Origin: Alloyangia pacifica
Lineage (GTDB): Bacteria > Pseudomonadota > Alphaproteobacteria > Rhodobacterales > Rhodobacteraceae
Length of the DNA stretch: 64,000 nt
Assembly (NCBI RefSeq): GCF_003111685.1
Contig: NZ_CP022189.1
Location: forward strand, 200,001 to 264,000
Direction of reading: 5' to 3'
Positions within the stretch are counted from its first letter, which is position 1, and each line of letters opens with the position of its first letter. Of the stretch, positions 1 to 64,000 are shown one piece after another. A model generated the notes under the pieces. It saw only the letters and a list, made by a program, of their open reading frames with translations, did not search any database and was not told the origin of the DNA. The position numbers and the translations under genes are program-made.

Positions 1-37
1 CGTGAGGTCGGAGGTTCAAGTCCTCCTCGACCCACCA
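1..37 (+). tRNA. tRNA-Ile, 3' part only
   Basis: The window opens inside a tRNA. What remains is the end of the anticodon arm, the T arm (GGTTCAAGTCC) and the acceptor 3' strand with encoded CCA. Its place between a presumed upstream 16S gene and tRNA-Ala matches the usual 16S-Ile-Ala-23S-5S operon, and the sequence fits tRNA-Ile(GAT). The anticodon lies outside the window, so the identity rests on context and similarity. Confidence 0.85.
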
Positions 38-65
38 ATCCTTCGGGACCATCCCGGGGGTATCC

Positions 66-141
66 GGGGCCTTAGCTCAGCTGGGAGAGCGCCTGATTTG
101 CATTCAGGAGGTCAGGAGTTCGATCCTCCTAGGCTCCACCA
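66..141 (+). tRNA. tRNA-Ala (TGC)
   Basis: This is a complete 76-nt cloverleaf with encoded CCA. The acceptor 5' strand GGGGCCT, D arm, anticodon TGC at 99-101 and T arm GTTCGATCC are all visible. It sits in the 16S-23S spacer 28 nt after tRNA-Ile, the standard proteobacterial arrangement, and will be released from the rRNA precursor. Confidence 0.97.
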
Positions 142-550
142 CTTCCCCGCGGGAAGAGCCCGACAGCTTCAAAGACAGCCTTTCGATTAGATCGATAAGC
201 ACCTTCGGGTGTTTATCCGTCCAATCGGACGCATTGACATCGTTTAGAGAGATACAAAATCAACACTGTTTGATTGCCGCGAGTGTGCGGTGATCTCTGG
301 TTGGTTCCCCGCAAGGGGAAGGTTTTGCCGGCGGTTGTTTCCTCGACCAAGCGCAAGATATCCCGATCAGAAAAAGAACAGAGTTGTCCAAGTCAAGTAC
401 ACTAACCCCTCATTCACTTTGCATAGGGTGAATGAGAATGTCCTCGCTGCACGCGAGGGCGGGAAAGTATGCTTCTGATCCGGAAAGAACGGCATCACAC
501 GAACCAGCGTGGTGTCTCGCAAAGCGTCAGCCTTGCTCTTTCTGGATCGG
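142..550 (+). other. rRNA internal transcribed spacer with 23S processing stem, 5' arm
   Basis: There is no gene in these ~409 bases. Bases 528-557 are complementary to 3434-3463 at 28 of 30 positions and form the stalk that closes pre-23S rRNA for RNase III. Further out, about 387-402 (CCAAGTCAAGTA) pairs with the segment just before 5S, and the GTATGCTTC region near 468-485 pairs with about 3466-3484, so the stalk is long. A small GC hairpin (TTCCCC GCAA GGGGAA) lies near 304-317. Confidence 0.8.
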
Positions 551-680
551 ATCAAGCGCGAGAAGGGCGTTTGGTGGATGCCTTGGCAGTAAGAGGCGAT
601 GAAGGACGTGATACTCTGCGATAAGTCCTGGGGAGCTGAGAATAAGCTTTGATCCAGGAATTTCCGAATGGGGCAACCCA

Positions 681-734
681 CCTGAAAGTTCGTTATAATT
701 GCCTTCGGGCAGCCTATAACGAGCTTAAACAGGT
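681..734 (+). other. 23S helix 9 extension (intervening sequence)
   Basis: Where E. coli helix 9 is short, this 23S has a longer imperfect hairpin. CCTG pairs with CAGG at the base, then AGTTCGTTATA with TATAACGAGCTT, closed by a GCC-TTCG-GGC tip. Extra helix 9 sequence is known in many alphaproteobacteria, where cleavage by RNase III leaves a 5.8S-like 5' fragment. Actual cleavage here is inferred. Confidence 0.7.
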
Positions 735-1621
735 ACTTTTAACCTGAACACATAGGGTTTTAAGAGCAAACCCGGGGAACTGAAACATCTAAGTACCCGG
801 AGGAAAGGACATCAATAGAGACTCCCCTAGTAGCGGCGAGCGAACGGGGACCAGCCGAGTCCTGAGAGTGAACAGAATGGTCTGGAATGGCCAACCACAG
901 CGGGTGACAGTCCCGTATGTGAAGCTCGATGGAACGTATTAAGTAGGGCGGGACACGTGAAATCCTGTTCGAAGATCGGAGGACCACCTCCGAAGGCTAA
1001 GTACTCCTTACTGACCGATAGCGAACCAGTACCGTGAGGGAAAGGTGAAAAGCACCCCGACGAGGGGAGTGAAACAGTACCTGAAACCGAACGCCTACAA
1101 TCAGTCGGAGGCTCCTCGAGAGCTGACGGCGTACCTTTTGTATAATGGGTCATCGACTTGGTCTATCTAGCAAGCTTAAGCCGTTAGGTGTAGGCGCAGC
1201 GAAAGCGAGTCTTAATAGGGCGTCGAGTTAGATGGATCAGACCCGAAACCGAGTGATCTAGGCATGACCAGGATGAAGGTTAGGTAACACTAACTGGAGG
1301 TCCGAACCCACACCTGTTGAAAAAGGTCGGGATGAGTTGTGCCTAGGGGTGAAAGGCCAATCAAACTCGGAGATAGCTGGTTCTCCGCGAAATCTATTTA
1401 GGTAGAGCGTCATCCGAATACCCCTGGGGGTAGAGCACTGGATGGGTAATGGGGCCCCACAGGCTTACTGATCCTAACCAAACTCCGAATACCAGGGAGT
1501 ACTAGATGGCAGACACACTGCGGGTGCTAACGCCCGTAGTGGAGAGGGAAACAACCCTGACCTCCGGCTAAGGCCCCCAATTCATGGCTAAGTGGGAAAG
1601 CAGGTGGGACGACCAAAACAA

Positions 1622-1652
<31 letters not shown>

Positions 1653-1777
1653 TAAAGATAGCGTAACAGCTCACTGGTCTAATCAAGTTGTCCTGCGGCG
1701 AAGATGTAACGGGGCTCAAGCCATGAGCCGAAGCCGAGGATGCGCATAGCGCATGGTAGCGGAGCGTAGTGTGACAT

Positions 1778-1890
1778 TAGACTACGTCTTATTCTGATCT
1801 TTTGTAATGCCTCCCAAGGCTTTCGAGTGTTCGCACTCAAGTAGCCGACAGGCGGTAGTGCAAAAAAGAGGTCAGAATAGACGAAGTCTA
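1778..1890 (+). other. 23S helix 45 insertion, 113-nt stem-loop
   Basis: Next to GGTAGCGGAGCG, where E. coli has a short helix 45, this rRNA has about 110 extra bases. The arms at 1778-1800 and 1868-1890 are nearly complementary (TAGACTaCGTCT/ATTCTGA against TCAGAATAGACGaAGTCTA). Known biology: Rhodobacter 23S rRNA is cut by RNase III near E. coli position 1200 into 16S and 14S pieces. The position matches, so a split 23S is likely in this organism. Confidence 0.75.
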
Positions 1891-2452
1891 TTCTGTGAAG
1901 CCGGGCTGTAAGGCATCCGGTGGAGAGATCACTAGCGAGAATGATGACATGAGTAGCGACAAAGAGTGTGAGAGACACTCTCGCCGAAAGTCCAAGGGTT
2001 CCTGCTTAAAGCTAATCTGAGCAGGGTAAGCCGGCCCCTAAGGCGAGGCCGAAAGGCGTAGTCGATGGGAACCAGGTCAATATTCCTGGGCCATGTGGTG
2101 GTGACGGATCGCAAAGGTCGTTCTTCCTTATCGGATTGGAAGGGCTGCTGAGCGGTTCCTGGAAATAGCCCCACTTTGAGACCGTACCCTAAACCGACAC
2201 AGGTGGACTGGTAGAGAATACCAAGGCGCTTGAGAGAACGATGTTGAAGGAACTCGGCAAAATACCTCCGTAAGTTCGCGAGAAGGAGGCCCAGTTTCAA
2301 CGCAAGTTTTGGCTGGGGGCACAAACCAGGGGGTGGCGACTGTTTACTAAAAACACAGGGCTCTGCGAAGTCGCAAGACGACGTATAGGGTCTGACGCCT
2401 GCCCGGTGCCTGAAGGTTAAAAGGAGGGGTGAGAGCTCTGAATTGAAGCCCA

Positions 2453-2535
<83 letters not shown>

Positions 2536-2790
2536 CGACTTCCCCGCTGTCTCCAACATCGACTCAGCGAAATTGAATTGCCTGTCAAGATGCAGGCTTC
2601 CCGCGGTTAGACGGAAAGACCCCGTGCACCTTTACTACAGCTTCACACTGGCATCAGGCCATGCATGTGCAGGATAGGTGGTAGGCTTCGAAGCAGACAC
2701 GCCAGTGTCTGTGGAGCCTCCCTTGAGATACCACCCTTGCATTGCTTGATGTCTAACCGCGATCCCTTATCGGGTTCCGGGACCCTGTGT

Positions 2791-2825
<35 letters not shown>

Positions 2826-2968
2826 GCGTAACGGAGGCGCGCGAAGGTTGGCTCAGAGCGGTCGGAAATCGCTCGTTGAGTGCAATGGCAGAAGCCAGCC
2901 TGACTGCAAGACTGACAAGTCGAGCAGAGTCGAAAGACGGCCATAGTGATCCGGTGGTCCCAAGTGGG

Positions 2969-3017
<49 letters not shown>

Positions 3018-3087
3018 ACTGCCCAAGAGTCCATATCGACGGCAGTGTTTGGCACCTCGATGTCGGCTCATCTCATCCTGGGGCTGG

Positions 3088-3124
<37 letters not shown>

Positions 3125-3442
3125 AGGTACGTGAGCTGGGTTTAGAACGTCGTGAGACAGTTCGGTCCCTATCTGCCGTGGGTGTAGGATACTTGAGAGG
3201 AGTTGCCCCTAGTACGAGAGGACCGGGGTGAACGATCCACTGGTGGACCAGTTGTCGTGCCAACGGCAGTGCTGGGTAGCTATGATCGGACAGGATAACC
3301 GCTGAAGGCATCTAAGCGGGAAGCCCCCCTCAAAACAAGGTATCCCTGAGGGCCGTGGAAGACCACCACGTCGATAGGCCGGAGGTGTAAGCGCAGCAAT
3401 GCGTTCAGCTGACCGGTACTAATGGCCCGATAGGCTTGATCC

Positions 3443-3554
3443 GATCCAGGAACAGCAAGGCTGTTCCAGATCAGACGAAGCATACAACCCCTACAAAATA
3501 CTTGACTTGGTCCACGTCGCGCCCAAAACAGCGCGACAAAGTGGGTTTTTCTCG
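3443..3554 (+). other. 23S-5S spacer with processing stem, 3' arm
   Basis: The outer part of the pre-23S stalk lies here: the 3' arm runs to 3463, with further pairing segments around 3466-3484 and 3499-3515 (TACTTGACTTGG, complementary to the spacer before 23S). A small GTCGCGC...GCGCGAC hairpin precedes 5S. No gene is seen. Confidence 0.7.
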
Positions 3555-3671
3555 GTTTGGTGGTCATAGCGCAAGCAAAACACCCGGCTCCATTCCGAAC
3601 CCGGCCGTTAAGTGCTGCCGCGCCAATGGTACTGCGTCTCAAGACGTGGGAGAGTAGGTCACCGCCAAACC
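3555..3671 (+). rRNA. rrf: 5S ribosomal RNA
   Basis: This is an alphaproteobacterial 5S of about 117 nt. The terminal stem GTTTGGTGG/CCGCCAAAC closes the molecule, and the conserved core CCGAACCCGGCCGTTAAG and loop E region GGTACTGCG...GGGAGAGTAGG are present. Ends are estimated from the terminal stem. Confidence 0.95.
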
Positions 3672-3716
3672 TAGTAAAACCCACACACGTATCTCTCCTA
3701 AACGATCTCATCCTGT

Positions 3717-3793
<77 letters not shown>

Positions 3794-3817
3794 ACACCAC
3801 CAAAAAACACCACGCTC

Positions 3818-3839
3818 AGCGCCCCAAGGGGCGCTTTTT
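3818..3839 (+). terminator. Rho-independent terminator of the rRNA operon
   Basis: A perfect 8-bp stem AGCGCCCC-AA-GGGGCGCT is followed by five T. It lies 24 bases after tRNA-fMet and is the natural end of the operon. Confidence 0.9.
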
Positions 3840-4564
3840 GCGTTCAAGCGTAATAGGTGGGGGAGATTTGTACTTCTTGCTTAAAGATTTGCCCAGGGCC
3901 CGTCGTTTCTAGGGATTAATTATTTAAAGAACATACCGCGACTGTTCTGTTGGGGGGGCATTCCCGAATAACCCCGCGCCAGATCGAAGAATAATAAGCG
4001 AGATCAAGAGTATTCTGATAAAATCTCGATCGATCTTTCGCACCTATAATATATACTTGGATTAGGGGATTATATTAATCCGATCCCGCTCATTTTGCAT
4101 CCTTTCGTTTGTGCTATAATTACGTGGAAGAATTTCTTGGAGCATCGCAGAAAGCGTATTTGGTTACAATTATTTTAGGGTGTGCGTTTCTCGGCCGACG
4201 GCGGCGCAACGTCCGGCACGCTCGAACTAGAACACCGCGACAGCGCCGAAAACACGAGGGTTTCTAACGACGAACAGTGGCCGAATCACCCGGAGTTCTG
4301 CGCTTTCAACCCGAGGTTCCTGAGAATCAACCGAGTAGGATATTTCGTTTCCGAGGTCCGTATCGACCGAATTGACATTCGAATTTGCCGAAGATGGCAT
4401 GAATAATTCTCTACGTAACGTCATCTCGTGCAAGTGCATTGCGGCACTGCCAAGGCTGGGTATTTTGCGCCAATTCGCAATCCCGGGTTTCCGGGGCCGC
4501 TTCTTGCCCAACGCACTAGGAGCGCGCAAACACCGAATAGCAGTCACCGCTACAGGGAGAGGAT
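3840..4564. other. Gene-free, initially AT-rich intergenic stretch
   Basis: No convincing gene lies in these ~725 bases. Roughly 3840-4180 is conspicuously AT-rich compared with the rest of the window. It has two TATAAT-like boxes (near 4045 and at 4115-4120), an inverted repeat CGAGAT/ATCTCG at 3999-4028 and another GGATTA/TAATCC at 4059-4081. From about 4185 GC content rises, but an open frame at 4182-4406 has no recognisable product. The promoter of the peptide transporter operon is probably here; none of the boxes has a convincing partner hexamer at normal spacing. Confidence 0.6.
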
Positions 4565-6199
4565 ATGACCCGCATTTCGCGACTTACGATGACAGCCCTT
4601 CTGTCGAGCACCATGCTCGTTGCAGGGATCACCGCCGCCACCGCCGCCACCCACCCGGAAACCGGCGAGGAACTGGCCGCGGACCAGACCTTCACCTATC
4701 GCCTGCTTGACGACATCAGCTCGCTCGACCCGCAGATCGTCGAGGACGTGGATGGCTCCGCCGTATCGCGCGACCTGTTCGAGGGCCTGATGAACCAGGA
4801 CGAGCAGGGCAACCTCGAGCCGGGCGTGGCCACCAGCTACGATGTGAGCGACGACAAGCTCACCTATACCTTCCATCTGCGTGACACCGCGGTCTGGTCG
4901 AACGGTGATCCGGTCACCGCCGGCGATTTCGTCTTCGCCTGGCGCCGGGCCGTCGATCCCGCGACTGCCTCGCCCTACCAGTGGTTCATGGAGCTGATGT
5001 CGATCAACAACGCGAAAGCGATCGTTGCCGGCGAGATGTCCCCCGAAGACCTGGGCGTGAAGGCCATCGACGATCACACCTTCGAGGTGACGCTCAGCCA
5101 GCCGCTGCCTTACTTCGTGCAGATGACCACGCATTCGACGACCTTCCCGGCACCGCAGAAGGTGATTGAGGAGTTCGGCGACGCTTGGACCAAGCCCGAG
5201 AACATCGTCTCGAACGGGGCCTATGTGCTGACCGAGTACCGCCCGGGTGAGCGGATCGTACGCGAGCGCAACGAGAAGTACTGGGACAACGAGAGCACCA
5301 TCCTCGACAAGACCATCGCGCTGGTGATCACCGACGAGAACGTGGCGCTGACCCGCTACCTCGCCGGCGAGCTCGACCGCACCGACGTGCCCGCAGGCCA
5401 GTACCCGCGCCTGAAGAAGGAGCACCCGGAAGAGGCGATCAGCTTCCCGCGCCTGTGCAACTACTACTACACGTTCAACCTCAGCGACTCCGGCCCCGAG
5501 GCGTTCAAGGATCCCAAGGTCCGACAGGCGCTGTCGCTGGCCGTGGACCGCGACATCATCGCCAATAACGTGAAAGCGGGTGGCGAGCCGCCGGCGTACA
5601 GCTTCACGCCCGAGGCGGTTGCCGGCTTCACCCCGCCGCAGAGCGAGATGGCTTCGATGACCCAGGCCGAGCGCGACGCCAAGGCCAAGGAGCTTCTGGC
5701 CGAGGCGGGCTACGGCCCCGAGAACCCGCTCAGCTTCGAAGTCATGTACAACACCTCCGAGGCGCATGAGAAGATCGCCGTGGTGATGACGCAGATGTGG
5801 AAGCAGAAGCTCGGCGTTCAGGCGAACCTCGCGAACATGGAGTGGAAGGTCTTCCTCGACACCCGTGGCCGCCAGGCCTTCGACATGGCGCGCGGCGCAT
5901 GGTGCGGTGACTACAACGAGGCCTCGACCTTCCTCGACTTGATCCAGAGCGACTCGGGCTACAACGACGGCAAGTATTCGAACCCCGAGTACGACAAGCT
6001 GCTCGCCGAGGCGAAGACCGCCGAGGACACCACCCCGCTCTACACCGCGGCCGAAGAGATCATCGCCACCGACATGCCGGTGATCCCAATCTACCACTAC
6101 GCCGGCGTCTACATGATGGACAGCGACGTGGGGAACTGGCCGGTCGAGAACGTCGAGCAGAACTGGTATTCGCGCAATCTCTACAAGATCGCCGAATAA
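4565..6199 (+). CDS. oppA: Oligopeptide ABC transporter, periplasmic binding protein
   Basis: This family 5 solute-binding protein (544 aa, normal for OppA) captures peptides in the periplasm and delivers them to the OppBC channel. Residues 1-27 form a signal peptide ending in an Ala-rich cleavage site. The mature protein shows family marks: a DPQIVEDVDG-type lobe 1 start, an LEPGVATSYDVSDD segment, LRDTAVWSNGDPVTA near residue 105, and VRQALSLAVDRD near 320. AGAGGATATG supplies the ribosome-binding site. It heads a same-strand operon with oppB, oppC and a fused ATPase. The exact peptide range cannot be read from sequence. Confidence 0.93.
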   Translation: MTRISRLTMTALLSSTMLVAGITAATAATHPETGEELAADQTFTYRLLDDISSLDPQIVEDVDGSAVSRDLFEGLMNQDEQGNLEPGVATSYDVSDDKLTYTFHLRDTAVWSNGDPVTAGDFVFAWRRAVDPATASPYQWFMELMSINNAKAIVAGEMSPEDLGVKAIDDHTFEVTLSQPLPYFVQMTTHSTTFPAPQKVIEEFGDAWTKPENIVSNGAYVLTEYRPGERIVRERNEKYWDNESTILDKTIALVITDENVALTRYLAGELDRTDVPAGQYPRLKKEHPEEAISFPRLCNYYYTFNLSDSGPEAFKDPKVRQALSLAVDRDIIANNVKAGGEPPAYSFTPEAVAGFTPPQSEMASMTQAERDAKAKELLAEAGYGPENPLSFEVMYNTSEAHEKIAVVMTQMWKQKLGVQANLANMEWKVFLDTRGRQAFDMARGAWCGDYNEASTFLDLIQSDSGYNDGKYSNPEYDKLLAEAKTAEDTTPLYTAAEEIIATDMPVIPIYHYAGVYMMDSDVGNWPVENVEQNWYSRNLYKIAE

Positions 6200-6211
6200 C
6201 CACCTCCAACC

Positions 6212-6254
6212 CGCCGCCCCTGCGCCTCCGCGCTGCGGGGGCGGCGCCTTTTTC
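6212..6254 (+). terminator. Hairpin with T-run between oppA and oppB
   Basis: CGCCGCCCC pairs with GGGGCGGCG, and TTTTT follows. It probably acts as a partial terminator or 3' stabiliser. Such elements after a binding-protein gene let it be made in excess over the membrane subunits. Confidence 0.6.
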
Positions 6255-6267
6255 CGGATCCTCCAGA

Positions 6268-7191
6268 ATGCTGACCTATGTCATTCGCCGCCTGCTGGTC
6301 GCGATCCCGACGATCTGTTTGCTGGTCGTCGCGTCCTTCCTGATGATGCATGTCGCGCCGGGCGGGCCTTTCACCTCGGAACGGCCGCTGCCGCCCGAAG
6401 TGCTGGCCAACATCAACGCGCAATACGGTCTCGACCAGCCGCTGTGGAAACAGCTCTGGGACTATTTCTACAACATCGTCGTCCACTTCGATTTCGGCCC
6501 GTCCTTCGTGCAGAAGGACCGCAGCGTGAACGACATCATCGCGCAGGGCTTCCCGATCTCGCTGACCTACGGCGCGCTGTCCTTCCTGGCCGCAACCGTG
6601 GTCGGTGTCGGGCTCGGTATCGCCGCCGCCATCCGTCACAACACCTGGGTCGACTACCTTGCGGTGTCGCTTGGCATTGCCGCACAGGCGCTGCCGAACT
6701 TCATCATGGGCCCGATCCTGATCCTGACCTTCACGCTCTGGCTCGGCCTGCTGCCGGGCGGCGGCTGGAACGGCGGGCAGTGGCAGCACCTCGTGATGCC
6801 GGTGATCGCGCTTTCCACGTCCTACATGGGCTCGATCGCGCGGATCACGCGCTCGTCCATGCTCGAGGTGCTGAACTCGAACTTCATCCGCACCGCGCGG
6901 GCCAAGGGGCTGAGCAACAGTGCCATCGTCTGGCGCCACGCATTGAAGCCGACGCTGCTGCCGGTGATCTCCTACCTCGGCCCGGTCTTCGTCTACGTGC
7001 TGACCGGTTCGGTCTTCGTCGATCTCTATTTCTCGACGGGCGGCCTCGGGCAGTCCTACGTGAGCTCGGCGCTGACCCGCGATTACGCGGTGCTCTTGGG
7101 GGTGACCATCCTCTACGGCGCGCTGACCGTCATCGTTAACCTTCTGACCGACCTCGCCTACGCGTGGTTCGATCCGAAAATCCGTTACTGA
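6268..7191 (+). CDS. oppB: Oligopeptide ABC transporter permease OppB
   Basis: This is the first inner-membrane subunit of the peptide importer, 307 aa. An N-terminal transmembrane helix (residues 1-27) is followed by a periplasmic stretch and about five more helices. The cytoplasmic coupling loop near residues 210-235 (FIRTARAKGLSNSAIVWRHA) is the EAA motif that docks on the ATPase. The C-terminus ends YAWFDPKIRY, typical of OppB. The ribosome-binding site before the ATG is weak, which may mean coupling to upstream translation. It lies 13 bp before oppC. Confidence 0.93.
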   Translation: MLTYVIRRLLVAIPTICLLVVASFLMMHVAPGGPFTSERPLPPEVLANINAQYGLDQPLWKQLWDYFYNIVVHFDFGPSFVQKDRSVNDIIAQGFPISLTYGALSFLAATVVGVGLGIAAAIRHNTWVDYLAVSLGIAAQALPNFIMGPILILTFTLWLGLLPGGGWNGGQWQHLVMPVIALSTSYMGSIARITRSSMLEVLNSNFIRTARAKGLSNSAIVWRHALKPTLLPVISYLGPVFVYVLTGSVFVDLYFSTGGLGQSYVSSALTRDYAVLLGVTILYGALTVIVNLLTDLAYAWFDPKIRY

Positions 7192-7204
7192 GGAGGCTGA
7201 CCCC

Positions 7205-8134
7205 GTGTTCGGAAAATCCGAAAAGGCGGCGGCTCTGGCCGCCGACATCACCGACTTCAAGGCCGTCCGCGGACGCTCGCTCTTCCGCGATGCCATGGGC
7301 CGCTTCCTGCGCAACAAGGCTGCCATGGCCAGCGTCGTGGTTCTGGCGCTGATCGTGGCCTTCGTGATCATCGGGCCGCATTTCGCAGTCTGGGACAACG
7401 AGGAAATCGACTGGGCCCGCATGGGCGATATCCTCGCGCAGGGCGCGCCTTCGGTCGAGACCGGCCATTTCTTCGGGCTCGACGAGCTGGGGCGTGACCT
7501 TTATTCGCGCACCATCCAGGCGACCCAGACCTCGCTGCTGGTGGGCCTCATCGGCGCCGCCATGGCGCTGCTCGTGGGCACCGCCTGGGGCGTGATCGCG
7601 GGCTTCTACGGGGGCCGGCTCGACAGCATCATGATGCGCATCGTCGACATCCTGCTGGCGATTCCGCTGACGCTGATCCTGATCCTTATCCTCGTGGTGG
7701 CCGGGCGCAACTTCGTCACCCTGTTCATCGCGCTCGGCGCGGTCTCCTGGCTGACCATGGCGCGCATCGTGCGCGGCCAGACGCTGGCGTTGAAGACGCG
7801 CGAGTTCATCGAGGCGGCGCGTGCCGGAGGCGTGAGCGAAGGCGCGATCATCTTCCGCCACATCCTGCCCAACCTTATCGGCGTGGTCATCGTCTATGCC
7901 TCGCTGCTGGTGCCCGAGATGATCCTGGCGGAGAGCTTCATCTCCTTCCTCGGCCTCGGCATCTCGGAACCGATGACCTCGCTCGGGCGGCTGATCGCCG
8001 AGGGGGCAGGCACCATGGGCTATGGCACGCTGTGGCAGCTGCTGTTCCCGCTGTTCTTCTACGTCACCATCATCATCACGATGTTCTTCATCGGCGATGG
8101 CCTGCGTGACGCCCTCGACCCGAAGGATCGCTGA
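7205..8134 (+). CDS. oppC: Oligopeptide ABC transporter permease OppC
   Basis: This is the second permease of the importer, 309 aa, with the OppC/DppC layout: a cytoplasmic N-terminus, a helix near residues 40-60, the [13 protein letters not shown] motif near 95, then the permease domain with the EAA loop [20 protein letters not shown] near 200-220. The start is GTG at 7205 after AGGAGGCTGACCCC. The ATPase begins 1 bp after its stop codon, so the two are translationally linked. Confidence 0.93.
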
Positions 8135-8135
8135 C

Positions 8136-9941
8136 ATGACCATTCTTTCCGTGAAAGACCTCAAGGTCGGTTTCGAAACCCAGGACGGGCCGGTGCAGGC
8201 GGTGAAGGGCGTGTCCTTCGACATCCGCGAGGGCGAATGCCTCGGCATCGTCGGCGAGTCGGGCTCGGGCAAGTCTCAGAGCTTCATGGCCGCCATGGGG
8301 CTGCTGCCGAAGAACGGCCGGGCAACGGGGTCGGTGAGCCTCCAGGGCTCGGAAATCCTCAACCTGCCGGTCGCGCAGCTCAACAAGGTGCGCGGCGACA
8401 AGGTCGGCATGATCTTCCAGGACCCGCTGACCGCCCTGACTCCGCATCTCAAGGTCGGCGAGCAGATGGCCGAGGTGCTGAAGGTGCACCGTGGCCTGTC
8501 CGGCCGCGAGGCCGAGAAGCACTGCCTCGATTGGCTCGAGCGGGTGCGCATCCCGGAAGCGAAGCGCCGCCTGAAGCAATATCCGCACGAGCTGTCGGGC
8601 GGGATGCGCCAGCGCGTGATGATCGCCCAGGCGATGCTCTGCGAGCCCAAGCTGCTGATCGCCGACGAGCCAACCACCGCGCTCGACGTGACCGTGCAGG
8701 CCGAGGTGCTCGATCTCATGGACCAGCTCAAGCGCGAGCTTGGGACGGCCATCGCGCTCATCACCCATGACATGGGCGTGGTGGCGCGCATGTGCGACCG
8801 CATCAAGGTCATGCGCCTTGGCGAGTTCGTCGAGGAGGGCGAGGTCAATGAGATCTTCTCGCAACCGCGCCATGACTACACCAGGCGCCTGCTCGACTCG
8901 ATGCCGCGCATCGATAAGGGCGAGGCCGGCGGCAAGGTCGAGGGCAAGGAAATCCTGCGCGTCGACGACATGAAGGTTCATTTCCCGATCAAGGTGGAGG
9001 GCGGGCTCTTCGGCAAGACCGTGCCGCTGAAAGCGGTCAACGGCGTCAGCTTCGGCCTGCGCGCCGGCGAGACGCTGGGCATCGTTGGCGAGTCCGGCTG
9101 CGGCAAGTCCACGCTGGCCCGCGCCGTGCTGCGGCTGGTCGATCCCACCGGCGGCAACGTCAGCTGGCTGGGCAAGCCGCTGCACGCGATGGACAAGCAG
9201 GCGTTGAAGACCGAACGCAAGGATCTTCAGATCGTCTTCCAGGACCCGCTCGCCAGCCTCGACCCGCGGATGACCATCGCCGATTCGATCGCCGAGCCGC
9301 TGAAGACCTACCGCCCCGAGCTGACCAAGTCCGAGCGCCGCGAGGAAGTGCTCAGGATGATGACCCGCGTGGGTCTCGAGCCGGAGAAATACAACCGGTA
9401 TCCGCACGAGCTTTCGGGCGGGCAGAACCAGCGCGTGGGCATTGCCCGGGCGATGATCAACCGGCCGAAGCTTATCATCTGCGACGAGGCGGTCTCGGCG
9501 CTCGACGTGTCGATTCAGGCGCAGATCGTGAAGCTGCTGAAGGAGCTGCAGGCCGAGTTCGGCATGTCGATGCTGTTCATCTCGCACGACCTGTCGGTGG
9601 TGCGCGAGATCTCGAACCGCATCATGGTGCTCTATCTCGGCCGCGTGGTCGAGATGGGCGATGCCGAGACCATCTGCGCGAAGCCCGCGCACCCCTACAC
9701 GCAGTCGCTGATCTCGGCGGTGCCGATCCCCGATCCGGTGGCAGAGCGCGCCCGGACGCGCATCCGCTTGCCCGGCGAGCTGCCCTCGCCGCTCGACGCC
9801 AAGGCGGCGCTGCGCTTCCTGCCCTCGCGGCTGGCGGCGGGGGATGTCGACTACGTGCCGCAGCTCGACGAGATTGCACCGGGTCACTACGTGGCCGAGC
9901 ACGATGACCTTGCGCGGATCATGCGCCACGACGCGGCCTGA
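8136..9941 (+). CDS. Oligopeptide ABC transporter, fused OppD-OppF ATPase
   Basis: This is a tandem ATP-binding protein of 601 aa that drives the OppBC channel. Half 1 has Walker A at residues 40-47 (GESGSGKS), signature LSGGM at 153-157 and Walker B LLIADE at 173-178. Half 2 has Walker [10 protein letters not shown] at 318-326, signature LSGGQ at 426-430 and Walker B near 445-451. Each half ends with the oligopeptide-transporter C-terminal extension ([12 protein letters not shown] and [12 protein letters not shown]). The ATG at 8136 directly follows the oppC stop; longer in-frame openings inside oppC are not used. Fused OppDF proteins (GsiA/YejF type) are common in alphaproteobacteria. Confidence 0.93.
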
Positions 9942-9963
9942 GCGGGGCGCGGCGAGGAAGACC

Positions 9964-9990
9964 AGGCGGGCCTTCTGGCCCGCCTTTTTT
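9964..9990 (+). terminator. Rho-independent terminator of the opp operon
   Basis: AGGCGGGCC-TTCT-GGCCCGCCT is a perfect 9-bp stem with a tetraloop, followed by a T run. It lies 22 bases after the ATPase stop codon. Confidence 0.9.
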
Positions 9991-10102
9991 GTGGCTGGCC
10001 GCAGCGTGATTTCAGCAGGCGGCGGAGCCCTGTCACTAGGGCCACTTGGCGAAAATGGGAACGGGGCAATGCGGCCACGCGCGTGTCTATGACCCCGGAC
10101 AC

Positions 10103-10127
10103 ACAAAAGGCGCCCCGTGGGGCGCCT
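10103..10127 (-). terminator. Terminator downstream of tRNA-Pro
   Basis: AGGCGCCCC/GGGGCGCCT forms a 9-bp stem. On the - strand it is followed by TTTTGTGTG. It lies 10 bases beyond the 3' end of the tRNA. Confidence 0.8.
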
Positions 10128-10136
10128 TTGCGTAAA

Positions 10137-10213
10137 TGGTCGGAGTGAGAGGATTCGAACCTCCGGCCCCTGCCTCCCGAAGACAGTGCTCTACCAGGCT
10201 GAGCTACACTCCG
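10137..10213 (-). tRNA. tRNA-Pro (CGG)
   Basis: This is a 77-nt cloverleaf on the - strand with encoded CCA. The acceptor pair CGGAGTG/CACTCCG, D arm AGCTCAGCCTGGTAGAGC and T arm GGTTCGAATCC are present. The anticodon loop TTCGGGA gives CGG (10177-10179 on the + strand), which reads CCG. It is a single-gene unit between its own terminator and the EamA gene. Confidence 0.95.
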
Positions 10214-10233
10214 ACCGTGCCGCGCGGAGTACC

Positions 10234-11223
10234 CTAGGCCCCGCTCTTTGGCAAGGGCCTATTCGCCCCTTTTTCACGCCTTTTCATCATGCGCAGCACA
10301 GGTCCGATCCGCAGCGTGGTTCCGAACTCGATCCGGGTGCGCGTGCGCAGCACCGGGGTGTTCTCGGAGGACTTTGCACGGCCCTCGCGCAGCACGATAT
10401 AGACGCCGCTGCCGATGATCAGCACCGCCCCGAGCAGGGTGACCGAATCGGGATACTCGTCAAAGAAGACCGCGCCGTAGAGCGTCGCCCACAGAAGCTG
10501 CGAATATTGCATCGGGGCGACGATCACCGCCTCGCCGGAACGGTAGGCGGTGATCAGCAGCGCGCCTCCGGCCAGTGCCAGAAGCGCCATCAGTGCCACG
10601 CTGCCAAGATGCTCGATCGGCATGGGGTGATAGACGAAAGGCAGCGCGCAGCCCATGATGATGAAGTTCGCGGTCATCGGGTAGAGCAGCAGCACGACCG
10701 AACGCTCCTCCTGGCCAATCTTGCGTACGATAATTGACGAGAGGCTGCCGAAGACCGCCGCCACCAGTGCCGCGGCATGGCCCAGTGTCAGCTCGGTCGC
10801 GCCGGGCCGCAGGACGACGATGACCCCCGCCAGACCCACGAGCACCGCCATCCAGCGGCGCAGGCGCACCTGCTCGCCCAGGATCGGGATCGCCAGCACG
10901 GTGATCAGCAGCGGCTGCGCAAAGATGATCGCATAGGTCTGTGCCAGCGGCAGCACCGAGAAGGCGTAGAAGGCGCAGAGCCCGGTGATGACCGCCGAGA
11001 CGGTGCGCAGCGCGGTCCACCACGGGTGTATCGGACGCAGGTTGCCGGCGGTGGTGTCGCGGATCAGCATGAGGCTGACCAGCGGGAAGCTCAGCAGAAC
11101 CGAGAAGAAGACGATCTGCACCGGGCTGTAGTCGGCGCCGAGGAATTTCACGATGACGTCGTGAGTCGAGTAAATGCCAAAGGTAATCAGCGCGATGAGC
11201 GCGCCTTTTGCGTTAGATCCCAT
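10234..11223 (-). CDS. EamA-family (DMT superfamily) membrane transporter
   Basis: This protein of about 329 aa has two five-helix EamA repeats (about residues 8-140 and 150-285), the fold of metabolite or amino-acid exporters such as RhaT/YdcZ-like proteins. The hydrophobic N-terminus starts with GALIALITFGIYSTHD, and the C-terminal 40 residues are a basic, hydrophilic tail. The ATG at 11223 was preferred to a TTG 33 bases upstream because it aligns with the family start. The substrate cannot be deduced. It ends 21 bp before the 5' end of tRNA-Pro. Confidence 0.85.
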   Translation of the reverse strand: MGSNAKGALIALITFGIYSTHDVIVKFLGADYSPVQIVFFSVLLSFPLVSLMLIRDTTAGNLRPIHPWWTALRTVSAVITGLCAFYAFSVLPLAQTYAIIFAQPLLITVLAIPILGEQVRLRRWMAVLVGLAGVIVVLRPGATELTLGHAAALVAAVFGSLSSIIVRKIGQEERSVVLLLYPMTANFIIMGCALPFVYHPMPIEHLGSVALMALLALAGGALLITAYRSGEAVIVAPMQYSQLLWATLYGAVFFDEYPDSVTLLGAVLIIGSGVYIVLREGRAKSSENTPVLRTRTRIEFGTTLRIGPVLRMMKRREKGANRPLPKSGA

Positions 11224-11305
11224 GGTGCTGGTCCGTTCGTTCCGCCTCGGGACCAAGGGTTAGCGCCAAATGGTGGGAATTCAACGAAGGACCGTGCGGA
11301 ATGTG

Positions 11306-11331
11306 AAAACGGGGCGGCCCATGGCCGCCCC
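11306..11331 (-). terminator. Terminator of leuB
   Basis: GGGGCGGCC-ATG-GGCCGCCCC followed by GTTTTC on the - strand, 27 bases beyond the leuB stop codon. Confidence 0.8.
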
Positions 11332-11357
11332 GCTCAATCCTTCACCGCACGAGCGCC

Positions 11358-12464
11358 TCAGAGGCTCTCGTCGAGCGCCTCGAGGATCGCGCTGCCCATG
11401 TCCGAGGTCGAGACCGGCTGCTTGCCCTCCTCGCCAAGCAGGTCCGCTGTGCGGTAGCCCTTGGCAAGAACGGCTTCGATCGCCTGCTCGAGGCGAGTCG
11501 CCTCCTCGCCCTTGTCGAAGCTGTAGCGCAGCGCCATCGCGAAGCTGAGAATGCAGGCGATGGGGTTCGCCTTGCCCTGGCCCGCGATGTCTGGCGCCGA
11601 GCCGTGCACCGGCTCGTAGAGCGCCTTGGGACGGCCATTGGCCATCGGCGCCCCCAGCGAGGCCGAGGGCAGCATCCCGAGCGAGCCGGTGAGCATCGCG
11701 GCGAGGTCCGAAAGGAGGTCGCCGAAGAGGTTGTCGGTGACGATCACGTCGAACTGCTTGGGCCAGCGGGTGAGCTGCATGGCGCCGGCGTCGGCGTACA
11801 TGTGGGTCAGTTCCACGTCCGGGTACTCGGCGTCGTGGATCTCCTGCACCACATCGCGCCACAGGATGCCCGATTCCATCACGTTGGCCTTCTCCATCGA
11901 GCAGACCTTGTTGCCCCGCTTGCGCGCCATCTCGAAGGCCGAGCGGGCAACTCGGGCGATCTCGCTCTCAGTATAGCGCTGGGTGTTGATGCCGACGCGC
12001 TCGTTGCCATCCTTGATGATGCCGCGGGGCTCGCCAAAGTAGACGCCCGAGGTCAGCTCGCGGATGATCATGATGTCGAGACCGGCAACCACGTCCTTCT
12101 TCAGCGACGAGAAGTCGGCCAGCGCGTCAAAGCACTGGGCGGGGCGAAGGTTGGCGTAGAGGTCCATTTCCTTGCGCAGGCGCAGCAGGCCGCGCTCGGG
12201 CTTCACCGAGAAGTCGAGCTTGTCGTATTTCGGGCCGCCCACGGCACCGAGCAGCACGGCGTCGACCTCCTGCGCCTTGGCCATGGTCTCGTCGGTCAGC
12301 GGCGTGCCATGCGCGTCATAGGCGCAGCCGCCCACGAGGTCTTCGCTGACATCGAAGTTCAGGCCGCGCTTGTCGCCGAACCAGTCGATGACGCGGCGAA
12401 CCTCTGCCATGACCTCGGGGCCGATGCCGTCGCCCGGCAGGATGAGAAGCGAAGGGTTGCTCAT
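11358..12464 (-). CDS. leuB: 3-isopropylmalate dehydrogenase
   Basis: This enzyme catalyses the third step of leucine biosynthesis, oxidising and decarboxylating (2R,3S)-3-isopropylmalate with NAD+ in the cytoplasm. At 368 aa it has normal length. Family signatures are clear: [10 protein letters not shown] at the N-terminus, [11 protein letters not shown] near residue 75, RPAQCF near 107, and the metal/substrate segment [19 protein letters not shown] near 245-263. It is on the same strand as leuD and leuC, but about 3.9 kb of unrelated genes lie between, so the leucine genes are split into two units. Confidence 0.97.
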
Positions 12465-12546
12465 GGAAAGTCTCTCCTCGGAATGTTGCGCAATCGCCTA
12501 GCGGAGAGGGGCGTAATGGTCAAGAAATCAGGGGCGTTTGGCAATT

Positions 12547-13530
12547 TCAAGGAAACGAAAGCGTGACTGTCACCAGCCGGTGTGCCTGGCCCTCCAGCGG
12601 CTCGCTGACTTCAGCCCGGGTCACCCTCAGCCCGGCCGAGGGCAGGATGTAGCTCACCCGCAGCGGCCCGGTGCTGGGCCATTCCGCAGTGGGCCGTTCG
12701 GGTAAAGGGTCTTGAAAACGCGGGTCCGCGAGCAGCCGTTGCATCTCTCCATGCAGGCCTTCGCCTTGCGCCGGGTCGAGATTGGCGTTTCCCATCAAGA
12801 GGTAAGGCGCGGCGGGCGGAGGCCCGAGCGCGCCGTCCATGTAGCGCGACCAGAGGGCGATCTCATCCGCGTTGCGTCGGCCGTTGCGATCTTCGGGCCC
12901 GTCGAAAACCGGCGGGGTGGCGGCAAAGCAGAAGAGCAGCAGCGGTCCGGTGTCGCTCTCCAGCCGCAGAACCCAGTGGCCGGTCGAGGACAACCGTTGC
13001 ACATCCGCCGCAGGGTCCGTCGCCAGCATCCGGCTGCCCGGAAGGTCGCGCCAGAGCAGCGCCGAGAAATCCTCGATCAGCGCGAGCGGCACGCGCGACA
13101 GAAGCGCCATGCCGTGCTGACCGGAGAATTCGCCGTAGCCCTGCGCATCGCGCGGCCCTCCTAGCCGGCCGTCGCCGTCGAGATCGGCGCCGCTCGCCAT
13201 GCCGGCATTGGGGGGCAGCGCGAAGGCGTGCGGGTAAGAGGCGCCGAGCTTCGAGAGTCGATCCTGCAGGTCGCGGAGCGCGGCGAGGCCGAGATCGAAA
13301 TCCATGTCGGTGAGCAGCAGAAGATCCGCCCTTGCCGCGGCGATCTCGTCCAGCACGGCAGGCAGGGGCGGGCGCATCTCGGCAAGATCGCGTAGCAGCA
13401 GGCCGGGACCCTTGCGGCTGAGGTCGGCGTGCCATGTGGCCAGGGTGATCTCTTCGGCCTGGAGCGGCAGCGTGGAGCTGAGCAGCAGGCAGACAGATAG
13501 CAGGAGGGGCGGGAGGAACGCGTCAAGCAC
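12547..13530 (-). CDS. Secreted endonuclease/exonuclease/phosphatase-family protein
   Basis: This protein of about 327 aa has a signal peptide (residues 1-24, LLSVCLLLSSTLPLQA core) and then a fold resembling the DNase I-like metallophosphatase superfamily. Supporting features are an early LATWHADL strand, RADLLLLTDMDFD in place of the usual ExxD segment, HGMALLSRVPL, LMGNANLDP (in place of the GDFN motif) and a RVSYILPS strand. The GTG at 13530, 12 bp after the upstream stop, gives the signal peptide directly at the N-terminus. The substrate is unknown. It probably forms an operon with the membrane protein upstream. Confidence 0.75.
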   Translation of the reverse strand: MLDAFLPPLLLSVCLLLSSTLPLQAEEITLATWHADLSRKGPGLLLRDLAEMRPPLPAVLDEIAAARADLLLLTDMDFDLGLAALRDLQDRLSKLGASYPHAFALPPNAGMASGADLDGDGRLGGPRDAQGYGEFSGQHGMALLSRVPLALIEDFSALLWRDLPGSRMLATDPAADVQRLSSTGHWVLRLESDTGPLLLFCFAATPPVFDGPEDRNGRRNADEIALWSRYMDGALGPPPAAPYLLMGNANLDPAQGEGLHGEMQRLLADPRFQDPLPERPTAEWPSTGPLRVSYILPSAGLRVTRAEVSEPLEGQAHRLVTVTLSFP

Positions 13531-13541
13531 CCACAGCCGAC

Positions 13542-14378
13542 TCAGGTGGTCTGCACCTCGGCCTCCGCCTGCGCGTATGCGCGGCGGCGCTTTTCCTCGA
13601 TCAGGGCAGCGATGCGCGCCAGCGCCACGCCGCGCATGATCAGGCTTGCCGGAAGGAAGGCCCATGCGCTCATCGTCCAGATCAGGGTCTGCGGCTCGGT
13701 CAGCGACAGCAGATTGACCGTCTGCGACGCCAGCTTCATCACCGCCGGGATCAGGAATGGCAGAAGAACCCCTAAGGCCACGTTAACGTTGCCGTCGCGG
13801 TTGAGCCGGTAGAGCACGTCCTTGCCGACGGTCGGATCGAAAAGCGGCAGGTTGACCCAGAAATTAAAGGCGCCGTGGCGGATCGGCCAGTTCAGCAGCC
13901 GCACCACCAGCACGAAGCCGATGACACACAGCAGCGAGAGCGCATAGGCAATGCCGGCGTAGCTGCGAATGCGGTCGACGTCCTGCGGGCCCATTTCATT
14001 TGTGGCCAGCAGCACCATCAGCCGCACCGGCGAGAAGGGGAAGTCGAGCCAGTGCCCCGCCGCGGTCGCAACGCCGTCGAGCACCTGTGTCAGCGGCGTC
14101 GGCACGATCTCTCCGCGGCTGATCAGGGTGAGCATGAGCACCGTGGCGAGCAGCGCGAGAAAGCGCAGCCGGTTGAACGGAGGGGCATCGCGGAACTCGA
14201 TGATCGAGGGGTAGTCGCCCACGTACTCGACAAAGGTCAGCAGCGCCCCAACCAGTGCCAGAAGCGCCGTGATCTGCGCCATGTCCGCGCCGCCGGGCAG
14301 CATGACCGCGGGCATCGCAATGACCAAGGCCACTGCGATGGCGCGTACAGCGGCTTTGACAAAGCGCGTGATCACCAT
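13542..14378 (-). CDS. Conserved membrane protein of unknown function
   Basis: This polytopic inner-membrane protein has 278 aa and about six hydrophobic segments (roughly residues 10-27, 34-50, 72-88, 142-165, 200-222 and 236-255), with a basic C-terminal tail containing EEKRRR. I do not recognise a characterised family; similar proteins are known to me only as roseobacter hypotheticals. The next gene on the strand starts 11 bp after its stop, so co-expression with the secreted phosphatase-fold protein is likely. Confidence 0.75.
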   Translation of the reverse strand: MVITRFVKAAVRAIAVALVIAMPAVMLPGGADMAQITALLALVGALLTFVEYVGDYPSIIEFRDAPPFNRLRFLALLATVLMLTLISRGEIVPTPLTQVLDGVATAAGHWLDFPFSPVRLMVLLATNEMGPQDVDRIRSYAGIAYALSLLCVIGFVLVVRLLNWPIRHGAFNFWVNLPLFDPTVGKDVLYRLNRDGNVNVALGVLLPFLIPAVMKLASQTVNLLSLTEPQTLIWTMSAWAFLPASLIMRGVALARIAALIEEKRRRAYAQAEAEVQTT

Positions 14379-14901
14379 CTCTGCCCTTTCGGTCGTGCCG
14401 GACCCGACGCTGTCCCGCGTCCCTGTCGTCCATTGAACGCTGATCTGCGCTCTTGCTGTTCACTGACCCCGCCGCGCCGGCGGATTGCCTCAATATTGCC
14501 CAATTTCTGCCTTCTTTCCGAGCGCGCGGCAAGTGTGCCCGAAGGGGATGCGTGAAATCTGGCGGTTTCATGGTCGAAAAGGTGCGAAATTGCATCAACC
14601 CCCAATGCGGATGCGGGGACCGAGCCGTGCGGGCACCCGGGTTCGGTGGCGCGAGGCACGGCGGGCCCCGGGATGGTTTCCTGTCTCTTTCCTTTTGTTT
14701 TAAAAGGGAAATCACTAGGAAAACCGACCCGCACCGGGTGTGCTCGAAGGCAGCTGGGCCGGGTCTCGCGCGGCGTGCGCAAGCTGCGCTGCGTCATAGT
14801 CATCTTCAGGATGAATTCCAAGATGTTTGACCTGTCGCAAGGCCGACCGCAGAGTTTCCATGGTCTGACCGATGCCAGAGCGACACTTGGAGGGAGCGCC
14901 A
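14379..14901. other. 523-bp intergenic stretch between divergent genes
   Basis: No gene is supported. It separates two divergent units and must carry both promoters. A small hairpin CCTTTT-GTTTT-AAAAGG lies near 14692-14708. TGGTCTGACCG at 14861-14871, about 30 bases before the CoA-transferase start, resembles the TGGTnnnACCA operators of GntR-family repressors. The latter is a weak, untested match. Confidence 0.5.
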
Positions 14902-15555
14902 ATGTATCAGGCACTGACAGTGGAAGAAGCGGTGGCACTGATCCCCGACGGCGCGCGCGTGATGCTCTCGGGCTTCATGGGGGTCGGCACGCCGGATCGG
15001 ACGGTCGCGGCGCTTGCGGCCTCGGGGCGCAGGGACCTCACCGTGATCGTCAACGATGCGGCACGTCCCGACCGCGGCGTCGGCCCTCTGGTCAAGGCGC
15101 GCTGCCTGCGCAAGTTCATCGGCAGCCACATCGGGCTCAACCCCGATGTGCAGGCGCAGATGCGGGACGGTACCCTCGAAGTCGAACTGGTGCCGCAGGG
15201 CACGCTGGTCGAGCGCATCCGCGCCGCAGGCGTGGGCCTTGGCGGGGTGCTGACCCCGACCGGGCTGGGCACCAGGGTCGCCGAGGGCAAGCAGGTGATC
15301 GAAGTCGAGGGCAAACCCTACCTGCTCGAGCCGCCGCTCAGCGCCGACTTCGCACTGATCGCCGCGCGCAGCTGCGACTACGTGGGCAATCTGACCTACA
15401 TGCTCACCGCAACGAACTTCAACCCAATCATGGCCTTGGCGGCAAAGGTGGTGATCGCCGAGCCCGAGGAGATCGTGCCGGTGGGGATGATCCCGCCCGA
15501 CGCGGTGAAGACCCCCGGCGCGCTGGTCGATCACGTGATCCGGAGGGTGGCATGA
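14902..15555 (+). CDS. CoA-transferase subunit A (AtoD/ScoA type)
   Basis: This is the alpha subunit (217 aa) of a family I CoA-transferase that moves CoA between acyl-CoA and a carboxylate, such as acetoacetate. Family marks are the VEEAVALIPDGARVMLSGFM start, GPLVKARCLRKFIGSHIG, the GVGLGGVLTPTGLGT glycine loop and AARSCDYVGNLTY. ATG 14902 follows GGAGGGAGCG at good spacing. The stop overlaps the start of the B subunit (ATGA), typical of the two-subunit enzyme. The acid specificity (acetoacetate, butyrate or 3-oxoadipate) cannot be fixed. Confidence 0.9.
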   Translation: MYQALTVEEAVALIPDGARVMLSGFMGVGTPDRTVAALAASGRRDLTVIVNDAARPDRGVGPLVKARCLRKFIGSHIGLNPDVQAQMRDGTLEVELVPQGTLVERIRAAGVGLGGVLTPTGLGTRVAEGKQVIEVEGKPYLLEPPLSADFALIAARSCDYVGNLTYMLTATNFNPIMALAAKVVIAEPEEIVPVGMIPPDAVKTPGALVDHVIRRVA

Positions 15556-16232
15556 CCGACGCAGCGATGGATCCCAAGGAGCTTATCGCCCGCCGCTGCG
15601 CCGCCGAGGTCAGGCCGCACACGCTGGTCAACCTCGGGATCGGTATCCCGACGCTGGTCTCCGACCATCTCGACGAGGGCATGGGCGTCTTCTTCCAGGC
15701 CGAGAACGGCGTGGTGGGCATGGGGCGGCGCCCGCCCGAGGGCATGTCGGACCGCCATCTCACCGACGCCGGCGGCAGCTTCGTCTCGGCGGTGCCGGGC
15801 GCCTCGACCATCGACAGCGCCTTTTCCTTTGGGCTGATCCGCGGCGGGCACCTCGACCTGACGGTGTTGGGCGGGCTTCAGGTCGACGAGCGCGGCTACC
15901 TCGCCAACTGGATGATCCCGGGGGTCTACGTGCCTGGGATGGGCGGCGCGATGGATCTGGTGACAGGGGCGAAACGGGTGATCGTGGCGATGATCCACAG
16001 CGCCAAGGACGGCACACCGAAGATCGTGCCGGAATGCTCCCTGCCGCTGACCGCCGAGCGGCGGGTCGATCTCATCGTCACCGAATTGGCCGTAATCCGC
16101 CCCGAGGAGGACGGGCTGCATCTCATCGAAACCGCGCCTGGGGTGACCTTGGCCGAGGTGCGTGCGGCGACTGCGGCGCATCTCATCGTCTCGGGCGCGG
16201 TGCCAGAGATGGATTTGTCGCGGTCGTGCTGA
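15552..16232 (+). CDS. CoA-transferase subunit B (AtoA/ScoB type)
   Basis: This is the beta subunit (226 aa) of the family I CoA-transferase. It carries the catalytic glutamate E51 in FQAENGVVGMG, which forms the enzyme-CoA thioester. Other marks are NLGIGIPTLV near residue 27, the GGHLDLTVLGGLQVD segment near 100 and the LPLTAERRVDLIVTELAV strand near 170. It is translated by stop-start overlap with subunit A. No thiolase or dehydrogenase adjoins it, but a thiolase lies 4 kb downstream on the same strand. Confidence 0.92.
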   Translation: MTDAAMDPKELIARRCAAEVRPHTLVNLGIGIPTLVSDHLDEGMGVFFQAENGVVGMGRRPPEGMSDRHLTDAGGSFVSAVPGASTIDSAFSFGLIRGGHLDLTVLGGLQVDERGYLANWMIPGVYVPGMGGAMDLVTGAKRVIVAMIHSAKDGTPKIVPECSLPLTAERRVDLIVTELAVIRPEEDGLHLIETAPGVTLAEVRAATAAHLIVSGAVPEMDLSRSC

Positions 16233-16276
16233 GGCGGGAGGGGCGCGCGCTATCCAGCCGTGCGGCAGGGCGGACG

Positions 16277-16307
16277 AAAAAGGGCTGTCCCCGCGGGGAC
16301 AGCCCTT
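16277..16307 (-). terminator. Terminator of leuD (bidirectional shape)
   Basis: AAGGGCTGTCCCC/GGGGACAGCCCTT is a near-perfect 13-bp stem. On the - strand it is followed by TTTTT, placing it 26 bases past the leuD stop. It also lies 45 bases after the convergent CoA-transferase gene. Confidence 0.85.
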
Positions 16308-16332
16308 CGTCATCGCGGGACGGGCCGGAGCC

Positions 16333-16938
16333 TCAGACCCAGGGACGGGACTGCGCGGCCTGTGCTTCGAAGCTGTCGATCGCGCCGGCCTTCTCCATGG
16401 TCAGGCCGATGTCGTCGAGTCCCTCGAGCAGGCAGTGCTTGCGGAAGGGGTCGACCTCGAAGGCGAACGCCTCGCCGTCGGAGGTGGTCACCACCTGATT
16501 TTCCAGATCCACGGTCATGCGGGCGTTGGCGCCCTTCTCGGCGTCTTTCATCAGCACGTCGACCGCCTCTTGCGGCATGACGATGGGCAGCATGCCGTTC
16601 TTGAAGCAGTTGTTGTAGAAGATGTCGGCGAAGGAGGTGGAGATCACCACCTTGATGCCGAAGTCGGCCAGCGCCCAAGGCGCGTGTTCGCGCGAGGAGC
16701 CGCAGCCGAAGTTGTCACCGGCGACGATCACCTGCGCGTCGCGATACTGCGGCTTGTTCAGCACGAACTCGGGGTTCTCCGAGCCATCGTCGAGGTAGCG
16801 CATCTCGTCGAAGGCGTGCACGCCGAGGCCGGAGCGCTTGATCGTCTTCAGGAACTGCTTGGGGATGATCATGTCGGTGTCGATGTTCACCAGCGGCATG
16901 GGCGCCGCGATCCCGGTCAGCTTCTCGAATTTTTCCAT
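16333..16938 (-). CDS. leuD: 3-isopropylmalate dehydratase, small subunit
   Basis: This is the small, swivelling subunit of isopropylmalate isomerase, which pairs with LeuC to convert 2- to 3-isopropylmalate. It has 201 aa, the usual length for the E. coli-type subunit. Signatures are [14 protein letters not shown] near residue 20, [17 protein letters not shown] near 73 and [15 protein letters not shown] near 100. The start at 16938 follows AAGGAGGGACAG at ideal spacing. It lies about 140 bp downstream of leuC on the same strand. Confidence 0.97.
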
Positions 16939-17076
16939 CTGTCCCTCCTTGGGGATGGGGCGGGGTCCGGCGCACATGGGATGCACAGCTGATGCACGGT
17001 CCGTGCGCTAGTGCATCTGGCCCGGCCGACCCCGCCGGAATTGGGGAAGGGGTCCCCGAGGGGACCCCGGGATCGC

Positions 17077-18498
17077 TTACGCCTCGGCCGGTGCGGCCAT
17101 GAGGTCGCGCACGTCGGTCAGGTGGCCGGTGATTGCCGCCGCCGCCGCCATGGCCGGGGACATCAGGTGGGTGCGCCCGCCCTTGCCCTGACGGCCCTCG
17201 AAGTTGCGGTTCGAAGTGGCCGCGCAGCGCTCGCCCGGGGCGAGCTGGTCGGGGTTCATCGCAAGGCACATGGAGCAGCCGGCAAGCCGCCACTCGAAGC
17301 CAGCGTCGATGAAGATCTGCGCAAGGCCCTCTTCCTCGGCCTGGGCGCGGACGAGGCCCGACCCCGGCACAACCATGGCGCGCATGCCGTCCTTGACCTT
17401 CTTGCCCTTGAGGATCTCGGCTGCGGCGCGCAGGTCCTCGATCCGGCCATTGGTGCAGGAGCCGATGAAGACCGTGTCGATCTTGATGTCGGTCAGCTTC
17501 TGCCCGGCCTCGAGACCCATGTAGCTGAGCGCGCGCTTGGCCGCCTCGACCTTGCCGCCGGTGAAGCTCTCGGGGGCGGGCACCAGGTCGGTGATCGGCA
17601 GCACGTCCTCGGGCGAGGTGCCCCAGGTGACGACAGGGGCGATGTCTTCGCCCTTGATGGTCACGACCTTGTCCCAATGCGCGTCGTCATCGGAGTAGAG
17701 CGTCTTCCACCAGGTCAGCGCGGCCTCGAACTGCGCGCCCTTCGGCGCGTGCGGGCGGCCCTTCACATATTCGAAGGTGGTCTCGTCGGGCGCGATCAGA
17801 CCGGCGCGGGCGCCGCCCTCGATGGCCATGTTGCACACGGTCATCCGGCCTTCCATCGAGAGCGACCGGATCGCCTCGCCGCAATACTCGATGACGTAGC
17901 CGGTACCGCCACCGGTGCCGGTGTGGCCGATGACCGAAAGCGTGATGTCCTTGGCGGTGACGCCCGGGCGGAGCTGGCCGGTGATCTCGACCTTCATGTT
18001 TTTCGACTTGGACTGGATCAGCGTCTGGGTGGCGAGCACGTGCTCGACCTCGGAGGTGCCGATACCATGGGCCAGCGCGCCGAAAGCGCCGTGGGTGGCG
18101 GTGTGCGAGTCGCCGCAGACCACGGTCATGCCCGGAAGCGTCCAGCCCTGCTCGGGGCCGACGATGTGCACGATGCCTTGGCGGACGTCGCTGACCGGGT
18201 AGTAGTTCACGCCGAAGTCGCGGGCGTTCTTGTCGAGCGCCTCGACCTGGATGCGGCTCTCCTCGTTCTCGATGCCGCTTTCACGATCGAGCGTCGTGGG
18301 CACGTTGTGGTCGGGCACGGCGATGGTGCGCTCGGGGGCGCGAACCTTGCGGCCGGACATGCGCAGGCCCTCGAAGGCCTGGGGCGAGGTGACCTCGTGC
18401 ACGAGGTGGCGGTCGATGTAGAGCAGGCAGGTGCCATCTGCGTCCTGCTGGACGACGTGGGCATCCCAGATCTTGTCGTAGAGCGTCTTGCCGGACAT
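17077..18498 (-). CDS. leuC: 3-isopropylmalate dehydratase, large subunit
   Basis: This [4Fe-4S] subunit of isopropylmalate isomerase has 473 aa. The cluster ligands lie in GSCTNGR near residue 347 and [12 protein letters not shown] near 408-416. Also visible are [18 protein letters not shown] near 30, [16 protein letters not shown] near 130 and [12 protein letters not shown] near 428. It works in leucine synthesis with leuD just downstream. A GC hairpin without a T run (17049-17068, GGGGTCCCC/GGGGACCCC) sits in the gap to leuD and may stabilise the leuC message. Confidence 0.97.
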
Positions 18499-18789
18499 GG
18501 GGGTCCTCTCGGGGTATATGTCTTGGAATTTGGCTTGGGCTTGGCGCAGGTCGGAAGCCCCCGCGCCGGGGCGGGCTTAAGACAGCCTTATAGGCGCGCC
18601 AGAACCGTGAAGGTTGCGCCGTGGAACCGTTCGCGCAGTCGCACGCGGTCGCCGAGGTCAAGAAGCCGAGTCATGCGGCCGGAATACTCCTTTGCCGCGC
18701 GCCGATCAACCCGTCGCGCGCGTGGCTGCAACGATTGGAACTTTCGCGGCGGCGGCGCGTAGTTTTGTTACCGCATTGGAGGAGAGACG

Positions 18790-18906
18790 ATGTCCTTGAT
18801 GAATGCCATGCACCTGATCCTGATTGCCACGCTTCTGTGGGGGCTGCTTTGGAGCCTGCCGCAGGCGGAGTCGCAGGAGATCACCCTGCATCTGCCGAAG
18901 CGCTGA
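18790..18906 (+). CDS. Small ORF, 38 aa, hydrophobic, unknown
   Basis: A 39-codon reading frame is preceded by GGAGGAGAGAC-G, a strong ribosome-binding site at correct spacing. The peptide has a hydrophobic segment (about residues 8-22, LILIATLLWGLLWSLPQA) and a short polar tail ending LPKR. It could be a small membrane peptide or an exported fragment. It lies 107 bp upstream of the mechanosensitive channel gene on the same strand. There is no family recognition. The good ribosome site is the main argument; chance remains possible. Confidence 0.45.
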   Translation: MSLMNAMHLILIATLLWGLLWSLPQAESQEITLHLPKR

Positions 18907-19012
18907 GACGGGCAGCGGGTGCAGCGCAGGTGCTCTTGGCCAAGGGCCGTCAGGCCCTTGAGCCTAAACGATCGTGGTGCCACCCTGCCCAGGTGAGGAG
19001 ACCCGCGAGCGC

Positions 19013-20395
19013 ATGAACCCGGAAACCGACCTGCCGCAGACCGATCTGACGCCCTTCGAGGCGGTTCAGCAGACCGGGCTGACGCTGCTGGGGCAGATCG
19101 ACACCTTCCTCGCAATCGTGCTGCGGCCCTGGATGTTCTATCAGGTCGGGATTGCGCTGGGGCTTTTCCTGCTAGCGCATCTGTTGCGGGCGCTGATCGG
19201 GCCTAGGATCTACGAGTGGATGCGGGCCCGCGAGGGCTGGCCGAAATGGCGCATCCGGCTGCTGGTCGTTCTGCACCGGCGGCTGCGGATGATCATCTTC
19301 GTCTCGCTCCTTTGGCTCGTGATCAGCGTGATGCAGCAGATCACCTGGCCGTCGCGCACCTATCTTCTGGAAATCATCGCCCAGCTGTCCAGCGCCTGGC
19401 TGGTGATCGCGCTGATCACGCGCCTCATCGGCAACCCGGCGCTGCGCTCGCTGATCCGCTACGGCGCCTGGGGCTACGTGACGATCTGGATCCTCGGGTT
19501 GACCGACGAGGCGCAGGCGCTGCTGGAGAGCGCGGCGATCAGCTTCGGGGACTCCAAGCTCTCGCTTTGGCTGATCCTGCAGGCGGTGGTGATCCTCGTC
19601 GCGCTGGTTTCGCTGGCGCGCTTCCTGACAACGGCGGGGGCGGCGAGCATCCGGCGCAACGAGGGGATCAGCCCCTCGATGCAGGTGCTGGCGGTGAAAT
19701 TCCTGCAGGTGGCGCTTTACGGGGCGGCCTTCTTCTTTGCGCTGAAGCTGGCCGGTGTCGACTTGACCGGGCTGGCGGTGCTCTCGGGGGCCATCGGTGT
19801 CGGCCTTGGGTTCGGCTTGCAGAAGGTGGTCTCGAACCTCGTGTCGGGGATCATCATCCTGCTCGACAAGTCGATCAAGCCGGGTGACGTGATCTCGATC
19901 GGCGAGACCTTCGGCTGGATCAATGCGCTGGGCGCGCGCTACGTGTCGATCACAACGCGCGACGGCAAGGAATACCTCATCCCCAACGAGGACATGATCA
20001 CCGGGCAGGTGGTCAACTGGTCGCATTCCAACGAGTTGGTGCGCGTGGACATCCATTTCGGCACCGCCTACGGCGACGATCCACACCTGGTGCGCAAGGT
20101 CGCGATCGAGGCGGCGGAAAGCGTGGACCGGGTGCTGACCAACCGACCGCCGGTGTGCCACATCATCGGCTTCGGTGACAGCTCGGTCGATTACATCCTG
20201 CGGTTCTGGATCATCGATCCGTCGCAGGGGCTGACCAACATCCGGGGCAACGTGTTCCTGGCACTCTGGGATGCGTTCAAGCAGAACGGCATCTCGATTC
20301 CCTTCCCGCAGCGCGAGGTGCGGATGCTGGGCGCGGACCCGGGGCCCGCGCGTGCGGAGGCACCCGATGACGAGGTGACGGAACGTCCCGGCTGA
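19013..20395 (+). CDS. MscS-family mechanosensitive channel protein
   Basis: This 460-aa protein has four to five N-terminal transmembrane segments, then the conserved MscS core (about residues 235-420). The pore helix region is GLAVLSGAIGVGLGFGLQKV, followed by the family hallmark SGIIILLDKSIKPGD, the beta domain (ISIGETFGWI) and VDIHFGTAYGDD. Channels of this type open under membrane tension and release solutes on osmotic downshock. ATG 19013 after GAGGAG was chosen over a GTG 39 bases upstream. Confidence 0.9.
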   Translation: MNPETDLPQTDLTPFEAVQQTGLTLLGQIDTFLAIVLRPWMFYQVGIALGLFLLAHLLRALIGPRIYEWMRAREGWPKWRIRLLVVLHRRLRMIIFVSLLWLVISVMQQITWPSRTYLLEIIAQLSSAWLVIALITRLIGNPALRSLIRYGAWGYVTIWILGLTDEAQALLESAAISFGDSKLSLWLILQAVVILVALVSLARFLTTAGAASIRRNEGISPSMQVLAVKFLQVALYGAAFFFALKLAGVDLTGLAVLSGAIGVGLGFGLQKVVSNLVSGIIILLDKSIKPGDVISIGETFGWINALGARYVSITTRDGKEYLIPNEDMITGQVVNWSHSNELVRVDIHFGTAYGDDPHLVRKVAIEAAESVDRVLTNRPPVCHIIGFGDSSVDYILRFWIIDPSQGLTNIRGNVFLALWDAFKQNGISIPFPQREVRMLGADPGPARAEAPDDEVTERPG

Positions 20396-20459
20396 CAGCC
20401 CTGCCGCGCTGCGGCATGGTCCGCGCGACTTGCAGACGCAGCGGAAAGGGAGAGCCGTC

Positions 20460-21650
20460 ATGTCCTTCGAATTTTCTGACGACATCGTCATCCTTGGCGG
20501 GGCGCGCACCGCCATCGGCACTTTCGGCGGAGCGCTGAAATCCGTGCCGCCGATCGAGCTTGGCACCACGGCGGCCAAGGCGGCGCTGGAGCGGGCTGGC
20601 GTCGAGGGCGGCCAGATCGGCCATGTGGTCTTCGGACATGTGCTCAACACCGAACCACGCGACATGTACCTGTCGCGGGTCGCGGCGATGCAGGCGGGCA
20701 TTCCCGACACCACGCCGGCGATGAACGTCAACCGGCTCTGCGGCTCGGGCGCGCAGGCCGTTGTCTCGGGCGTGCAGGCGCTGATGCTGGGCGACGCTGA
20801 GTTCGCGCTGGTCGGCGGCGCCGAGAGCATGAGCCGCGCACCCTATATCATCCCCGACCAGCGCTGGGGCCAGAAGATGGGCGACATCCGCACCGTCGAC
20901 ATGATGCTCGGCGCGCTCAACTGCCCCTTCGGCACCGGCCATATGGGCATCACCGCCGAGAACGTGGCCAAGGAGAACGACATCTCGCGCGAGGCGCAGG
21001 ACGCCTTCGCGCTGGAGAGCCAGCAGCGGGCGGCCAAGGCCATCGAGGCGGGCCACTTCAAGGAGCAGATCGTGCCCGTGGAGATTGCCTCACGCCGCGA
21101 GACCGTGGTCTTCGACACCGATGAGCACCCCAAGGCGACCTCGTTGGAGAAGCTCTCGGGCCTGCGCCCTGCCTTTGACCGGGAGGGCTCGGTCACTGCG
21201 GGCAATGCCTCGGGGCTGAACGATGGCGCGGCGGCGCTGGTGCTGGCGCGCGGCGGGGCCGCCGCGACGGCAGGGCTGACACCCAAGGCGCGGGTGCTGG
21301 GCTATGCCCACGCCGGGGTGCGCCCCGAGGTTATGGGGATCGGCCCGGTCCCGGCGGTGGAAAACCTGCTGGCGCGCACCGGCCTGTCGCTCTCGGACTT
21401 CGACGTGATCGAGAGCAACGAGGCCTTTGCCGCGCAGGCGCTGGCGGTCAACAAGGGGCTCGGGCTCGACCCGGCGAAGGTGAACCCCAACGGCGGCGCC
21501 ATCGCGCTCGGCCATCCGATCGGTGCCACGGGCGCGATCCTCACGGTCAAGGCGCTTTACGAGCTCGAGCGCATCGGCGGCCGCAAGGCGCTTATCACCA
21601 TGTGCATCGGCGGCGGTCAGGGCATCGCGCTGGCGATCGAGCGGGTCTGA
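20460..21650 (+). CDS. Acetyl-CoA C-acyltransferase (thiolase)
   Basis: This type II thiolase has 396 aa. It condenses two acetyl-CoA to acetoacetyl-CoA, or cleaves 3-ketoacyl-CoA. The nucleophile is C94 in NRLCGSGAQAV; the other catalytic elements are GGAIALGHPIGATGA (His near 353) and MCIGGGQG (acid/base Cys near 383). The sequence looks closer to BktB/PhaA-like beta-ketothiolases than to FadA. The start follows GGGAGAGCCGTC. It could feed acetoacetyl-CoA to the CoA-transferase at 14.9-16.2 kb, but no operon link exists. Confidence 0.92.
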   Translation: MSFEFSDDIVILGGARTAIGTFGGALKSVPPIELGTTAAKAALERAGVEGGQIGHVVFGHVLNTEPRDMYLSRVAAMQAGIPDTTPAMNVNRLCGSGAQAVVSGVQALMLGDAEFALVGGAESMSRAPYIIPDQRWGQKMGDIRTVDMMLGALNCPFGTGHMGITAENVAKENDISREAQDAFALESQQRAAKAIEAGHFKEQIVPVEIASRRETVVFDTDEHPKATSLEKLSGLRPAFDREGSVTAGNASGLNDGAAALVLARGGAAATAGLTPKARVLGYAHAGVRPEVMGIGPVPAVENLLARTGLSLSDFDVIESNEAFAAQALAVNKGLGLDPAKVNPNGGAIALGHPIGATGAILTVKALYELERIGGRKALITMCIGGGQGIALAIERV

Positions 21651-21753
21651 GACACCGGGGGGCAAAGGGGGCGCTGACCCCCGTCCGCTACGCGGACCCC
21701 CCGGGATACTTGGATTTGGAAGAAATTGGACCTGGAAGAAAGAGGGGTGGCGC

Positions 21754-22308
21754 TCAAAGATCGACGCGTTGCCACAGGCCCGGATAAAGCGTCGGAAAGC
21801 CCTGCGGGTCGACGGTGATCTGCGTGCTGTGCCCGGTCTGCGGAGATTCGTAGCCGACCAGCCCGCCGCGCTCGCGAATGTAGCTCTGGTCGAGCGGGTC
21901 GAGCCTCGGGCCGGGTAGGCGCAGCCAGGCGGCGCACACGCTCAGCCGTCCGACCTCGGGCAGTCGGCGCAGCGGCATCAGGTTGGTCGCCGGTGTGAAA
22001 GCGAAATCCACGTCCGTGCAGTCGGCGAGCTCCGGCTGCACGTCGCCATTTAGCAGCCAGGCGCCGTTCTGCCGGGTGAGCTGCGTGCGCACTTCCTGGC
22101 CGCCGACAGTCCCGGTGACATCGGCGCTGCGCGTCAGCCAGTCCGGCCCGCACCGCACCACATAGTCGAGCGCAGCCCAGCCAGTGCCATCGCGGAAGCG
22201 CGCGTGGCCGACCAGCATGTAGCCATCTTCGTGCCGGGCGAGGCGGCATTTGTCCTCGCCGTCGCGGTCTAGGGCGCGCCAGTGGATGGTGGCCAGCGTC
22301 TCGCTCAT
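21754..22308 (-). CDS. Putative glycolipid-binding protein (PF06475-like)
   Basis: This soluble protein has 184 aa. It matches the putative glycolipid-binding family by its characteristic late block: CTDVDFAFTPATNLMPLRRL near residue 110, then a WLRLPGPRL-DPLDQSYIRE segment and a TVDPQGFPTLYPGLWQRV C-terminus. Repeated W and Y residues fit a beta-barrel fold. The function in bacteria is not established. The ATG at 22308 opens the conserved domain (TIHWRALDRDGED); upstream frame belongs to the divergent region. Confidence 0.8.
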   Translation of the reverse strand: MSETLATIHWRALDRDGEDKCRLARHEDGYMLVGHARFRDGTGWAALDYVVRCGPDWLTRSADVTGTVGGQEVRTQLTRQNGAWLLNGDVQPELADCTDVDFAFTPATNLMPLRRLPEVGRLSVCAAWLRLPGPRLDPLDQSYIRERGGLVGYESPQTGHSTQITVDPQGFPTLYPGLWQRVDL

Positions 22309-22544
22309 GCGGCTGCACCGAGGCAGGTGGCGGGGCTGGTTGCGCGACGGGCGTCGGCGCGACCGAGGGCACCCTGGATGAAATGGGGCATGTCCAACTC
22401 CTCTCAAAGTCGGCTTTACCATGGTGCCCCTGCCCATACGTAAAGGCAAGCGGGCGTTTTGCATCGTTTTTCTTAAGACGATCTTCACCTTGCCGCGCCC
22501 ATTCTGTCCGGGGCGCAGAGGGCTTGGAGCATGGGGCCTGGAGC

Positions 22545-24722
22545 ATGGATGTCGCGGCACGGCTGGCCGAGGAACGGCGCGCGCGGCTGGCGGCGGAACG
22601 GCTGCTGGAGCTGAAGCAGGCGGAACTTTTTGCCGCCAACCGCAAACTGAATTCCCACGCGCGCCAGCTCAGCCATGAGATCACCGAGACCCGGGCCGAG
22701 GTCGCCACCGTGCGCGACGAGAACCTGAGGGTGAAGACCCAGCTCGGCGCGGCGCACCAGAAGATCGAGATGGTCGAGGGCCAGCTCTGGACCGCGCTGG
22801 CCTGTATGCGCGACGGGCTGGCCAGCTTCAACGCCGAGCGGCGGATGGAGATTGCGAACCCCGCCTGGCTGGCGCTCTTCGACGGGCTCGACACGATCCG
22901 CCCCGGCGCGGGCTATGCGCATGTGCTCGACATGATGGTCGAGGAGGGGATCGTCGATCTGCAGGGCGAGCATGGCGACGACTGGCGCGCCCGCATGGCC
23001 GCCCGCTGGGACGCGGACCCGATCCCCACCGAAACCATCCGCATCTATACCGGTCAGTTCCTGCAGCTGCAGGACCGGCACCTGCCCGACGGCGGGGTGG
23101 TGACGCTCAGCTTCGACATCACCGAGCTGATGCGCATGTGGTCGGCGCTCGAGGAGCTGCCGGACGGCTTCGTCATCTACGACGCCGACGACCGTTTGCT
23201 GATGTGCAATGAGACCTACCGCGCCATCTACCGGCTGAGCTCCCCGGCAATTCACCCCGGCGCAAGCTTCGAGGACATCCTGCGCTACGGGCTCGAGCAC
23301 GGCCAGTACCGCGAGGCGGCGGGCCGCGAGGAGGAGTGGCTGGCCGAACGGATCGCGGCGCATCGCAGCACCGGGCGCGAGCTCGAGCAGCAGCTCGGGG
23401 ACGGGCGCTGGCTGCGGGTCTATGAGCGGCCGCTGTCGGACGGCGGGCGGGTCGGCCTGCGCATCGACATCACCGAGGCCAAGCGCATCCAGCAGGAGCT
23501 CGAGGAGGCCCGGCGCCGGGCCGAGATCGCCAGCCACGCGAAATCCACCTTCCTCGCCAACATGAGCCACGAGATCCGCACGCCGATGAACGGCGTCGTC
23601 GGCATGGCCGAGCTGCTGATGGAAGGCACGCTCGACGCCGAGCAGCGGCTCTATGCCGAGACCATCCGCAGCTCGGGGGAGGCGCTCTTGCTGATCATCA
23701 ACGACATCCTCGACTATTCCAAGATCGAGGCCGCGCGCATGGTGATTGCCGCCGAGCCCTTCGACCTTGGCCACGCCATCGACGAAGTGGCGCGGTTGCT
23801 GATGCCCGCCGCGCAGGAGAAGGGCGTCGCTCTGCGGGTGGACTATCCGCCGGAGCTGCCGCGGCGTTTCATCGGCGATGCCGGGCGGATCCGGCAGATC
23901 CTTACCAACCTCGTCGGCAATGCAGTGAAGTTCACCGCCGAGGGGCATGTGGCGATCTTAGTCTCGGGGACGCTCGAGGGGGGCGTTGCGCAGCTCGACA
24001 TTCGTGTCGAGGACACAGGCATCGGCATCGCCCCGGACAAGCTCGAGCACATCTTCGGCGAGTTCAACCAGGTCGAGGATGCGCGCAACCGCAGTTTCGA
24101 GGGCACGGGGCTCGGGCTCGCCATCACCCGGCGGCTTGTGGGGATGATGGGCGGTACGCTGCAGGTCTCCTCGGAACCGGGCACCGGGGCGGTCTTCGGG
24201 CTGAATCTGCCACTGCCGGTCGCCGGGGGCACTGCGGGGCCCGAGGTGCCGGAGACCGCGGTGTCTCCGACCGCTCCGCCGGGGCTCGACGTGCTCTTGG
24301 CCGAGGACAACCGCACCAACCAGCTTGTATTTCGCAAGATGGCCGAGGCGCTGGGGTGTGATCTCGCGCTGCGCTTCGCATGCGACGGCGCCGAGGCCGT
24401 GAGGGCCTTCGAGTGGCGGCGACCGGACCTGGTGTTCATGGACATCTCGATGCCCGGGATGGACGGCAAGGAGGCGACGCAGCGCATCCGCGCGCTGGAG
24501 GGAGACGGGCCCCGGGTGCCGATCATCGCGGTCACCGCCCATGCGATGAGCGGCGATCGCGAGGCGCTGCTCGCGGCGGGGCTCGACGACTATCTCACCA
24601 AGCCGTTGCGCAAGGCCGAGCTGGCCCGGCTGATCGCGCGTTGGGGGGCGTCGAGTGCGACCTCGCGGGCCGTACCGGACGCGGAGCCAGAGCTGCCGGC
24701 GGATCAGGCGGCGTTGGAATAG
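22545..24722 (+). CDS. Hybrid sensor histidine kinase with two PAS domains
   Basis: This 725-aa signalling protein has no transmembrane segment, so it should sense a cytoplasmic cue. Order: coiled coil (residues 1-80, rich in A/E/R/L), PAS-like domain (82-198), second PAS (200-312), HisKA with phosphoacceptor H342 in [15 protein letters not shown], HATPase with N-box 451-463 and G1/G2 loops (EDTGIGI near 490, GTGLGLAI near 520), and a receiver domain from 580 with phosphoacceptor D633 in [11 protein letters not shown] and Lys in LTKPL. No Hpt domain or partner regulator adjoins it. Its 3' end overlaps the convergent yaaA by 19 bp. Confidence 0.93.
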
Positions 24723-25480
24723 GGGCGGATGAACACCGGTTGGTCCTCGGTCGAGCGGTCCTCGTCATAGGCATAGCCGCCAAGGTCGAAATCGCGCAGC
24801 CCCTCGGGGTCGGTGATCCGGCGGGTGACGATGTAGCGCGCCATCGCGCCGCGGGCGCGCTTGGCGTAGAAGCTCACCACCTTGGGGGCGCCGTCCTTGT
24901 CCTCGAGAAACTGCGGCGTGATGACCCGCAGTTTCAGCGCCTTGGGATCGACCGCGCCGAAATACTCCTGGCTGGCGCAGTTCACCAGAACCTCGGCGCC
25001 GGTACTCTCGCCCTGCGCGTTCAGCGCTTTCGACAGCTGGTCTCCCCAGTAATCGTAGAGCGACTTGCCGCGGCTGGTTTTCAGCCGCGAGCCCATCTCC
25101 AGCCGGTAAGGCTGGATCGCGTCGCGCGGACGCAGCACGCCGTAGAGGCCCGAGAGGATCCGCAAGTGGTCCTGCGCGTAATCCATCTCTTCGGGATCGA
25201 GCGAGCTGGCGTCGAGCCCCTGGTAGGTGTCGCCGGCAAAGGCCAGCGCGGCGGGGCGCAGCGCCTCGATCTCGGGCTCTTCGGCATAGTCGCGGAAGCG
25301 CTCATGGTTGAGCTCGGCGAGCTTGTCGGACAGGTGCATCAGTTTCTTCAACTCAGCATGCGTCAGGCCCCGGGCGGTCTCCACCAGGCGCAGCGCATCC
25401 GCACCGAAATCCGGCTCCGTCATCTCGGTCTCACGGGGGGCCCAATCCAGCTTCTTCGCGGGCGAAATCACCACGAGCAT
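24704..25480 (-). CDS. yaaA: Peroxide stress protein YaaA
   Basis: This 258-aa protein of the DUF328/YaaA family (E. coli YaaA is 258 aa) limits free iron and DNA damage under hydrogen peroxide. Family marks are the N-terminal VVISPAKKLDW, LSDKLAELNHERF near residue 50, HLRILSGLYGVLRPRDAI near 115 and FYAKRARGAMARYI near 205. It lies about 40 bp downstream of recQ on the same strand, a plausible damage-related pairing. The last 19 bases are shared with the convergent histidine kinase gene. Confidence 0.93.
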   Translation of the reverse strand: MLVVISPAKKLDWAPRETEMTEPDFGADALRLVETARGLTHAELKKLMHLSDKLAELNHERFRDYAEEPEIEALRPAALAFAGDTYQGLDASSLDPEEMDYAQDHLRILSGLYGVLRPRDAIQPYRLEMGSRLKTSRGKSLYDYWGDQLSKALNAQGESTGAEVLVNCASQEYFGAVDPKALKLRVITPQFLEDKDGAPKVVSFYAKRARGAMARYIVTRRITDPEGLRDFDLGGYAYDEDRSTEDQPVFIRPYSNAA

Positions 25481-25522
25481 TGCGCGGTCACTCCTTGAAC
25501 AGATCCAGAACTTGGAATGGGT

Positions 25523-27580
25523 CTAACCAGCTTCGGCGAGAAGGTCCATAAAGGCCGCGCCAAAACGCTCGAACCGCCGGTCGCCGAGGATCCGCTCCAG
25601 ATCCTCGGGTGCGGGATCGCGCAGCCCGGCGATCTTGGCGAGCAGCGAGGCGGAGCAGGAGAGAGGTTTTTCGGTGCCGTCGATCCCGCGCACCAGCTCG
25701 GCCTGGGCGCTCATCAGACGGTCGTAGAGATCGCCGGCGCCGCGCGCCGCGGCGCGCATCCGCAGCGGGTGGGTTTCCTCTGGCACGCCGCCGGTGATCA
25801 CCGAGAGGAACTCGGCGCCGTAGCGCTCCAGCTTCTTGGCGCCGACACCGCTGATCGCGCCCATCTGGTCGAGCGTTTCGGGGCGCCGCTCGGCCATCTC
25901 GATCAGCGTGCGGTCGGGGAAGATCATGTAGGCCGGCAGCGAGGCCGCCTCGGCCAGCGCGCGGCGCTTGGCTTTCAGCGCCGACATCAGCGGCGCGTCT
26001 TCCTCCGACACCAGCGTCTTGACCTGCGGGCGGCGCTCGGCGGCCTTGTCGATCACGTCGCGGCGCAGCTCGATGCTCTGCTCGCCGCGCAGGATCGGGC
26101 GGGCGGCCTCGGTCATCACCAGCGCGCCGTGGCGCTCGGGATCGGGGCGCACCAGATCGCGCCCCATCATCTGCCGAAAGACGGCCTGCCATTGCCCCTT
26201 CTTGAGGTCCTTGCCCACTCCGAAGGTCGGCAAGCCATCGTGGCCGCGCTGGCGCACCTTGTCGGTCTCATTGCCCAGAAGAATGTCGATCAGGTGGCCC
26301 GCGCCGAAGTTCTCGCCGGTGCGCAGCGCGGCGGAAAGCGCCTTGCGCACCGCCTCGGTTCCGTCGAAGACCTCGGGTGGGCTGTCGCAGAGATCGCAGT
26401 TGCCGCAGGGCGCGGACTCTTCTCCGAAGTAGCGCAGCAGGGCCTGGCGGCGGCATCCCAGCGCCTCGGCCAGCCCCAGCAGCGCGTTGAGCCTTCCGTG
26501 GTCGGCCGTCCGGCGCTCGGGCGGCGCCATGCCTTCGTCGATCTGGGCGCGGCGAAGGCGGATGTCGTCGGCGCCGTAAAGGGTGAGCGTCTCGGCAGGC
26601 GCGCCGTCGCGCCCGGCGCGGCCGATCTCCTGGTAATAGGCCTCGATGCTTTTCGGCAGGTCGGCGTGGGCAACCCAGCGGATGTCAGGCTTGTCGACCC
26701 CCATGCCGAAGGCGACCGTGGCGCAGACGATCAGCCCGTCCTCGGTGGCGAAGCGCTCCTCGACGGCGCGGCGGGCCTCGGCCTCCATGCCGCCGTGGTA
26801 GAAGCAGGTCGGGTGCCCCTCGTCACCAAGCGCTTTCGACAGCGCTTCGGTCTTGGCGCGGGTGCCGCAATAGACGATCCCCGAGCGGCCGCGGCGGGCG
26901 GCGGCGAAGCGCAGGATCTGCGCGCGCGGGCTGTCCTTGGGGGCAAAGGCGAGGTGGATGTTGGGCCGGTCGAAGCCGCGCAGAAAGGTTTCGGGCTGCT
27001 GGCCATCGAACAGGCGCGTGACGATCTCGGCCTGGGTCTCCTGGTCGGCGGTGGCGGTGAAGGCGGCGATGGGCACGTTCAGCGCCCGGCGCAGCTCGCC
27101 GATACGCAGATAGTCGGGGCGGAAGTCATGCCCCCATTGGCTGACGCAATGCGCCTCATCGACCGCAATGAGCCCGACGCCCGCCTGCGCCAGCATTCGC
27201 TGCGTGCCGGTGGAGGCGAGCCGTTCCGGCGCGAGGTACAGCAGCCGCAGCGAGCCGTCCTCGAGCCCTTGCCAGACGGCATCGGTTTCGTCCTGGGTGT
27301 TGCCGGAGGTCAGTGCCCCGGCGGCCACCCCGGCCTCGCGCAGCCCGCGCACCTGGTCGCGCATCAGCGCGATCAGCGGCGAGATCACCACCGTCAGCCC
27401 GCCGCGCAGCAGCGCCGGCAGCTGGTAGCAGAGCGATTTGCCGCCCCCAGTGGGCATGATGGCCAGAACGTTGTGCCCCGCCGCCACGGCCCCGACGATC
27501 TCGCCCTGTCCCGGGCGGAAGGCGTCATAGCCGAAAATATCCTTCAGCAGCGCCTCGGCGGGCGCGGTGTCGCGTGGCAT
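25523..27580 (-). CDS. recQ: ATP-dependent DNA helicase RecQ
   Basis: This 3'-5' DNA helicase of 685 aa works in recombination repair and fork restart. Domains: helicase with Walker A PTGGGKS near residue 40 and DEAH box VDEAHCVSQWGHDFR near 135; second RecA lobe with YYQEIGRAGRDG near 315; RQC zinc-binding cysteines CGNCDLC near 380; winged helix; and a C-terminal HRDC domain (about 515-595). The ATG at 27580 is preferred because upstream frame residues do not belong to the family. About 190 bp separate it from arfB. Confidence 0.95.
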   Translation of the reverse strand: MPRDTAPAEALLKDIFGYDAFRPGQGEIVGAVAAGHNVLAIMPTGGGKSLCYQLPALLRGGLTVVISPLIALMRDQVRGLREAGVAAGALTSGNTQDETDAVWQGLEDGSLRLLYLAPERLASTGTQRMLAQAGVGLIAVDEAHCVSQWGHDFRPDYLRIGELRRALNVPIAAFTATADQETQAEIVTRLFDGQQPETFLRGFDRPNIHLAFAPKDSPRAQILRFAAARRGRSGIVYCGTRAKTEALSKALGDEGHPTCFYHGGMEAEARRAVEERFATEDGLIVCATVAFGMGVDKPDIRWVAHADLPKSIEAYYQEIGRAGRDGAPAETLTLYGADDIRLRRAQIDEGMAPPERRTADHGRLNALLGLAEALGCRRQALLRYFGEESAPCGNCDLCDSPPEVFDGTEAVRKALSAALRTGENFGAGHLIDILLGNETDKVRQRGHDGLPTFGVGKDLKKGQWQAVFRQMMGRDLVRPDPERHGALVMTEAARPILRGEQSIELRRDVIDKAAERRPQVKTLVSEEDAPLMSALKAKRRALAEAASLPAYMIFPDRTLIEMAERRPETLDQMGAISGVGAKKLERYGAEFLSVITGGVPEETHPLRMRAAARGAGDLYDRLMSAQAELVRGIDGTEKPLSCSASLLAKIAGLRDPAPEDLERILGDRRFERFGAAFMDLLAEAG

Positions 27581-27769
27581 GGGCTGGGGCCTGATTATGT
27601 GTGACTGCTCTACAACGCAGACTCTCACACTAAGATTCGGTGAACAAGGCCCTGCGCCGCTTCCGCAGCGTGGTTCGCCGTGATGGGCGGCGGGTTTGCG
27701 TATTTGGAGAGAGAAGACACCGGGCGCCGTCTTGCCTTTGTTCCAGCGGCCGTGCCCCCTTGCCAGGCC

Positions 27770-28189
27770 TCAGTCCGGATCGACCTTGCCGCGCATCGCC
27801 TTGACCTCGCCGCGTTCCTTCTTGGCCTTGATCCTGCGGTTCTTGGACCCGAGCGTTGGTTTGGTGGCAATGCGGCGGCGCGGCTTTTCCAGCGCCTTGC
27901 GGATCAGCTCGGCGAGGCGTTCGCGGGCGATCTCGCGGTTGCGGGCCTGGCTTCGCGTGTCCTCGACCTGCAGCACCAGCGCGCCCTCCTTCGTCCAGCG
28001 TCGCCCGGAGAGACGTTTCAGCCGGGCTTTCACCGGGGCGGGCAGGTTCGGCGAGCGCTCAGCCTCGAAGCGCAGCTCGACGGCAGTGGAGACCTTGTTG
28101 ACGTTTTGCCCGCCGGGGCCGGAGGACCGGATGAACTGCTCGGTCAGTTCCCAGTCCTCGATGTGTATGGTGTCGGTGATGCGCAACAT
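27770..28189 (-). CDS. arfB: Alternative ribosome-rescue factor ArfB (YaeJ)
   Basis: This 139-aa release-factor-like protein hydrolyses peptidyl-tRNA on ribosomes stalled without a stop codon. The catalytic GGQ is at residues 26-28 in RSSGPGGQNVNKV. The basic C-terminal tail (about residues 105-135, rich in K/R: KPRRRIATKPTLGSKNRR) inserts into the empty mRNA channel. Length and tail are typical. The gene is preceded by an unusual structured region with a 17-base Shine-Dalgarno and a micro-ORF, and a strong hairpin 60 bp before its start may be a terminator or attenuator. Confidence 0.95.
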   Translation of the reverse strand: MLRITDTIHIEDWELTEQFIRSSGPGGQNVNKVSTAVELRFEAERSPNLPAPVKARLKRLSGRRWTKEGALVLQVEDTRSQARNREIARERLAELIRKALEKPRRRIATKPTLGSKNRRIKAKKERGEVKAMRGKVDPD

Positions 28190-28247
28190 GTGGCGGACAT
28201 TAGCGCGGCGCCGGGGCCGCGCAAGCCGGTAGCTTCGTCGCCTGAGG

Positions 28248-28286
28248 CACAAACGGCCCGCGCCGGAGGGGCGCGGGCCGTTTGTG
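28248..28286 (-). terminator. 17-bp perfect hairpin upstream of arfB
   Basis: CACAAACGGCCCGCGCC pairs with its exact complement across a 5-base loop that reads CCTCC on the - strand. The stem ends in GTTTGTG rather than a clean T run, so termination may be partial or may work in either direction. It lies between the micro-ORF region and arfB. Confidence 0.6.
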
Positions 28287-28307
28287 AAAGGTCGTTTCTG
28301 GATGGAA

Positions 28308-28337
28308 ATGGGCCACGCGGCCTGTCGCGTGACCCAT
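28308..28337 (-). ncRNA. 12-bp hairpin in the arfB-upstream transcript
   Basis: On the - strand ATGGGTCACGCG pairs with CGCGTGGCCCAT (one G-U pair) around a 6-base loop ACAGGC. Together with the micro-ORF and the 17-bp hairpin it suggests a folded leader or small RNA of about 230 nt between the queuosine-precursor transporter and arfB. Confidence 0.5.
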
Positions 28338-28404
28338 TCGAGACGTCAAGGAGGCGGGCCGGTTAGGTCGCGCCAATTCGGGTTCCTTCACGCCAGGGAT
28401 TGCC

Positions 28405-28461
28405 CTAGCGCACTGCCCTCCGAACTGTTCCGACACCTTTCTCCAATGTGACTCTAGACAC
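28405..28461 (-). CDS. 18-aa Arg-rich micro-ORF behind an exceptional Shine-Dalgarno
   Basis: A GTG at 28461 opens 18 codons and ends TAG at 28405-28407. The product is M-SRVTLEKGVGTVRRAVR, with five basic residues in the last half and an RR pair near the end. The start is seven bases after GGAGG of a 17-base perfect Shine-Dalgarno, ideal spacing. The same bases in another frame open 89 codons (28200-28469), but that frame begins inside the Shine-Dalgarno and runs through both hairpins, so I prefer the short peptide. Translation is an inference; it could be a leader peptide. Confidence 0.5.
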   Translation of the reverse strand: MSRVTLEKGVGTVRRAVR

Positions 28462-28477
28462 TGGATCACCTCCTTTC
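28461..28477 (-). promoter_or_regulatory. 17-base Shine-Dalgarno matching the whole 16S rRNA 3' tail
   Basis: The - strand reads GAAAGGAGGTGATCCAG. The + strand is therefore identical to the conserved 3' end of bacterial 16S rRNA (CTGGATCACCTCCTTTC). Typical ribosome sites match four to six bases. On the same transcript CCTCCTT (28348-28354) and the CCTCC loop of the 28248-28286 hairpin could pair with the GGAGG core and mask it. The 16S gene is outside the window, so the match is to the general alphaproteobacterial sequence. Confidence 0.75.
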
Positions 28478-28542
28478 AGCTGTTTGAAAACGCAAGTTCA
28501 GCGTGCCACGGAAACGCGCATCCGCAAAGCGTTTTTACAGAC

Positions 28543-29184
28543 TCAGGCAATTGCCCTGGAAGAAAGTGCCTTCGAAACGATCATCCGGAAGGGCACGAGG
28601 GCGAGGATCGCCAGCGACAGTTTCACCATCCAGTCGGCGAGCCCCAGCGAGACCCAGAGCGGGACAACGGGGCCAGCGCCGAGCAGCGGCAGCGCCTCGT
28701 TGGCCCAGGACACGTCGTTGCCCGGCTCGAGGAAGCTCAGCGATCCGGCGAAGGCCACCGAGAAGAAGATGGCCGTGTCGAGCGAGCTGCCGACCAGGGT
28801 CGACGCCAGCGGCGCGCGCCACCAGGCACCGCCCCGCAGCTTGTCGAAGATGCTCACGTCCACCAGCTGCGCCACGAGGAAGGCGGCGCCCGATCCGATG
28901 GCAACGCGCAGCGTCACGGCAGGATAGCTGTAGCCGTCGCCCTGCAGCATCACCTGCGTGCCGATCAGCGAACAGATCACCCCGGTGACAAAGCCCGCCA
29001 GCACCACCTTGCGCGCGGCCCTGACGCCGTAGAGGCGGTTCATCAGGTCGGTGACAAGAAAGGCGACGGGATAGGTGAAGGCGCCCCAGGTCAGCCATTG
29101 GCCGAAGAGGATCTGCACGAGGATGTTCGAGGCCAGCACGGTGGCGGCCATGGCAAGGATGCCGGGAAGGTAGGAGCGTGTCAT
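28543..29184 (-). CDS. Queuosine precursor transporter (YhhQ/QPTR family)
   Basis: This integral membrane protein has 213 aa and about six helices. It matches the vitamin-like queuosine precursor uptake family (preQ0/preQ1) by FPVAFLVTDLMNRLYG-like residues 37-55 (TYPVAFLVTDLMNRLYG), the AAFLVAQLVDVSIFDKLR segment near 100 and SSLDTAIFFSVAF near 132. It is 65 bp downstream of the phytase-like gene on the same strand; that gap can fold through a 7-bp repeat GACCCGT/ACGGGTC that ends next to the start codon. Confidence 0.9.
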   Translation of the reverse strand: MTRSYLPGILAMAATVLASNILVQILFGQWLTWGAFTYPVAFLVTDLMNRLYGVRAARKVVLAGFVTGVICSLIGTQVMLQGDGYSYPAVTLRVAIGSGAAFLVAQLVDVSIFDKLRGGAWWRAPLASTLVGSSLDTAIFFSVAFAGSLSFLEPGNDVSWANEALPLLGAGPVVPLWVSLGLADWMVKLSLAILALVPFRMIVSKALSSRAIA

Positions 29185-29249
29185 GAGGGTGACCCGTTTT
29201 ACAAGGTGGCGGGGAACTCGGCCCGCCAGCCCGGCGGACGGACGGGTCT

Positions 29250-30200
29250 TTACTGGCTCAGGTCCGCGCGATCAAGAGATTCCGGCAGGTCGTATTCGAC
29301 GAACTGCGTCTTCTGGAAGAACTTGAAGTTGTCGTCCGAGATCATCGTCAGTCGGATCCGCCCCGGCGCCGGGCTCCAGACCGCGATACCCTCGAGGTTG
29401 TCGAACTGCAGCGGGGCGCTCTCGAAGAGGGTTTGCTCGTTGCGTACCTCGTCGCCCGCGATGTCGAAGCGGCGTACCCGGCTGCGGAAGGCATAGCCGG
29501 TGAACTCGCGCTCGAGCAGGTAGAAGCGCCCGTCCGGCCCGATGTCGGCCCCCACGGCGAGAAAGCCGCCACGGCGTGGCAGGTCGAAGACATGGCTCCA
29601 GGCGCCCTCCTCGAGCCGCCAGACCGGGAAGGGGCGGGTGAGCTGGCCGGAGCGCTCGGGCAGGGTCAGCAGCCGGCCCTGCGCGTCGATGGCCAGCGCC
29701 TCCATGCCCGAGTTCATCTGCAGCTGCCGGTAGAACGGCCCCTTCGGGAGCACGGTCGCCGGGCGGTCGTAGCGCTCGGAGGCGTGGACCCTCGGCGGGC
29801 CTTCGAAGGAGACGTAGAGGCGCCCGTCCGCCCCGATGGCCAGCCCCTCGGCATCGTCTATATCGGGGTGCATGCGCGTGCCGGTCTCGTCGAGCAGCTT
29901 CTCCACCGGTGTCGCCGCAAGCCCGGTGATCGCGCCGTCTGCCAGGCCTCCGGCGCGCTCGAAGCGTCCCATGACGATGCTGCCGCGGTCGCTGATCGCG
30001 GTGAACTGCCGGCCGTCATCGCTGACCTCGAGCCCCGAGAAACCGCCGAAGCGGTCATGGGAATTGTGCCAGGTGTGGGCGCCGACATAGCGCGCCCCGG
30101 GCGCGGTCTCTGGCGTCTCGGCGCAGGCCGAGACCGCCAGGATGCTTGTGAGCGCCGCGATGCGCGCAGCGCTCAGCGCGCTGCGAGGACAGAGGCGCAT
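29250..30200 (-). CDS. Phytase-like esterase-domain lipoprotein
   Basis: This 316-aa protein has a lipoprotein signal (residues 1-26, lipobox VSAC), then a beta-propeller of the esterase-like phytase family. Supporting segments are FGGFSGLEVSDDGRQFTAISDRG near 50, DAEGLAIGADGRLYVSFEG near 115, SGMEALAIDAQGRLLTLPE near 163 and DNLEGIAVW near 268. The role is probably periplasmic or surface hydrolysis, but the substrate is unknown. Its start overlaps the mepA 3' end by 28 bp, so the two are co-translated. Confidence 0.85.
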   Translation of the reverse strand: MRLCPRSALSAARIAALTSILAVSACAETPETAPGARYVGAHTWHNSHDRFGGFSGLEVSDDGRQFTAISDRGSIVMGRFERAGGLADGAITGLAATPVEKLLDETGTRMHPDIDDAEGLAIGADGRLYVSFEGPPRVHASERYDRPATVLPKGPFYRQLQMNSGMEALAIDAQGRLLTLPERSGQLTRPFPVWRLEEGAWSHVFDLPRRGGFLAVGADIGPDGRFYLLEREFTGYAFRSRVRRFDIAGDEVRNEQTLFESAPLQFDNLEGIAVWSPAPGRIRLTMISDDNFKFFQKTQFVEYDLPESLDRADLSQ

Positions 30201-31111
30201 TGGGCCGGCAGGTCTCCCATCACCAGGTCGCGCTTGGGCTTGGGGGTCACCTTCGGCGCGTTGGGATCGGGTTTCGGGGGGTTGAGAATGTTGTTCACCC
30301 AGGCCTGCGCGTCAGCGCAGCCGTCGCCCGCGGGGGGCGGGGTCTGCTCGACGCAGCTGGCGTCGCCGCGCGGGCAGTTCAGGCGCACGTGGAAATGATA
30401 GTGATGCCCGTACCAGGGGCGGATCTTGCGCAGCCAGGCGCGGTCGCCCGTCTCGTCCTTGCACATCTGCACCTTGGCGCCGGGGAAGACGAAGATCCGC
30501 GCGACCCGCGGATCCTGCGCCGCGGCTTTCAGCAGCGCGTGGTGCTGCGGCGTCCACTTGTCGTTCACATAGGCGCCCGAGGCGCGCTGCATGGAGATCG
30601 ACGACAGATCCTCGCGCTGCTGGCGGGTCAGTTGCAGGCTGTCGGTGGGGCGCATCCAGATATCGGCGTCGAGGCCCATCTGGTGGCTGGCGTGGCCCGA
30701 GGTCATCGGCCCGCCGCGCGGCTGGCTCATGTCGCCGACATAGAGCCCGTTCCAGCCGGGGAGCTGCGCGGCCTTGCGCGACAGGTCCTCGACGAAATCG
30801 ATCAGCTCGGGGTGTCCCCAGTTGCGGTTGCGCGACAGGCGCATGGCCTGCCAGGTGGGCCCGGTCTCGGGCAGCTGCTGGGCACCGGCGACGCAGCCCT
30901 TGGAATAGGAGCCGTAGGCAGCCGGGGCAAGCCGTGCGGACACGTCCTGGGCGCCAAAGAGCTGCTTGGCGCTCTTTGATGAGATGACGCCGGTGACCTT
31001 GGGCAATTGGTCGGTGCTGGTTGCACGCGGGGCGGGTCTGTCATCGCTGCACGAGGCCAAGGCCAGGGCAAGCGTGGAGGCCAGGGTGAGGCGGGTCAGG
31101 GTGCGGATCAT
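30173..31111 (-). CDS. mepA: Penicillin-insensitive murein endopeptidase
   Basis: This zinc metallo-endopeptidase (312 aa) cleaves D-Ala-mDAP crosslinks in peptidoglycan. The lipoprotein signal is residues 1-21 (lipobox ALASC), which differs from the soluble E. coli MepA. Metal ligands are visible in GHASHQMGLDADIWM near residue 135 and HHYHFHVRLNCP near 240. Its start overlaps the UMF1 transporter stop (ATGA), and its stop lies within the phytase-like gene. Confidence 0.92.
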   Translation of the reverse strand: MIRTLTRLTLASTLALALASCSDDRPAPRATSTDQLPKVTGVISSKSAKQLFGAQDVSARLAPAAYGSYSKGCVAGAQQLPETGPTWQAMRLSRNRNWGHPELIDFVEDLSRKAAQLPGWNGLYVGDMSQPRGGPMTSGHASHQMGLDADIWMRPTDSLQLTRQQREDLSSISMQRASGAYVNDKWTPQHHALLKAAAQDPRVARIFVFPGAKVQMCKDETGDRAWLRKIRPWYGHHYHFHVRLNCPRGDASCVEQTPPPAGDGCADAQAWVNNILNPPKPDPNAPKVTPKPKRDLVMGDLPAQCASVLAAR

Positions 31112-32457
31112 TCTGCTCGATCTCCGTCTGGTTTAACCCAGCGTAACAGACACAGACCCAGAACGAAAAGGACGATCAGCGGCGTGACGCCGATCCTCTG
31201 CGATCCGCTCAACGCGGTGACCGTTCCGATGAGCAGAGGCGCGAGGAAGGAGGTGGCCTTGCCCGAGAGCGCGTAGAGCCCGAAGGCCTCGGTCATGCGC
31301 GCCGGATCCGCCTGCCGCACCATCATGCTGCGCGAGGCCGATTGCAGCACGCCGCCACCGGCACCGATCAGCACGCCGAAAAGGTAGAAGGCGAGGTCGG
31401 GCAGCTTCGAGCCGTCGGCGACGGGCAGGCCGAAGACGCGGTCCCGATCGACCAGCACGATGGCGATGGCCACCAGCGTCAGCAGGACGATCATCCCGGT
31501 GATCACCGGTTTTGGTCCAAGCTTGGTGTCGGCCTTACCGCCGAGCCAGGCGAAGAGCGCGCCGGAAATGATCGCAAGGATGCCGAAGACCCCGGTGTCG
31601 ACCACCGACCAGCCCAGCACCCCCGCGGCGTAGATGCCGCCAAAGGCATACATGCCGTTGAGCGCGTCGCGGTAGAACATCGACGAGGCGAGATAGGCGA
31701 AAAGCGAGGGGCGGCGAGGCAGCCGTGACAGCGTGTCCTTGAGTTGCGCCAAACCCCGACGCACGGCCCCTTTCCCGGGGATGGTTTTGGGCTCCTTCAC
31801 CCAGAGGAAGAAGGGGATCATGAAGACCGCGTACCACAGCGCGGTGAGCGGGCCGACAGCGCGGGTGCCCTCGCGCTGGGCGGCGTCGAGGCCGAAGACC
31901 GGGTCGATCCCGAGTAAGGTCTTGCCGGTGGCGGCGCTCTCGGCGAAGAGCGCCAGCATCAACGCCAGTGCGATCAGCCCGCCGAGGTAGCCGAAGGCCC
32001 AGCCGTTGCCCGAGATCCGGCCGATCTCGTCGCGCGGGCCGAGGTCCGGCAGCATGGCGTTGGTGAAGATCGTGGCGAATTCCATGCCCACCAGGCCGAG
32101 CGCGAAGAAAAACAGCGTGACGCTGAGGTTGAAATCGCTTGGTGCGGCGAACCAGAGCATCCCGGAACCGACCATGTAGAGTGCCGAGAACAGCCAGATC
32201 CAGCGCAGCCGGTGGCCGCCGCTGTCGGCCACTGCCCCGAGCAGCGGCGCGAGCAGGGCGATGACGAGGCCCGCCGCGCCGATGCCGAAACCCCAGGCTG
32301 CCTGGGCCGCGCTGCCGTCGCCCATCAGCTCCTTCACGTAGGGGGCAAAGATGAAGGTGATCAGCAGCGTGTTGTAAGGCTGGCTGGCCCAGTCGAAGAA
32401 GAACCATCCCCAGATACGCCTGCGGAGCGCCTTTTGCGCTGTCCCGTCCGTCGTCAT
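31108..32457 (-). CDS. UMF1/Atg22-type MFS transporter
   Basis: This major facilitator protein of 449 aa has about 12 membrane helices. Its N-terminus, IWGWFFFDWASQPYNTLLITFIF, is diagnostic of the UMF1 family (relatives of the yeast vacuolar amino-acid effluxer Atg22). Also visible are LLGAVADSGGHRLRW in the first MFS loop and ASRSMMVRQADPARMTEAFGLYALSGK near 385. The substrate is unknown. ATG 32457 is preferred to an opening 66 bases upstream. Its stop-start overlap with mepA suggests a cell-wall or amino-acid recycling unit. Confidence 0.88.
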   Translation of the reverse strand: MTTDGTAQKALRRRIWGWFFFDWASQPYNTLLITFIFAPYVKELMGDGSAAQAAWGFGIGAAGLVIALLAPLLGAVADSGGHRLRWIWLFSALYMVGSGMLWFAAPSDFNLSVTLFFFALGLVGMEFATIFTNAMLPDLGPRDEIGRISGNGWAFGYLGGLIALALMLALFAESAATGKTLLGIDPVFGLDAAQREGTRAVGPLTALWYAVFMIPFFLWVKEPKTIPGKGAVRRGLAQLKDTLSRLPRRPSLFAYLASSMFYRDALNGMYAFGGIYAAGVLGWSVVDTGVFGILAIISGALFAWLGGKADTKLGPKPVITGMIVLLTLVAIAIVLVDRDRVFGLPVADGSKLPDLAFYLFGVLIGAGGGVLQSASRSMMVRQADPARMTEAFGLYALSGKATSFLAPLLIGTVTALSGSQRIGVTPLIVLFVLGLCLLRWVKPDGDRAE

Positions 32458-32550
32458 GCCCGTTTCGCCCCGATCTGCGCTGTCATTGCCCTCACGGCGA
32501 TAGAACAGGCGGCGGGCGCGCAAGGCAAGGCACTCCCGGCGCGGCCGGGC

Positions 32551-33135
32551 TCAGGCGGCGTCTTCCCCGGTGGCGGCCAGCGGCAGCGGCGCGGGCACCG
32601 CCTCCTGCATCGGCGGCCAGGGGCGATGGTCCTCTGCCTCGATCCAGGAGGCGACCCAGAGCGGCAGCGGCGGCGAGGCGGTCTCGAGGCCCAGAAGCCC
32701 CATCACGCGCTCGGGCGCGATCATCCCGGCGCCCGAGGTCACTGCAGTGCGAAATACCGCGTGGCTGGCGCACTCGCCGTTGCGCTTCCACATGCCCTGC
32801 TCGATGTAGATGAACCGCGGGTCCCAGCCGATCACCCGGCTGCGCATTTCGATGCGGTCAAAGAGCTTGACCCGCCGGCGATAGCGCACCGTCGCGCCGG
32901 CGACGGCAAACCCCCAGCGCTCGCGCTTCAGCAGCGCCAGAAGGCCGCTGCGCTTCGCGATGGGCATCCGGCCGAGGTCATAGAGCGTCAGGACCCGGCC
33001 ATTGTTGAGCTCGGCGAACATGTCGAGATCCCAGGGCCAGCAGATATGGCGGGTCACGCTGGTCTCTCCGGTGGCGAGCGGCGGGGCGTTCCGAACAAGG
33101 AACTGTTGCTTGGCGAGGCGCAGAAACGGGTACAT
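32551..33135 (-). CDS. Hotdog-fold acyl-CoA thioesterase-like protein
   Basis: This 194-aa protein has the thioesterase-like (4HBT) layout: HICWPWDLDMFAELNNGRVLTLYDLGR near 30-56 (the N-G-R segment of the hotdog active site), then a WGFAVAGATVRYRRRVKLFDRIEMRSRVIGWD beta block. Relatives are usually annotated as acyl-CoA thioesterases. The actual substrate is unknown. ATG 33135 directly opens the domain; 48 further bases of open frame upstream were rejected. Confidence 0.82.
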   Translation of the reverse strand: MYPFLRLAKQQFLVRNAPPLATGETSVTRHICWPWDLDMFAELNNGRVLTLYDLGRMPIAKRSGLLALLKRERWGFAVAGATVRYRRRVKLFDRIEMRSRVIGWDPRFIYIEQGMWKRNGECASHAVFRTAVTSGAGMIAPERVMGLLGLETASPPLPLWVASWIEAEDHRPWPPMQEAVPAPLPLAATGEDAA

Positions 33136-33265
33136 GGGCGCTCCTTTCGGGGCAAAGGGGTCGCAGGGTGACGCCAGCGTCAACCACGACCTCGCGGCAC
33201 TCTTGAGCTTTGCGCCCAGGCTGCCTAGGTCTGGGGTCGGTTTTACTCACAAAGGGCGCACCCGT

Positions 33266-33559
33266 ATGCAATCGCTGTTCCAGATCCTGATGCTGATCCT
33301 CGACGTGATCTGGTTCATCATCATCGCGCACGTGATCATGAGCTGGCTCATCAACTTCCAGGTGCTGAACCTGCGCCAGCCGCTGGTCGCGCAGATCTGG
33401 GACGGGCTGAACCGGCTGCTCGAGCCGATCTACTCCACCATCCGCCGGGTGCTGCCGCCGATGGGCGGGCTCGACCTCGCGCCGCTGGTGACGCTGATCG
33501 GGATCTACGCGATCCGCATCATCCTCGCGAACAACGCCGGGTTCTTCTACGGCTACTGA
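33266..33559 (+). CDS. YggT-family membrane protein
   Basis: This 97-aa protein has two hydrophobic hairpins (about residues 3-28 and 70-90) joined by the family block QIWDGLNRLLEPIYSTIRRVLPPMGGLDLAPLV. YggT proteins are small inner-membrane proteins linked to osmotic resistance and cell-division gene clusters. It stands alone here, divergent from the thioesterase and followed by two GC hairpins and a GGAATACTTGGA repeat. Confidence 0.9.
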   Translation: MQSLFQILMLILDVIWFIIIAHVIMSWLINFQVLNLRQPLVAQIWDGLNRLLEPIYSTIRRVLPPMGGLDLAPLVTLIGIYAIRIILANNAGFFYGY

Positions 33560-33576
33560 GCCTCGCTCGCGCAGGC

Positions 33577-33645
33577 GAAGACCACGGGGGCTCCGCCCCC
33601 GAGGCGCCGGGCGCCTCTCCTTCGGAATACTTGGACCTTGAAGAC
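33577..33645. repeat. GC hairpins plus GGAATACTTGGA intergenic repeat
   Basis: Between convergent genes, GGGGGC-TCC-GCCCCC and GAGGCGCC/GGCGCCTC hairpins are followed by GGAATACTTGGACCTTGAAGA (33624-33644). The same arrangement recurs at 21656-21725 after the thiolase gene, and a cousin lies at 27691-27717 between arfB and recQ. It looks like a dispersed roseobacter 3'-end element. Confidence 0.5.
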
Positions 33646-33704
33646 GCGGGGGCGCGCGCGCCTTCCGCGTCTTCTCATTTCTAAAACGCCCCTTCGGAGC
33701 CGCG

Positions 33705-34634
33705 CTATTCCGCCGCGCGGCGGTCTGGTTTGGGCGCGGTGATCGGCAGGTAGTCCTGCGGTTCGCGGTGCTCTTCGAAGTTGAAGACATTGGCGCGGAT
33801 CTCGGCGCAGCGGTCGAGGTCCACCTCTGCCGTGATCACCTCGTCGCCCGAGGTCGTGGCCCTGGCGACAATCTCGCCGGTGGGGGCAACGATGAGGCTG
33901 CCGCCGATCAGCACCGAGCCTTCCTCGAGCCCCGCCTTGGCCACCGCAACGCCCCAGGTGCCGTTCTGGTAGCAGCCCGCCTGGGCCGACAGCTCGTTGT
34001 GGAAATACTGCAGATGGTCATGCTCGGGTGCCGGAGCGAAATGGATCGGGGTGTTGTAGCCCAGGCAGACCAGCTCGGCGCCGCCGAGACCCAGAACGCG
34101 CCAGGTCTCGGGCCAGCGGCGGTCGTTGCAGATGCACATCCCAAGCTTGCCACCAAGCATGTCGAAGGTCGGCCAGCCGAGGTCGCCCTTTTCGAAGTAC
34201 CGCTTTTCAAGGTGCTGGAAGGGGCGCCAGGGCTCGTTCTCCCGGTGGCCGGGGAGGTGGATCTTGCGATACTTCCCCAGGATTTCACCCCCGGGCGAAA
34301 CGAGGATGGCCGTGTTGAAGCGGCGTCCCTCCGGGGTCAGCTCGGCGTAGCCGAGATGGAAGGCGATCTGCAATTCGCGGGCTAGCGCAAAGAGTGGTGC
34401 GGTGGCGGCACTCGGCATCTCGGTCTCGAACCACTGGTCTAGTTCGGCTCCGGACTCGATGTACCAGCGCGGAAAGAAGGTGGTGAGCGCAAGCTCGGGA
34501 AAGACCACGAGGCTGGCGCCCCGCGCCTTGGCCGCGCGCATCATCGCGCAGAGCCGGGCGACGGCCGAGCTGCGCGGCTCGTCCCGGGCGATGGGGCCGA
34601 GCTGGGCGGCGGCAACGGTGAACTTGCGGCTCAT
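33705..34634 (-). CDS. N-carbamoyl-D-amino-acid hydrolase-like amidohydrolase
   Basis: This nitrilase-superfamily enzyme has 309 aa. Its sequence runs parallel to Agrobacterium D-carbamoylase: FPELALTTFFPRW, GKYRKIHLPGH, HLEKRYFEKGDLGWP, CICNDRRWPETWRV and EEGSVLIGGSLIVAPTGEIV. The catalytic triad is E47, K124 and C169. The known family reaction releases CO2 and ammonia from an N-carbamoyl D-amino acid. The start overlaps the stop of the ammonia-lyase gene (ATGA), and no hydantoinase gene is nearby, so the natural substrate may be carbamoylated diaminopropionate or another ureido acid. Confidence 0.88.
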   Translation of the reverse strand: MSRKFTVAAAQLGPIARDEPRSSAVARLCAMMRAAKARGASLVVFPELALTTFFPRWYIESGAELDQWFETEMPSAATAPLFALARELQIAFHLGYAELTPEGRRFNTAILVSPGGEILGKYRKIHLPGHRENEPWRPFQHLEKRYFEKGDLGWPTFDMLGGKLGMCICNDRRWPETWRVLGLGGAELVCLGYNTPIHFAPAPEHDHLQYFHNELSAQAGCYQNGTWGVAVAKAGLEEGSVLIGGSLIVAPTGEIVARATTSGDEVITAEVDLDRCAEIRANVFNFEEHREPQDYLPITAPKPDRRAAE

Positions 34635-35878
34635 GGCGTGGTCCTTTGCTGGGCGCGGATCTGTGCGGCCGGGGCGCCGACGAGCTCGGCGTAGAGCTCG
34701 GGATCGGTGTCCCCCTCGGTGCCGAAGGTGAGAATGCGGGAGGCTTCGTCGAGACCCAGCAAAGCTCGGGCCTCGGGGTCGGTCATGGCGAGGCGGAGCC
34801 CGGCGACGCCGGCGACGGCCGACTCGCCCGCGACCAGCGCCGGATCACCCCCCTCGGGGAAGGCGAGGCGGCGCATGGCGTCGATGGCGGCGGCATCGGT
34901 GAGCACGATCACCGCATCGCCGTGATCCTGCAGGATCTCCCAGGCGAGGGCCGAGACCTCGCCGCAGGCAAGCCCGGCCATGAGCGTGTCCAGATCGCCG
35001 TGCACCGCAGTGCGCGCGCCGCTGCGGTAGGACGCGAGGAAACAGGCGGCCCGGTCGGGATCGCAGAGCACGATCTTCGGGCGGTCCGCGCCGTAGCGGC
35101 GCACAGCCTGGGCGGTGACCGCCGCGGCCATGCCGCCGACCCCTGTCTGCACGAAGACGTGGCTGGGCGGCGCGGGCAGGGCGTCGAACGCCTCGGCGGC
35201 CATGAGCTCGTAGCCTTGCATCACGTCGCGCGGCACGTCCATGTAGCCCGGATAAGAGGTGTCGGAGACCACGAACCATCCTTCCTCGCTCGCCACCTCC
35301 TGGGCCTCGCGCACGGAGTCGTCGTAGTTGCCCGGAGTGCGGCGGACCTCGGCGCCGAAGGATTCGATGGCGGCCTTGCGACCCTCGGAGACGGTTGCAT
35401 GGATGAAGATCACGCAGCCACAGCCAAAGCTCTGCGCGCCCCAGGCGACCGAGCGGCCATGGTTGCCGTCGGTGGCGCAGCAGACGGTGATCCGCGCGGC
35501 CTCGGGGATCGCGCGGGCGATGATCTCCTCCATGGTCACCGCGCGGCCGAGCAGGGTCGAGAGCTCCTTCTGCAGCAGCCGCGCCACTGCGTAGGCGCCG
35601 CCGAGCGCCTTGAAGCTGCCGAGGCCGAAGCGGGGGCTCTCGTCCTTGTAGTGCAGAGTCGCGACGCCGATCTCCGCCGCCAGTGCCGGCAGCGTGACGA
35701 GGGGCGTCTCGGCATAGCCGGGCCAGGCGCGGATGGTGTTCGCGGCGTGGGCGAAGCCAGCGTCGCTGAGGATGGCGTTCTGGCCTTCGGTCCACAGCGA
35801 GCCGGGGACGGCCTGCGCGTTGAGGACAAGCGTGAAGGCCTCGTCTGTGTCTGCGTTGCGGGTGAGTTCCTGGGCCAT
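34631..35878 (-). CDS. dpaL: Diaminopropionate ammonia-lyase
   Basis: This PLP enzyme (415 aa, YgeX/DpaL family) converts 2,3-diaminopropionate to pyruvate and two ammonia. The PLP lysine is K90 in RFGLGSFKALGGAYA. Also visible are CCATDGNHGRSVAWGA near 160, SDTSYPGYMDVPRDVMQGY near 220 and VFVQTGVGGMAAAV near 252. ATG 35878 was chosen; the in-frame opening 90 bases upstream is not family sequence. It is translationally coupled to the carbamoylase-like gene. Confidence 0.93.
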   Translation of the reverse strand: MAQELTRNADTDEAFTLVLNAQAVPGSLWTEGQNAILSDAGFAHAANTIRAWPGYAETPLVTLPALAAEIGVATLHYKDESPRFGLGSFKALGGAYAVARLLQKELSTLLGRAVTMEEIIARAIPEAARITVCCATDGNHGRSVAWGAQSFGCGCVIFIHATVSEGRKAAIESFGAEVRRTPGNYDDSVREAQEVASEEGWFVVSDTSYPGYMDVPRDVMQGYELMAAEAFDALPAPPSHVFVQTGVGGMAAAVTAQAVRRYGADRPKIVLCDPDRAACFLASYRSGARTAVHGDLDTLMAGLACGEVSALAWEILQDHGDAVIVLTDAAAIDAMRRLAFPEGGDPALVAGESAVAGVAGLRLAMTDPEARALLGLDEASRILTFGTEGDTDPELYAELVGAPAAQIRAQQRTTP

Positions 35879-36012
35879 GCTGTCTTTCTGGTGGTCTGCC
35901 TTGCTGAAGAAGGGGCACGGCCCGCGGGAACGCCCGGAGCCGCCCGGCGAGCCTGTGCCGAATGGCACCGCAGCTCAAGCGGCGGTTGCTCTTTGCCGCG
36001 CCTCGCCGCGCC

Positions 36013-36903
36013 TCACGCCGAGATTTCGCGCAGCAACCAGTTCCTGAAAGCCCGGACTTCGGCGCTGCCGGCGCTGCGCTCTGGCAGGATCAGCGCGTAG
36101 CTCTCGCCGGTGTCGAAGCGGCGCGGGGCGGCAAGGGCAAGCTGGCCGCTGGAAAGCGCGGGGCGGGCGATGATCTCGGGCACGATGCCGACGCCAAGCC
36201 CGGCGGTCGCCGCATCGAGGATCATGTCGAAATGGTCGAAGCGGGCGCCGCGCAGGATGCGCCGGGCGTCGGTGTCGCTGCCGCGGAACCAGTCGAGCCA
36301 GAGCGTCGGGCGGGTGGATTGCTGCAAGAGCGGCAGTTCGAGCAGTTCGGCGTCCGAGAGTTCCGTGCGGCCTGCGAGAAGCGCGGGGGCCGCGACCACC
36401 ACCATTTCCTCGCGGACGACGGTCTCGGCGCTGGTGCCGGGGGTTTCATGCTGGCTGCGCATAAGCGCGAGGTCGAAGGGGTCGCGGGCGAACTCCACTG
36501 GCTGCAATCGCGCGCTGAGGTCGAGCGTGATGCCGGGGGCTTCGCGGGCAAAGCTGGAAAGGCGCGGGATCAGCCAGGTGCGGGCAAAGCTCGGCAGTAC
36601 GGCAAGACGCAGCACGGTGGATTGCCCGCCAAAGGCCATGACCCCCATGGCGGCGCCGTCGAGCTCGCTCAGCACCTTCTCGGCCTGTAAGAGAAAGGCC
36701 TGACCCGCCGGGGAAAGCACCAGCCTTTGCCTCACGCGCAGGAACAGGGCGACGCCGAGCCGGTCCTCCAGAGCGGCGAGGGACCGCGAGATGGCGCTTT
36801 GGGTCAGGTTCAGGCTCTCGGCGGCCATGGTGGTGGTGCCGCGCCGGGCGCAGGCGACAAAGGCTTCCAGCTCGCCGACGCTGGGCATGTAGGGTTTGCG
36901 CAT
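36013..36903 (-). CDS. LysR-family transcriptional regulator
   Basis: This regulator has 296 aa: an N-terminal winged helix-turn-helix (residues 8-66, with TTTMAAESLNLTQSAISRSLAALEDRLGVALF split across the recognition region) and a periplasmic-binding-like effector domain (about 92-290). It is divergent from gcdH, 128 bp apart, and 134 bp upstream of dpaL on the same strand. It could control glutarate breakdown, as GcdR does in pseudomonads, or the dpaL unit. The divergent layout favours gcdH. Confidence 0.9.
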   Translation of the reverse strand: MRKPYMPSVGELEAFVACARRGTTTMAAESLNLTQSAISRSLAALEDRLGVALFLRVRQRLVLSPAGQAFLLQAEKVLSELDGAAMGVMAFGGQSTVLRLAVLPSFARTWLIPRLSSFAREAPGITLDLSARLQPVEFARDPFDLALMRSQHETPGTSAETVVREEMVVVAAPALLAGRTELSDAELLELPLLQQSTRPTLWLDWFRGSDTDARRILRGARFDHFDMILDAATAGLGVGIVPEIIARPALSSGQLALAAPRRFDTGESYALILPERSAGSAEVRAFRNWLLREISA

Positions 36904-37031
36904 CGAGACCTCCTTGCATGCGCAGGTTATGAGTTTTGTTCATGACTTGAGCAAATCAAATCGTTTTCCAGAGGGACGCGGCGGCGCTACTCTGCGCGCC
37001 AAACGCATGATCCTTCCGGAGGAGCCTCCCG
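36904..37031. promoter_or_regulatory. LysR-gcdH divergent control region
   Basis: This is a relatively AT-rich stretch between the two start codons. ATGAGTTTTGTTCAT at 36929-36943 is an imperfect T-N11-A type palindrome, the classical LysR binding shape. CTTCCGGAGGAG precedes the gcdH start as ribosome-binding site. Both promoters must lie here, but hexamers are not clear. Confidence 0.5.
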
Positions 37032-38252
37032 ATGACCGACCTGTCCCACCTCAAGCCCAAGGAACAGCCCGCCCTTGCCTCGTTCAACTGGGAGGACCCG
37101 TTCCTGTTCAGCGAGCAGCTGACCGAGGAAGAGCGGATGATCAGCGACACCGCCCATGCCTTCGCGCAGGACAAGCTGCTGCCGCGCGTCGAGCATGCCT
37201 ATCTCGACGAGCACACCGACCCCGAGATCTTCCGCGAGATGGGTGAGCTTGGCCTTCTCGGCTCGACCATCCCCGAGGCCTACGGCGGCATCGGCGCGGG
37301 CTACGTGGCCTATGGCCTCGTCGCGCGCGAGGTGGAGCGGGTCGACAGCGGCTATCGGTCGATGATGTCGGTGCAATCCTCGCTCGTCATGTATCCGATC
37401 TATGCCTATGGCTCGGAAGAGCAGCGCAACAAGTACTTGCCGAAGCTCGCCAGCGGCGAGTGGATCGGCTGCTTCGGCCTGACCGAACCTGATGCGGGCT
37501 CTGACCCGGCGGGCATGAAGACGCGGGCCGTCAAGACCGAGGGCGGCTACGTGCTCAAGGGCTCGAAGATGTGGATCTCGAACGCGCCGATCGCCGATGT
37601 CTTCGTGGTCTGGGCCAAGTCCGAGGCGCATGGCGGCAAGATCCGCGGCTTCGTGCTCGAGAAGGGCATGAAGGGTCTAAGCGCGCCGAAGATCGGCGGC
37701 AAGCTGAGCTTGCGCGCCAGCATCACCGGCGAGATCGTCATGGAGGACGTCGAGGTCGGCGAGGACGCTCTGCTGCCCAACGTCGAGGGTCTGAAGGGGC
37801 CGTTCGGCTGTCTCAACCGCGCGCGCTACGGCATTGCGTGGGGCGTCATGGGCGCCGCCGAGTTCTGCTGGCATCAGGCGCGCCAGTACGGGCTCGACCG
37901 CAAGCAGTTCGGCAAGCCGCTGGCGGGCACGCAGCTCTTCCAGAAGAAGCTCGCCGACATGCAGACCGAGATCGCGCTGGGGTTGCAGGTCTGCCTGCGC
38001 ACCGGACGGCTGATGGACGAGGGCCGCGCCGCGCCCGAGATGGTCTCGCTGATCAAGCGCAACAACTGCGGCAAGGCGCTGGATATCGCGCGCATGGCCC
38101 GCGACATGCACGGCGGCAACGGCATCCAGATCGAATACGGCGTGATGCGCCATGCCGCCAACCTCGAGACGGTGAACACCTACGAGGGAACCCATGACGT
38201 GCACGCGCTGATCCTCGGGCGGGCGCAGACCGGCATTCAGGCGTTCTTCTGA
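37032..38252 (+). CDS. gcdH: Glutaryl-CoA dehydrogenase
   Basis: This FAD-dependent, decarboxylating acyl-CoA dehydrogenase (406 aa) turns glutaryl-CoA into crotonyl-CoA in lysine and glutarate catabolism. Signatures: [20 protein letters not shown] near 152, [18 protein letters not shown] near 180, [20 protein letters not shown] near 265, and catalytic base E385 in [14 protein letters not shown]. Its stop codon shares one base with the start of the CoA-transferase gene. Confidence 0.95.
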
Positions 38253-39370
38253 TGCAGGTTCCCCCGCTGCCGCCGATGCACGGGGTGCGCGTCATCGAAC
38301 TGGCGCGCATCCTCGCCGGGCCCTGGGCCGGGCAGGTGCTGGCCGACCTCGGGGCCGAGGTGATCAAGGTCGAGGCGCCCGAGGGCGACGACACCCGGCG
38401 CTGGGGCCCGCCGTTCATCCAGCGTGACGGAGATCGGTCAGCCGCCTATTTCCACGCCACGAACCGCGGCAAACGCTCGGTGATCGCGGATTTCCGCACC
38501 GCCGAGGGGCAGGCGCTGGTGCGCGAACTGGTGGCGGAGGCCGATGTGGTCATCGAGAACTTTAAGCTCGGCGGCCTGCGCAAGTATGGGCTCGACTACG
38601 AGAGCCTGCGCGAGGTGAACCCCCGGCTGGTCTATTGCTCGATCACCGGTTTCGGGCAGGATGGGCCCTATGCCGAGCGGGCGGGCTATGACTTCCTCAT
38701 CCAGGGCATGGCCGGCTGGATGGACCTGACCGGCAGCCCCGAGGGCGAGCCGCAGAAGGTCGGCGTGGCCTTTGCCGACATTTTCACCGGGCTCTACTCG
38801 GTGATCGGCATTCAAGCGGCGCTGGCGGCGCGGGAACGCACCGGGCAGGGGCAGCTTGTCGATATGGCGCTGCTCGACTGTGCCGTCGGCGTGCTGGCCA
38901 ATCAGGGGATGAACTACCTTGCCACCGGCAAGGCGCCGCGGCGGCTTGGCAATGCGCATCCCAATATCGCGCCTTACGAGGTGCTGCCGACAGGCTCGGG
39001 CGATCTGATCCTCGCCGTGGGCAACGACGGGCAGTTTGCCCGGCTCTGCGACGTGCTGGGGCTGACGCTGGCCGAGGACGCGCGCTTTGCCACCAACGAG
39101 GCGCGGGTGGCGCATCGCGAGCTGCTGCGCCCGGCGCTGGTCGCGGCGCTGGCACGCTGGGACCGGGCTGAGCTGCTGGCCGCGCTGGAGAAGGCGACGG
39201 TGCCCGCCGGGCCGATCAATTCGGTCGACCAGGTCTTCGAGAACCCGCAGGTGATCGCGCGCGGGATGAAGGTGGAGGCCGATGGCGTGCCGGGCATCCG
39301 CACGCCCATCCGCCTGTCGGAGACCCCGCTGGCGTCGGCGCGGCCCTCGCCGAAGCTGGGGCAGGGCTGA
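38252..39370 (+). CDS. Class III CoA-transferase (CaiB/BaiF), probably for glutarate
   Basis: This 372-aa family III CoA-transferase shows GVRVIELARILAGPWAGQVLADLGAEVIKVE-type N-terminal sequence (residues 9-38, interrupted by no gap), the NRGKRSVIADF motif near 70, and VDMALLDCAVGVLANQGMNYL near 205. Its one-base overlap with gcdH indicates that it supplies glutaryl-CoA, as succinyl-CoA:glutarate CoA-transferases do elsewhere. That substrate is inferred from context only. Confidence 0.88.
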   Translation: MQVPPLPPMHGVRVIELARILAGPWAGQVLADLGAEVIKVEAPEGDDTRRWGPPFIQRDGDRSAAYFHATNRGKRSVIADFRTAEGQALVRELVAEADVVIENFKLGGLRKYGLDYESLREVNPRLVYCSITGFGQDGPYAERAGYDFLIQGMAGWMDLTGSPEGEPQKVGVAFADIFTGLYSVIGIQAALAARERTGQGQLVDMALLDCAVGVLANQGMNYLATGKAPRRLGNAHPNIAPYEVLPTGSGDLILAVGNDGQFARLCDVLGLTLAEDARFATNEARVAHRELLRPALVAALARWDRAELLAALEKATVPAGPINSVDQVFENPQVIARGMKVEADGVPGIRTPIRLSETPLASARPSPKLGQG

Positions 39371-39392
39371 GGCGGCGCGCCGCTGGAGCGGG

Positions 39393-41981
39393 TCAGAACC
39401 GCTCCAGCAGCCTTTCGAGATAATCGAGTTCTTCCTGCGGACGTTCGCCCTCGCCGGTGCGGCGGCGGATCTCGTCGAGCAGTTCGCGGGCGCGGCGGTA
39501 GACGTCTTCGCCCTGCAGCATGGTCTCGTCGGTGCCGAGCTGGCCGTTGCTGCCGGCGTTGCGGCCGAGCGGATCGCGCTGCTGGCCGGGATCGCCGCCC
39601 TGCGCCATACCCTGCTGGCCCTGACCCTGCTGTTGCTGCTGCGCCAGCGCCTCGCCAAGGTTGCGCATGCCTTCGCGCAGCGCCTCCATGGCCTGCGACT
39701 GCTGGTCCAGCGCCTCGGCAAAATCATCCTGCCGCAGCGCGTCCTCGGCGCCGTCCATGGCGTCGTCGGCGCGGCGCAGCGCATCGCGGGCGGCCTCCCC
39801 GGCCTCAGTGCCCGCGCCGGGCAGGTTCTGGCGCTGGCGGTTCAGCTCGTCGCGCAGCGCCTGCTGGCGATCAGCGAGGTTTTCCTCGAGCGTGCCGCCG
39901 TCGCCCTGCTGTCCGCCGCCCTGGGCCTGGCCTTGCGACTGCCCTTCTCCCTGACCGGGCTGCTCGCCGGGCTGGCCCGGCTGCCCCTGTTGCCCTTGCT
40001 GACCCTGTTGCCCTTGCTGGCCGGGGTTGAACTGGTCCTGAAGCTGGCGGAAGGCCTCGTCCGACAGGCCCTGCTGGTTGCGCAGCGTCTCGCCCAGCCC
40101 CTCCATGGCCTGCTCGCCCGGGGTCTGTCCCTGGCCGGGCTGGCCTTGGGTGACCTGCATGTTCTCCATCATCTGCTGCAGTTGGCGCAGGGCTTCCTGC
40201 GCCTCGGCCATGCGGCCCTGTTCCATCAGCTCCTGTATGCGGTCCATCATCCGCTGCAGGTCGTTCTGGCTCATCTCGATCGTGTTCTGATCCTGGGCCA
40301 TCTGCTGATGGTTCTGGTCCGGGTTCTGCTGTGCCTGCCGCGAGAGCTGCCGCAGGTAGTCATCGGTGGCCTCGCGCAGTTCCTGCATCAGCTCGGCGAT
40401 CTCCTGATCGCTGGCGCCGTTCTTCATCGCCTCGTTCAGCCGGTCCTGCGCGCGCTGCAACCGTTCCAGCGCGTCGGACAAGTCACCCTCTTCGAGCAGC
40501 AGCGCCAGATCCCAGAGCGCGCCCGCGATCTCGTCCTGCTGCTCGGGGCTCATGCCGTCGGTGGCAAAGGCGTCGAGCCGACGTTGGATGGTGCGCAGCC
40601 GCAGGTAGGGCACCGCCGAGCGGAAGATGTCGTCTGGCTTGTAGCTGACGGCGCGGAGAATCTGGCCCACGTCGCGGGCATTGTCGCGCGACCAGAGCAG
40701 CGCGCGGCGCTGCTCGATCAGCGCGGCGGCAAGCGGGTCGAAGAAGCGGCGCCCCGGCAGGGTGATGACCTGCGGTGCGGCACTGCCGGTCTGGCCCGCC
40801 TCGTCGGCGACCTCGAAGGAGATGCGCACCGGCAGGTTGGCCCAGGGGTGGGTCGAGAAGTTCTCGATCAGCGTCTCGGTGAACTCGGTGCGGCTGCCGG
40901 CGATGGGCATCGGCAGGGGCAGCTCGATTTGTGCGCGTTGCTCGGGCTCGACCGCAAGGCCATAGCGGCGGTCAACCTCGTCCAGCGCCAGCTCGATGCG
41001 GGCGGTGCCGGAGACCACGCCGTAGTCATCGGCGGCGACGAAGGGGATCTGCGCGTCGCCCTCGTAGCTCGACTCGATCTCGCCCTGCTGGGCAACGGAT
41101 GGCTGGGTGTCGGGAATGACCGCAAGCTGCCACGACCGGCCGCCGGGGCCGTCGATGGCAAGCTCGCCTGATTGGATGACCTCGAAATCCTGCGCCGTTT
41201 CGGCGGGGGCCTCGGGGTCGGCTGCCGGATCGGCCTCGCGTCCCGAAACCGTCTCGATCACATCGAGTGCACCGACCTCGCCGTAGAGGCGCAGGGTGAT
41301 GCGTGCGCCCTCGGGGACGTCCAGCGAGGCCGCGGTGATGTCATTGAGGTAGACCGACGGCAGGCGCGTGTAGGCGGGTGGCTCCATCCAGCCTTCCCAG
41401 GTCGGACCGGACGCGAGGCCGTTGCCCGAGGGGCCCATGGCGGTGACCGAGCGCATCTGCAGCAGCGACCCGAAGATCAGCGCGACGAAGAGCGCCAGCA
41501 GCGCCACGTAGCGCAGGGCGAAAGGGTCGGCGCGGGCGACGCGCAGGTCGGGCTGCACCGCGCGGGCCTCGAGCATGCGGGTGCGCATGCGCTCTTGGTG
41601 CGCCTTCCACAGAGCCTGCGAGCCGGGGTCCGTGGCGCCGATGGCGGGGGTGTCGAGGGCGGCGAGGATCGGGCTGCCGCGCAGGGTGCCGTCAAGCCGC
41701 AGCATCGCCTCTTCGCGGCGCGGCCAGCGCATCTGCCGAATCCCGCGCCAGAGCGCCCAGGCGGTGCCGCCCAGTGCCAGCACGCCGGCGGCCCAGACCC
41801 ATTCCACGTCCACCAGATCCTGCAGGCCGAGCATCAGGGCGGCCAGAACGACGAAGACCACTGACCACAGCGGCCAGAAGGCGCGCACGACCCGTTCCGC
41901 CGCCATGCCCCAGAGGGTCAGGCGAATTTGCCATCTTACAGGCTTCAGGACGTCTTCGGGCGCGCGGTCCCTTGAGGCCAT
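39393..41981 (-). CDS. TIGR02302-family membrane protein (DUF4175)
   Basis: This large protein of 862 aa belongs to an alphaproteobacterial family of unknown function. Two N-terminal membrane helices (about residues 36-53 and 60-77) and one near 155-172 are followed by a periplasmic region with beta-rich segments (200-430) and a long helical, Gln-rich C-terminal half. Residues about 660-705 are low complexity, with GQQ-GQQ-GQP repeats (DNA 39905-40030). The gene is 63 bp downstream of lysA on the same strand. Confidence 0.88.
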   Translation of the reverse strand: MASRDRAPEDVLKPVRWQIRLTLWGMAAERVVRAFWPLWSVVFVVLAALMLGLQDLVDVEWVWAAGVLALGGTAWALWRGIRQMRWPRREEAMLRLDGTLRGSPILAALDTPAIGATDPGSQALWKAHQERMRTRMLEARAVQPDLRVARADPFALRYVALLALFVALIFGSLLQMRSVTAMGPSGNGLASGPTWEGWMEPPAYTRLPSVYLNDITAASLDVPEGARITLRLYGEVGALDVIETVSGREADPAADPEAPAETAQDFEVIQSGELAIDGPGGRSWQLAVIPDTQPSVAQQGEIESSYEGDAQIPFVAADDYGVVSGTARIELALDEVDRRYGLAVEPEQRAQIELPLPMPIAGSRTEFTETLIENFSTHPWANLPVRISFEVADEAGQTGSAAPQVITLPGRRFFDPLAAALIEQRRALLWSRDNARDVGQILRAVSYKPDDIFRSAVPYLRLRTIQRRLDAFATDGMSPEQQDEIAGALWDLALLLEEGDLSDALERLQRAQDRLNEAMKNGASDQEIAELMQELREATDDYLRQLSRQAQQNPDQNHQQMAQDQNTIEMSQNDLQRMMDRIQELMEQGRMAEAQEALRQLQQMMENMQVTQGQPGQGQTPGEQAMEGLGETLRNQQGLSDEAFRQLQDQFNPGQQGQQGQQGQQGQPGQPGEQPGQGEGQSQGQAQGGGQQGDGGTLEENLADRQQALRDELNRQRQNLPGAGTEAGEAARDALRRADDAMDGAEDALRQDDFAEALDQQSQAMEALREGMRNLGEALAQQQQQGQGQQGMAQGGDPGQQRDPLGRNAGSNGQLGTDETMLQGEDVYRRARELLDEIRRRTGEGERPQEELDYLERLLERF

Positions 41982-42044
41982 CGGTGTCTCCTGAGGTCTC
42001 TCCTGCGGTCCGGTGATCGCAGGGGGCCCGTCAGGAACGAGAGC

Positions 42045-43310
42045 TTACAACCACTCGGGGAGCGTATCGCGGTTTATGATTTCCTCAAAGCTCGGTCTCC
42101 GGCGAATGACAGCGAATTGATCGCCATTCACCAGCACCTCGGGGACCAGTGCCCGCGTATTGTACTCCGAGGACATGACCGCGCCGTAGGCACCCGCCGA
42201 GCGGAAGGCCACCAGCTCGCCGGGGGCGACGGGTGGCATGGTGCGGCCCTTGGCGAACGTGTCGCCGCTTTCGCAGACCGGGCCGACGATGTCATAGGTG
42301 CTTTGCTCGGTGGCGGGGGCGGGTTCGATCACCGGGACGATGTCGTGATGCGCGTCGTACATCGCCGGGCGGATCAGGTCGTTCATCGCCGCGTCGAGGA
42401 TCAGGAAGTCGCGTCCCTCGCCCTGCTTGAGATAGATCACCTCCGACACGAGGATCCCGGCGTTGCCGGCGATGAGCCGGCCCGGCTCGATCTCGATCTC
42501 GCAGCCCAGATCGCCGAGTTCCTCGCGGATCATCTGGCCGTAGTCGGTGGGCAGCGGCGGGGCCTCGTTGCTGCGGGTGTAGGGGATGCCGAGGCCGCCG
42601 CCGAGGTCGAGCCGCTGGATGTCATGGCCATCCTCGCGCAGGGCGTGGGTCAGATCGGCCACCTTGCGATAGGCGAGGCGGAAAGGCTCGAGATCGGTCA
42701 GCTGCGAGCCGATGTGCACGTCGATGCCGACCACTTTCAGCCCCGGCAGCTCAGCGGCGCGGGCATAGACCTCGCGGGCGCGGGCGATTGGGATGCCGAA
42801 CTTGTTCTCGGATTTGCCGGTGGCGATCTTGGCGTGGGTCTTGGCGTCGACGTCGGGGTTCACCCGGATGGTCACCGGGGCGGTCAGCCCAAGGGTGACG
42901 GCGACCTCCGAGATCACCTCCATCTCGGGCTCGCTCTCGATATTGAACTGGCGGATGCCGCCGGTCAGCGCGGTGCGGATTTCGGCGCGGGTCTTGCCGA
43001 CGCCAGAGAAGACGATGCGCTCGCCCGGTACGCCGGCGGCTTTGGCGCGGGCGTATTCGCCGCCCGAGACCACGTCCATGCCCGCACCGGCCTTGGCCAG
43101 TGTCTTGAGGATCGCTTGGTTCGAGGCGGCCTTCATCGCGTAGCACACGAGGTGCGGCCCCCAGCTCAGCGCCTCGTCGAACAGCAGGAAGTGCCGCAGC
43201 AGGGTCGCGGTGGAGTAGACATAGACCGGGCTGCCCACTTGCGAGACTATCTCTGGGAGGGGCACGTCCTCGGCGTGGAGAATGCCGTTGCGATAGAGGA
43301 AATGGTCCAT
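42045..43310 (-). CDS. lysA: Diaminopimelate decarboxylase
   Basis: This PLP enzyme (421 aa) performs the last step of lysine synthesis, meso-diaminopimelate to L-lysine plus CO2. The PLP lysine is K60 in VCYAMKAASNQ. Also visible are GGEYARAKAAGVPGERIVFSGVGKT near 82, the LDLGGGLGIPY glycine loop near 228, EPGRLIAGNAGILV near 275 and CESGDTFAKG near 340. It lies in the argH-lipoprotein-lysA neighbourhood widely seen in alphaproteobacteria. Confidence 0.96.
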   Translation of the reverse strand: MDHFLYRNGILHAEDVPLPEIVSQVGSPVYVYSTATLLRHFLLFDEALSWGPHLVCYAMKAASNQAILKTLAKAGAGMDVVSGGEYARAKAAGVPGERIVFSGVGKTRAEIRTALTGGIRQFNIESEPEMEVISEVAVTLGLTAPVTIRVNPDVDAKTHAKIATGKSENKFGIPIARAREVYARAAELPGLKVVGIDVHIGSQLTDLEPFRLAYRKVADLTHALREDGHDIQRLDLGGGLGIPYTRSNEAPPLPTDYGQMIREELGDLGCEIEIEPGRLIAGNAGILVSEVIYLKQGEGRDFLILDAAMNDLIRPAMYDAHHDIVPVIEPAPATEQSTYDIVGPVCESGDTFAKGRTMPPVAPGELVAFRSAGAYGAVMSSEYNTRALVPEVLVNGDQFAVIRRRPSFEEIINRDTLPEWL

Positions 43311-43398
43311 GTCGGTCCCCGGATAACTGTTGCCGCCCTAGGGCTTCAGCGCCGGGATAAAGGATAACCCGTGGGAAGGGAACAGGGGCCGTCCGGGC

Positions 43399-43710
43399 TC
43401 AGATCGGGCGCGAGCGGAACCATAGATAGAGCGGCAGCCCGCAGCTCACGCCAATGAGGAAAGTGGCGGGGATCGCCAGCAGCGCGGGCCAGTTGCGGCG
43501 CACGGCGACCTCGGCGAGGATCCAGAGCGTAAGCGTGACGGCGGCGATCACCAGATCCCAGCTCAGCCCGGTCACCGCGGCATTTGCCTGCCAGGCGGCG
43601 AAGAGGCCGTTCAGCGACCAGCCGTTCTGCGAGAGCCAGCTGAGCAGGTAGACCATCGGATGAACCGCGCCCCAGAGCGCGAGCGCAAGCCAGAGGTGGC
43701 GCAGCCTCAT
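43399..43710 (-). CDS. DUF2834-like small membrane protein
   Basis: This 103-aa protein has three hydrophobic helices (about residues 5-24, 48-68 and 77-96). The FAAWQANAAVTGLSWDLVIAAVT segment (residues 38-60) matches the DUF2834 pattern of a short membrane protein whose second helix begins after a W-D pair. Function is unknown. Its start overlaps the stop of the lipoprotein gene (ATGA), so the two are coupled. Confidence 0.8.
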   Translation of the reverse strand: MRLRHLWLALALWGAVHPMVYLLSWLSQNGWSLNGLFAAWQANAAVTGLSWDLVIAAVTLTLWILAEVAVRRNWPALLAIPATFLIGVSCGLPLYLWFRSRPI

Positions 43711-43862
43711 GGATAGGCGACGCCCATTTTCACGGTGCCATGGACGCTGACGCCCGATGCGGCGGGGCGCTCTTTGGGTTCGGGGCGGGTTGGCGGGCCG
43801 TCGGCACCGCAGGCGGCGAGCAGTGCGACGAGGCCGAGAGCCAAAACGCTGCGGGTGATCAT
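43707..43862 (-). CDS. Small lipoprotein, LptM-like candidate
   Basis: This 51-aa protein has the signal ITRSVLALGLVALLAAC and a short mature part beginning CGADGPP. LptM (YifL) proteins have a very similar signal plus CGxxGPL start and help LptD folding, and in many proteobacteria they are encoded next to lysA. The match is short, so this is a context-supported guess. It is coupled by ATGA to the DUF2834-like gene. Confidence 0.65.
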   Translation of the reverse strand: MITRSVLALGLVALLAACGADGPPTRPEPKERPAASGVSVHGTVKMGVAYP

Positions 43863-43966
43863 GGTCGTCCTCTAGGTCGTTGCACGCCCCTGAGCAGCGG
43901 GCGCGTTCACCATCGCCCAGGATGCTGGGCGCGACAAGTCAGGCGAGAAGAGAAAGGCGCGGCGCC

Positions 43967-44143
43967 TCAGGTGCCGACGCCGACGCGGACAGGACCGCGC
44001 CCCGCCGAGACGCCCACCGAAGGGTGGACGCCGCCGGGGCCGATGGACACGCCGGTATGAACCCTCGGGCCGCGGTTCGGATCCTCGCAGGCAGCGAGAA
44101 GCATGGTCACGGCGATCAGGGACAGTCCGGCGAGTCGTCTCAT
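43967..44143 (-). CDS. Small glycine-rich lipoprotein
   Basis: This 58-aa protein has a lipoprotein signal (residues 1-19, [18 protein letters not shown]) and a Gly/Val-rich mature part with [20 protein letters not shown]. Its start codon overlaps the argH stop (ATGA), so it is translated with argH. I do not recognise a family. It is the first of two successive tiny lipoprotein genes between argH and lysA. Confidence 0.75.
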
Positions 44144-45531
44144 CCGAGGATTTCCTTCCAACGGGCCACCTGCTCGCGCACGCGGGCCGGGGCGGTTCCA
44201 CCATAGCTCATTCGACTTGCCACCGAATTATGCACGCCGAGGACGTCGAAGATACCCTCGGTGATGGTGCCGTTGACCGATTGCATCTCTTCAAGCGAAA
44301 GATCGCTCAGATCGCAGCCCTTCTTTTCGGCCATGGCCACAAGTGCGCCGGTGACGTGATGGGCCTCGCGGAACGGCAGGCCGGTCTCGCGCACCAGCCA
44401 GTCGGCCAGATCGGTGGCGGTGGAGAAGCCCGAGGCGGCCGCGGCCTCGAGGTTGGCGACATTGGCGGTCATGTCGCGGACCATGCCTTCCATCGCGGCC
44501 AGCGCCAGCATCAGGTTGTCGGCGGCGTCGAAGACCTGTTCCTTGTCTTCCTGCATGTCCTTGGAATAGGCCAGCGGCAGACCCTTCATCACCATCAGCA
44601 GCGCAACGTTGGCGCCGAAGATGCGGCCGATCTTGGCGCGGATCAGTTCGGCGGCGTCGGGGTTCTTCTTCTGCGGCATGATCGACGAGCCGGTCGAGAA
44701 GCGGTCCGACAGGGTCACGAAGCGGAACTGGGCCGAGGACCAGATCACCAGCTCTTCGGCGAAGCGCGACAGGTGCATGGCGCAGATCGAGCCGACGCTC
44801 AGGAATTCCAGCGCGAAATCGCGGTCAGAGACGGCGTCGAGCGAGTTGGCCATCGGCCGGTCGAAGCCGAGCGCCTCGGCGGTCATCTGGCGGTCGATCG
44901 GGAAGCCGGTGCCGGCCAGCGCAGCCGCGCCGAGCGGAGATTCGTTCATCCGCTTGCGGGCATCGCGCATGCGCGACAGATCGCGGGCGAACATCTCGAC
45001 ATAGGCCATCATGTGGTGGCCCCAAGTCACCGGCTGCGCGGTCTGCAGGTGCGTAAAGCCCGGCATGACCCAGTCGGCGCCCGCCTCGGCCTGACCCAGC
45101 AGCGCCTTCATCAGCGCGAGGATGCCGCCCTCGGCGGCGTCGCACTGGTCGCGCACCCACAGACGGAAGTCGGTCGCCACCTGATCGTTGCGCGAGCGCG
45201 CGGTGTGCAGGCGGCCTGCGGGCTCGCCGATGATCTCTTTCAGTCGGGCCTCGACGTTCATGTGGATGTCTTCGAGCGCAGTGGAAAACGCGAAGTCACC
45301 CCCTTCGATCTCTGACAAGACCGTGAGCAGACCTTCCCGGATGGCCTCGGCGTCGCTAGTCTCGACGATGCCTGTGGCGGCGAGCATGGCCGCATGGGCC
45401 CTCGAGCCGGCAATATCCTGCGCCGCCAACCGCTTGTCGAAGCCGATCGAGGCGTTGATCGCCTCCATGATGGCATCGGGTCCAGCGGCGAAACGGCCGC
45501 CCCACATCTGGTTCGAGGTCTTGTCCGACAT
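44140..45531 (-). CDS. argH: Argininosuccinate lyase
   Basis: This enzyme (463 aa) performs the last step of arginine synthesis, argininosuccinate to arginine and fumarate. The fumarase/aspartase signature [20 protein letters not shown] is near residue 280. The N-terminus [11 protein letters not shown] and the [15 protein letters not shown] catalytic His segment near 160 are present. It is divergent from tlpA with 22 bp between the start codons, so the promoters overlap the coding ends. Confidence 0.97.
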
Positions 45532-45553
45532 GCTCTGCCTTTCCGGAGGGAAG

Positions 45554-46117
45554 ATGAAAAAACTGGCCTTGGCGATCCTCTATACCGCCGGTGTTGCGCT
45601 TGCAAATCCGGCGCTGGCCGATACCGAGGCCGCAAGCGCCCTTAGGGAAGGCGAAATGAAGAAGCTGGTCTTCCATGCGGCGCCAAAGCCGGTAGGGAGC
45701 GCGGGCTTCACCGACTTCGACGGCGGGCCCATGGCTCTGGCGGACCTGCAGGGCAAATGGGCGCTGGTGAACTTCTGGGCCACATGGTGCGCCCCCTGCC
45801 GCGAGGAGATGCCGGCGCTTTCGGCGCTGCAGGCGGACATGGGCGGCGCGGACTTCGAGGTGGTGACCATCGCCACCGGCCGCAACCCGCCACCGGCGAT
45901 GCAGACGTTCTTCGAGGAGATCGGCGTCGACAACCTTCCGCTCTACCGCGACCCGAAATCGGCGCTGGCGCGCCAGATGGCGGTGCTGGGCCTGCCGGTC
46001 ACGGTGCTGATCAACCCCGAGGGGCAGGAAGTCGCACGCATCACCGGCGACGTCGATTGGTCTTCCGAAAACGCCCGGGCGGTGCTTGCCGCGGCGATTG
46101 GCGGCGAGGAAGGCTGA
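45554..46117 (+). CDS. tlpA: TlpA-like periplasmic thiol-disulfide protein
   Basis: This 187-aa thioredoxin-fold protein has a signal peptide (residues 1-22, cleavage after LADT-type site). The redox motif C79-A-P-C82 lies in [18 protein letters not shown], and the cis-Pro loop is [12 protein letters not shown] near 150. Relatives keep apo-cytochrome c or copper-site cysteines reduced in the periplasm. ATG 45554 follows GGAGGGAAG. The pairing argH/tlpA divergent is common in Rhodobacteraceae. Confidence 0.92.
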
Positions 46118-46126
46118 GCCTGCAAG

Positions 46127-46155
46127 AAAAACAGGGCGGGGTCTCCCCCGCCCTG
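46127..46155 (-). terminator. Terminator for the - strand gene at 46305
   Basis: CAGGGCGGGG/CCCCGCCCTG is a 10-bp stem followed on the - strand by TTTTTCTT. It can also act as a stem without T run for tlpA, which ends 14 bases before. Confidence 0.7.
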
Positions 46156-46304
46156 CGTCACTGGTTACACATTCTCCGGGCTGACAGCAGGTGCGCGCCG
46201 CCAGACCGATCTCGCGCCAAACCCGTTACAACAAAGGCGCCTCCGGCCATTGAGCTCCGCGAGACCAGCGCGTCCTGCAAAACTCTCGAAAATTCGTTAA
46301 GTTT

Positions 46305-46847
46305 CTATTTCAATGCCAACGATATTCTGATGGCCCGTGAGCGATCGCCGCTGCGCAGGTCGCGGCGCCAGCTTTCGCGCGGCGCGCCGAGGTCGTCGAG
46401 CGTGGTGCCGCCGATGGCGACAGGCCCCTTGCGGTCCCATTCCGTCCACGCCAGCCCGTCCTCGGTTTCGCGGGTCTCGCGCTGGCGGGTTTCGCGCCGG
46501 CCGTCCGCGTGGACGATGTCGTATTCGCAGGCGCCGAGCGTGCGGGCGCAGCTATAGGGTTCAAAGCGCGTCACATTGCCCTGCGCGGTGACGCTCAGCA
46601 GCACTTCGCCGCGCGTGTCGGTGTAATAGCGCCCGGCGTAGAGCGCATCCCCCGTGGCCCCGTCGTAGAGATCGAAACGGTACAGCCCCTCCACTTCACC
46701 CCGGGCGAGATGGCTGACCACATGGCCCTGATCGTCCTGCATCACCAGCAGCGAGCCCGGTGCGAGCCGCGGGGTCTCCATCGCGATGTCGGCGTGCACT
46801 GGCGCGGCCCCCAGCGACGCCAGAACGGCATAGAAAAAAAGACGCAT
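46305..46847 (-). CDS. Secreted protein of unknown function
   Basis: This 180-aa protein has a signal peptide (residues 1-19, ending VHAD). The mature part is polar, with a two-Cys segment YSCARTLGACEYDI near residue 100 that probably forms a periplasmic disulfide, then an Arg-rich stretch (GRRETRQRETRETED). I do not recognise a family. It stands alone, with its own terminator about 150 bp downstream. Confidence 0.7.
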   Translation of the reverse strand: MRLFFYAVLASLGAAPVHADIAMETPRLAPGSLLVMQDDQGHVVSHLARGEVEGLYRFDLYDGATGDALYAGRYYTDTRGEVLLSVTAQGNVTRFEPYSCARTLGACEYDIVHADGRRETRQRETRETEDGLAWTEWDRKGPVAIGGTTLDDLGAPRESWRRDLRSGDRSRAIRISLALK

Positions 46848-47075
46848 GGCAGTGCGCTCCTCCTAGGCGGTCCCCCGAGCAGCAGGGAACACCCATCAAG
46901 GGTGCGGTCGATACGGCGATTTATCAAATTTTTGTCGCAAAGTGGGCCTTATTTTGAGGTGATCCGGTGACAATGTGCGCGGAAGACGGAGGAGTGTTTC
47001 CGGACTCGTGCGGCTGCCTCCGAATCTCTCCCGCCGAAGCGAGGGTGCGCGCCCTGATTTCGCCGGATTTCCTTG

Positions 47076-47984
47076 TCAGCGGCAGTAGCTGCCGGAGCGG
47101 TAGCGGGCTGTGTCGAAATGCAGGTGGTCCTTGTGAAAAGGATCGGACTCGGGGCCGAGCACTGTGCCGAACGGACCGCAGGCGCCGCTGTGCAGCTTGC
47201 GCAGGATGCGCCCCTCGGTGCTCCGGCCCCAGTCCTTCAGCACGGAGATCTCGCTGCCATCGTTCAGGCGGATCGCGGCGATGTCGATGGCGCGGCCTCG
47301 GGCGTGCTCGCTGATCTTGGCACCGGGCTGGTTGTTGCGCGAGCGGCAGGCGTAGCTGCCAGCAATGCGCAGCCCTGAGACGCCGCCCCCGGTCGAACCC
47401 ACCGCGGGTTTCAGCGCGCGCTCGACCCAGGTCTTCAGGGCGCGGGCGGTGGGGCAGTCGATGGTGGCGCGGGTGCTGAGCGCGACGCCCGAGACCGTGC
47501 GCAGCTTGATCGCCTCGTCGATGCCACACCCCGAGATGCGCCCGGGCACGGCCCCGATGATGCTGCCCTGCAGGTCGGGATCGCCGCAGACGGCGCCGCG
47601 GGCGCGCTCTCGGCGGACCGCCAGCGCCTGTTCGACGATGGCTGGGCTGCGCGGGCTGGGGCGGAGCGATCTGGGGATCGCCTGCGGCGAGCGCGCGGCG
47701 AACGCCGTGCGCAGGGCGATGTCGCGGGGGGCGGGCCCGTGACCGAGGGCCGGGGCACCTGCGGGAGGGTCGGGATCGCCGAGCGTTGTGCCGAGCGGTG
47801 CGGGCCTGGCTTTCGGCCGCTCGAGCGCGCCGGTGGCGGTGACGGTGACCGAGGCAGGTTGCGGCGCCTCAATGAGCGCGCGCGCGACCGGACGCAGCGA
47901 GGCACCGGGGGCGGTTTCGGGCGCGGCAGAAAGCGGAGATGCGAGGAACATCATTGCCGCCAGTGCCGCTGCCCGAGAGATCAT
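47076..47984 (-). CDS. Extensin-like C-terminal domain protein
   Basis: This exported protein has 302 aa: a signal peptide (residues 1-20), a Pro/Ala-rich linker (about 25-120), then the extensin-like domain. Marks: CGDPDLQGSIIGAVPGRISGCGIDEAI near 134, CPTARALKTWVE near 176, YACRSRNNQPGAKISEHARGRAIDIA near 215 with the metal-like H-x-D pattern, and KDHLHFDTARY at the end. The domain resembles D-Ala-D-Ala metallopeptidases, so a cell-wall role is likely. The start overlaps the tyrA stop (ATGA). Confidence 0.88.
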   Translation of the reverse strand: MISRAAALAAMMFLASPLSAAPETAPGASLRPVARALIEAPQPASVTVTATGALERPKARPAPLGTTLGDPDPPAGAPALGHGPAPRDIALRTAFAARSPQAIPRSLRPSPRSPAIVEQALAVRRERARGAVCGDPDLQGSIIGAVPGRISGCGIDEAIKLRTVSGVALSTRATIDCPTARALKTWVERALKPAVGSTGGGVSGLRIAGSYACRSRNNQPGAKISEHARGRAIDIAAIRLNDGSEISVLKDWGRSTEGRILRKLHSGACGPFGTVLGPESDPFHKDHLHFDTARYRSGSYCR

Positions 47985-48904
47985 TTTTCCACCTTCACCC
48001 GTCCGAAATCCGGCGCATCCGTGTCCTGACCGGCCTGAAGGATGCCACGACGAATTTCCCGCGTCCGGGTGAAGTAGTCAAAGAGCAATTGCCCGTCGCC
48101 GGTGCGGATGGCGCGTTGCAGCGCAAAGAGCTCTTCGGTGAAGCGCCCGAGGATCTCCAGCGTGGCCTGCTTGTTGGTCATGAAGACGTCGCGCCACATG
48201 GTCGGGTCCGAGGCCGCGATGCGGGTGAAATCGCGGAAACCCGCGGCCGAGAACTTGATCACCTCCTGGTCCGAGACCCGGCGCAGGTCGTCGGCGACGC
48301 CCACCATCGTGTAGGCGATGAGGTGCGGCACGTGGCTCACCACCGCGCAGACGAGGTCGTGGTGTTCGACCTCCATCTGCTCGGTCTTGGCGCCGAGCGC
48401 CTGCCAGAAGGCCTCGACCTTCGCCGTGGCCTCCTCGGAAGCACCGTCCGGCACGATCAGGCACCAGCGATTGTCATAAAGCGAGGCGAAGCCGGCGCCC
48501 GGGCCGGAATGCTCGGTGCCCGCCATCGGGTGGGTCGGCACGAAGTTCACCCCCTCGGGCAGGTGCGGGCGCACCGCCTCGATGATCTCCTTCTTCACCG
48601 AGCCCACGTCGCTGACGGTGCAGCCGGGCTTGAGATGCGGCGCGATGGCCTCGGCGATCGGGCCCATGGCACCGACCGGCACGGCAAGGATCACCAGATC
48701 GGCGTCTTTCACCGCCGCTTCGGCGCTGTCCACGACCTCGTGGCAGAGGCCAAGGCGCTTTGCGGTCTCGCGCGTCTCTGCCGAGCGCGCGTAGCCGGTG
48801 ACATGGCTCTCCATGCCCGCCCGCTTCATCGCCCAGAAAATCGACGAGGCGATCAGGCCGAGGCCGATCAGCGCCACCTTTCCGTAGGTCTGCGTCTCGC
48901 TCAT
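47981..48904 (-). CDS. tyrA: Prephenate/arogenate dehydrogenase
   Basis: This NAD(P)-dependent dehydrogenase of tyrosine synthesis has 307 aa. The Rossmann loop is [18 protein letters not shown] near residue 10. Also visible are [14 protein letters not shown] near 100, [16 protein letters not shown] near 125 and [21 protein letters not shown] near 225. The start at 48904 overlaps the hisC stop (ATGA). The longer open frame continuing to 50140 is antisense-like sequence and not part of the protein. Whether prephenate or arogenate is preferred cannot be read. Confidence 0.93.
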
Positions 48905-49986
48905 CGGGCGCCGGCCTTGAACTGCCCCACCAGATGCGCCACGCGGCGGCACGACGCCTCGTCGCCCACGGTGATACGCAGCGCCTGCGGCAGCCCGTAG
49001 CCGGTGGTGCGGCGCACCAGAACGCCCTGCGACTGCAGGTAGGCGTCGCAGGCCTCGGCCTCGGCCTGCGATCCGAAGCGTGCGAGGATGAAGTTCGCGG
49101 TGGACGCATCCGACGACACGCCGTGCTCGGCCAGCGCCTCGCTCAGCCAAGCGCGCATGCGAGCGTTTTCCGCGCGGCACTTCTCGACGTAGGCGGTGTC
49201 GCGGATCGAGGCCTCGGCAGCGGTCAGCGTCAGGGCGGCGACGTTGAACGGGCCGCGGATGCGGTTCAGAACGTCGATGATCGCCTGCGGGCCGTAACCC
49301 CAGCCGATGCGCATGCCGCCAAGCCCGTAGAGTTTCGAGAAGGTGCGGGTCATGAAGACGTTGGGCCGGTCGGTGGCGAGCTTGGCGCCGCCATCGTAGC
49401 CCTCGACGTATTCCGCATAGGCGCTGTCGATCACCAGCAGCGCGGTCTCGGGAATGCCGTTCGCCAGCCGTTCGAGCTCGGCGAGGCCGATCATCGTGCC
49501 GGTGGGGTTGGCGGGGTTGGCGACGAACACCAGCCGGGTGCGCTCGGTGCAGGCGGCGAGGATGTTGTCGACGTTGACCACGCGATCCTGCTCGGCCACC
49601 TCGACGGGGGTCGCGCCGGCGGCCATAGCCGAGATCTTGTGCATGGCAAAGCCGTGTTCGGTGTGGATCACCTCGGTGCCCGGCCCGGCATAGGCCTGGC
49701 AGAGGAAGGCGATGATCTCGTCCGAGCCGGCGCCGCAGATGATCCGCTGCGGGTCGAGGCCCCAGGTCTCGCCGATGGCCTCGCGCAGGGCGGTGTGGTC
49801 CGAGGAAGGATAGCGATGCATTTCGTGCACCACGCGCCGGACCGCCTCCTGCGCCGCCGGGGAGGGGCCGAAAGGGTTCTCGTTGGAGCTGAGCTTGATG
49901 ACGTTCGAGACGCCCGCCACATGCGACGCACCACCCACGTAGAGCTCGATGTCCATGATGCCGGGTTGCGGTTCGATGCCAGCCAT
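48901..49986 (-). CDS. hisC: Histidinol-phosphate aminotransferase
   Basis: This class I/II PLP aminotransferase has 361 aa. The N-terminal marker is [13 protein letters not shown] near 30, the cofactor segment is [10 protein letters not shown] near 158, and the PLP lysine lies in [20 protein letters not shown] near 215-232. Its coupling to tyrA suggests that it may also act on aromatic keto acids (HisH/ArAT-like activity), a known overlap in this family. It is first in the hisC-tyrA-extensin unit. Confidence 0.93.
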
Positions 49987-50072
49987 ATGCGGTCTTCCCT
50001 GAGACTAAGAGTGCCGCGCCTGCATAGCGCGACGCCGCGGCACATGCCAGTCTCGGGAACGGGCAGGCGGCC

Positions 50073-51362
50073 CTAGACGACGACCTCGTGGCGCTCCTGC
50101 TCACCGACCTCGAAGACCCGTTTGTAGCGGGCGATCTCATCCGCCGGACCCATCGCCTTGTTGGGGTTGTCCGAGAGCTTCACCGTTGGCTTGCCGTTGG
50201 CGCTGATTGCCTTGCAGACGAGGCTGAAGGGCGCCAGCCGGTCGTCGGGCGTGAGGCCGCGGAAATCGTTGGTCAGCAGCGTGCCCCAGCCGAAGGAGAC
50301 CCGCACCCGGCCCGCGAACTTGTGGTAGAGTTCGAGGATCTTTTCTTCGTCGAGTCCGTCCGAGAAGATCACCAGCTTCTCGCGCGGGTCTTCGCCGCGC
50401 TCCTGCCACCAGCGGATGGCGATCTCGGCGCCGGTCTCGGGATCGCCGCTGTCGATCCGGATGCCGGTCCAGCCAGCCAGCCAGTCCGGGGCATTCCTCA
50501 GGAAGCCTTCGGTGCCATAGGTGTCGGGCAGGATCATCCGGAGGTTGCCGTCGTGCTCGCGGTGCCAGTCGGCCAGAACATCATAGGGCGCGCGGGCCAG
50601 CGCCGCGTCATCCTCGGCGAGCGCGGCGTAGACCATGGGCAGCTCGTGGGCATTGGTGCCGATGGCCTCGAGATCGCGGTTCTTGGCGATCAGGCAGTTG
50701 GAGGTGCCGGTGAACCCGTCGCCCAGACCCTCGACCATCGCCTGCACGCACCAGTCCTGCCACAGGAAGCTGTGGCGGCGGCGGGTGCCGAAATCGGCTA
50801 TCTTGAGGCCGGGCTGCTGCCGCAGCCGCTCGATCTTCTCCCAGAGCTTGGTGGCGGCGCGGGCATAGAGCACCTGCAACTCGAACTTGCCCATGTGGTT
50901 GAGCACGGCGCGGCCGCGCAACTCCATCAGCACGGCGAGCGCCGGGATCTCCCACAACATGACCTCGGGCCAGCTGCCCTCGAAGGTCAGCTCGTACTGG
51001 TCGCCGACGCGTTCGAGAAAATAGGGCGGCAGGCGCAGGGTCTCGAACCACTCCATGAAGTCGGAACGGAACATCTGCCGCTTGCCGTAGAAGGTGTTGC
51101 CGCGCAGCCAGGTGCTTTCCCCGCGTGACAGGCTGAGCGAGCGGATGTGGTCGAGCTGTTCGCGCAGCTCGCCCTCGTCGATCAGCTTGGCCAGCGGCAC
51201 GTTGCTGGAGCGGTTGATCAGGCTGAAGGTGACTTGGGTGTCACGCCGGTTGTGAAAGACCGACTGGCACATCAGCAGCTTGTAGAAATCGGTATCGATC
51301 AGCGACCGGACGATCGGGTCGATCTTCCAGCGGTGGTTCCAGACTCGGGTCGCGATTTCCAC
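50073..51362 (-). CDS. pncB: Nicotinate phosphoribosyltransferase
   Basis: This enzyme of NAD salvage makes nicotinate mononucleotide from nicotinate and PRPP. It has 429 aa. Signatures are SLIDTDFYKLLMCQSVFHN near residue 20, a FGTRRRHSFLWQD segment with the autophosphorylated His near 192, and GTSNCLIAKNRD near 220. GTG 51362 was chosen because AGGAG lies eight bases ahead of it; the GTG nine bases further upstream would overlap that site. pncA is 117 bp upstream on the same strand. Confidence 0.95.
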   Translation of the reverse strand: MEIATRVWNHRWKIDPIVRSLIDTDFYKLLMCQSVFHNRRDTQVTFSLINRSSNVPLAKLIDEGELREQLDHIRSLSLSRGESTWLRGNTFYGKRQMFRSDFMEWFETLRLPPYFLERVGDQYELTFEGSWPEVMLWEIPALAVLMELRGRAVLNHMGKFELQVLYARAATKLWEKIERLRQQPGLKIADFGTRRRHSFLWQDWCVQAMVEGLGDGFTGTSNCLIAKNRDLEAIGTNAHELPMVYAALAEDDAALARAPYDVLADWHREHDGNLRMILPDTYGTEGFLRNAPDWLAGWTGIRIDSGDPETGAEIAIRWWQERGEDPREKLVIFSDGLDEEKILELYHKFAGRVRVSFGWGTLLTNDFRGLTPDDRLAPFSLVCKAISANGKPTVKLSDNPNKAMGPADEIARYKRVFEVGEQERHEVVV

Positions 51363-51479
51363 GGCGCACACTCCTCACGGGCAGTCGGGGCCCCTGTTAC
51401 GCGAATGTGACAGGGAGGGCCAAGCGCTTTCTGCCTTTCCGGCAACGGCTTGCGGGACCGATTGTTCCCGTCCGCCGGC

Positions 51480-52082
51480 TCAGGCGGCGCGCGAGAGCTT
51501 CACGCCGGCGCCGTTCATGCCCGCTCGGGCGGCCGAAAGCGAGCCGTCGAAGTCGATGGCACGGCAGAGATCCTCGCGCACGGTTACAGCGAAATCGAGT
51601 TTCGCCGCATCCAGAGCCGAGTAGGTCACGCAGAAATCCGTGGCGAGGCCGACGAGCGTCAGCCGCTCGACTCCCCGCGTCCGCAGGTAGCCCTCGAGCC
51701 CGGTGGGCGTGCGGCGGTCGTTCTCGAAAAAGGCCGAGTAGCTGTCGATCGCCGGGTTGTGGCCCTTGCGGATGATAAGATCGGCGCGGTCGGTGTTCAG
51801 CGCCGGGTGAAACGCCGCGCCGGGGCTGCCGATGACGCAATGGTCGGGCCAGAGCACCTGCGCGCCATAAGGCATCTCGGTCAGATCATAGGGCGCCTTG
51901 CCCGGGTGGGCGCTGGCAAAGGACGAATGCCCGGCCGGGTGCCAGTCCTGGGTCAGCACCACCGCGTCGGCCTCGTCCATCAGCGCGTTGATCGGGGCGA
52001 CGATCTCGTCGCCGCCGGGCACGGCAAGCGCCCCACCGGGGCAGAAATCGGTCTGGACGTCGATGACGATGAGCGCGTGCAT
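51480..52082 (-). CDS. pncA: Nicotinamidase
   Basis: This cysteine hydrolase (200 aa) converts nicotinamide to nicotinate, the step before PncB. The catalytic triad is D9 ([11 protein letters not shown]), K106 (IIRKGHNP) and C151 ([11 protein letters not shown]). Metal-site residues are visible in [12 protein letters not shown] near 44-55. ATG 52082 opens the family domain; the 27-base upstream extension was rejected. It is divergent from trhO. Confidence 0.95.
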
Positions 52083-52196
52083 GTCTCTGGGCCTCCGGGC
52101 ATTTTCCAAAGGCTTACGCGCCGCGCCGCGCGCGCGTCAATGCTGCGGCAATCCGGTCGCTTGCCCGACTCGACCCTTGAGCGTAAATGCGCCCGC

Positions 52197-53120
52197 ATGT
52201 TCACAGTCTGCGCCCTCTACCACTTCATCCGCTTCGACGATCCCGCTGTCCTGCGCGGACCGCTTCTGGACCTGTGCCTCGCCAATTCGGTCACCGGCAC
52301 GCTGTTGCTGGCCGGCGAGGGGATCAACGGCACCATCGCCGGCCCGCGCGCCGGGGTCGATGCGGTGCTCGCGCATATCCGCGCGCTGCCCGGCTGCGCC
52401 GATCTGGAATGGAAGGTCTCCGAGGCCGCCGAGCGCCCCTTCGCCCGCATGAAGGTGCGGCTGAAGAAGGAAATCGTCACCATGGGTCAGCCCGGTGTCG
52501 ATCCGCGCGCCAGCGTCGGCCATTACGTGGCGCCGGCCGACTGGAATGATCTGATCCGCTCGCCCGACGTGGCGGTGATCGACACGCGCAACGATTACGA
52601 GATCGCCATCGGCACTTTCGAGGGGGCGGTCGATCCGCAGACCGCCACGTTCCGCGAGTTCCCCGAGTGGTGGGCGCAGAACAAGGACCGCTTCCACAAC
52701 AAGCGCATCGCTATGTTCTGCACCGGCGGCATCCGCTGCGAGAAGTCGACGAACTACCTGCTGAGCCAGGGCGTCGAGGAGGTCTATCACCTCAAGGGCG
52801 GCATCCTGAAATACCTCGAGGAGGTGCCCGAGGAAGACAGCAGCTGGCAGGGCAGCTGCTTCGTCTTCGACGGCCGCGTCTCGGTCGGGCACGGGCTGCG
52901 CGAAGGCCCGCACGAGCTCTGCCATGCCTGCCGCCGGCCGATCCTGCCCGAGGACCGCGCCCGCCCCGACTACGAGGAAGGTGTCTCGTGCCACCAGTGC
53001 GTTGCCGAGACCTCGGACGAGGACAAGGCGCGCTTCCGCGAGCGGCAGAAGCAGATCGCCCTCGCCAAGGCGCGCGGTGAGCGCCACCTGCATGCGGATA
53101 CGCCGGGCGAAGGGCTGTAA
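52197..53120 (+). CDS. trhO: tRNA uridine(34) hydroxylase, rhodanese-like
   Basis: This 307-aa enzyme (YceA/TrhO) inserts the 5-hydroxyl group at wobble U34 of several tRNAs. The N-terminal acylphosphatase-like domain contains [15 protein letters not shown] near residue 40. The rhodanese domain holds the active Cys in [17 protein letters not shown] near 180, and a CHACRRP...CHQC zinc-like pair follows near 240-265. ATG 52197 gives the usual family start (TVCALYHF). Confidence 0.94.
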
Positions 53121-53270
53121 TCTGCTCCGCCTTGCTGGCCTTCCGATCGGTCCCGCGGTGCCTGTTCGCGGGATTTTCTTTTTGGACCCGCGGTGTCGCT
53201 GCCGGGGTGGCGCGGGGGTGTGCGTCATCCTCTCGGCAGCCAGATCGCGCGGACCGCGCGCCGGGCGTCT

Positions 53271-54044
53271 TCAGAAATAGCTTCGCACCAAGGCGCCCGA
53301 GAGCAGCGACCAGCCGTCGGCGATGACGAAGAAGGCGAGCTTGAAGGGGAGTGAGACGATGGCCGGGGGGACCATCATCATGCCCATCGACATCAGCACC
53401 GCCGCCACCACAAGGTCGATGATCAGGAAGGGCAGGAAGATCAGGAAGCCCACCTGGAAGGCGCGGGCGATCTCCGAAAGCATGAAGCTCGGCACCAGCA
53501 GCGACAGCGGGGCGTCGGGTGCGAGCGACGTGTCCTCCGTTTCCGGTCGCAGCTCGGCCATGGTCTCGAAGGTCGCCGGATCGCAGCGCGCCGCCATGAA
53601 GCCCCGGAACGGCGCGAGTGTGCGCTCGGTCGCCTCGGCCAGTTCGATGCGCTCGTCGAGCAGCGGCTCGATTCCCTGCTCCCATGCAGTGGTGAAGGTG
53701 GGCTCCATGACGAAAAATGTGAGAAGCAGCGCGAGGCTGACGATCAGCATGTTCGGCGGCGACTGCTGCAGCCCCAGGGCCTGACGCAAGATCGCCAGCA
53801 CGGTGACGATGAAGGGAAAACAGGTCACCATCACCGCGATTCCGGGCGCCAGGCTGAGCAGGGTGACCAGCGCGATCAGTTGCAGGCTGACCGCGGCGAC
53901 CGAGCCACCCGCGCCGAAATCCACCGAGACCTGCTGCGCCGCCGCGGCGCCCGGCAGCAGGTTGAGCAACGCAAGACCCGCGCCGAGACCCGCTCGCCCA
54001 AGGCGGCGCGCGGCGAGACGGCAGACGTGGCGGCGGCTGCACAT
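53271..54044 (-). CDS. fliP: Flagellar type III export pore protein FliP
   Basis: This core component of the flagellar export gate has 257 aa (E. coli: 245). A cleavable signal (residues 1-36, ending AAAA-QQ) is followed by ALVTLLSLAPGIAVMVTCFPFIVTVLAILRQALG-type first helices (residues 57-90), and SFMLSEIARAFQVGFLIFLPFLIIDLVVAA near 190-218 is the FliP signature. It is the last gene of the - strand flagellar run, 2 bp after fliN. Confidence 0.95.
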   Translation of the reverse strand: MCSRRHVCRLAARRLGRAGLGAGLALLNLLPGAAAAQQVSVDFGAGGSVAAVSLQLIALVTLLSLAPGIAVMVTCFPFIVTVLAILRQALGLQQSPPNMLIVSLALLLTFFVMEPTFTTAWEQGIEPLLDERIELAEATERTLAPFRGFMAARCDPATFETMAELRPETEDTSLAPDAPLSLLVPSFMLSEIARAFQVGFLIFLPFLIIDLVVAAVLMSMGMMMVPPAIVSLPFKLAFFVIADGWSLLSGALVRSYF

Positions 54045-54046
54045 GG

Positions 54047-54346
54047 TCAGCCCGGGCTCTGGATGTCCATCACCTCGAGCAGGCGCACTGCGAGCTGCGC
54101 GGTTTCGCCCTCCCCGGTGACCTCCAGCGCGCCGGTGCCAATCAGCTTGTCGCCAACGTAGAGCTCGACCGGGTCCTCGAGCCGGCGATCGAGGGTCAGC
54201 ACCGAGCCTTCGCCAAGCTTCAGAAGCTCGCGTACAAGCGGGCGGGCACGCCCGACCGAAACGGTGATCTCGATCGGCACAGAGGTGAAGGCGGTGCTGC
54301 GCGCGCCACCCCCGGCGGGGCTGCCATCTTCGGCTCTCTCATCCAT
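54047..54346 (-). CDS. fliN: Flagellar motor switch protein FliN
   Basis: This 99-aa protein carries the SpoA (surface presentation of antigens) domain of FliN: VPIEITVSVGRARPLVRELLKLGEGSVLTLDR (residues 24-55) and a final DKLIGTGALEVTGEGETAQLAVRLLEV block. It forms the C-ring base with FliG and FliM and binds FliH. It is shorter than E. coli FliN (137 aa) because the N-terminal tail is reduced. The start overlaps the fliH stop by 8 bp; GGAGGAGTGCAGC is its ribosome site. Confidence 0.9.
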   Translation of the reverse strand: MDERAEDGSPAGGGARSTAFTSVPIEITVSVGRARPLVRELLKLGEGSVLTLDRRLEDPVELYVGDKLIGTGALEVTGEGETAQLAVRLLEVMDIQSPG

Positions 54347-54944
54347 GTGCTGCACTCCTCCGGGTGTCATGGGCGAATCCCTCGACCGCACGGGTCACTT
54401 CCTCGAGAAGGCCGGTCATGTCGATCTGTCGTTCGGTCTCGCCGAAGCGCAGGTCGGCCTGCCCTTCGGCCAAGGTCTCGTCCTCCTCGAGCCGCAGCGG
54501 AAAGCCGAAGTCCTGGTCGAGCAGGGGGGCGACCCGTGCCGAGGTGCCCGGGGCCACGGCGATCAGCACCTCGCGCCGCGCGATCTCCTGCGCCATGGCG
54601 CTCAGCTGTTCGCGCAGGTGCAGTCCGAGGGTCTCGTGCAGCAGCCGGGGCAGCAACGCCCGTAGCATTTCCTCGAGCAGCGGCGTCACCGCGTCGAGCA
54701 TCTGCCGGTAGGCCTCGTTGTAGGTGAAGGAGAGATCCTGGAGGTTCTGCGAGAAATCGCTGGCGATCCGGCCGGATTCCTCGGATTGCGCCGTGATCGC
54801 GTCGTCCCAGCCTGCGCGGTAGCCGGAATCGAAGGCCTCCAGTTTCAGCGCGTCGACCTGCTCCGTGCCCGATTCGGCCGCTGTCACCTCGGGCCTCGGG
54901 GGGCGGCGCGAGAAATCTTCGAGAAAATTGCGCAGGTCGCTCAC
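54339..54944 (-). CDS. FliH-like flagellar assembly protein
   Basis: This 201-aa protein lies between fliF and fliN, where FliH is expected. The layout fits: a disordered N-terminus, a GYRAGWDDAITAQ segment (the G-x-x-x-G type helix near 40-52), a long helical middle and a C-terminal domain with EEMLRALLPRLLHETLGLHLREQLSA and VAPGTSARVAPLL. FliH anchors the FliI ATPase to the C ring. Sequence identity within this family is low, so context carries weight. Start and stop overlap both neighbours. Confidence 0.78.
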   Translation of the reverse strand: MSDLRNFLEDFSRRPPRPEVTAAESGTEQVDALKLEAFDSGYRAGWDDAITAQSEESGRIASDFSQNLQDLSFTYNEAYRQMLDAVTPLLEEMLRALLPRLLHETLGLHLREQLSAMAQEIARREVLIAVAPGTSARVAPLLDQDFGFPLRLEEDETLAEGQADLRFGETERQIDMTGLLEEVTRAVEGFAHDTRRSAAHG

Positions 54945-56539
54945 TTCGCCTCTTCCTTCTCATCGAGCCAGCTGCGCAGGATCTCTACCGTTTCGGTCTT
55001 GCGCTCTTCGATGAGGGCGCGCAGGCGGTCCACAGGATCCTCCTCGGCGGGAGAATCGAAATCGACCATGCCGAGCCCGCCGAAATCGGGTCCGCTGCCC
55101 AGCGAGGCGAGCGGGGCGAAGCCGTCGTCCTCCTCGATTTCGCCGCTCAGCGCTTCAGGTGCGGAGCCGGCGCCGGGAAGCGCAAGCGGCGCGGCAGCGC
55201 CCTTCCCGGCGAGAATCGGGCGCACTACGAAGAGCCCGAGGATGAGCGCGACGCCGGCGAGCACGCCGAGCTGGATCAACGTCATCGGGTCGAGCGGCAT
55301 GGAGACCCAGCTCGGCTCTATGGGGCCGGTCCCCAGGCCCTCGGGTCGCTCGAAAGGCAAGGAACGCAAGGTGATCTCGTCGCCACGCGCCTCGTCGAAG
55401 CCGACGGCGGAGGCGACGAGATCGCGCAGCGCCGCGAGCTCCGCGTCGGGCAGGGGCACGAAGGTCTGCGTGCCGTCGGTGGCGGTCTCGAACCGGCCAT
55501 TGACCAGCACCGCGACGGTCAAGCGGCGTACAGCGCCGGGCACGCGGGTGATTTCGCGGAGAGTTTCAGATACCTCGTAGTTCACCCGTTCGCGCGTCTC
55601 GCTGCTCTGGCTCGAGGAGGACTGGTTGCCTCCGGCCTCCCCGTCCGGGAGGTTCGAGGCGACGGTTACATTCGGGCTGCCGCTGTTCTGGTCGCTGTTG
55701 CTCTCTTCTTCGGTGTCGGTCGAGATCGCGACGCGGCCTTCGGGGTCGAAGCGCCGTTCTCGGATCGATTCGCTCTCGGTCACCGTATCGACGCTGACCT
55801 CGACCACGGCGTTCCCGCTGCCGACCCGCGCCTCCATCAGGCGCTGCACGCGGTCGCGCAGCGCCAGCGCACGGTCTTCGGCGCTGCGGCCGCTGCCGGG
55901 CTCGTCTTCGCTGCCGATGAGACCGGCGAGGCTGTCGATCACCGCCACCTCCTCGGGCACGAGCCCGGGAACGGCCGAGGCGACGAGATATTTCAGCGCG
56001 CGCGCCTGTGCCGGGGTGATCGCCGGCCCAGCGACGGTGACTGAGATCGAGGCGGAGGGCGTGACCTCCCGCTGGAAGGGATTCGCGCTGGAATTCGCGA
56101 TGTGTACGCGGGCTGCGGCGATGAGCGGGCTGGCGACGATGGTGCGCGCCAGTTCCCCCTCCTTGGCGCGCCAGTAGGCGGCATCGAACATCTGCGAGGT
56201 GGTGCCGAACCCGGACAGGGTATCAAGCAGCTCGTAGCCTTGGGTGCTGTTCGCCGGCAGCCCCTCGCTGGCAAGGGTCATACGCAGCGCATCGCGCTGT
56301 GCGTCGGGCACGAAGATCGCGCCGCCGCGCACCTCGAAGGGGATGCCGCGCGATTCCAGCGCCTCGACCACCTCGCCAGCGGCGCCGTTCTCGAGCCCGG
56401 CGTAGAGCAGTGACATGGGCGGCGCACTGGCAACGCGGGCAAGCCCGAAAACCGCCAGTATCATCGCCAGCGTGGCCCCGAGGGCCACCGCGCGGCGGCG
56501 CGGGGTGAGCGTGTTCCAGACTGTCGCGAGCTGCTGCAA
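54941..56539 (-). CDS. fliF: Flagellar MS-ring protein FliF
   Basis: This protein builds the inner-membrane MS ring of the basal body. It has 532 aa. A first helix lies at about residues 17-36 and a second near 425-445, flanking the large periplasmic ring-building region. Visible marks are LLYAGLENGAAGEVVEALESRGIPFEV near 45, ASEGLPANSTQGYELLD near 90, WRAKEGELARTI near 123 and VNYEVSETLREITRVPGAVRRLTVAVLVNG near 320-350. The C-terminus (DRLRALIEERKTETVEILRSWL) binds FliG. It is divergent from fliL. Confidence 0.95.
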   Translation of the reverse strand: MQQLATVWNTLTPRRRAVALGATLAMILAVFGLARVASAPPMSLLYAGLENGAAGEVVEALESRGIPFEVRGGAIFVPDAQRDALRMTLASEGLPANSTQGYELLDTLSGFGTTSQMFDAAYWRAKEGELARTIVASPLIAAARVHIANSSANPFQREVTPSASISVTVAGPAITPAQARALKYLVASAVPGLVPEEVAVIDSLAGLIGSEDEPGSGRSAEDRALALRDRVQRLMEARVGSGNAVVEVSVDTVTESESIRERRFDPEGRVAISTDTEEESNSDQNSGSPNVTVASNLPDGEAGGNQSSSSQSSETRERVNYEVSETLREITRVPGAVRRLTVAVLVNGRFETATDGTQTFVPLPDAELAALRDLVASAVGFDEARGDEITLRSLPFERPEGLGTGPIEPSWVSMPLDPMTLIQLGVLAGVALILGLFVVRPILAGKGAAAPLALPGAGSAPEALSGEIEEDDGFAPLASLGSGPDFGGLGMVDFDSPAEEDPVDRLRALIEERKTETVEILRSWLDEKEEAK

Positions 56540-56703
56540 GTGGTCCTCCGTCTCGGCTCCGGCCGGTGCTGCGGTCGGAGGGCCGGGATGCCCCGGAGGT
56601 CAGCCCCGGGGAATGTCAGATGAATGCATGTTTGGCCGATCCGACTTAATAATCGGTTAGCCTCTGTGCGCCTATAAGCGGCCTGCCAGACACGAGGTGC
56701 CCC

Positions 56704-57255
56704 ATGACCGACGCCACCGCCGACGCGGCCGGCGAGGATGACCCGCCGCCGAAGAAAGCAACGAAACTTCCGCTTCTGATCGGGCTTTTGCTTGCTCTGC
56801 TCGGGGCTGGTGGCGGCTTCTACGCGGCTTTCTCGGGGATGCTTCCGTTTGGCGGCGCTGCTGCGACCGGCGGAGCCGAGGGCCATGGGGCGGAGGCGGA
56901 AACGGGGCACGGGGCGACGGAGGCGCAAGGCGACGGACGGGGCGAGGCCGCCGGGGCCACGGCATTCATCGCGTTGCCGCAGATCGTCGCCTCGCTTGGG
57001 CCGGTGACCTCCTTGCACCACCTGCGCTTCACCGCGCAGCTCGAGGTGGCACCGGAGCAGCGCGCCGCGGTCGAAGCGCTCATGCCGCGGATCCTCGACG
57101 TGCTGAACACCTATCTGCGCGCGCTGGAGTCGGGCGACGTTGAGGCGCAGGGCGCGCTCATCCGTCTGCGTGCCCAGATGCTGCGCCGCATCCAGATGGT
57201 CGCGGGAGACGAGAAGGTCCGCGATCTGCTGGTGACAGAATTTGTGCTGAATTGA
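56704..57255 (+). CDS. fliL: Flagellar basal-body protein FliL
   Basis: This 183-aa inner-membrane protein is associated with the stator and rotor. A short cytoplasmic N-terminus, one transmembrane helix (residues 22-42, LPLLIGLLLALLGAGGGFYAAF), a Gly/Ala/His-rich linker, and the periplasmic FliL domain (about 85-183, with YLRALESGDVEAQGALIRLRAQMLRRI) are visible. It heads the + strand flagellar trio and is divergent from fliF across 164 bp. Confidence 0.9.
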   Translation: MTDATADAAGEDDPPPKKATKLPLLIGLLLALLGAGGGFYAAFSGMLPFGGAAATGGAEGHGAEAETGHGATEAQGDGRGEAAGATAFIALPQIVASLGPVTSLHHLRFTAQLEVAPEQRAAVEALMPRILDVLNTYLRALESGDVEAQGALIRLRAQMLRRIQMVAGDEKVRDLLVTEFVLN

Positions 57256-57264
57256 GAGGGCCTC

Positions 57265-57678
57265 ATGGAGATGATTGCCGATATCCTGCTGGCGGCCGGA
57301 GCGTTTGGCGCCGGATTCTACTGTTTTGTCCTGTCGCGGAGGCTCACCCGTTTCACCGACCTGGAGAAGGGCGTCGGCGGGGCGGTGGCGGTGCTTTCGG
57401 CGCAGGTCGATGATCTCACCCGGACGCTGGAGGCGGCGCAGCAGGCGGCGGGAAAATCCGGCGAGACCCTGAGTGACCTGACCGAACGGGGTGAACAGGT
57501 GGCGCATCGGCTGGAGCTGCTGATCGCCTCGATGCATGACCTCCCGGAGGTGGCCGGAAATTCGGGCGGGGCTGCGGGCGCCGCTGCCTCGGGCAGGGTC
57601 AAATCCCCTGAGCCGGAGGCTGACTCGGGCTTCGCAGAGCCGGTGTTCCTGCGCCACTCGCGCAGCGGCGCCGCGTGA
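57265..57678 (+). CDS. Unknown membrane-anchored coiled-coil protein in flagellar operon
   Basis: This 137-aa protein has one N-terminal helix (residues 5-23, ILLAAGAFGAGFYCFVL), then a helical coiled-coil-like stretch (about 32-90, with VDDLTRTLEAAQQAAGKSGETL) and a disordered Pro/Gly/Ala tail. It starts 9 bp after fliL and overlaps motE, so it is surely co-expressed. A role at the motor or export gate is inferred from position only. Confidence 0.75.
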   Translation: MEMIADILLAAGAFGAGFYCFVLSRRLTRFTDLEKGVGGAVAVLSAQVDDLTRTLEAAQQAAGKSGETLSDLTERGEQVAHRLELLIASMHDLPEVAGNSGGAAGAAASGRVKSPEPEADSGFAEPVFLRHSRSGAA

Positions 57679-58316
57679 CGATGGCCGCCGTCTTTCGCAA
57701 GTTGATCCCTGGTCGCGGGCGCGGTGCCCTGGGGATCATCAGCGCCTTGATGATCGTGTCGGCCATCTTGCGGCTTGGTGCCGGTGCGGCGCAGGCGCTG
57801 GACAACCTGCCGCAGGACGGGGCGGCGGAGCAGGAGATCATGGCTGGCAAGGGGGACAAGGCAGCGCCGGCAGACGGGGCCGACCCAATTGGAACCTGTA
57901 TGGGCGAGGAAGACCTCGCCCCGGCGCTTGCGGCGCTTCGGGCGCGCGAAGCCGATGTTGCACAGCGCGAGACCGACCTGCGCAGCCGTCAGCAGGCGCT
58001 GCAGCTGGCCGAAAGCACAATCGATCAGAAGCTGGCCGCGATGGAAGAAACCGAGCAGCGCCTGCGCGCCACCCTGGCCATGGCAGAGACCGCTGCCGAG
58101 GATGACGTCGCCCAGCTCACGCAGGTCTATGCCAACATGAAGCCGCGCGAAGCGGCGGCGGTTTTTTCGCAGATGGAGCCTGACTTCGCCGCGGGGTTCC
58201 TCGGGCGGATGCGCCCGGATGCCGCGGCCGCGATCCTTTCCGGAATGGACCCGCAGGTGGCCTATACGATCAGTGTCATGCTGGCAGGACGAAACGCCAA
58301 CGCGCCGAAGAACTAG
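57675..58316 (+). CDS. motE: MotE-like flagellar protein
   Basis: This 213-aa protein is exported or anchored: a hydrophobic segment near residues 18-37, a linker, a coiled coil (about 88-140, LAPALAALRAREADVAQRETDLRS), then a C-terminal MgtE N-type repeat with YANMKPREAAAVFSQMEPDFAAGFLGRMRPDAAAAILSGMDP-like content (residues 150-195). MotE chaperones the MotC periplasmic protein in Sinorhizobium. GTG 57675 overlaps the upstream stop; the ATG at 57681 is an alternative start. Confidence 0.8.
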   Translation: MTMAAVFRKLIPGRGRGALGIISALMIVSAILRLGAGAAQALDNLPQDGAAEQEIMAGKGDKAAPADGADPIGTCMGEEDLAPALAALRAREADVAQRETDLRSRQQALQLAESTIDQKLAAMEETEQRLRATLAMAETAAEDDVAQLTQVYANMKPREAAAVFSQMEPDFAAGFLGRMRPDAAAAILSGMDPQVAYTISVMLAGRNANAPKN

Positions 58317-58340
58317 CCGCGGCGCGCGGGGTCTTGACGC

Positions 58341-58775
58341 TCAGCGCCCTTCCGGAGAGCGCAGGGCAAAGGCCTCGATCTTCGCGGCGGGCAGCGCACC
58401 GGATTGCCGCGCGGCCTCGCGCCCCTTGCCGAAAGCGATGAGCGTGGGGATGCCGCGAATGCCGAATTGCGCCGCGGCCTTCTGGTGCTGCTCGGTATTC
58501 AACTTGACCAACCGGGCCTTGCCCTTCAGCGCGGCGGCCGCCTTGGAGAATTCCGGCGCCATCATCCGGCAGGGGCCGCACCAGGGCGCCCAGAAATCCA
58601 CCACGAGCGGCGCTTCGTCGGTGCGGATCGCCTTGGCCAGCGTGTCGGCGTCGATCTCGTGCGCCTTTCCGTCCATCAGCGCGGCGCCGCACGTGCCGCA
58701 TTTGGGGCCAGCGTCGAGACGCTCTTGCGGAGCCTGGTTGGTCTGACCACACTCAAGGCAGACAAGCTTGACCAT
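58341..58775 (-). CDS. trxC: Thioredoxin 2
   Basis: This 144-aa thioredoxin has an N-terminal zinc-ribbon with C6, C9, C26 and C29, then the thioredoxin fold with redox C66-G-P-C69 in DFWAPWCGPCRMM and cis-Pro in RGIPTLIAFGKG. TrxC is an oxidative-stress-responsive disulfide reductase in the cytoplasm. The ATG at 58775 follows GGAGATCGAG and gives the zinc-ribbon at once. It is convergent with motE across 24 bp. Confidence 0.94.
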   Translation of the reverse strand: MVKLVCLECGQTNQAPQERLDAGPKCGTCGAALMDGKAHEIDADTLAKAIRTDEAPLVVDFWAPWCGPCRMMAPEFSKAAAALKGKARLVKLNTEQHQKAAAQFGIRGIPTLIAFGKGREAARQSGALPAAKIEAFALRSPEGR

Positions 58776-58914
58776 TTCTCGATCTCCATACATTCATTTC
58801 AACTGATATGTGTTCTCCGCGCAATTGTGACAATCCCCCTGACCGTTTCCCATTGATTTTATGCGCAGCGGAAACAGAATCCTTATGCCTTACGACCAAA
58901 CTGGAGAGGTGCCC

Positions 58915-59475
58915 ATGATCACCCGTCGCAAATTCGTCGCCACGGCCAGCGCAGGGGCGCTTCTGGCCGCCGCAGGTCCGACGTCCGCCTTCACGCTCGA
59001 TCCGAAATTCGCACCGCAGCCCGTGCGCATGCGCAGCGACATGCAGCCGGGGCAGATTCTGATCATGCCGCGCGCCCATTTCCTTTATTTCATCACCGCG
59101 CCAGGCGAGGCGCTGCGCTACGGCGTCGGCGTGGGCAAGGCGGGGCTGGAGTTCACCGGCGAGGCGGTCATCCAGGTCAAGAAGGAATGGCCGACATGGC
59201 GCCCGACCAACGAGATGATCGAGCGCGAGCCACAGACTTACGCCAAGTTCAAGGACAACGACTATGTAGAGCCCGGCGGCCCCGGCAACCCGCTGGGGGC
59301 GCGCGCGCTCTACCTGTTCCAGAACGGGCGCGATACGTTCTTCCGCATTCATGGCACGACGCAGCCCGGCACCATCGGCCGCTCGGTGTCGAACGGCTGC
59401 ATCCGGATGATCAACGAGCACGTCATCGATCTCTACCAGCGGGTTCCCGTCGGCACGAAGGTGACGGTGATTTGA
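58915..59475 (+). CDS. L,D-transpeptidase (YkuD)
   Basis: This 186-aa enzyme has a Tat-like N-terminus (MITRRKFVATASAGALL: RRKF with a hydrophobic helix) and a YkuD domain. The active site is H146 and C162 in RIHGTTQPGTIGRSVSNGCIRM, the classical HG..SNGC signature. Such enzymes form 3-3 peptidoglycan crosslinks or attach outer-membrane proteins to the wall. ATG 58915 follows TGGAGAGGTGCCC. Confidence 0.92.
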   Translation: MITRRKFVATASAGALLAAAGPTSAFTLDPKFAPQPVRMRSDMQPGQILIMPRAHFLYFITAPGEALRYGVGVGKAGLEFTGEAVIQVKKEWPTWRPTNEMIEREPQTYAKFKDNDYVEPGGPGNPLGARALYLFQNGRDTFFRIHGTTQPGTIGRSVSNGCIRMINEHVIDLYQRVPVGTKVTVI

Positions 59476-59705
59476 ACGCTCGCCACGCGGCAGCGCGTGG
59501 CCCGAAACAGGAGGCGGTCCCGGCAGGGACCGTCACCCAAAGAATAGTCAGATACACTTTTAGCATATTGATTTGAACGGAAATTTTCGCGGTTTGACGC
59601 GCGGGATGCCATATTCAGGCCCGAATCCGCCAGCAAGATCAGACCATAATCAGCGGCCCGGACGTCCGGGACCCCTGCAATCAAAAGAATTCGAAGGGTA
59701 AGTCT

Positions 59706-59909
59706 ATGGCGATTGTGGCTCTCTTGGCCGGCAGCACCCTGGGTGCCTTCTGCGGCCTTTTTGCATGGTTGTTCCTTGATACCTCTGCGCTGAGCGCATT
59801 GGGTCTCTACTTCTCTGTCAGCCTCGTTTCGGGGCTGCTTCCGATCCTCTGTGCGTCTCTGCGCGGCGGAGACGCCGGGTCGGACGAGGCGGTGATCGTC
59901 CGCTCTTGA
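59706..59909 (+). CDS. Small membrane protein, unknown
   Basis: This 67-aa protein has two hydrophobic segments (about residues 3-24 and 31-50, GLYFSVSLVSGLLPILCASL) and a short acidic tail (SDEAVIVRS). GAAGGGTAAG precedes the start. I do not recognise a family. The 230 bases before it are relatively AT-rich and carry a hairpin GGTCCC-GGCA-GGGACC near 59515-59530, probably its promoter and leader region. Confidence 0.6.
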   Translation: MAIVALLAGSTLGAFCGLFAWLFLDTSALSALGLYFSVSLVSGLLPILCASLRGGDAGSDEAVIVRS

Positions 59910-60036
59910 GCCGCGCACTTGCTTGACGCCGTTGCGCGTGAACCGCGCGCGCTGCCTTCACCGGCACGGCTTGCGACGGCCGCAAGACAACTACCGCAAG
60001 GCACCTACCGAAAGACACGGGTGTCCGGCTGCAGGG

Positions 60037-60708
60037 CTATCTGTCCCCGGCTTCGGCGATCAGCGCCTCGACGCTCGGGCCAAGCGCCGCAACCACCCGT
60101 TTCACCCCTTCTGCATTCGGATGAATGCCGTCGGGCTGCATCACCGCGCCAAGGTTCGCCGGCGCCGCGCCGCCTTCGCGCAACCCGGAAAAGAAATCCG
60201 CGTAGAACAGCGCGTCATAGGTTTCGGCCAGTTCCGGGTAGATCGAATCGAACTGCGCCTTGTACTCTGGTCCGAAATTGCCGGGTGCGGTCATCCCCAC
60301 CAGCAGCACCGGAAGATCGCGGGCCTGCGCCTCCTTTAGTATGCCATCGAGGTTGCTGCGCGAGGTGGCCGGATCGATCCCGCGCATCATGTCGTTGCCC
60401 CCCAGCGTCACGATCATCGCGTCGATTTCAGGGGTGAGCGACCAGGCGACGCGCGACAGCCCACCCGCCGTCGTGTCGCCGGACACGCCGCCGTTGACCA
60501 CCGTCACCTCGTGGCCCCGCGCCTGCAGCCAGCTCTGAAGCTGCGGCACCAGCCCGTCGGACGCCGGCAGCCCGTAACCCTGGGTCAGGCTGTCGCCCAA
60601 GGCCAGGATCTCCATCGCCGAGGCGGGCAGGGGGGCGAGCAGAAAGGCAAGGCAGGCCGCAGCCTTGCTGAGCGGGGCAAAGCCCCCATATGTCAGTGAA
60701 CGTGCCAT
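60037..60708 (-). CDS. Secreted SGNH-type arylesterase/lysophospholipase (TesA-like)
   Basis: This 223-aa enzyme has a signal peptide (residues 1-31, ending PASA). Block I is ALGDSLTQGYG with S40, block III GGNDMMRG near 104, and block V DGIHPNAEG (Asp and His near 199-202). It therefore belongs to the periplasmic TesA group of thioesterase/lysophospholipase I enzymes. It is divergent from the ABC ATPase gene across 20 bp, the same tesA/ybbA arrangement as in E. coli. Confidence 0.92.
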   Translation of the reverse strand: MARSLTYGGFAPLSKAAACLAFLLAPLPASAMEILALGDSLTQGYGLPASDGLVPQLQSWLQARGHEVTVVNGGVSGDTTAGGLSRVAWSLTPEIDAMIVTLGGNDMMRGIDPATSRSNLDGILKEAQARDLPVLLVGMTAPGNFGPEYKAQFDSIYPELAETYDALFYADFFSGLREGGAAPANLGAVMQPDGIHPNAEGVKRVVAALGPSVEALIAEAGDR

Positions 60709-60728
60709 TTTCCCGAAAGGCCCTTTCG

Positions 60729-61427
60729 ATGCCCGATCCCGTCATTGCCCTTCATGATGTCACCCTCAGCCTCAGGGGCAATGCCGGACCGGTCGAAATC
60801 CTTCACGGAATCTCGATGGAGGTCGCACGGGGCGAGACATTGGGGCTGATCGGGCCGTCCGGCTCGGGGAAAAGCTCGCTGCTGATGATCATGGGAGGTC
60901 TGGAAAGCGCGACGACGGGGCGGGTGTCGGTGCTGGGGCAGGAGTTCACCGGCATGGACGAAGACCGCATGGCGCGGTTCCGGCGCGACCACATGGGCGT
61001 GGTGTTCCAATCGTTCAACCTCATCCCGACGATGACCGCGCTCGAGAATGTCGCGACCCCGCTCGAGCTGGCCGGACACAAGGATGCCTTTGCCCGCGCC
61101 GAGGCCGAGCTGGAGCGGGTCAACCTCGGGCATCGCGCCGGGCATTACCCCTCGCAGATGTCGGGGGGCGAGCAGCAGCGCGTGGCGCTGGCCCGCGCCT
61201 CGGCGCCAAGGCCGCAGATCCTCCTCGCGGATGAGCCGACCGGAAACCTCGACGGCAGCACCGGGCAGGCGATCATGGACCTGCTCTTCGGGCTGCGCGA
61301 CGATCATGGCGCGACGCTGGTGCTTGTCACCCACTCGAACCGGCTGGCCGAGCGCTGCGACCGCGTGGTCCGGCTCACCGATGGCCGGATCGACCCCGCA
61401 GCCGCGCGCGCCCGGGCCGCCGAATGA
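60729..61427 (+). CDS. YbbA-like ABC transporter ATPase
   Basis: This 232-aa ATP-binding protein of the LolD/MacB/YbbA group has Walker [10 protein letters not shown] near residue 42, Q-loop [17 protein letters not shown] near 92, signature [14 protein letters not shown] near 148, Walker [13 protein letters not shown] near 170 and H-switch VTHSN near 203. It should energise the permease encoded 10 bp downstream. The start ATG 60729 opens the domain. Confidence 0.93.
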
Positions 61428-61437
61428 GGGCGGCGCG

Positions 61438-63963
61438 ATGAGTCTGGCCACCGCTGCCCGTTTCGCCCGCCGCGAGCTGCGCGGCGGCGTGCATGGCTTC
61501 CGCATCTTCATCGCCTGCCTCGCGCTCGGTGTCGCCGCCATTGCCGGGGTCGGCTCGGTGCGCACCGCCATCGAGGCGGGGCTCGCCGATCAGGGCGCGG
61601 TGCTGCTTGGCGGCGATGCGCAGGCCGAGTTCACCTATCGCTTCGCCAGCGACGAGGAACTGAGCTGGCTTGAGGGCATCTCGACCGACATCTCGGTCGT
61701 CACCGATTTCCGGTCCATGGCCACGGTCACACGGGATGGCGAGACCGAGCGGGGCCTGACGCAGGTCAAATCCGTGGACGACGCCTACCCGCTTCTGGGC
61801 GAGATGGTGCTCGACCCGCCGATGCCGCTCTCGCAGGCGCTGGACGGAGGCGCGCTGCCGGGGGCCGTCATGGCGCCGGTGCTGGCCGACCGGCTGGGGC
61901 TTGCGCCGGGCGACAGTTTCAAGCTGGGCACGCAGGCCTTCACCCTCTCGGCGGTGATCCTGCGAGAGCCTGACGACGCAGGGGACGGCTTCGGGCTCGG
62001 CCCGCGCACGCTGGTGCGCACGGGCGATCTGGAGGGAAGCGGACTCCTCGCCCCTGGCTCGCTCTACGAAAGCCAATACCGGCTGCGGCTGCCGCCCGGC
62101 AGCGATCTCGAGGCGCTGAAGACCGAGGCGGCGGAGCGCTACCGTGAAGGTGGTATCCGCTGGCGCGACTCGCGCAACGGGGCGCCGGGCATCGCGCGCT
62201 TTGTCGAGCGGCTCGGGCGCTTCCTCGTGCTGGTCGGCCTGTCGGGGTTGGCGGTTGGCGGTATCGGCGTCTCGGCGGCGGTGCGCGCCTATCTCGCCCG
62301 CAAGACCTCGGTGATCGCGACGCTGCGCACGTTGGGGGCCTCGCGCAACACCATATTCCTCACCTACTTCCTGCAGATCGGGGCGCTGTCGTTGGTGGGC
62401 ATCGCGCTGGGGCTGGTCCTCGGGGCCGGGATCCCGCTGCTCTTCGGCCCGCTCATCGCCAGCGCGCTGCCGGTGCCGGTGCTCTTCACCATCTATCCGG
62501 GCCCGCTGGCCGAGGCCGCGCTCTACGGCGTGCTGACAGCGCTGCTCTTCACCCTCTGGCCGCTGGCCCGGACCGAGGAGGTGCGCGCCGCAACGCTCTT
62601 TCGCGACGCGCTCGACAGCGCCCGGGGGCTGCCCGCAACGCGCTACGTGATCGCCACGCTGGTACTGCTGGCTCTGCTGGTCGGCGCCGCGACGCTCTTC
62701 TCGGGGGACCGCAAGATCACCCTATGGACCGCGGCCGGCCTGATGGCGGCACTGGTCATCCTGGCGCTTGCCGCCAGTGGCATCCGCTGGCTGGCGCATC
62801 GCGCCGCACCGCTGTCCCGCGGCCGCCCGGCGCTGCGGTGGGCGCTCTCGGCCATCGGCGGCCCGCGCGAGACAGCTGCCTCGGTGGTGCTTTCGCTGGG
62901 GCTCGGGCTGACGGTGCTGGCCGCCATAGGCCAGATCGACGGCAACCTGCGCGCCTCGATCTCGCGCGACCTGCCCGCGGTCGCACCTTCGTACTTCTTC
63001 GTCGACATCCAGCCCGATCAGATCGACGGCTTCACGGAGCGGCTCGCGGACGACCCCGCCGTCAGCCGCGTTGACACGGCGCCGATGCTGCGCGGAGTGC
63101 TCACCCAGATCAACGGGCGCGACGCGCGCGAGGTGGCGGGCGGCCACTGGGTCGTGCGTGGAGACCGGGGCCTTACCTACGCCGCACAGCCGGACGAGCG
63201 CACCAAGGTGACGGCGGGCGCATGGTGGCCCGAGGATTACGCCGGCCCGCCGCAGGTGAGCTTCGCCGCCGAGGAGGCCGAGGAGATTGGCCTCAAGCTC
63301 GGCGACCAGATCACCCTCAACATCCTCGGCCGCGACATCACCGCCACGATCACCAGCTTCCGGGAGGTGGATTTCTCGACCGCCGGGATCGGCTTTGTCA
63401 TGTCACTCAACCCCTCGGCGGTGGCCGGCGCGCCGCACACCTGGATCTCGACGGTCTACGCCGAGCCGCAGGCTGAGGCGGCAATTCTGCGCGACCTGGC
63501 AGATGCCTATCCCAATATCACCGCGATCCGGGTGCGCGACGCCATCGACCGGGTCTCGGAGCTGCTCGAAGGCGTGGCAGGGGCGATCCGCTGGGGCGCG
63601 GCGGCGACGCTGCTGACGGGCTTCCTGGTGCTCATCGGCGCGGCCTCGGCCGGCGAGGCGGCGCGCAGCTACGAGGCGGCCGTGCTGAAGACGCTCGGCG
63701 CCTCACGCGCGCGCATCCTGCAGAGCTTCGCCCTACGCTCGGCGCTGCTCGGGGCGGCGGCGGGCGGTGTCGCATTGGTCGCCGGTATTCTCGGAGGCTG
63801 GGCGGTGAGTCACTTCTTGATGGAGACCGAGTTCAGCATCATGTGGGGCTCGGCCATCGCGATCATCCTCGGTGGCGCGCTGGCGACATTGCTGGCCGGC
63901 CTCGCCTTCGCCTGGCGACCGCTGTCGGCAAGACCTGCGCGGGTTCTGCGCGCGCGCGAGTAA
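61438..63963 (+). CDS. YbbP-like ABC transporter permease (FtsX/MacB-type repeats)
   Basis: This 841-aa permease has ten or so transmembrane helices arranged as two FtsX-type repeats. The first helix is at residues 20-40, a large periplasmic domain follows (about 45-250), a helix group spans 260-400 (with AYLARKTSVIATLRTLGASRNTIF), a second periplasmic domain lies at about 500-710, and a final helix group holds YEAAVLKTLGASRARILQSFALR near 745. It pairs with the ATPase to act on lipids or periplasmic substrates, perhaps linked to the divergent TesA-like esterase. ATG 61438 was chosen; longer frame upstream lies in the ATPase gene. Confidence 0.92.
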   Translation: MSLATAARFARRELRGGVHGFRIFIACLALGVAAIAGVGSVRTAIEAGLADQGAVLLGGDAQAEFTYRFASDEELSWLEGISTDISVVTDFRSMATVTRDGETERGLTQVKSVDDAYPLLGEMVLDPPMPLSQALDGGALPGAVMAPVLADRLGLAPGDSFKLGTQAFTLSAVILREPDDAGDGFGLGPRTLVRTGDLEGSGLLAPGSLYESQYRLRLPPGSDLEALKTEAAERYREGGIRWRDSRNGAPGIARFVERLGRFLVLVGLSGLAVGGIGVSAAVRAYLARKTSVIATLRTLGASRNTIFLTYFLQIGALSLVGIALGLVLGAGIPLLFGPLIASALPVPVLFTIYPGPLAEAALYGVLTALLFTLWPLARTEEVRAATLFRDALDSARGLPATRYVIATLVLLALLVGAATLFSGDRKITLWTAAGLMAALVILALAASGIRWLAHRAAPLSRGRPALRWALSAIGGPRETAASVVLSLGLGLTVLAAIGQIDGNLRASISRDLPAVAPSYFFVDIQPDQIDGFTERLADDPAVSRVDTAPMLRGVLTQINGRDAREVAGGHWVVRGDRGLTYAAQPDERTKVTAGAWWPEDYAGPPQVSFAAEEAEEIGLKLGDQITLNILGRDITATITSFREVDFSTAGIGFVMSLNPSAVAGAPHTWISTVYAEPQAEAAILRDLADAYPNITAIRVRDAIDRVSELLEGVAGAIRWGAAATLLTGFLVLIGAASAGEAARSYEAAVLKTLGASRARILQSFALRSALLGAAAGGVALVAGILGGWAVSHFLMETEFSIMWGSAIAIILGGALATLLAGLAFAWRPLSARPARVLRARE

Positions 63964-64000
63964 GCGGCTTGAACCTCGGGGCAGGGGCTGGCAGGTCAGT

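Follow-up and report, generated by a model that had tools for sequence, protein, structure and literature searches.

Between a yhhQ-like queuosine precursor transporter gene (28543..29184, minus strand; TIGR00697, 99.4 bits, cutoff 50.95) and arfB, which encodes an alternative ribosome-rescue aminoacyl-tRNA hydrolase (27770..28189, minus strand; NCBIfam NF006718, 189 bits, cutoff 100), the minus strand of the window, by which we mean the whole 64-kb stretch of DNA analysed here, carries a super Shine-Dalgarno sequence (SD): the 17-mer GAAAGGAGGTGATCCAG at 28461-28477 is the perfect complement of the 3' tail of the host 16S rRNA over exactly 17 bases, the host 16S gene ending in GGCTGGATCACCTCCTTTCT. 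According to the available passages of PMC4117421, 75.4% of Caulobacter coding genes have no SD; if many alphaproteobacterial genes lack one, as may be the case, a perfect SD of 13-17 bases is striking. What does such a sequence do in front of a very short reading frame: does it serve arfB, as an earlier note on this DNA had suggested, does it make a peptide, or does it belong to an RNA gene of its own?

The Shine-Dalgarno sequence and its frame

The earlier note held that a match of this length would hardly arise by chance, and the counts agree: the site is the only one in the window at up to three mismatches, with 0.14 expected in shuffled sequences, and AAAGGAGGTGATCCA has two sites in the readable genome when at most one mismatch is allowed, the element and the 16S end. 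A scan of both strands in 21-nt stretches taken every 3 bases, each paired with the 16S tail, also places the strongest predicted duplex of the 64-kb window at the 17-mer (-29.7 kcal/mol; runner-up -25.4). The spacing had been misread: the 17-mer does not stand seven bases before the GTG (28459-28461) but overlaps it, its last G being the first base of the start codon, and the seven-base gap is that between GGAGG and GTG. The 18-codon micro-ORF itself is present as described, at 28405-28461 on the minus strand, with its TAG stop at 28405-28407 and the peptide MSRVTLEKGVGTVRRAVR.

Distribution

Of 61 genomes searched with 301 bases of the region, 32 gave matches, including all 20 of the genus. 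Alignment A1 comprises 60 non-redundant 18-codon elements, of which nearly all belong, by label or kinship, to Rhodobacterales. We left out repeat copies and any element whose terminator was not called or lay more than 195 nt away, removed near-identical rows from the two sets of elements (101 to 60 and 37 to 36), and dropped six odd or chance-looking matches (L038, L059, L065, L074, L103 and L118, with frames of 20, 44, 14, 25, 32 and 34 codons). The model built from A1, R1, matches 175 nt of the window (28306..28480, minus strand) with an E-value of 4.5e-35 and 148 bits, a score to be read with the window's own sequence being part of the training alignment. Among 150 genomes of the family, R1 has matches in 132 at E<=1e-6 and in 138 at E<=0.01; there is no strong match in the other 18, of which 12 have none and six a weak one (E 1e-5 to 0.01) that was excluded, matches of equal strength also arising as second matches.

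Beyond the family, 92 of 367 class genomes have a match to a start-region pattern allowing up to two mismatches; the reversed pattern, used as a control, matched none. In a second sample, of 239 genomes, 56 matched; all of these are class members, of which the sample has 91, and the 148 other genomes gave no match. This pattern had replaced a stricter one, ending NNNNGA, which the window element itself fails and with which 8 of 387 and 8 of 397 genomes matched. In named genomes the exact pattern occurs in at least 118 stretches, mostly labelled as Rhodobacterales and also as Hyphomicrobiales, Hyphomonadaceae and some other groups. Loci L059, L072, L074, L081, L129, L130, L138, L145 and L146, labelled as gamma- or other proteobacteria, have the exact start pattern, several of them with a terminator-like hairpin; their labels may reflect either binning error or real spread.

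Across 94 sites, AAGGAGGTG is almost free of mismatches, although the pattern permitted two of them anywhere. By column consensus, a CAACAA-like stretch immediately 5' of the SD is widespread among the groups. In one other family, five genomes from three genera (L268-L272) have a mismatched SD core, AAGGAAGG / AAGGAAGGTGATCC, before the same start. Start region and frame are kept far into the class, and the putative RNA gene, as judged by comparison of genomes, is widespread in the family and also present in many other groups of the class.

Extent of the probable RNA gene

Most loci share one layout, in which promoter-like hexamers about 50 nt 5' of the SD are followed by the SD, the start, the short frame and a hairpin, and comparison shows this candidate unit to be conserved in the strand and the order of its parts. 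In the window, a -35-like TTTGCGG (28522..28528) and a -10-like hexamer CACGCT (28500..28505), both on the minus strand, were assigned by eye; relatives have the similar GGCANNCT, and transcription would start near 28493. The best TTGACA-like hexamer lies 48-51 nt 5' of AAAGG in 41 of the 60 A1 elements, and the promoter score of A1 is slightly above that of shuffled sequences (7.52 vs 7.03); a strict consensus scan called no promoter anywhere in the region. At the other end, the terminator hairpin (28307..28338, minus strand, followed by TCC) is helix 7 of A1, with both-sided changes in all 10 pairs and 98.1% pairing; the strict consensus terminator scan called none, and the U tract is weak. 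In most elements a terminator-like hairpin begins about 131-152 nt 3' of the SD, irrespective of frame length.

Both strong hairpins of the original description are present, at 28307-28338 and at 28248-28286 on the minus strand. The second lies between the RNA gene and arfB, outside the conserved RNA, and for 15 of 19 congeners the matching region stops short of it. This genome and relatives have similar pieces at other sites, and the second hairpin may be a dispersed terminator-like repeat. A gene on the plus strand was considered and rejected, the promoter-like hexamers, the ORF and the terminator all lying on the minus strand.

Selection on the start and stop codons

Since A1 was selected for 18 codons, its own 18-codon, stop-codon and frame counts are circular and were excluded. 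In 57 family elements picked regardless of frame (27 by DNA similarity and the best 30 matches of R1, with the first motif used at two loci that have a second SD-like one), the frame has 18 codons in every case, 52 of the 57 being distinct. Codon 19 of these 52 is TAG in 30, TGA in 14 and TAA in 8; it is never TGG, against an expectation of 8.1 that assumes independence of the two variable stop bases. Named loci with yhhQ upstream have 18 codons in 70 of 71 cases and 22 in one. The start codon of the A1 elements is GTG in 57 and ATG in 3, and its first base at the 94 sites of the class is A in 52, G in 33, T in 8 and C in a single chance-looking site whose SD is broken. The frame also stands out where its length differs: in 29 class-sample loci picked by the start region alone it has 14-36 codons in 27 and 56 or 58 in the rest, whereas the other two frames fall within 14-36 codons in only 12 and 11; and in the 36 other-group elements, counted after the six odd matches had been removed, it has 21-35 codons in all 36, against 13 and 3 for the other two frames. 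The 58- and 56-residue versions, in frame at L193 and L196 of one other family, have an N-terminal part that resembles a signal peptide by eye.

The peptide itself is far more variable. Within the family a core, MSRxxLERGVGT, is recognisable, its serine at codon 2 being imposed by the search pattern, and codon 11 varies synonymously in A1 (GGG in 32 and GGA in 23 of 60). Codons 4-5 and 13-18 vary freely at the constant length of 18, amino-acid similarity in A1 is marginal (of 300 column shuffles, 15 reach the observed value), and the peptides of other groups, order-specific and mostly of 20-35 residues, look unrelated. By this comparison the start and stop codons are under selection and the peptide is only weakly conserved; selection on both codons is compatible with a translated frame.

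Predicted fold

In the consensus fold of A1, 97.1% of cells are paired, and both-sided changes occur in 16 pairs, against 6.9 in shuffled alignments, none of 500 of which reach that number; the fold had been drawn from the very alignment on which it was tested. Around the start codon, a hairpin formed by TCCAGTGT/ACATTGGA (28442..28465, minus strand; helix 2 of A1), also present in the minimum-energy fold, has 96.9% of cells paired and one-sided changes only. A small hairpin, GGG-CAAT-CCC with a CARY loop (28396..28405, minus strand; helix 6), overlaps the last base of the stop codon; it is 98.3% paired, with both-sided changes in 2 of its 3 pairs. This GGG-CARY-CCC hairpin stands at the stop codon throughout the family (A1 columns 79-88), and many elements of other groups have a similar GAGCAGCCTC, in frame, before the stop.

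The remaining helix of interest, helix 1, is predicted to join the SD to a 3' box, CGCCTCCTT (28348..28356, minus strand), which would act as a lock on it. In A1, 97.9% of its cells are paired and changes in the box mostly keep the pairing; there are no both-sided changes in this helix because the SD hardly varies, and the same near-invariance means that pairing with the SD cannot be told apart from an independent role of the box. The window RNA, taken as 198 nt, has a predicted fold of -86.2 kcal/mol in which the SD is paired with CGCCTCCTT at 28348-28356. Opening the SD would cost 14.7 kcal/mol and the duplex with the 16S tail would be worth -34.6, as computed in isolation, outside the context of the ribosome. 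With masking defined as a mean unpaired probability of the SD below 0.2, the SD is masked in 51 of the 60 A1 elements; in 48 of the 60 the 3' box is listed as its partner, and in most of the rest the 5' leader. Elements of other groups are masked in 9 of 36 and 4 of 29 cases.

Outside the family a different long helix, joining codons 2-6 to the strand before the terminator, is supported by permutation. The alignment of 34 other-group elements (A2, made with MAFFT, L123 and L137 omitted) is too gappy for pair counts, so this closing helix was tested by permuting partners: in 53 other-group elements each strand's pairing with its own partner averages -8.06, against -5.67 (sd 0.31) for permuted partners, with none of 2000 permutations reaching the observed value, in a set that retains related sequences and omits L137, 10 of 30 class-scan loci as near copies, and loci without a usable match. 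As far as these models go, the lock looks like a modification, particular to the family, of an older RNA. What is kept across the family as a strand-specific unit is the SD, the ORF, the 3' box and the terminator, and of the roles first proposed for the locus, that of a small RNA has held up.

Relation to CC2171 and other known RNAs

CC2171, an sRNA of Caulobacter, reportedly has its source in Landt 2008. It is the best Rfam match of the window RNA (RF01867; 39.0 bits, E 3.5e-7), full length over model positions 1-159 and not cut off, at a score below the gathering score of 75. At the gathering score Rfam gives no match here, nor at the element of 19 other loci, CC2171 appearing only in E-value mode. 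Across 41 genomes RF01867 has matches at E<=0.1 in 31, one of them, outside the window's family, above the cutoff; of 14 control genomes 4 match at that threshold, 3 of these genomes being unrelated and their matches presumably due to chance. The two RNAs share the order of parts: a CAAC leader, a super-SD followed by NTGTCT, with GAAAGGAGGTGATCCAGTGTCT of the window identical to the consensus, and a terminator hairpin at the 3' end. Elements that start with GTGTCTCATTGTC resemble the CC2171 consensus and have the same layout. They differ in that the closing helix of CC2171, CAUuGuC/GaCaAUG, which joins codons 3-5 to the strand before the terminator, is mostly deleted in the window sequence, where the SD is instead predicted to pair with a 3' CRYCUCC box; and whereas the available text of the Rfam entry types CC2171 as an sRNA gene and mentions no ORF, the window RNA carries a micro-ORF. 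Judged by these features, the window RNA is a divergent relative of CC2171 and not a member of it.

Among the papers listed by our literature searches, one of them dominated by work on 16S primers, we found no function for CC2171/RF01867 and no description of the super-SD or micro-ORF of this RNA. CC2171 is absent from the main text of PMC5521070, and the available parts of PMC5082802, PMC5988900, PMC11005374, PMC12559287 and PMC5107571 contain no match to the window RNA. For CC2171, Rfam 15 lists one extra covarying pair, according to the relevant part of PMC11701678, and in Mesorhizobium huakuii the RNA MH_s33, annotated as RF01867, is given as 215 nt in sequencing in the part of PMC5596092 that covers it. 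The rnTrpL/peTrpL RNA of Sinorhizobium, as presented in excerpts of PMC10117765, likewise combines a short frame with a terminator in one short transcript; it is, however, a leaderless attenuator RNA of trpE, whereas the window RNA has a super-SD and, beyond its own family, no conserved downstream gene.

Anti-SD sRNAs of the CUYCC type expose their CUCC motif in a loop. In the predicted fold of the window RNA the CUCC box is not exposed in this way but paired with the SD. Like the SisA-D RNAs of Caulobacter, as far as the accessible text of PMC12559287 describes them, the window RNA has a box, CRYCUCC, that could in principle pair with other SDs, but here it is predicted to be paired with its own.

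Alternative explanations

The earlier note tied the element to arfB, and such a leader or attenuator, in which stalled or scarce ribosomes on the micro-ORF would allow read-through into arfB, has the parts in the right order (leader ORF, hairpins, terminator) and arfB on the same strand within 300 nt downstream in 46 of the 60 A1 elements; no separate promoter is called for arfB, though the scan calls none anywhere here. As a rule, however, the coupling does not hold. The element and its terminator are kept where arfB is farther away (7 of 60) or is not found within at least 1 kb (6 of 60), that is in 13 of 60, one stretch being too short to judge. The upstream neighbour yhhQ, at 55 of 60, is better retained than arfB, as would follow from synteny alone. 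Among the 36 elements with other frame lengths, the Sulfitobacter locus L137 has arfB 563 nt downstream, and none of the remaining 35 has it downstream on the same strand, four of these stretches being shorter than 1 kb. The flanks of other groups differ, with 19 of 20 Pfam-scanned proteins neither arfB nor yhhQ, and the next ORF of at least 90 codons is on the opposite strand, often convergent, in 16 of 29 hand-picked loci, which argues for synteny rather than an arfB leader. On this evidence we regard the leader as highly improbable and have rejected attenuation of arfB as a general role; RNA and gene probably share a neighbourhood and not a regulatory circuit. At L050 and L131, of which one bears the label Hyphomonadaceae, arfB is located upstream and runs the other way, so that more than one arrangement of the neighbours exists.

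An ordinary small mRNA, whose peptide is the product and whose SD is simply very strong, would account for selection on the start and stop codons, the synonymous variation at codon 11 and the family core, and order-specific peptides elsewhere, with 56- and 58-residue versions in two genomes, fit it too. It sits poorly with codons 4-5 and 13-18 being free to vary while the length is fixed at 18, with the unrelated look of the other-group peptides, and with RNA structure and the SD-to-terminator distance being conserved instead; we consider it unlikely. An untranslated decoy that sequesters 30S subunits or 16S 3' ends would explain both a complementarity longer than that of the usual SD and the nearly mismatch-free AAGGAGGTG of the 94 sites, yet it leaves selection on the start and stop as codons without a reason, and is very unlikely. 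Chance, or a stray copy of the 16S 3' end, as which the plus strand reads, has a negligible probability: the similarity to 16S ends after 17 bases and the stretch is part of a structured unit conserved in most of the family. The 16S remnant was rejected on the same limit of 17 bases, and the spread of the start region through the class likewise speaks against it.

A probable stand-alone RNA gene

The reading that we hold, on balance, to be probable is that the locus is a stand-alone RNA gene of about 190 nt, whose product is a small mRNA or a dual-function RNA that engages ribosomes and bears a lock specific to the family. The RNA would be transcribed on the minus strand from its own promoter, as the hexamers suggest, to its own terminator, and the 17-base SD would load ribosomes onto the GTG of the 18-codon frame. 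In the family, the SD is predicted to be held by the 3' CRYCUCC box, the roughly 15 kcal/mol of opening being paid by a 16S-tail duplex of about -35; that this opening must be paid for would explain the length of the SD. Ribosome entry and translation of the short frame may then switch the RNA from closed to open, which would make its structure, lifetime or pairing partners depend on free ribosomes. Ribosome entry would on this account be the purpose of the RNA, the peptide a minor product or none, and the output the state of the RNA or its 3' box. A ribosome-sensing role, raised from the beginning, is compatible with a masked super-SD. A more specific version, which we think quite unlikely, is a ribosome-supply switch in Rhodobacterales: the RNA would stay closed when free 30S subunits are scarce, and when they are plentiful the 16S tail would displace the box, the 18 codons would be translated and the freed CRYCUCC box would repress mRNAs through their SDs. 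If this were true, a single RNA would convert ribosome availability into translational control.

An RNA that Rfam classes as an sRNA, and for which we found no function, appears to be part of a class-wide group whose most conserved part is the landing site of the ribosome; in this group the start and stop codons persist even as the peptide changes. Should translation itself be the signal, such RNAs would give simple genetic access to the way in which these cells sense free ribosomes.
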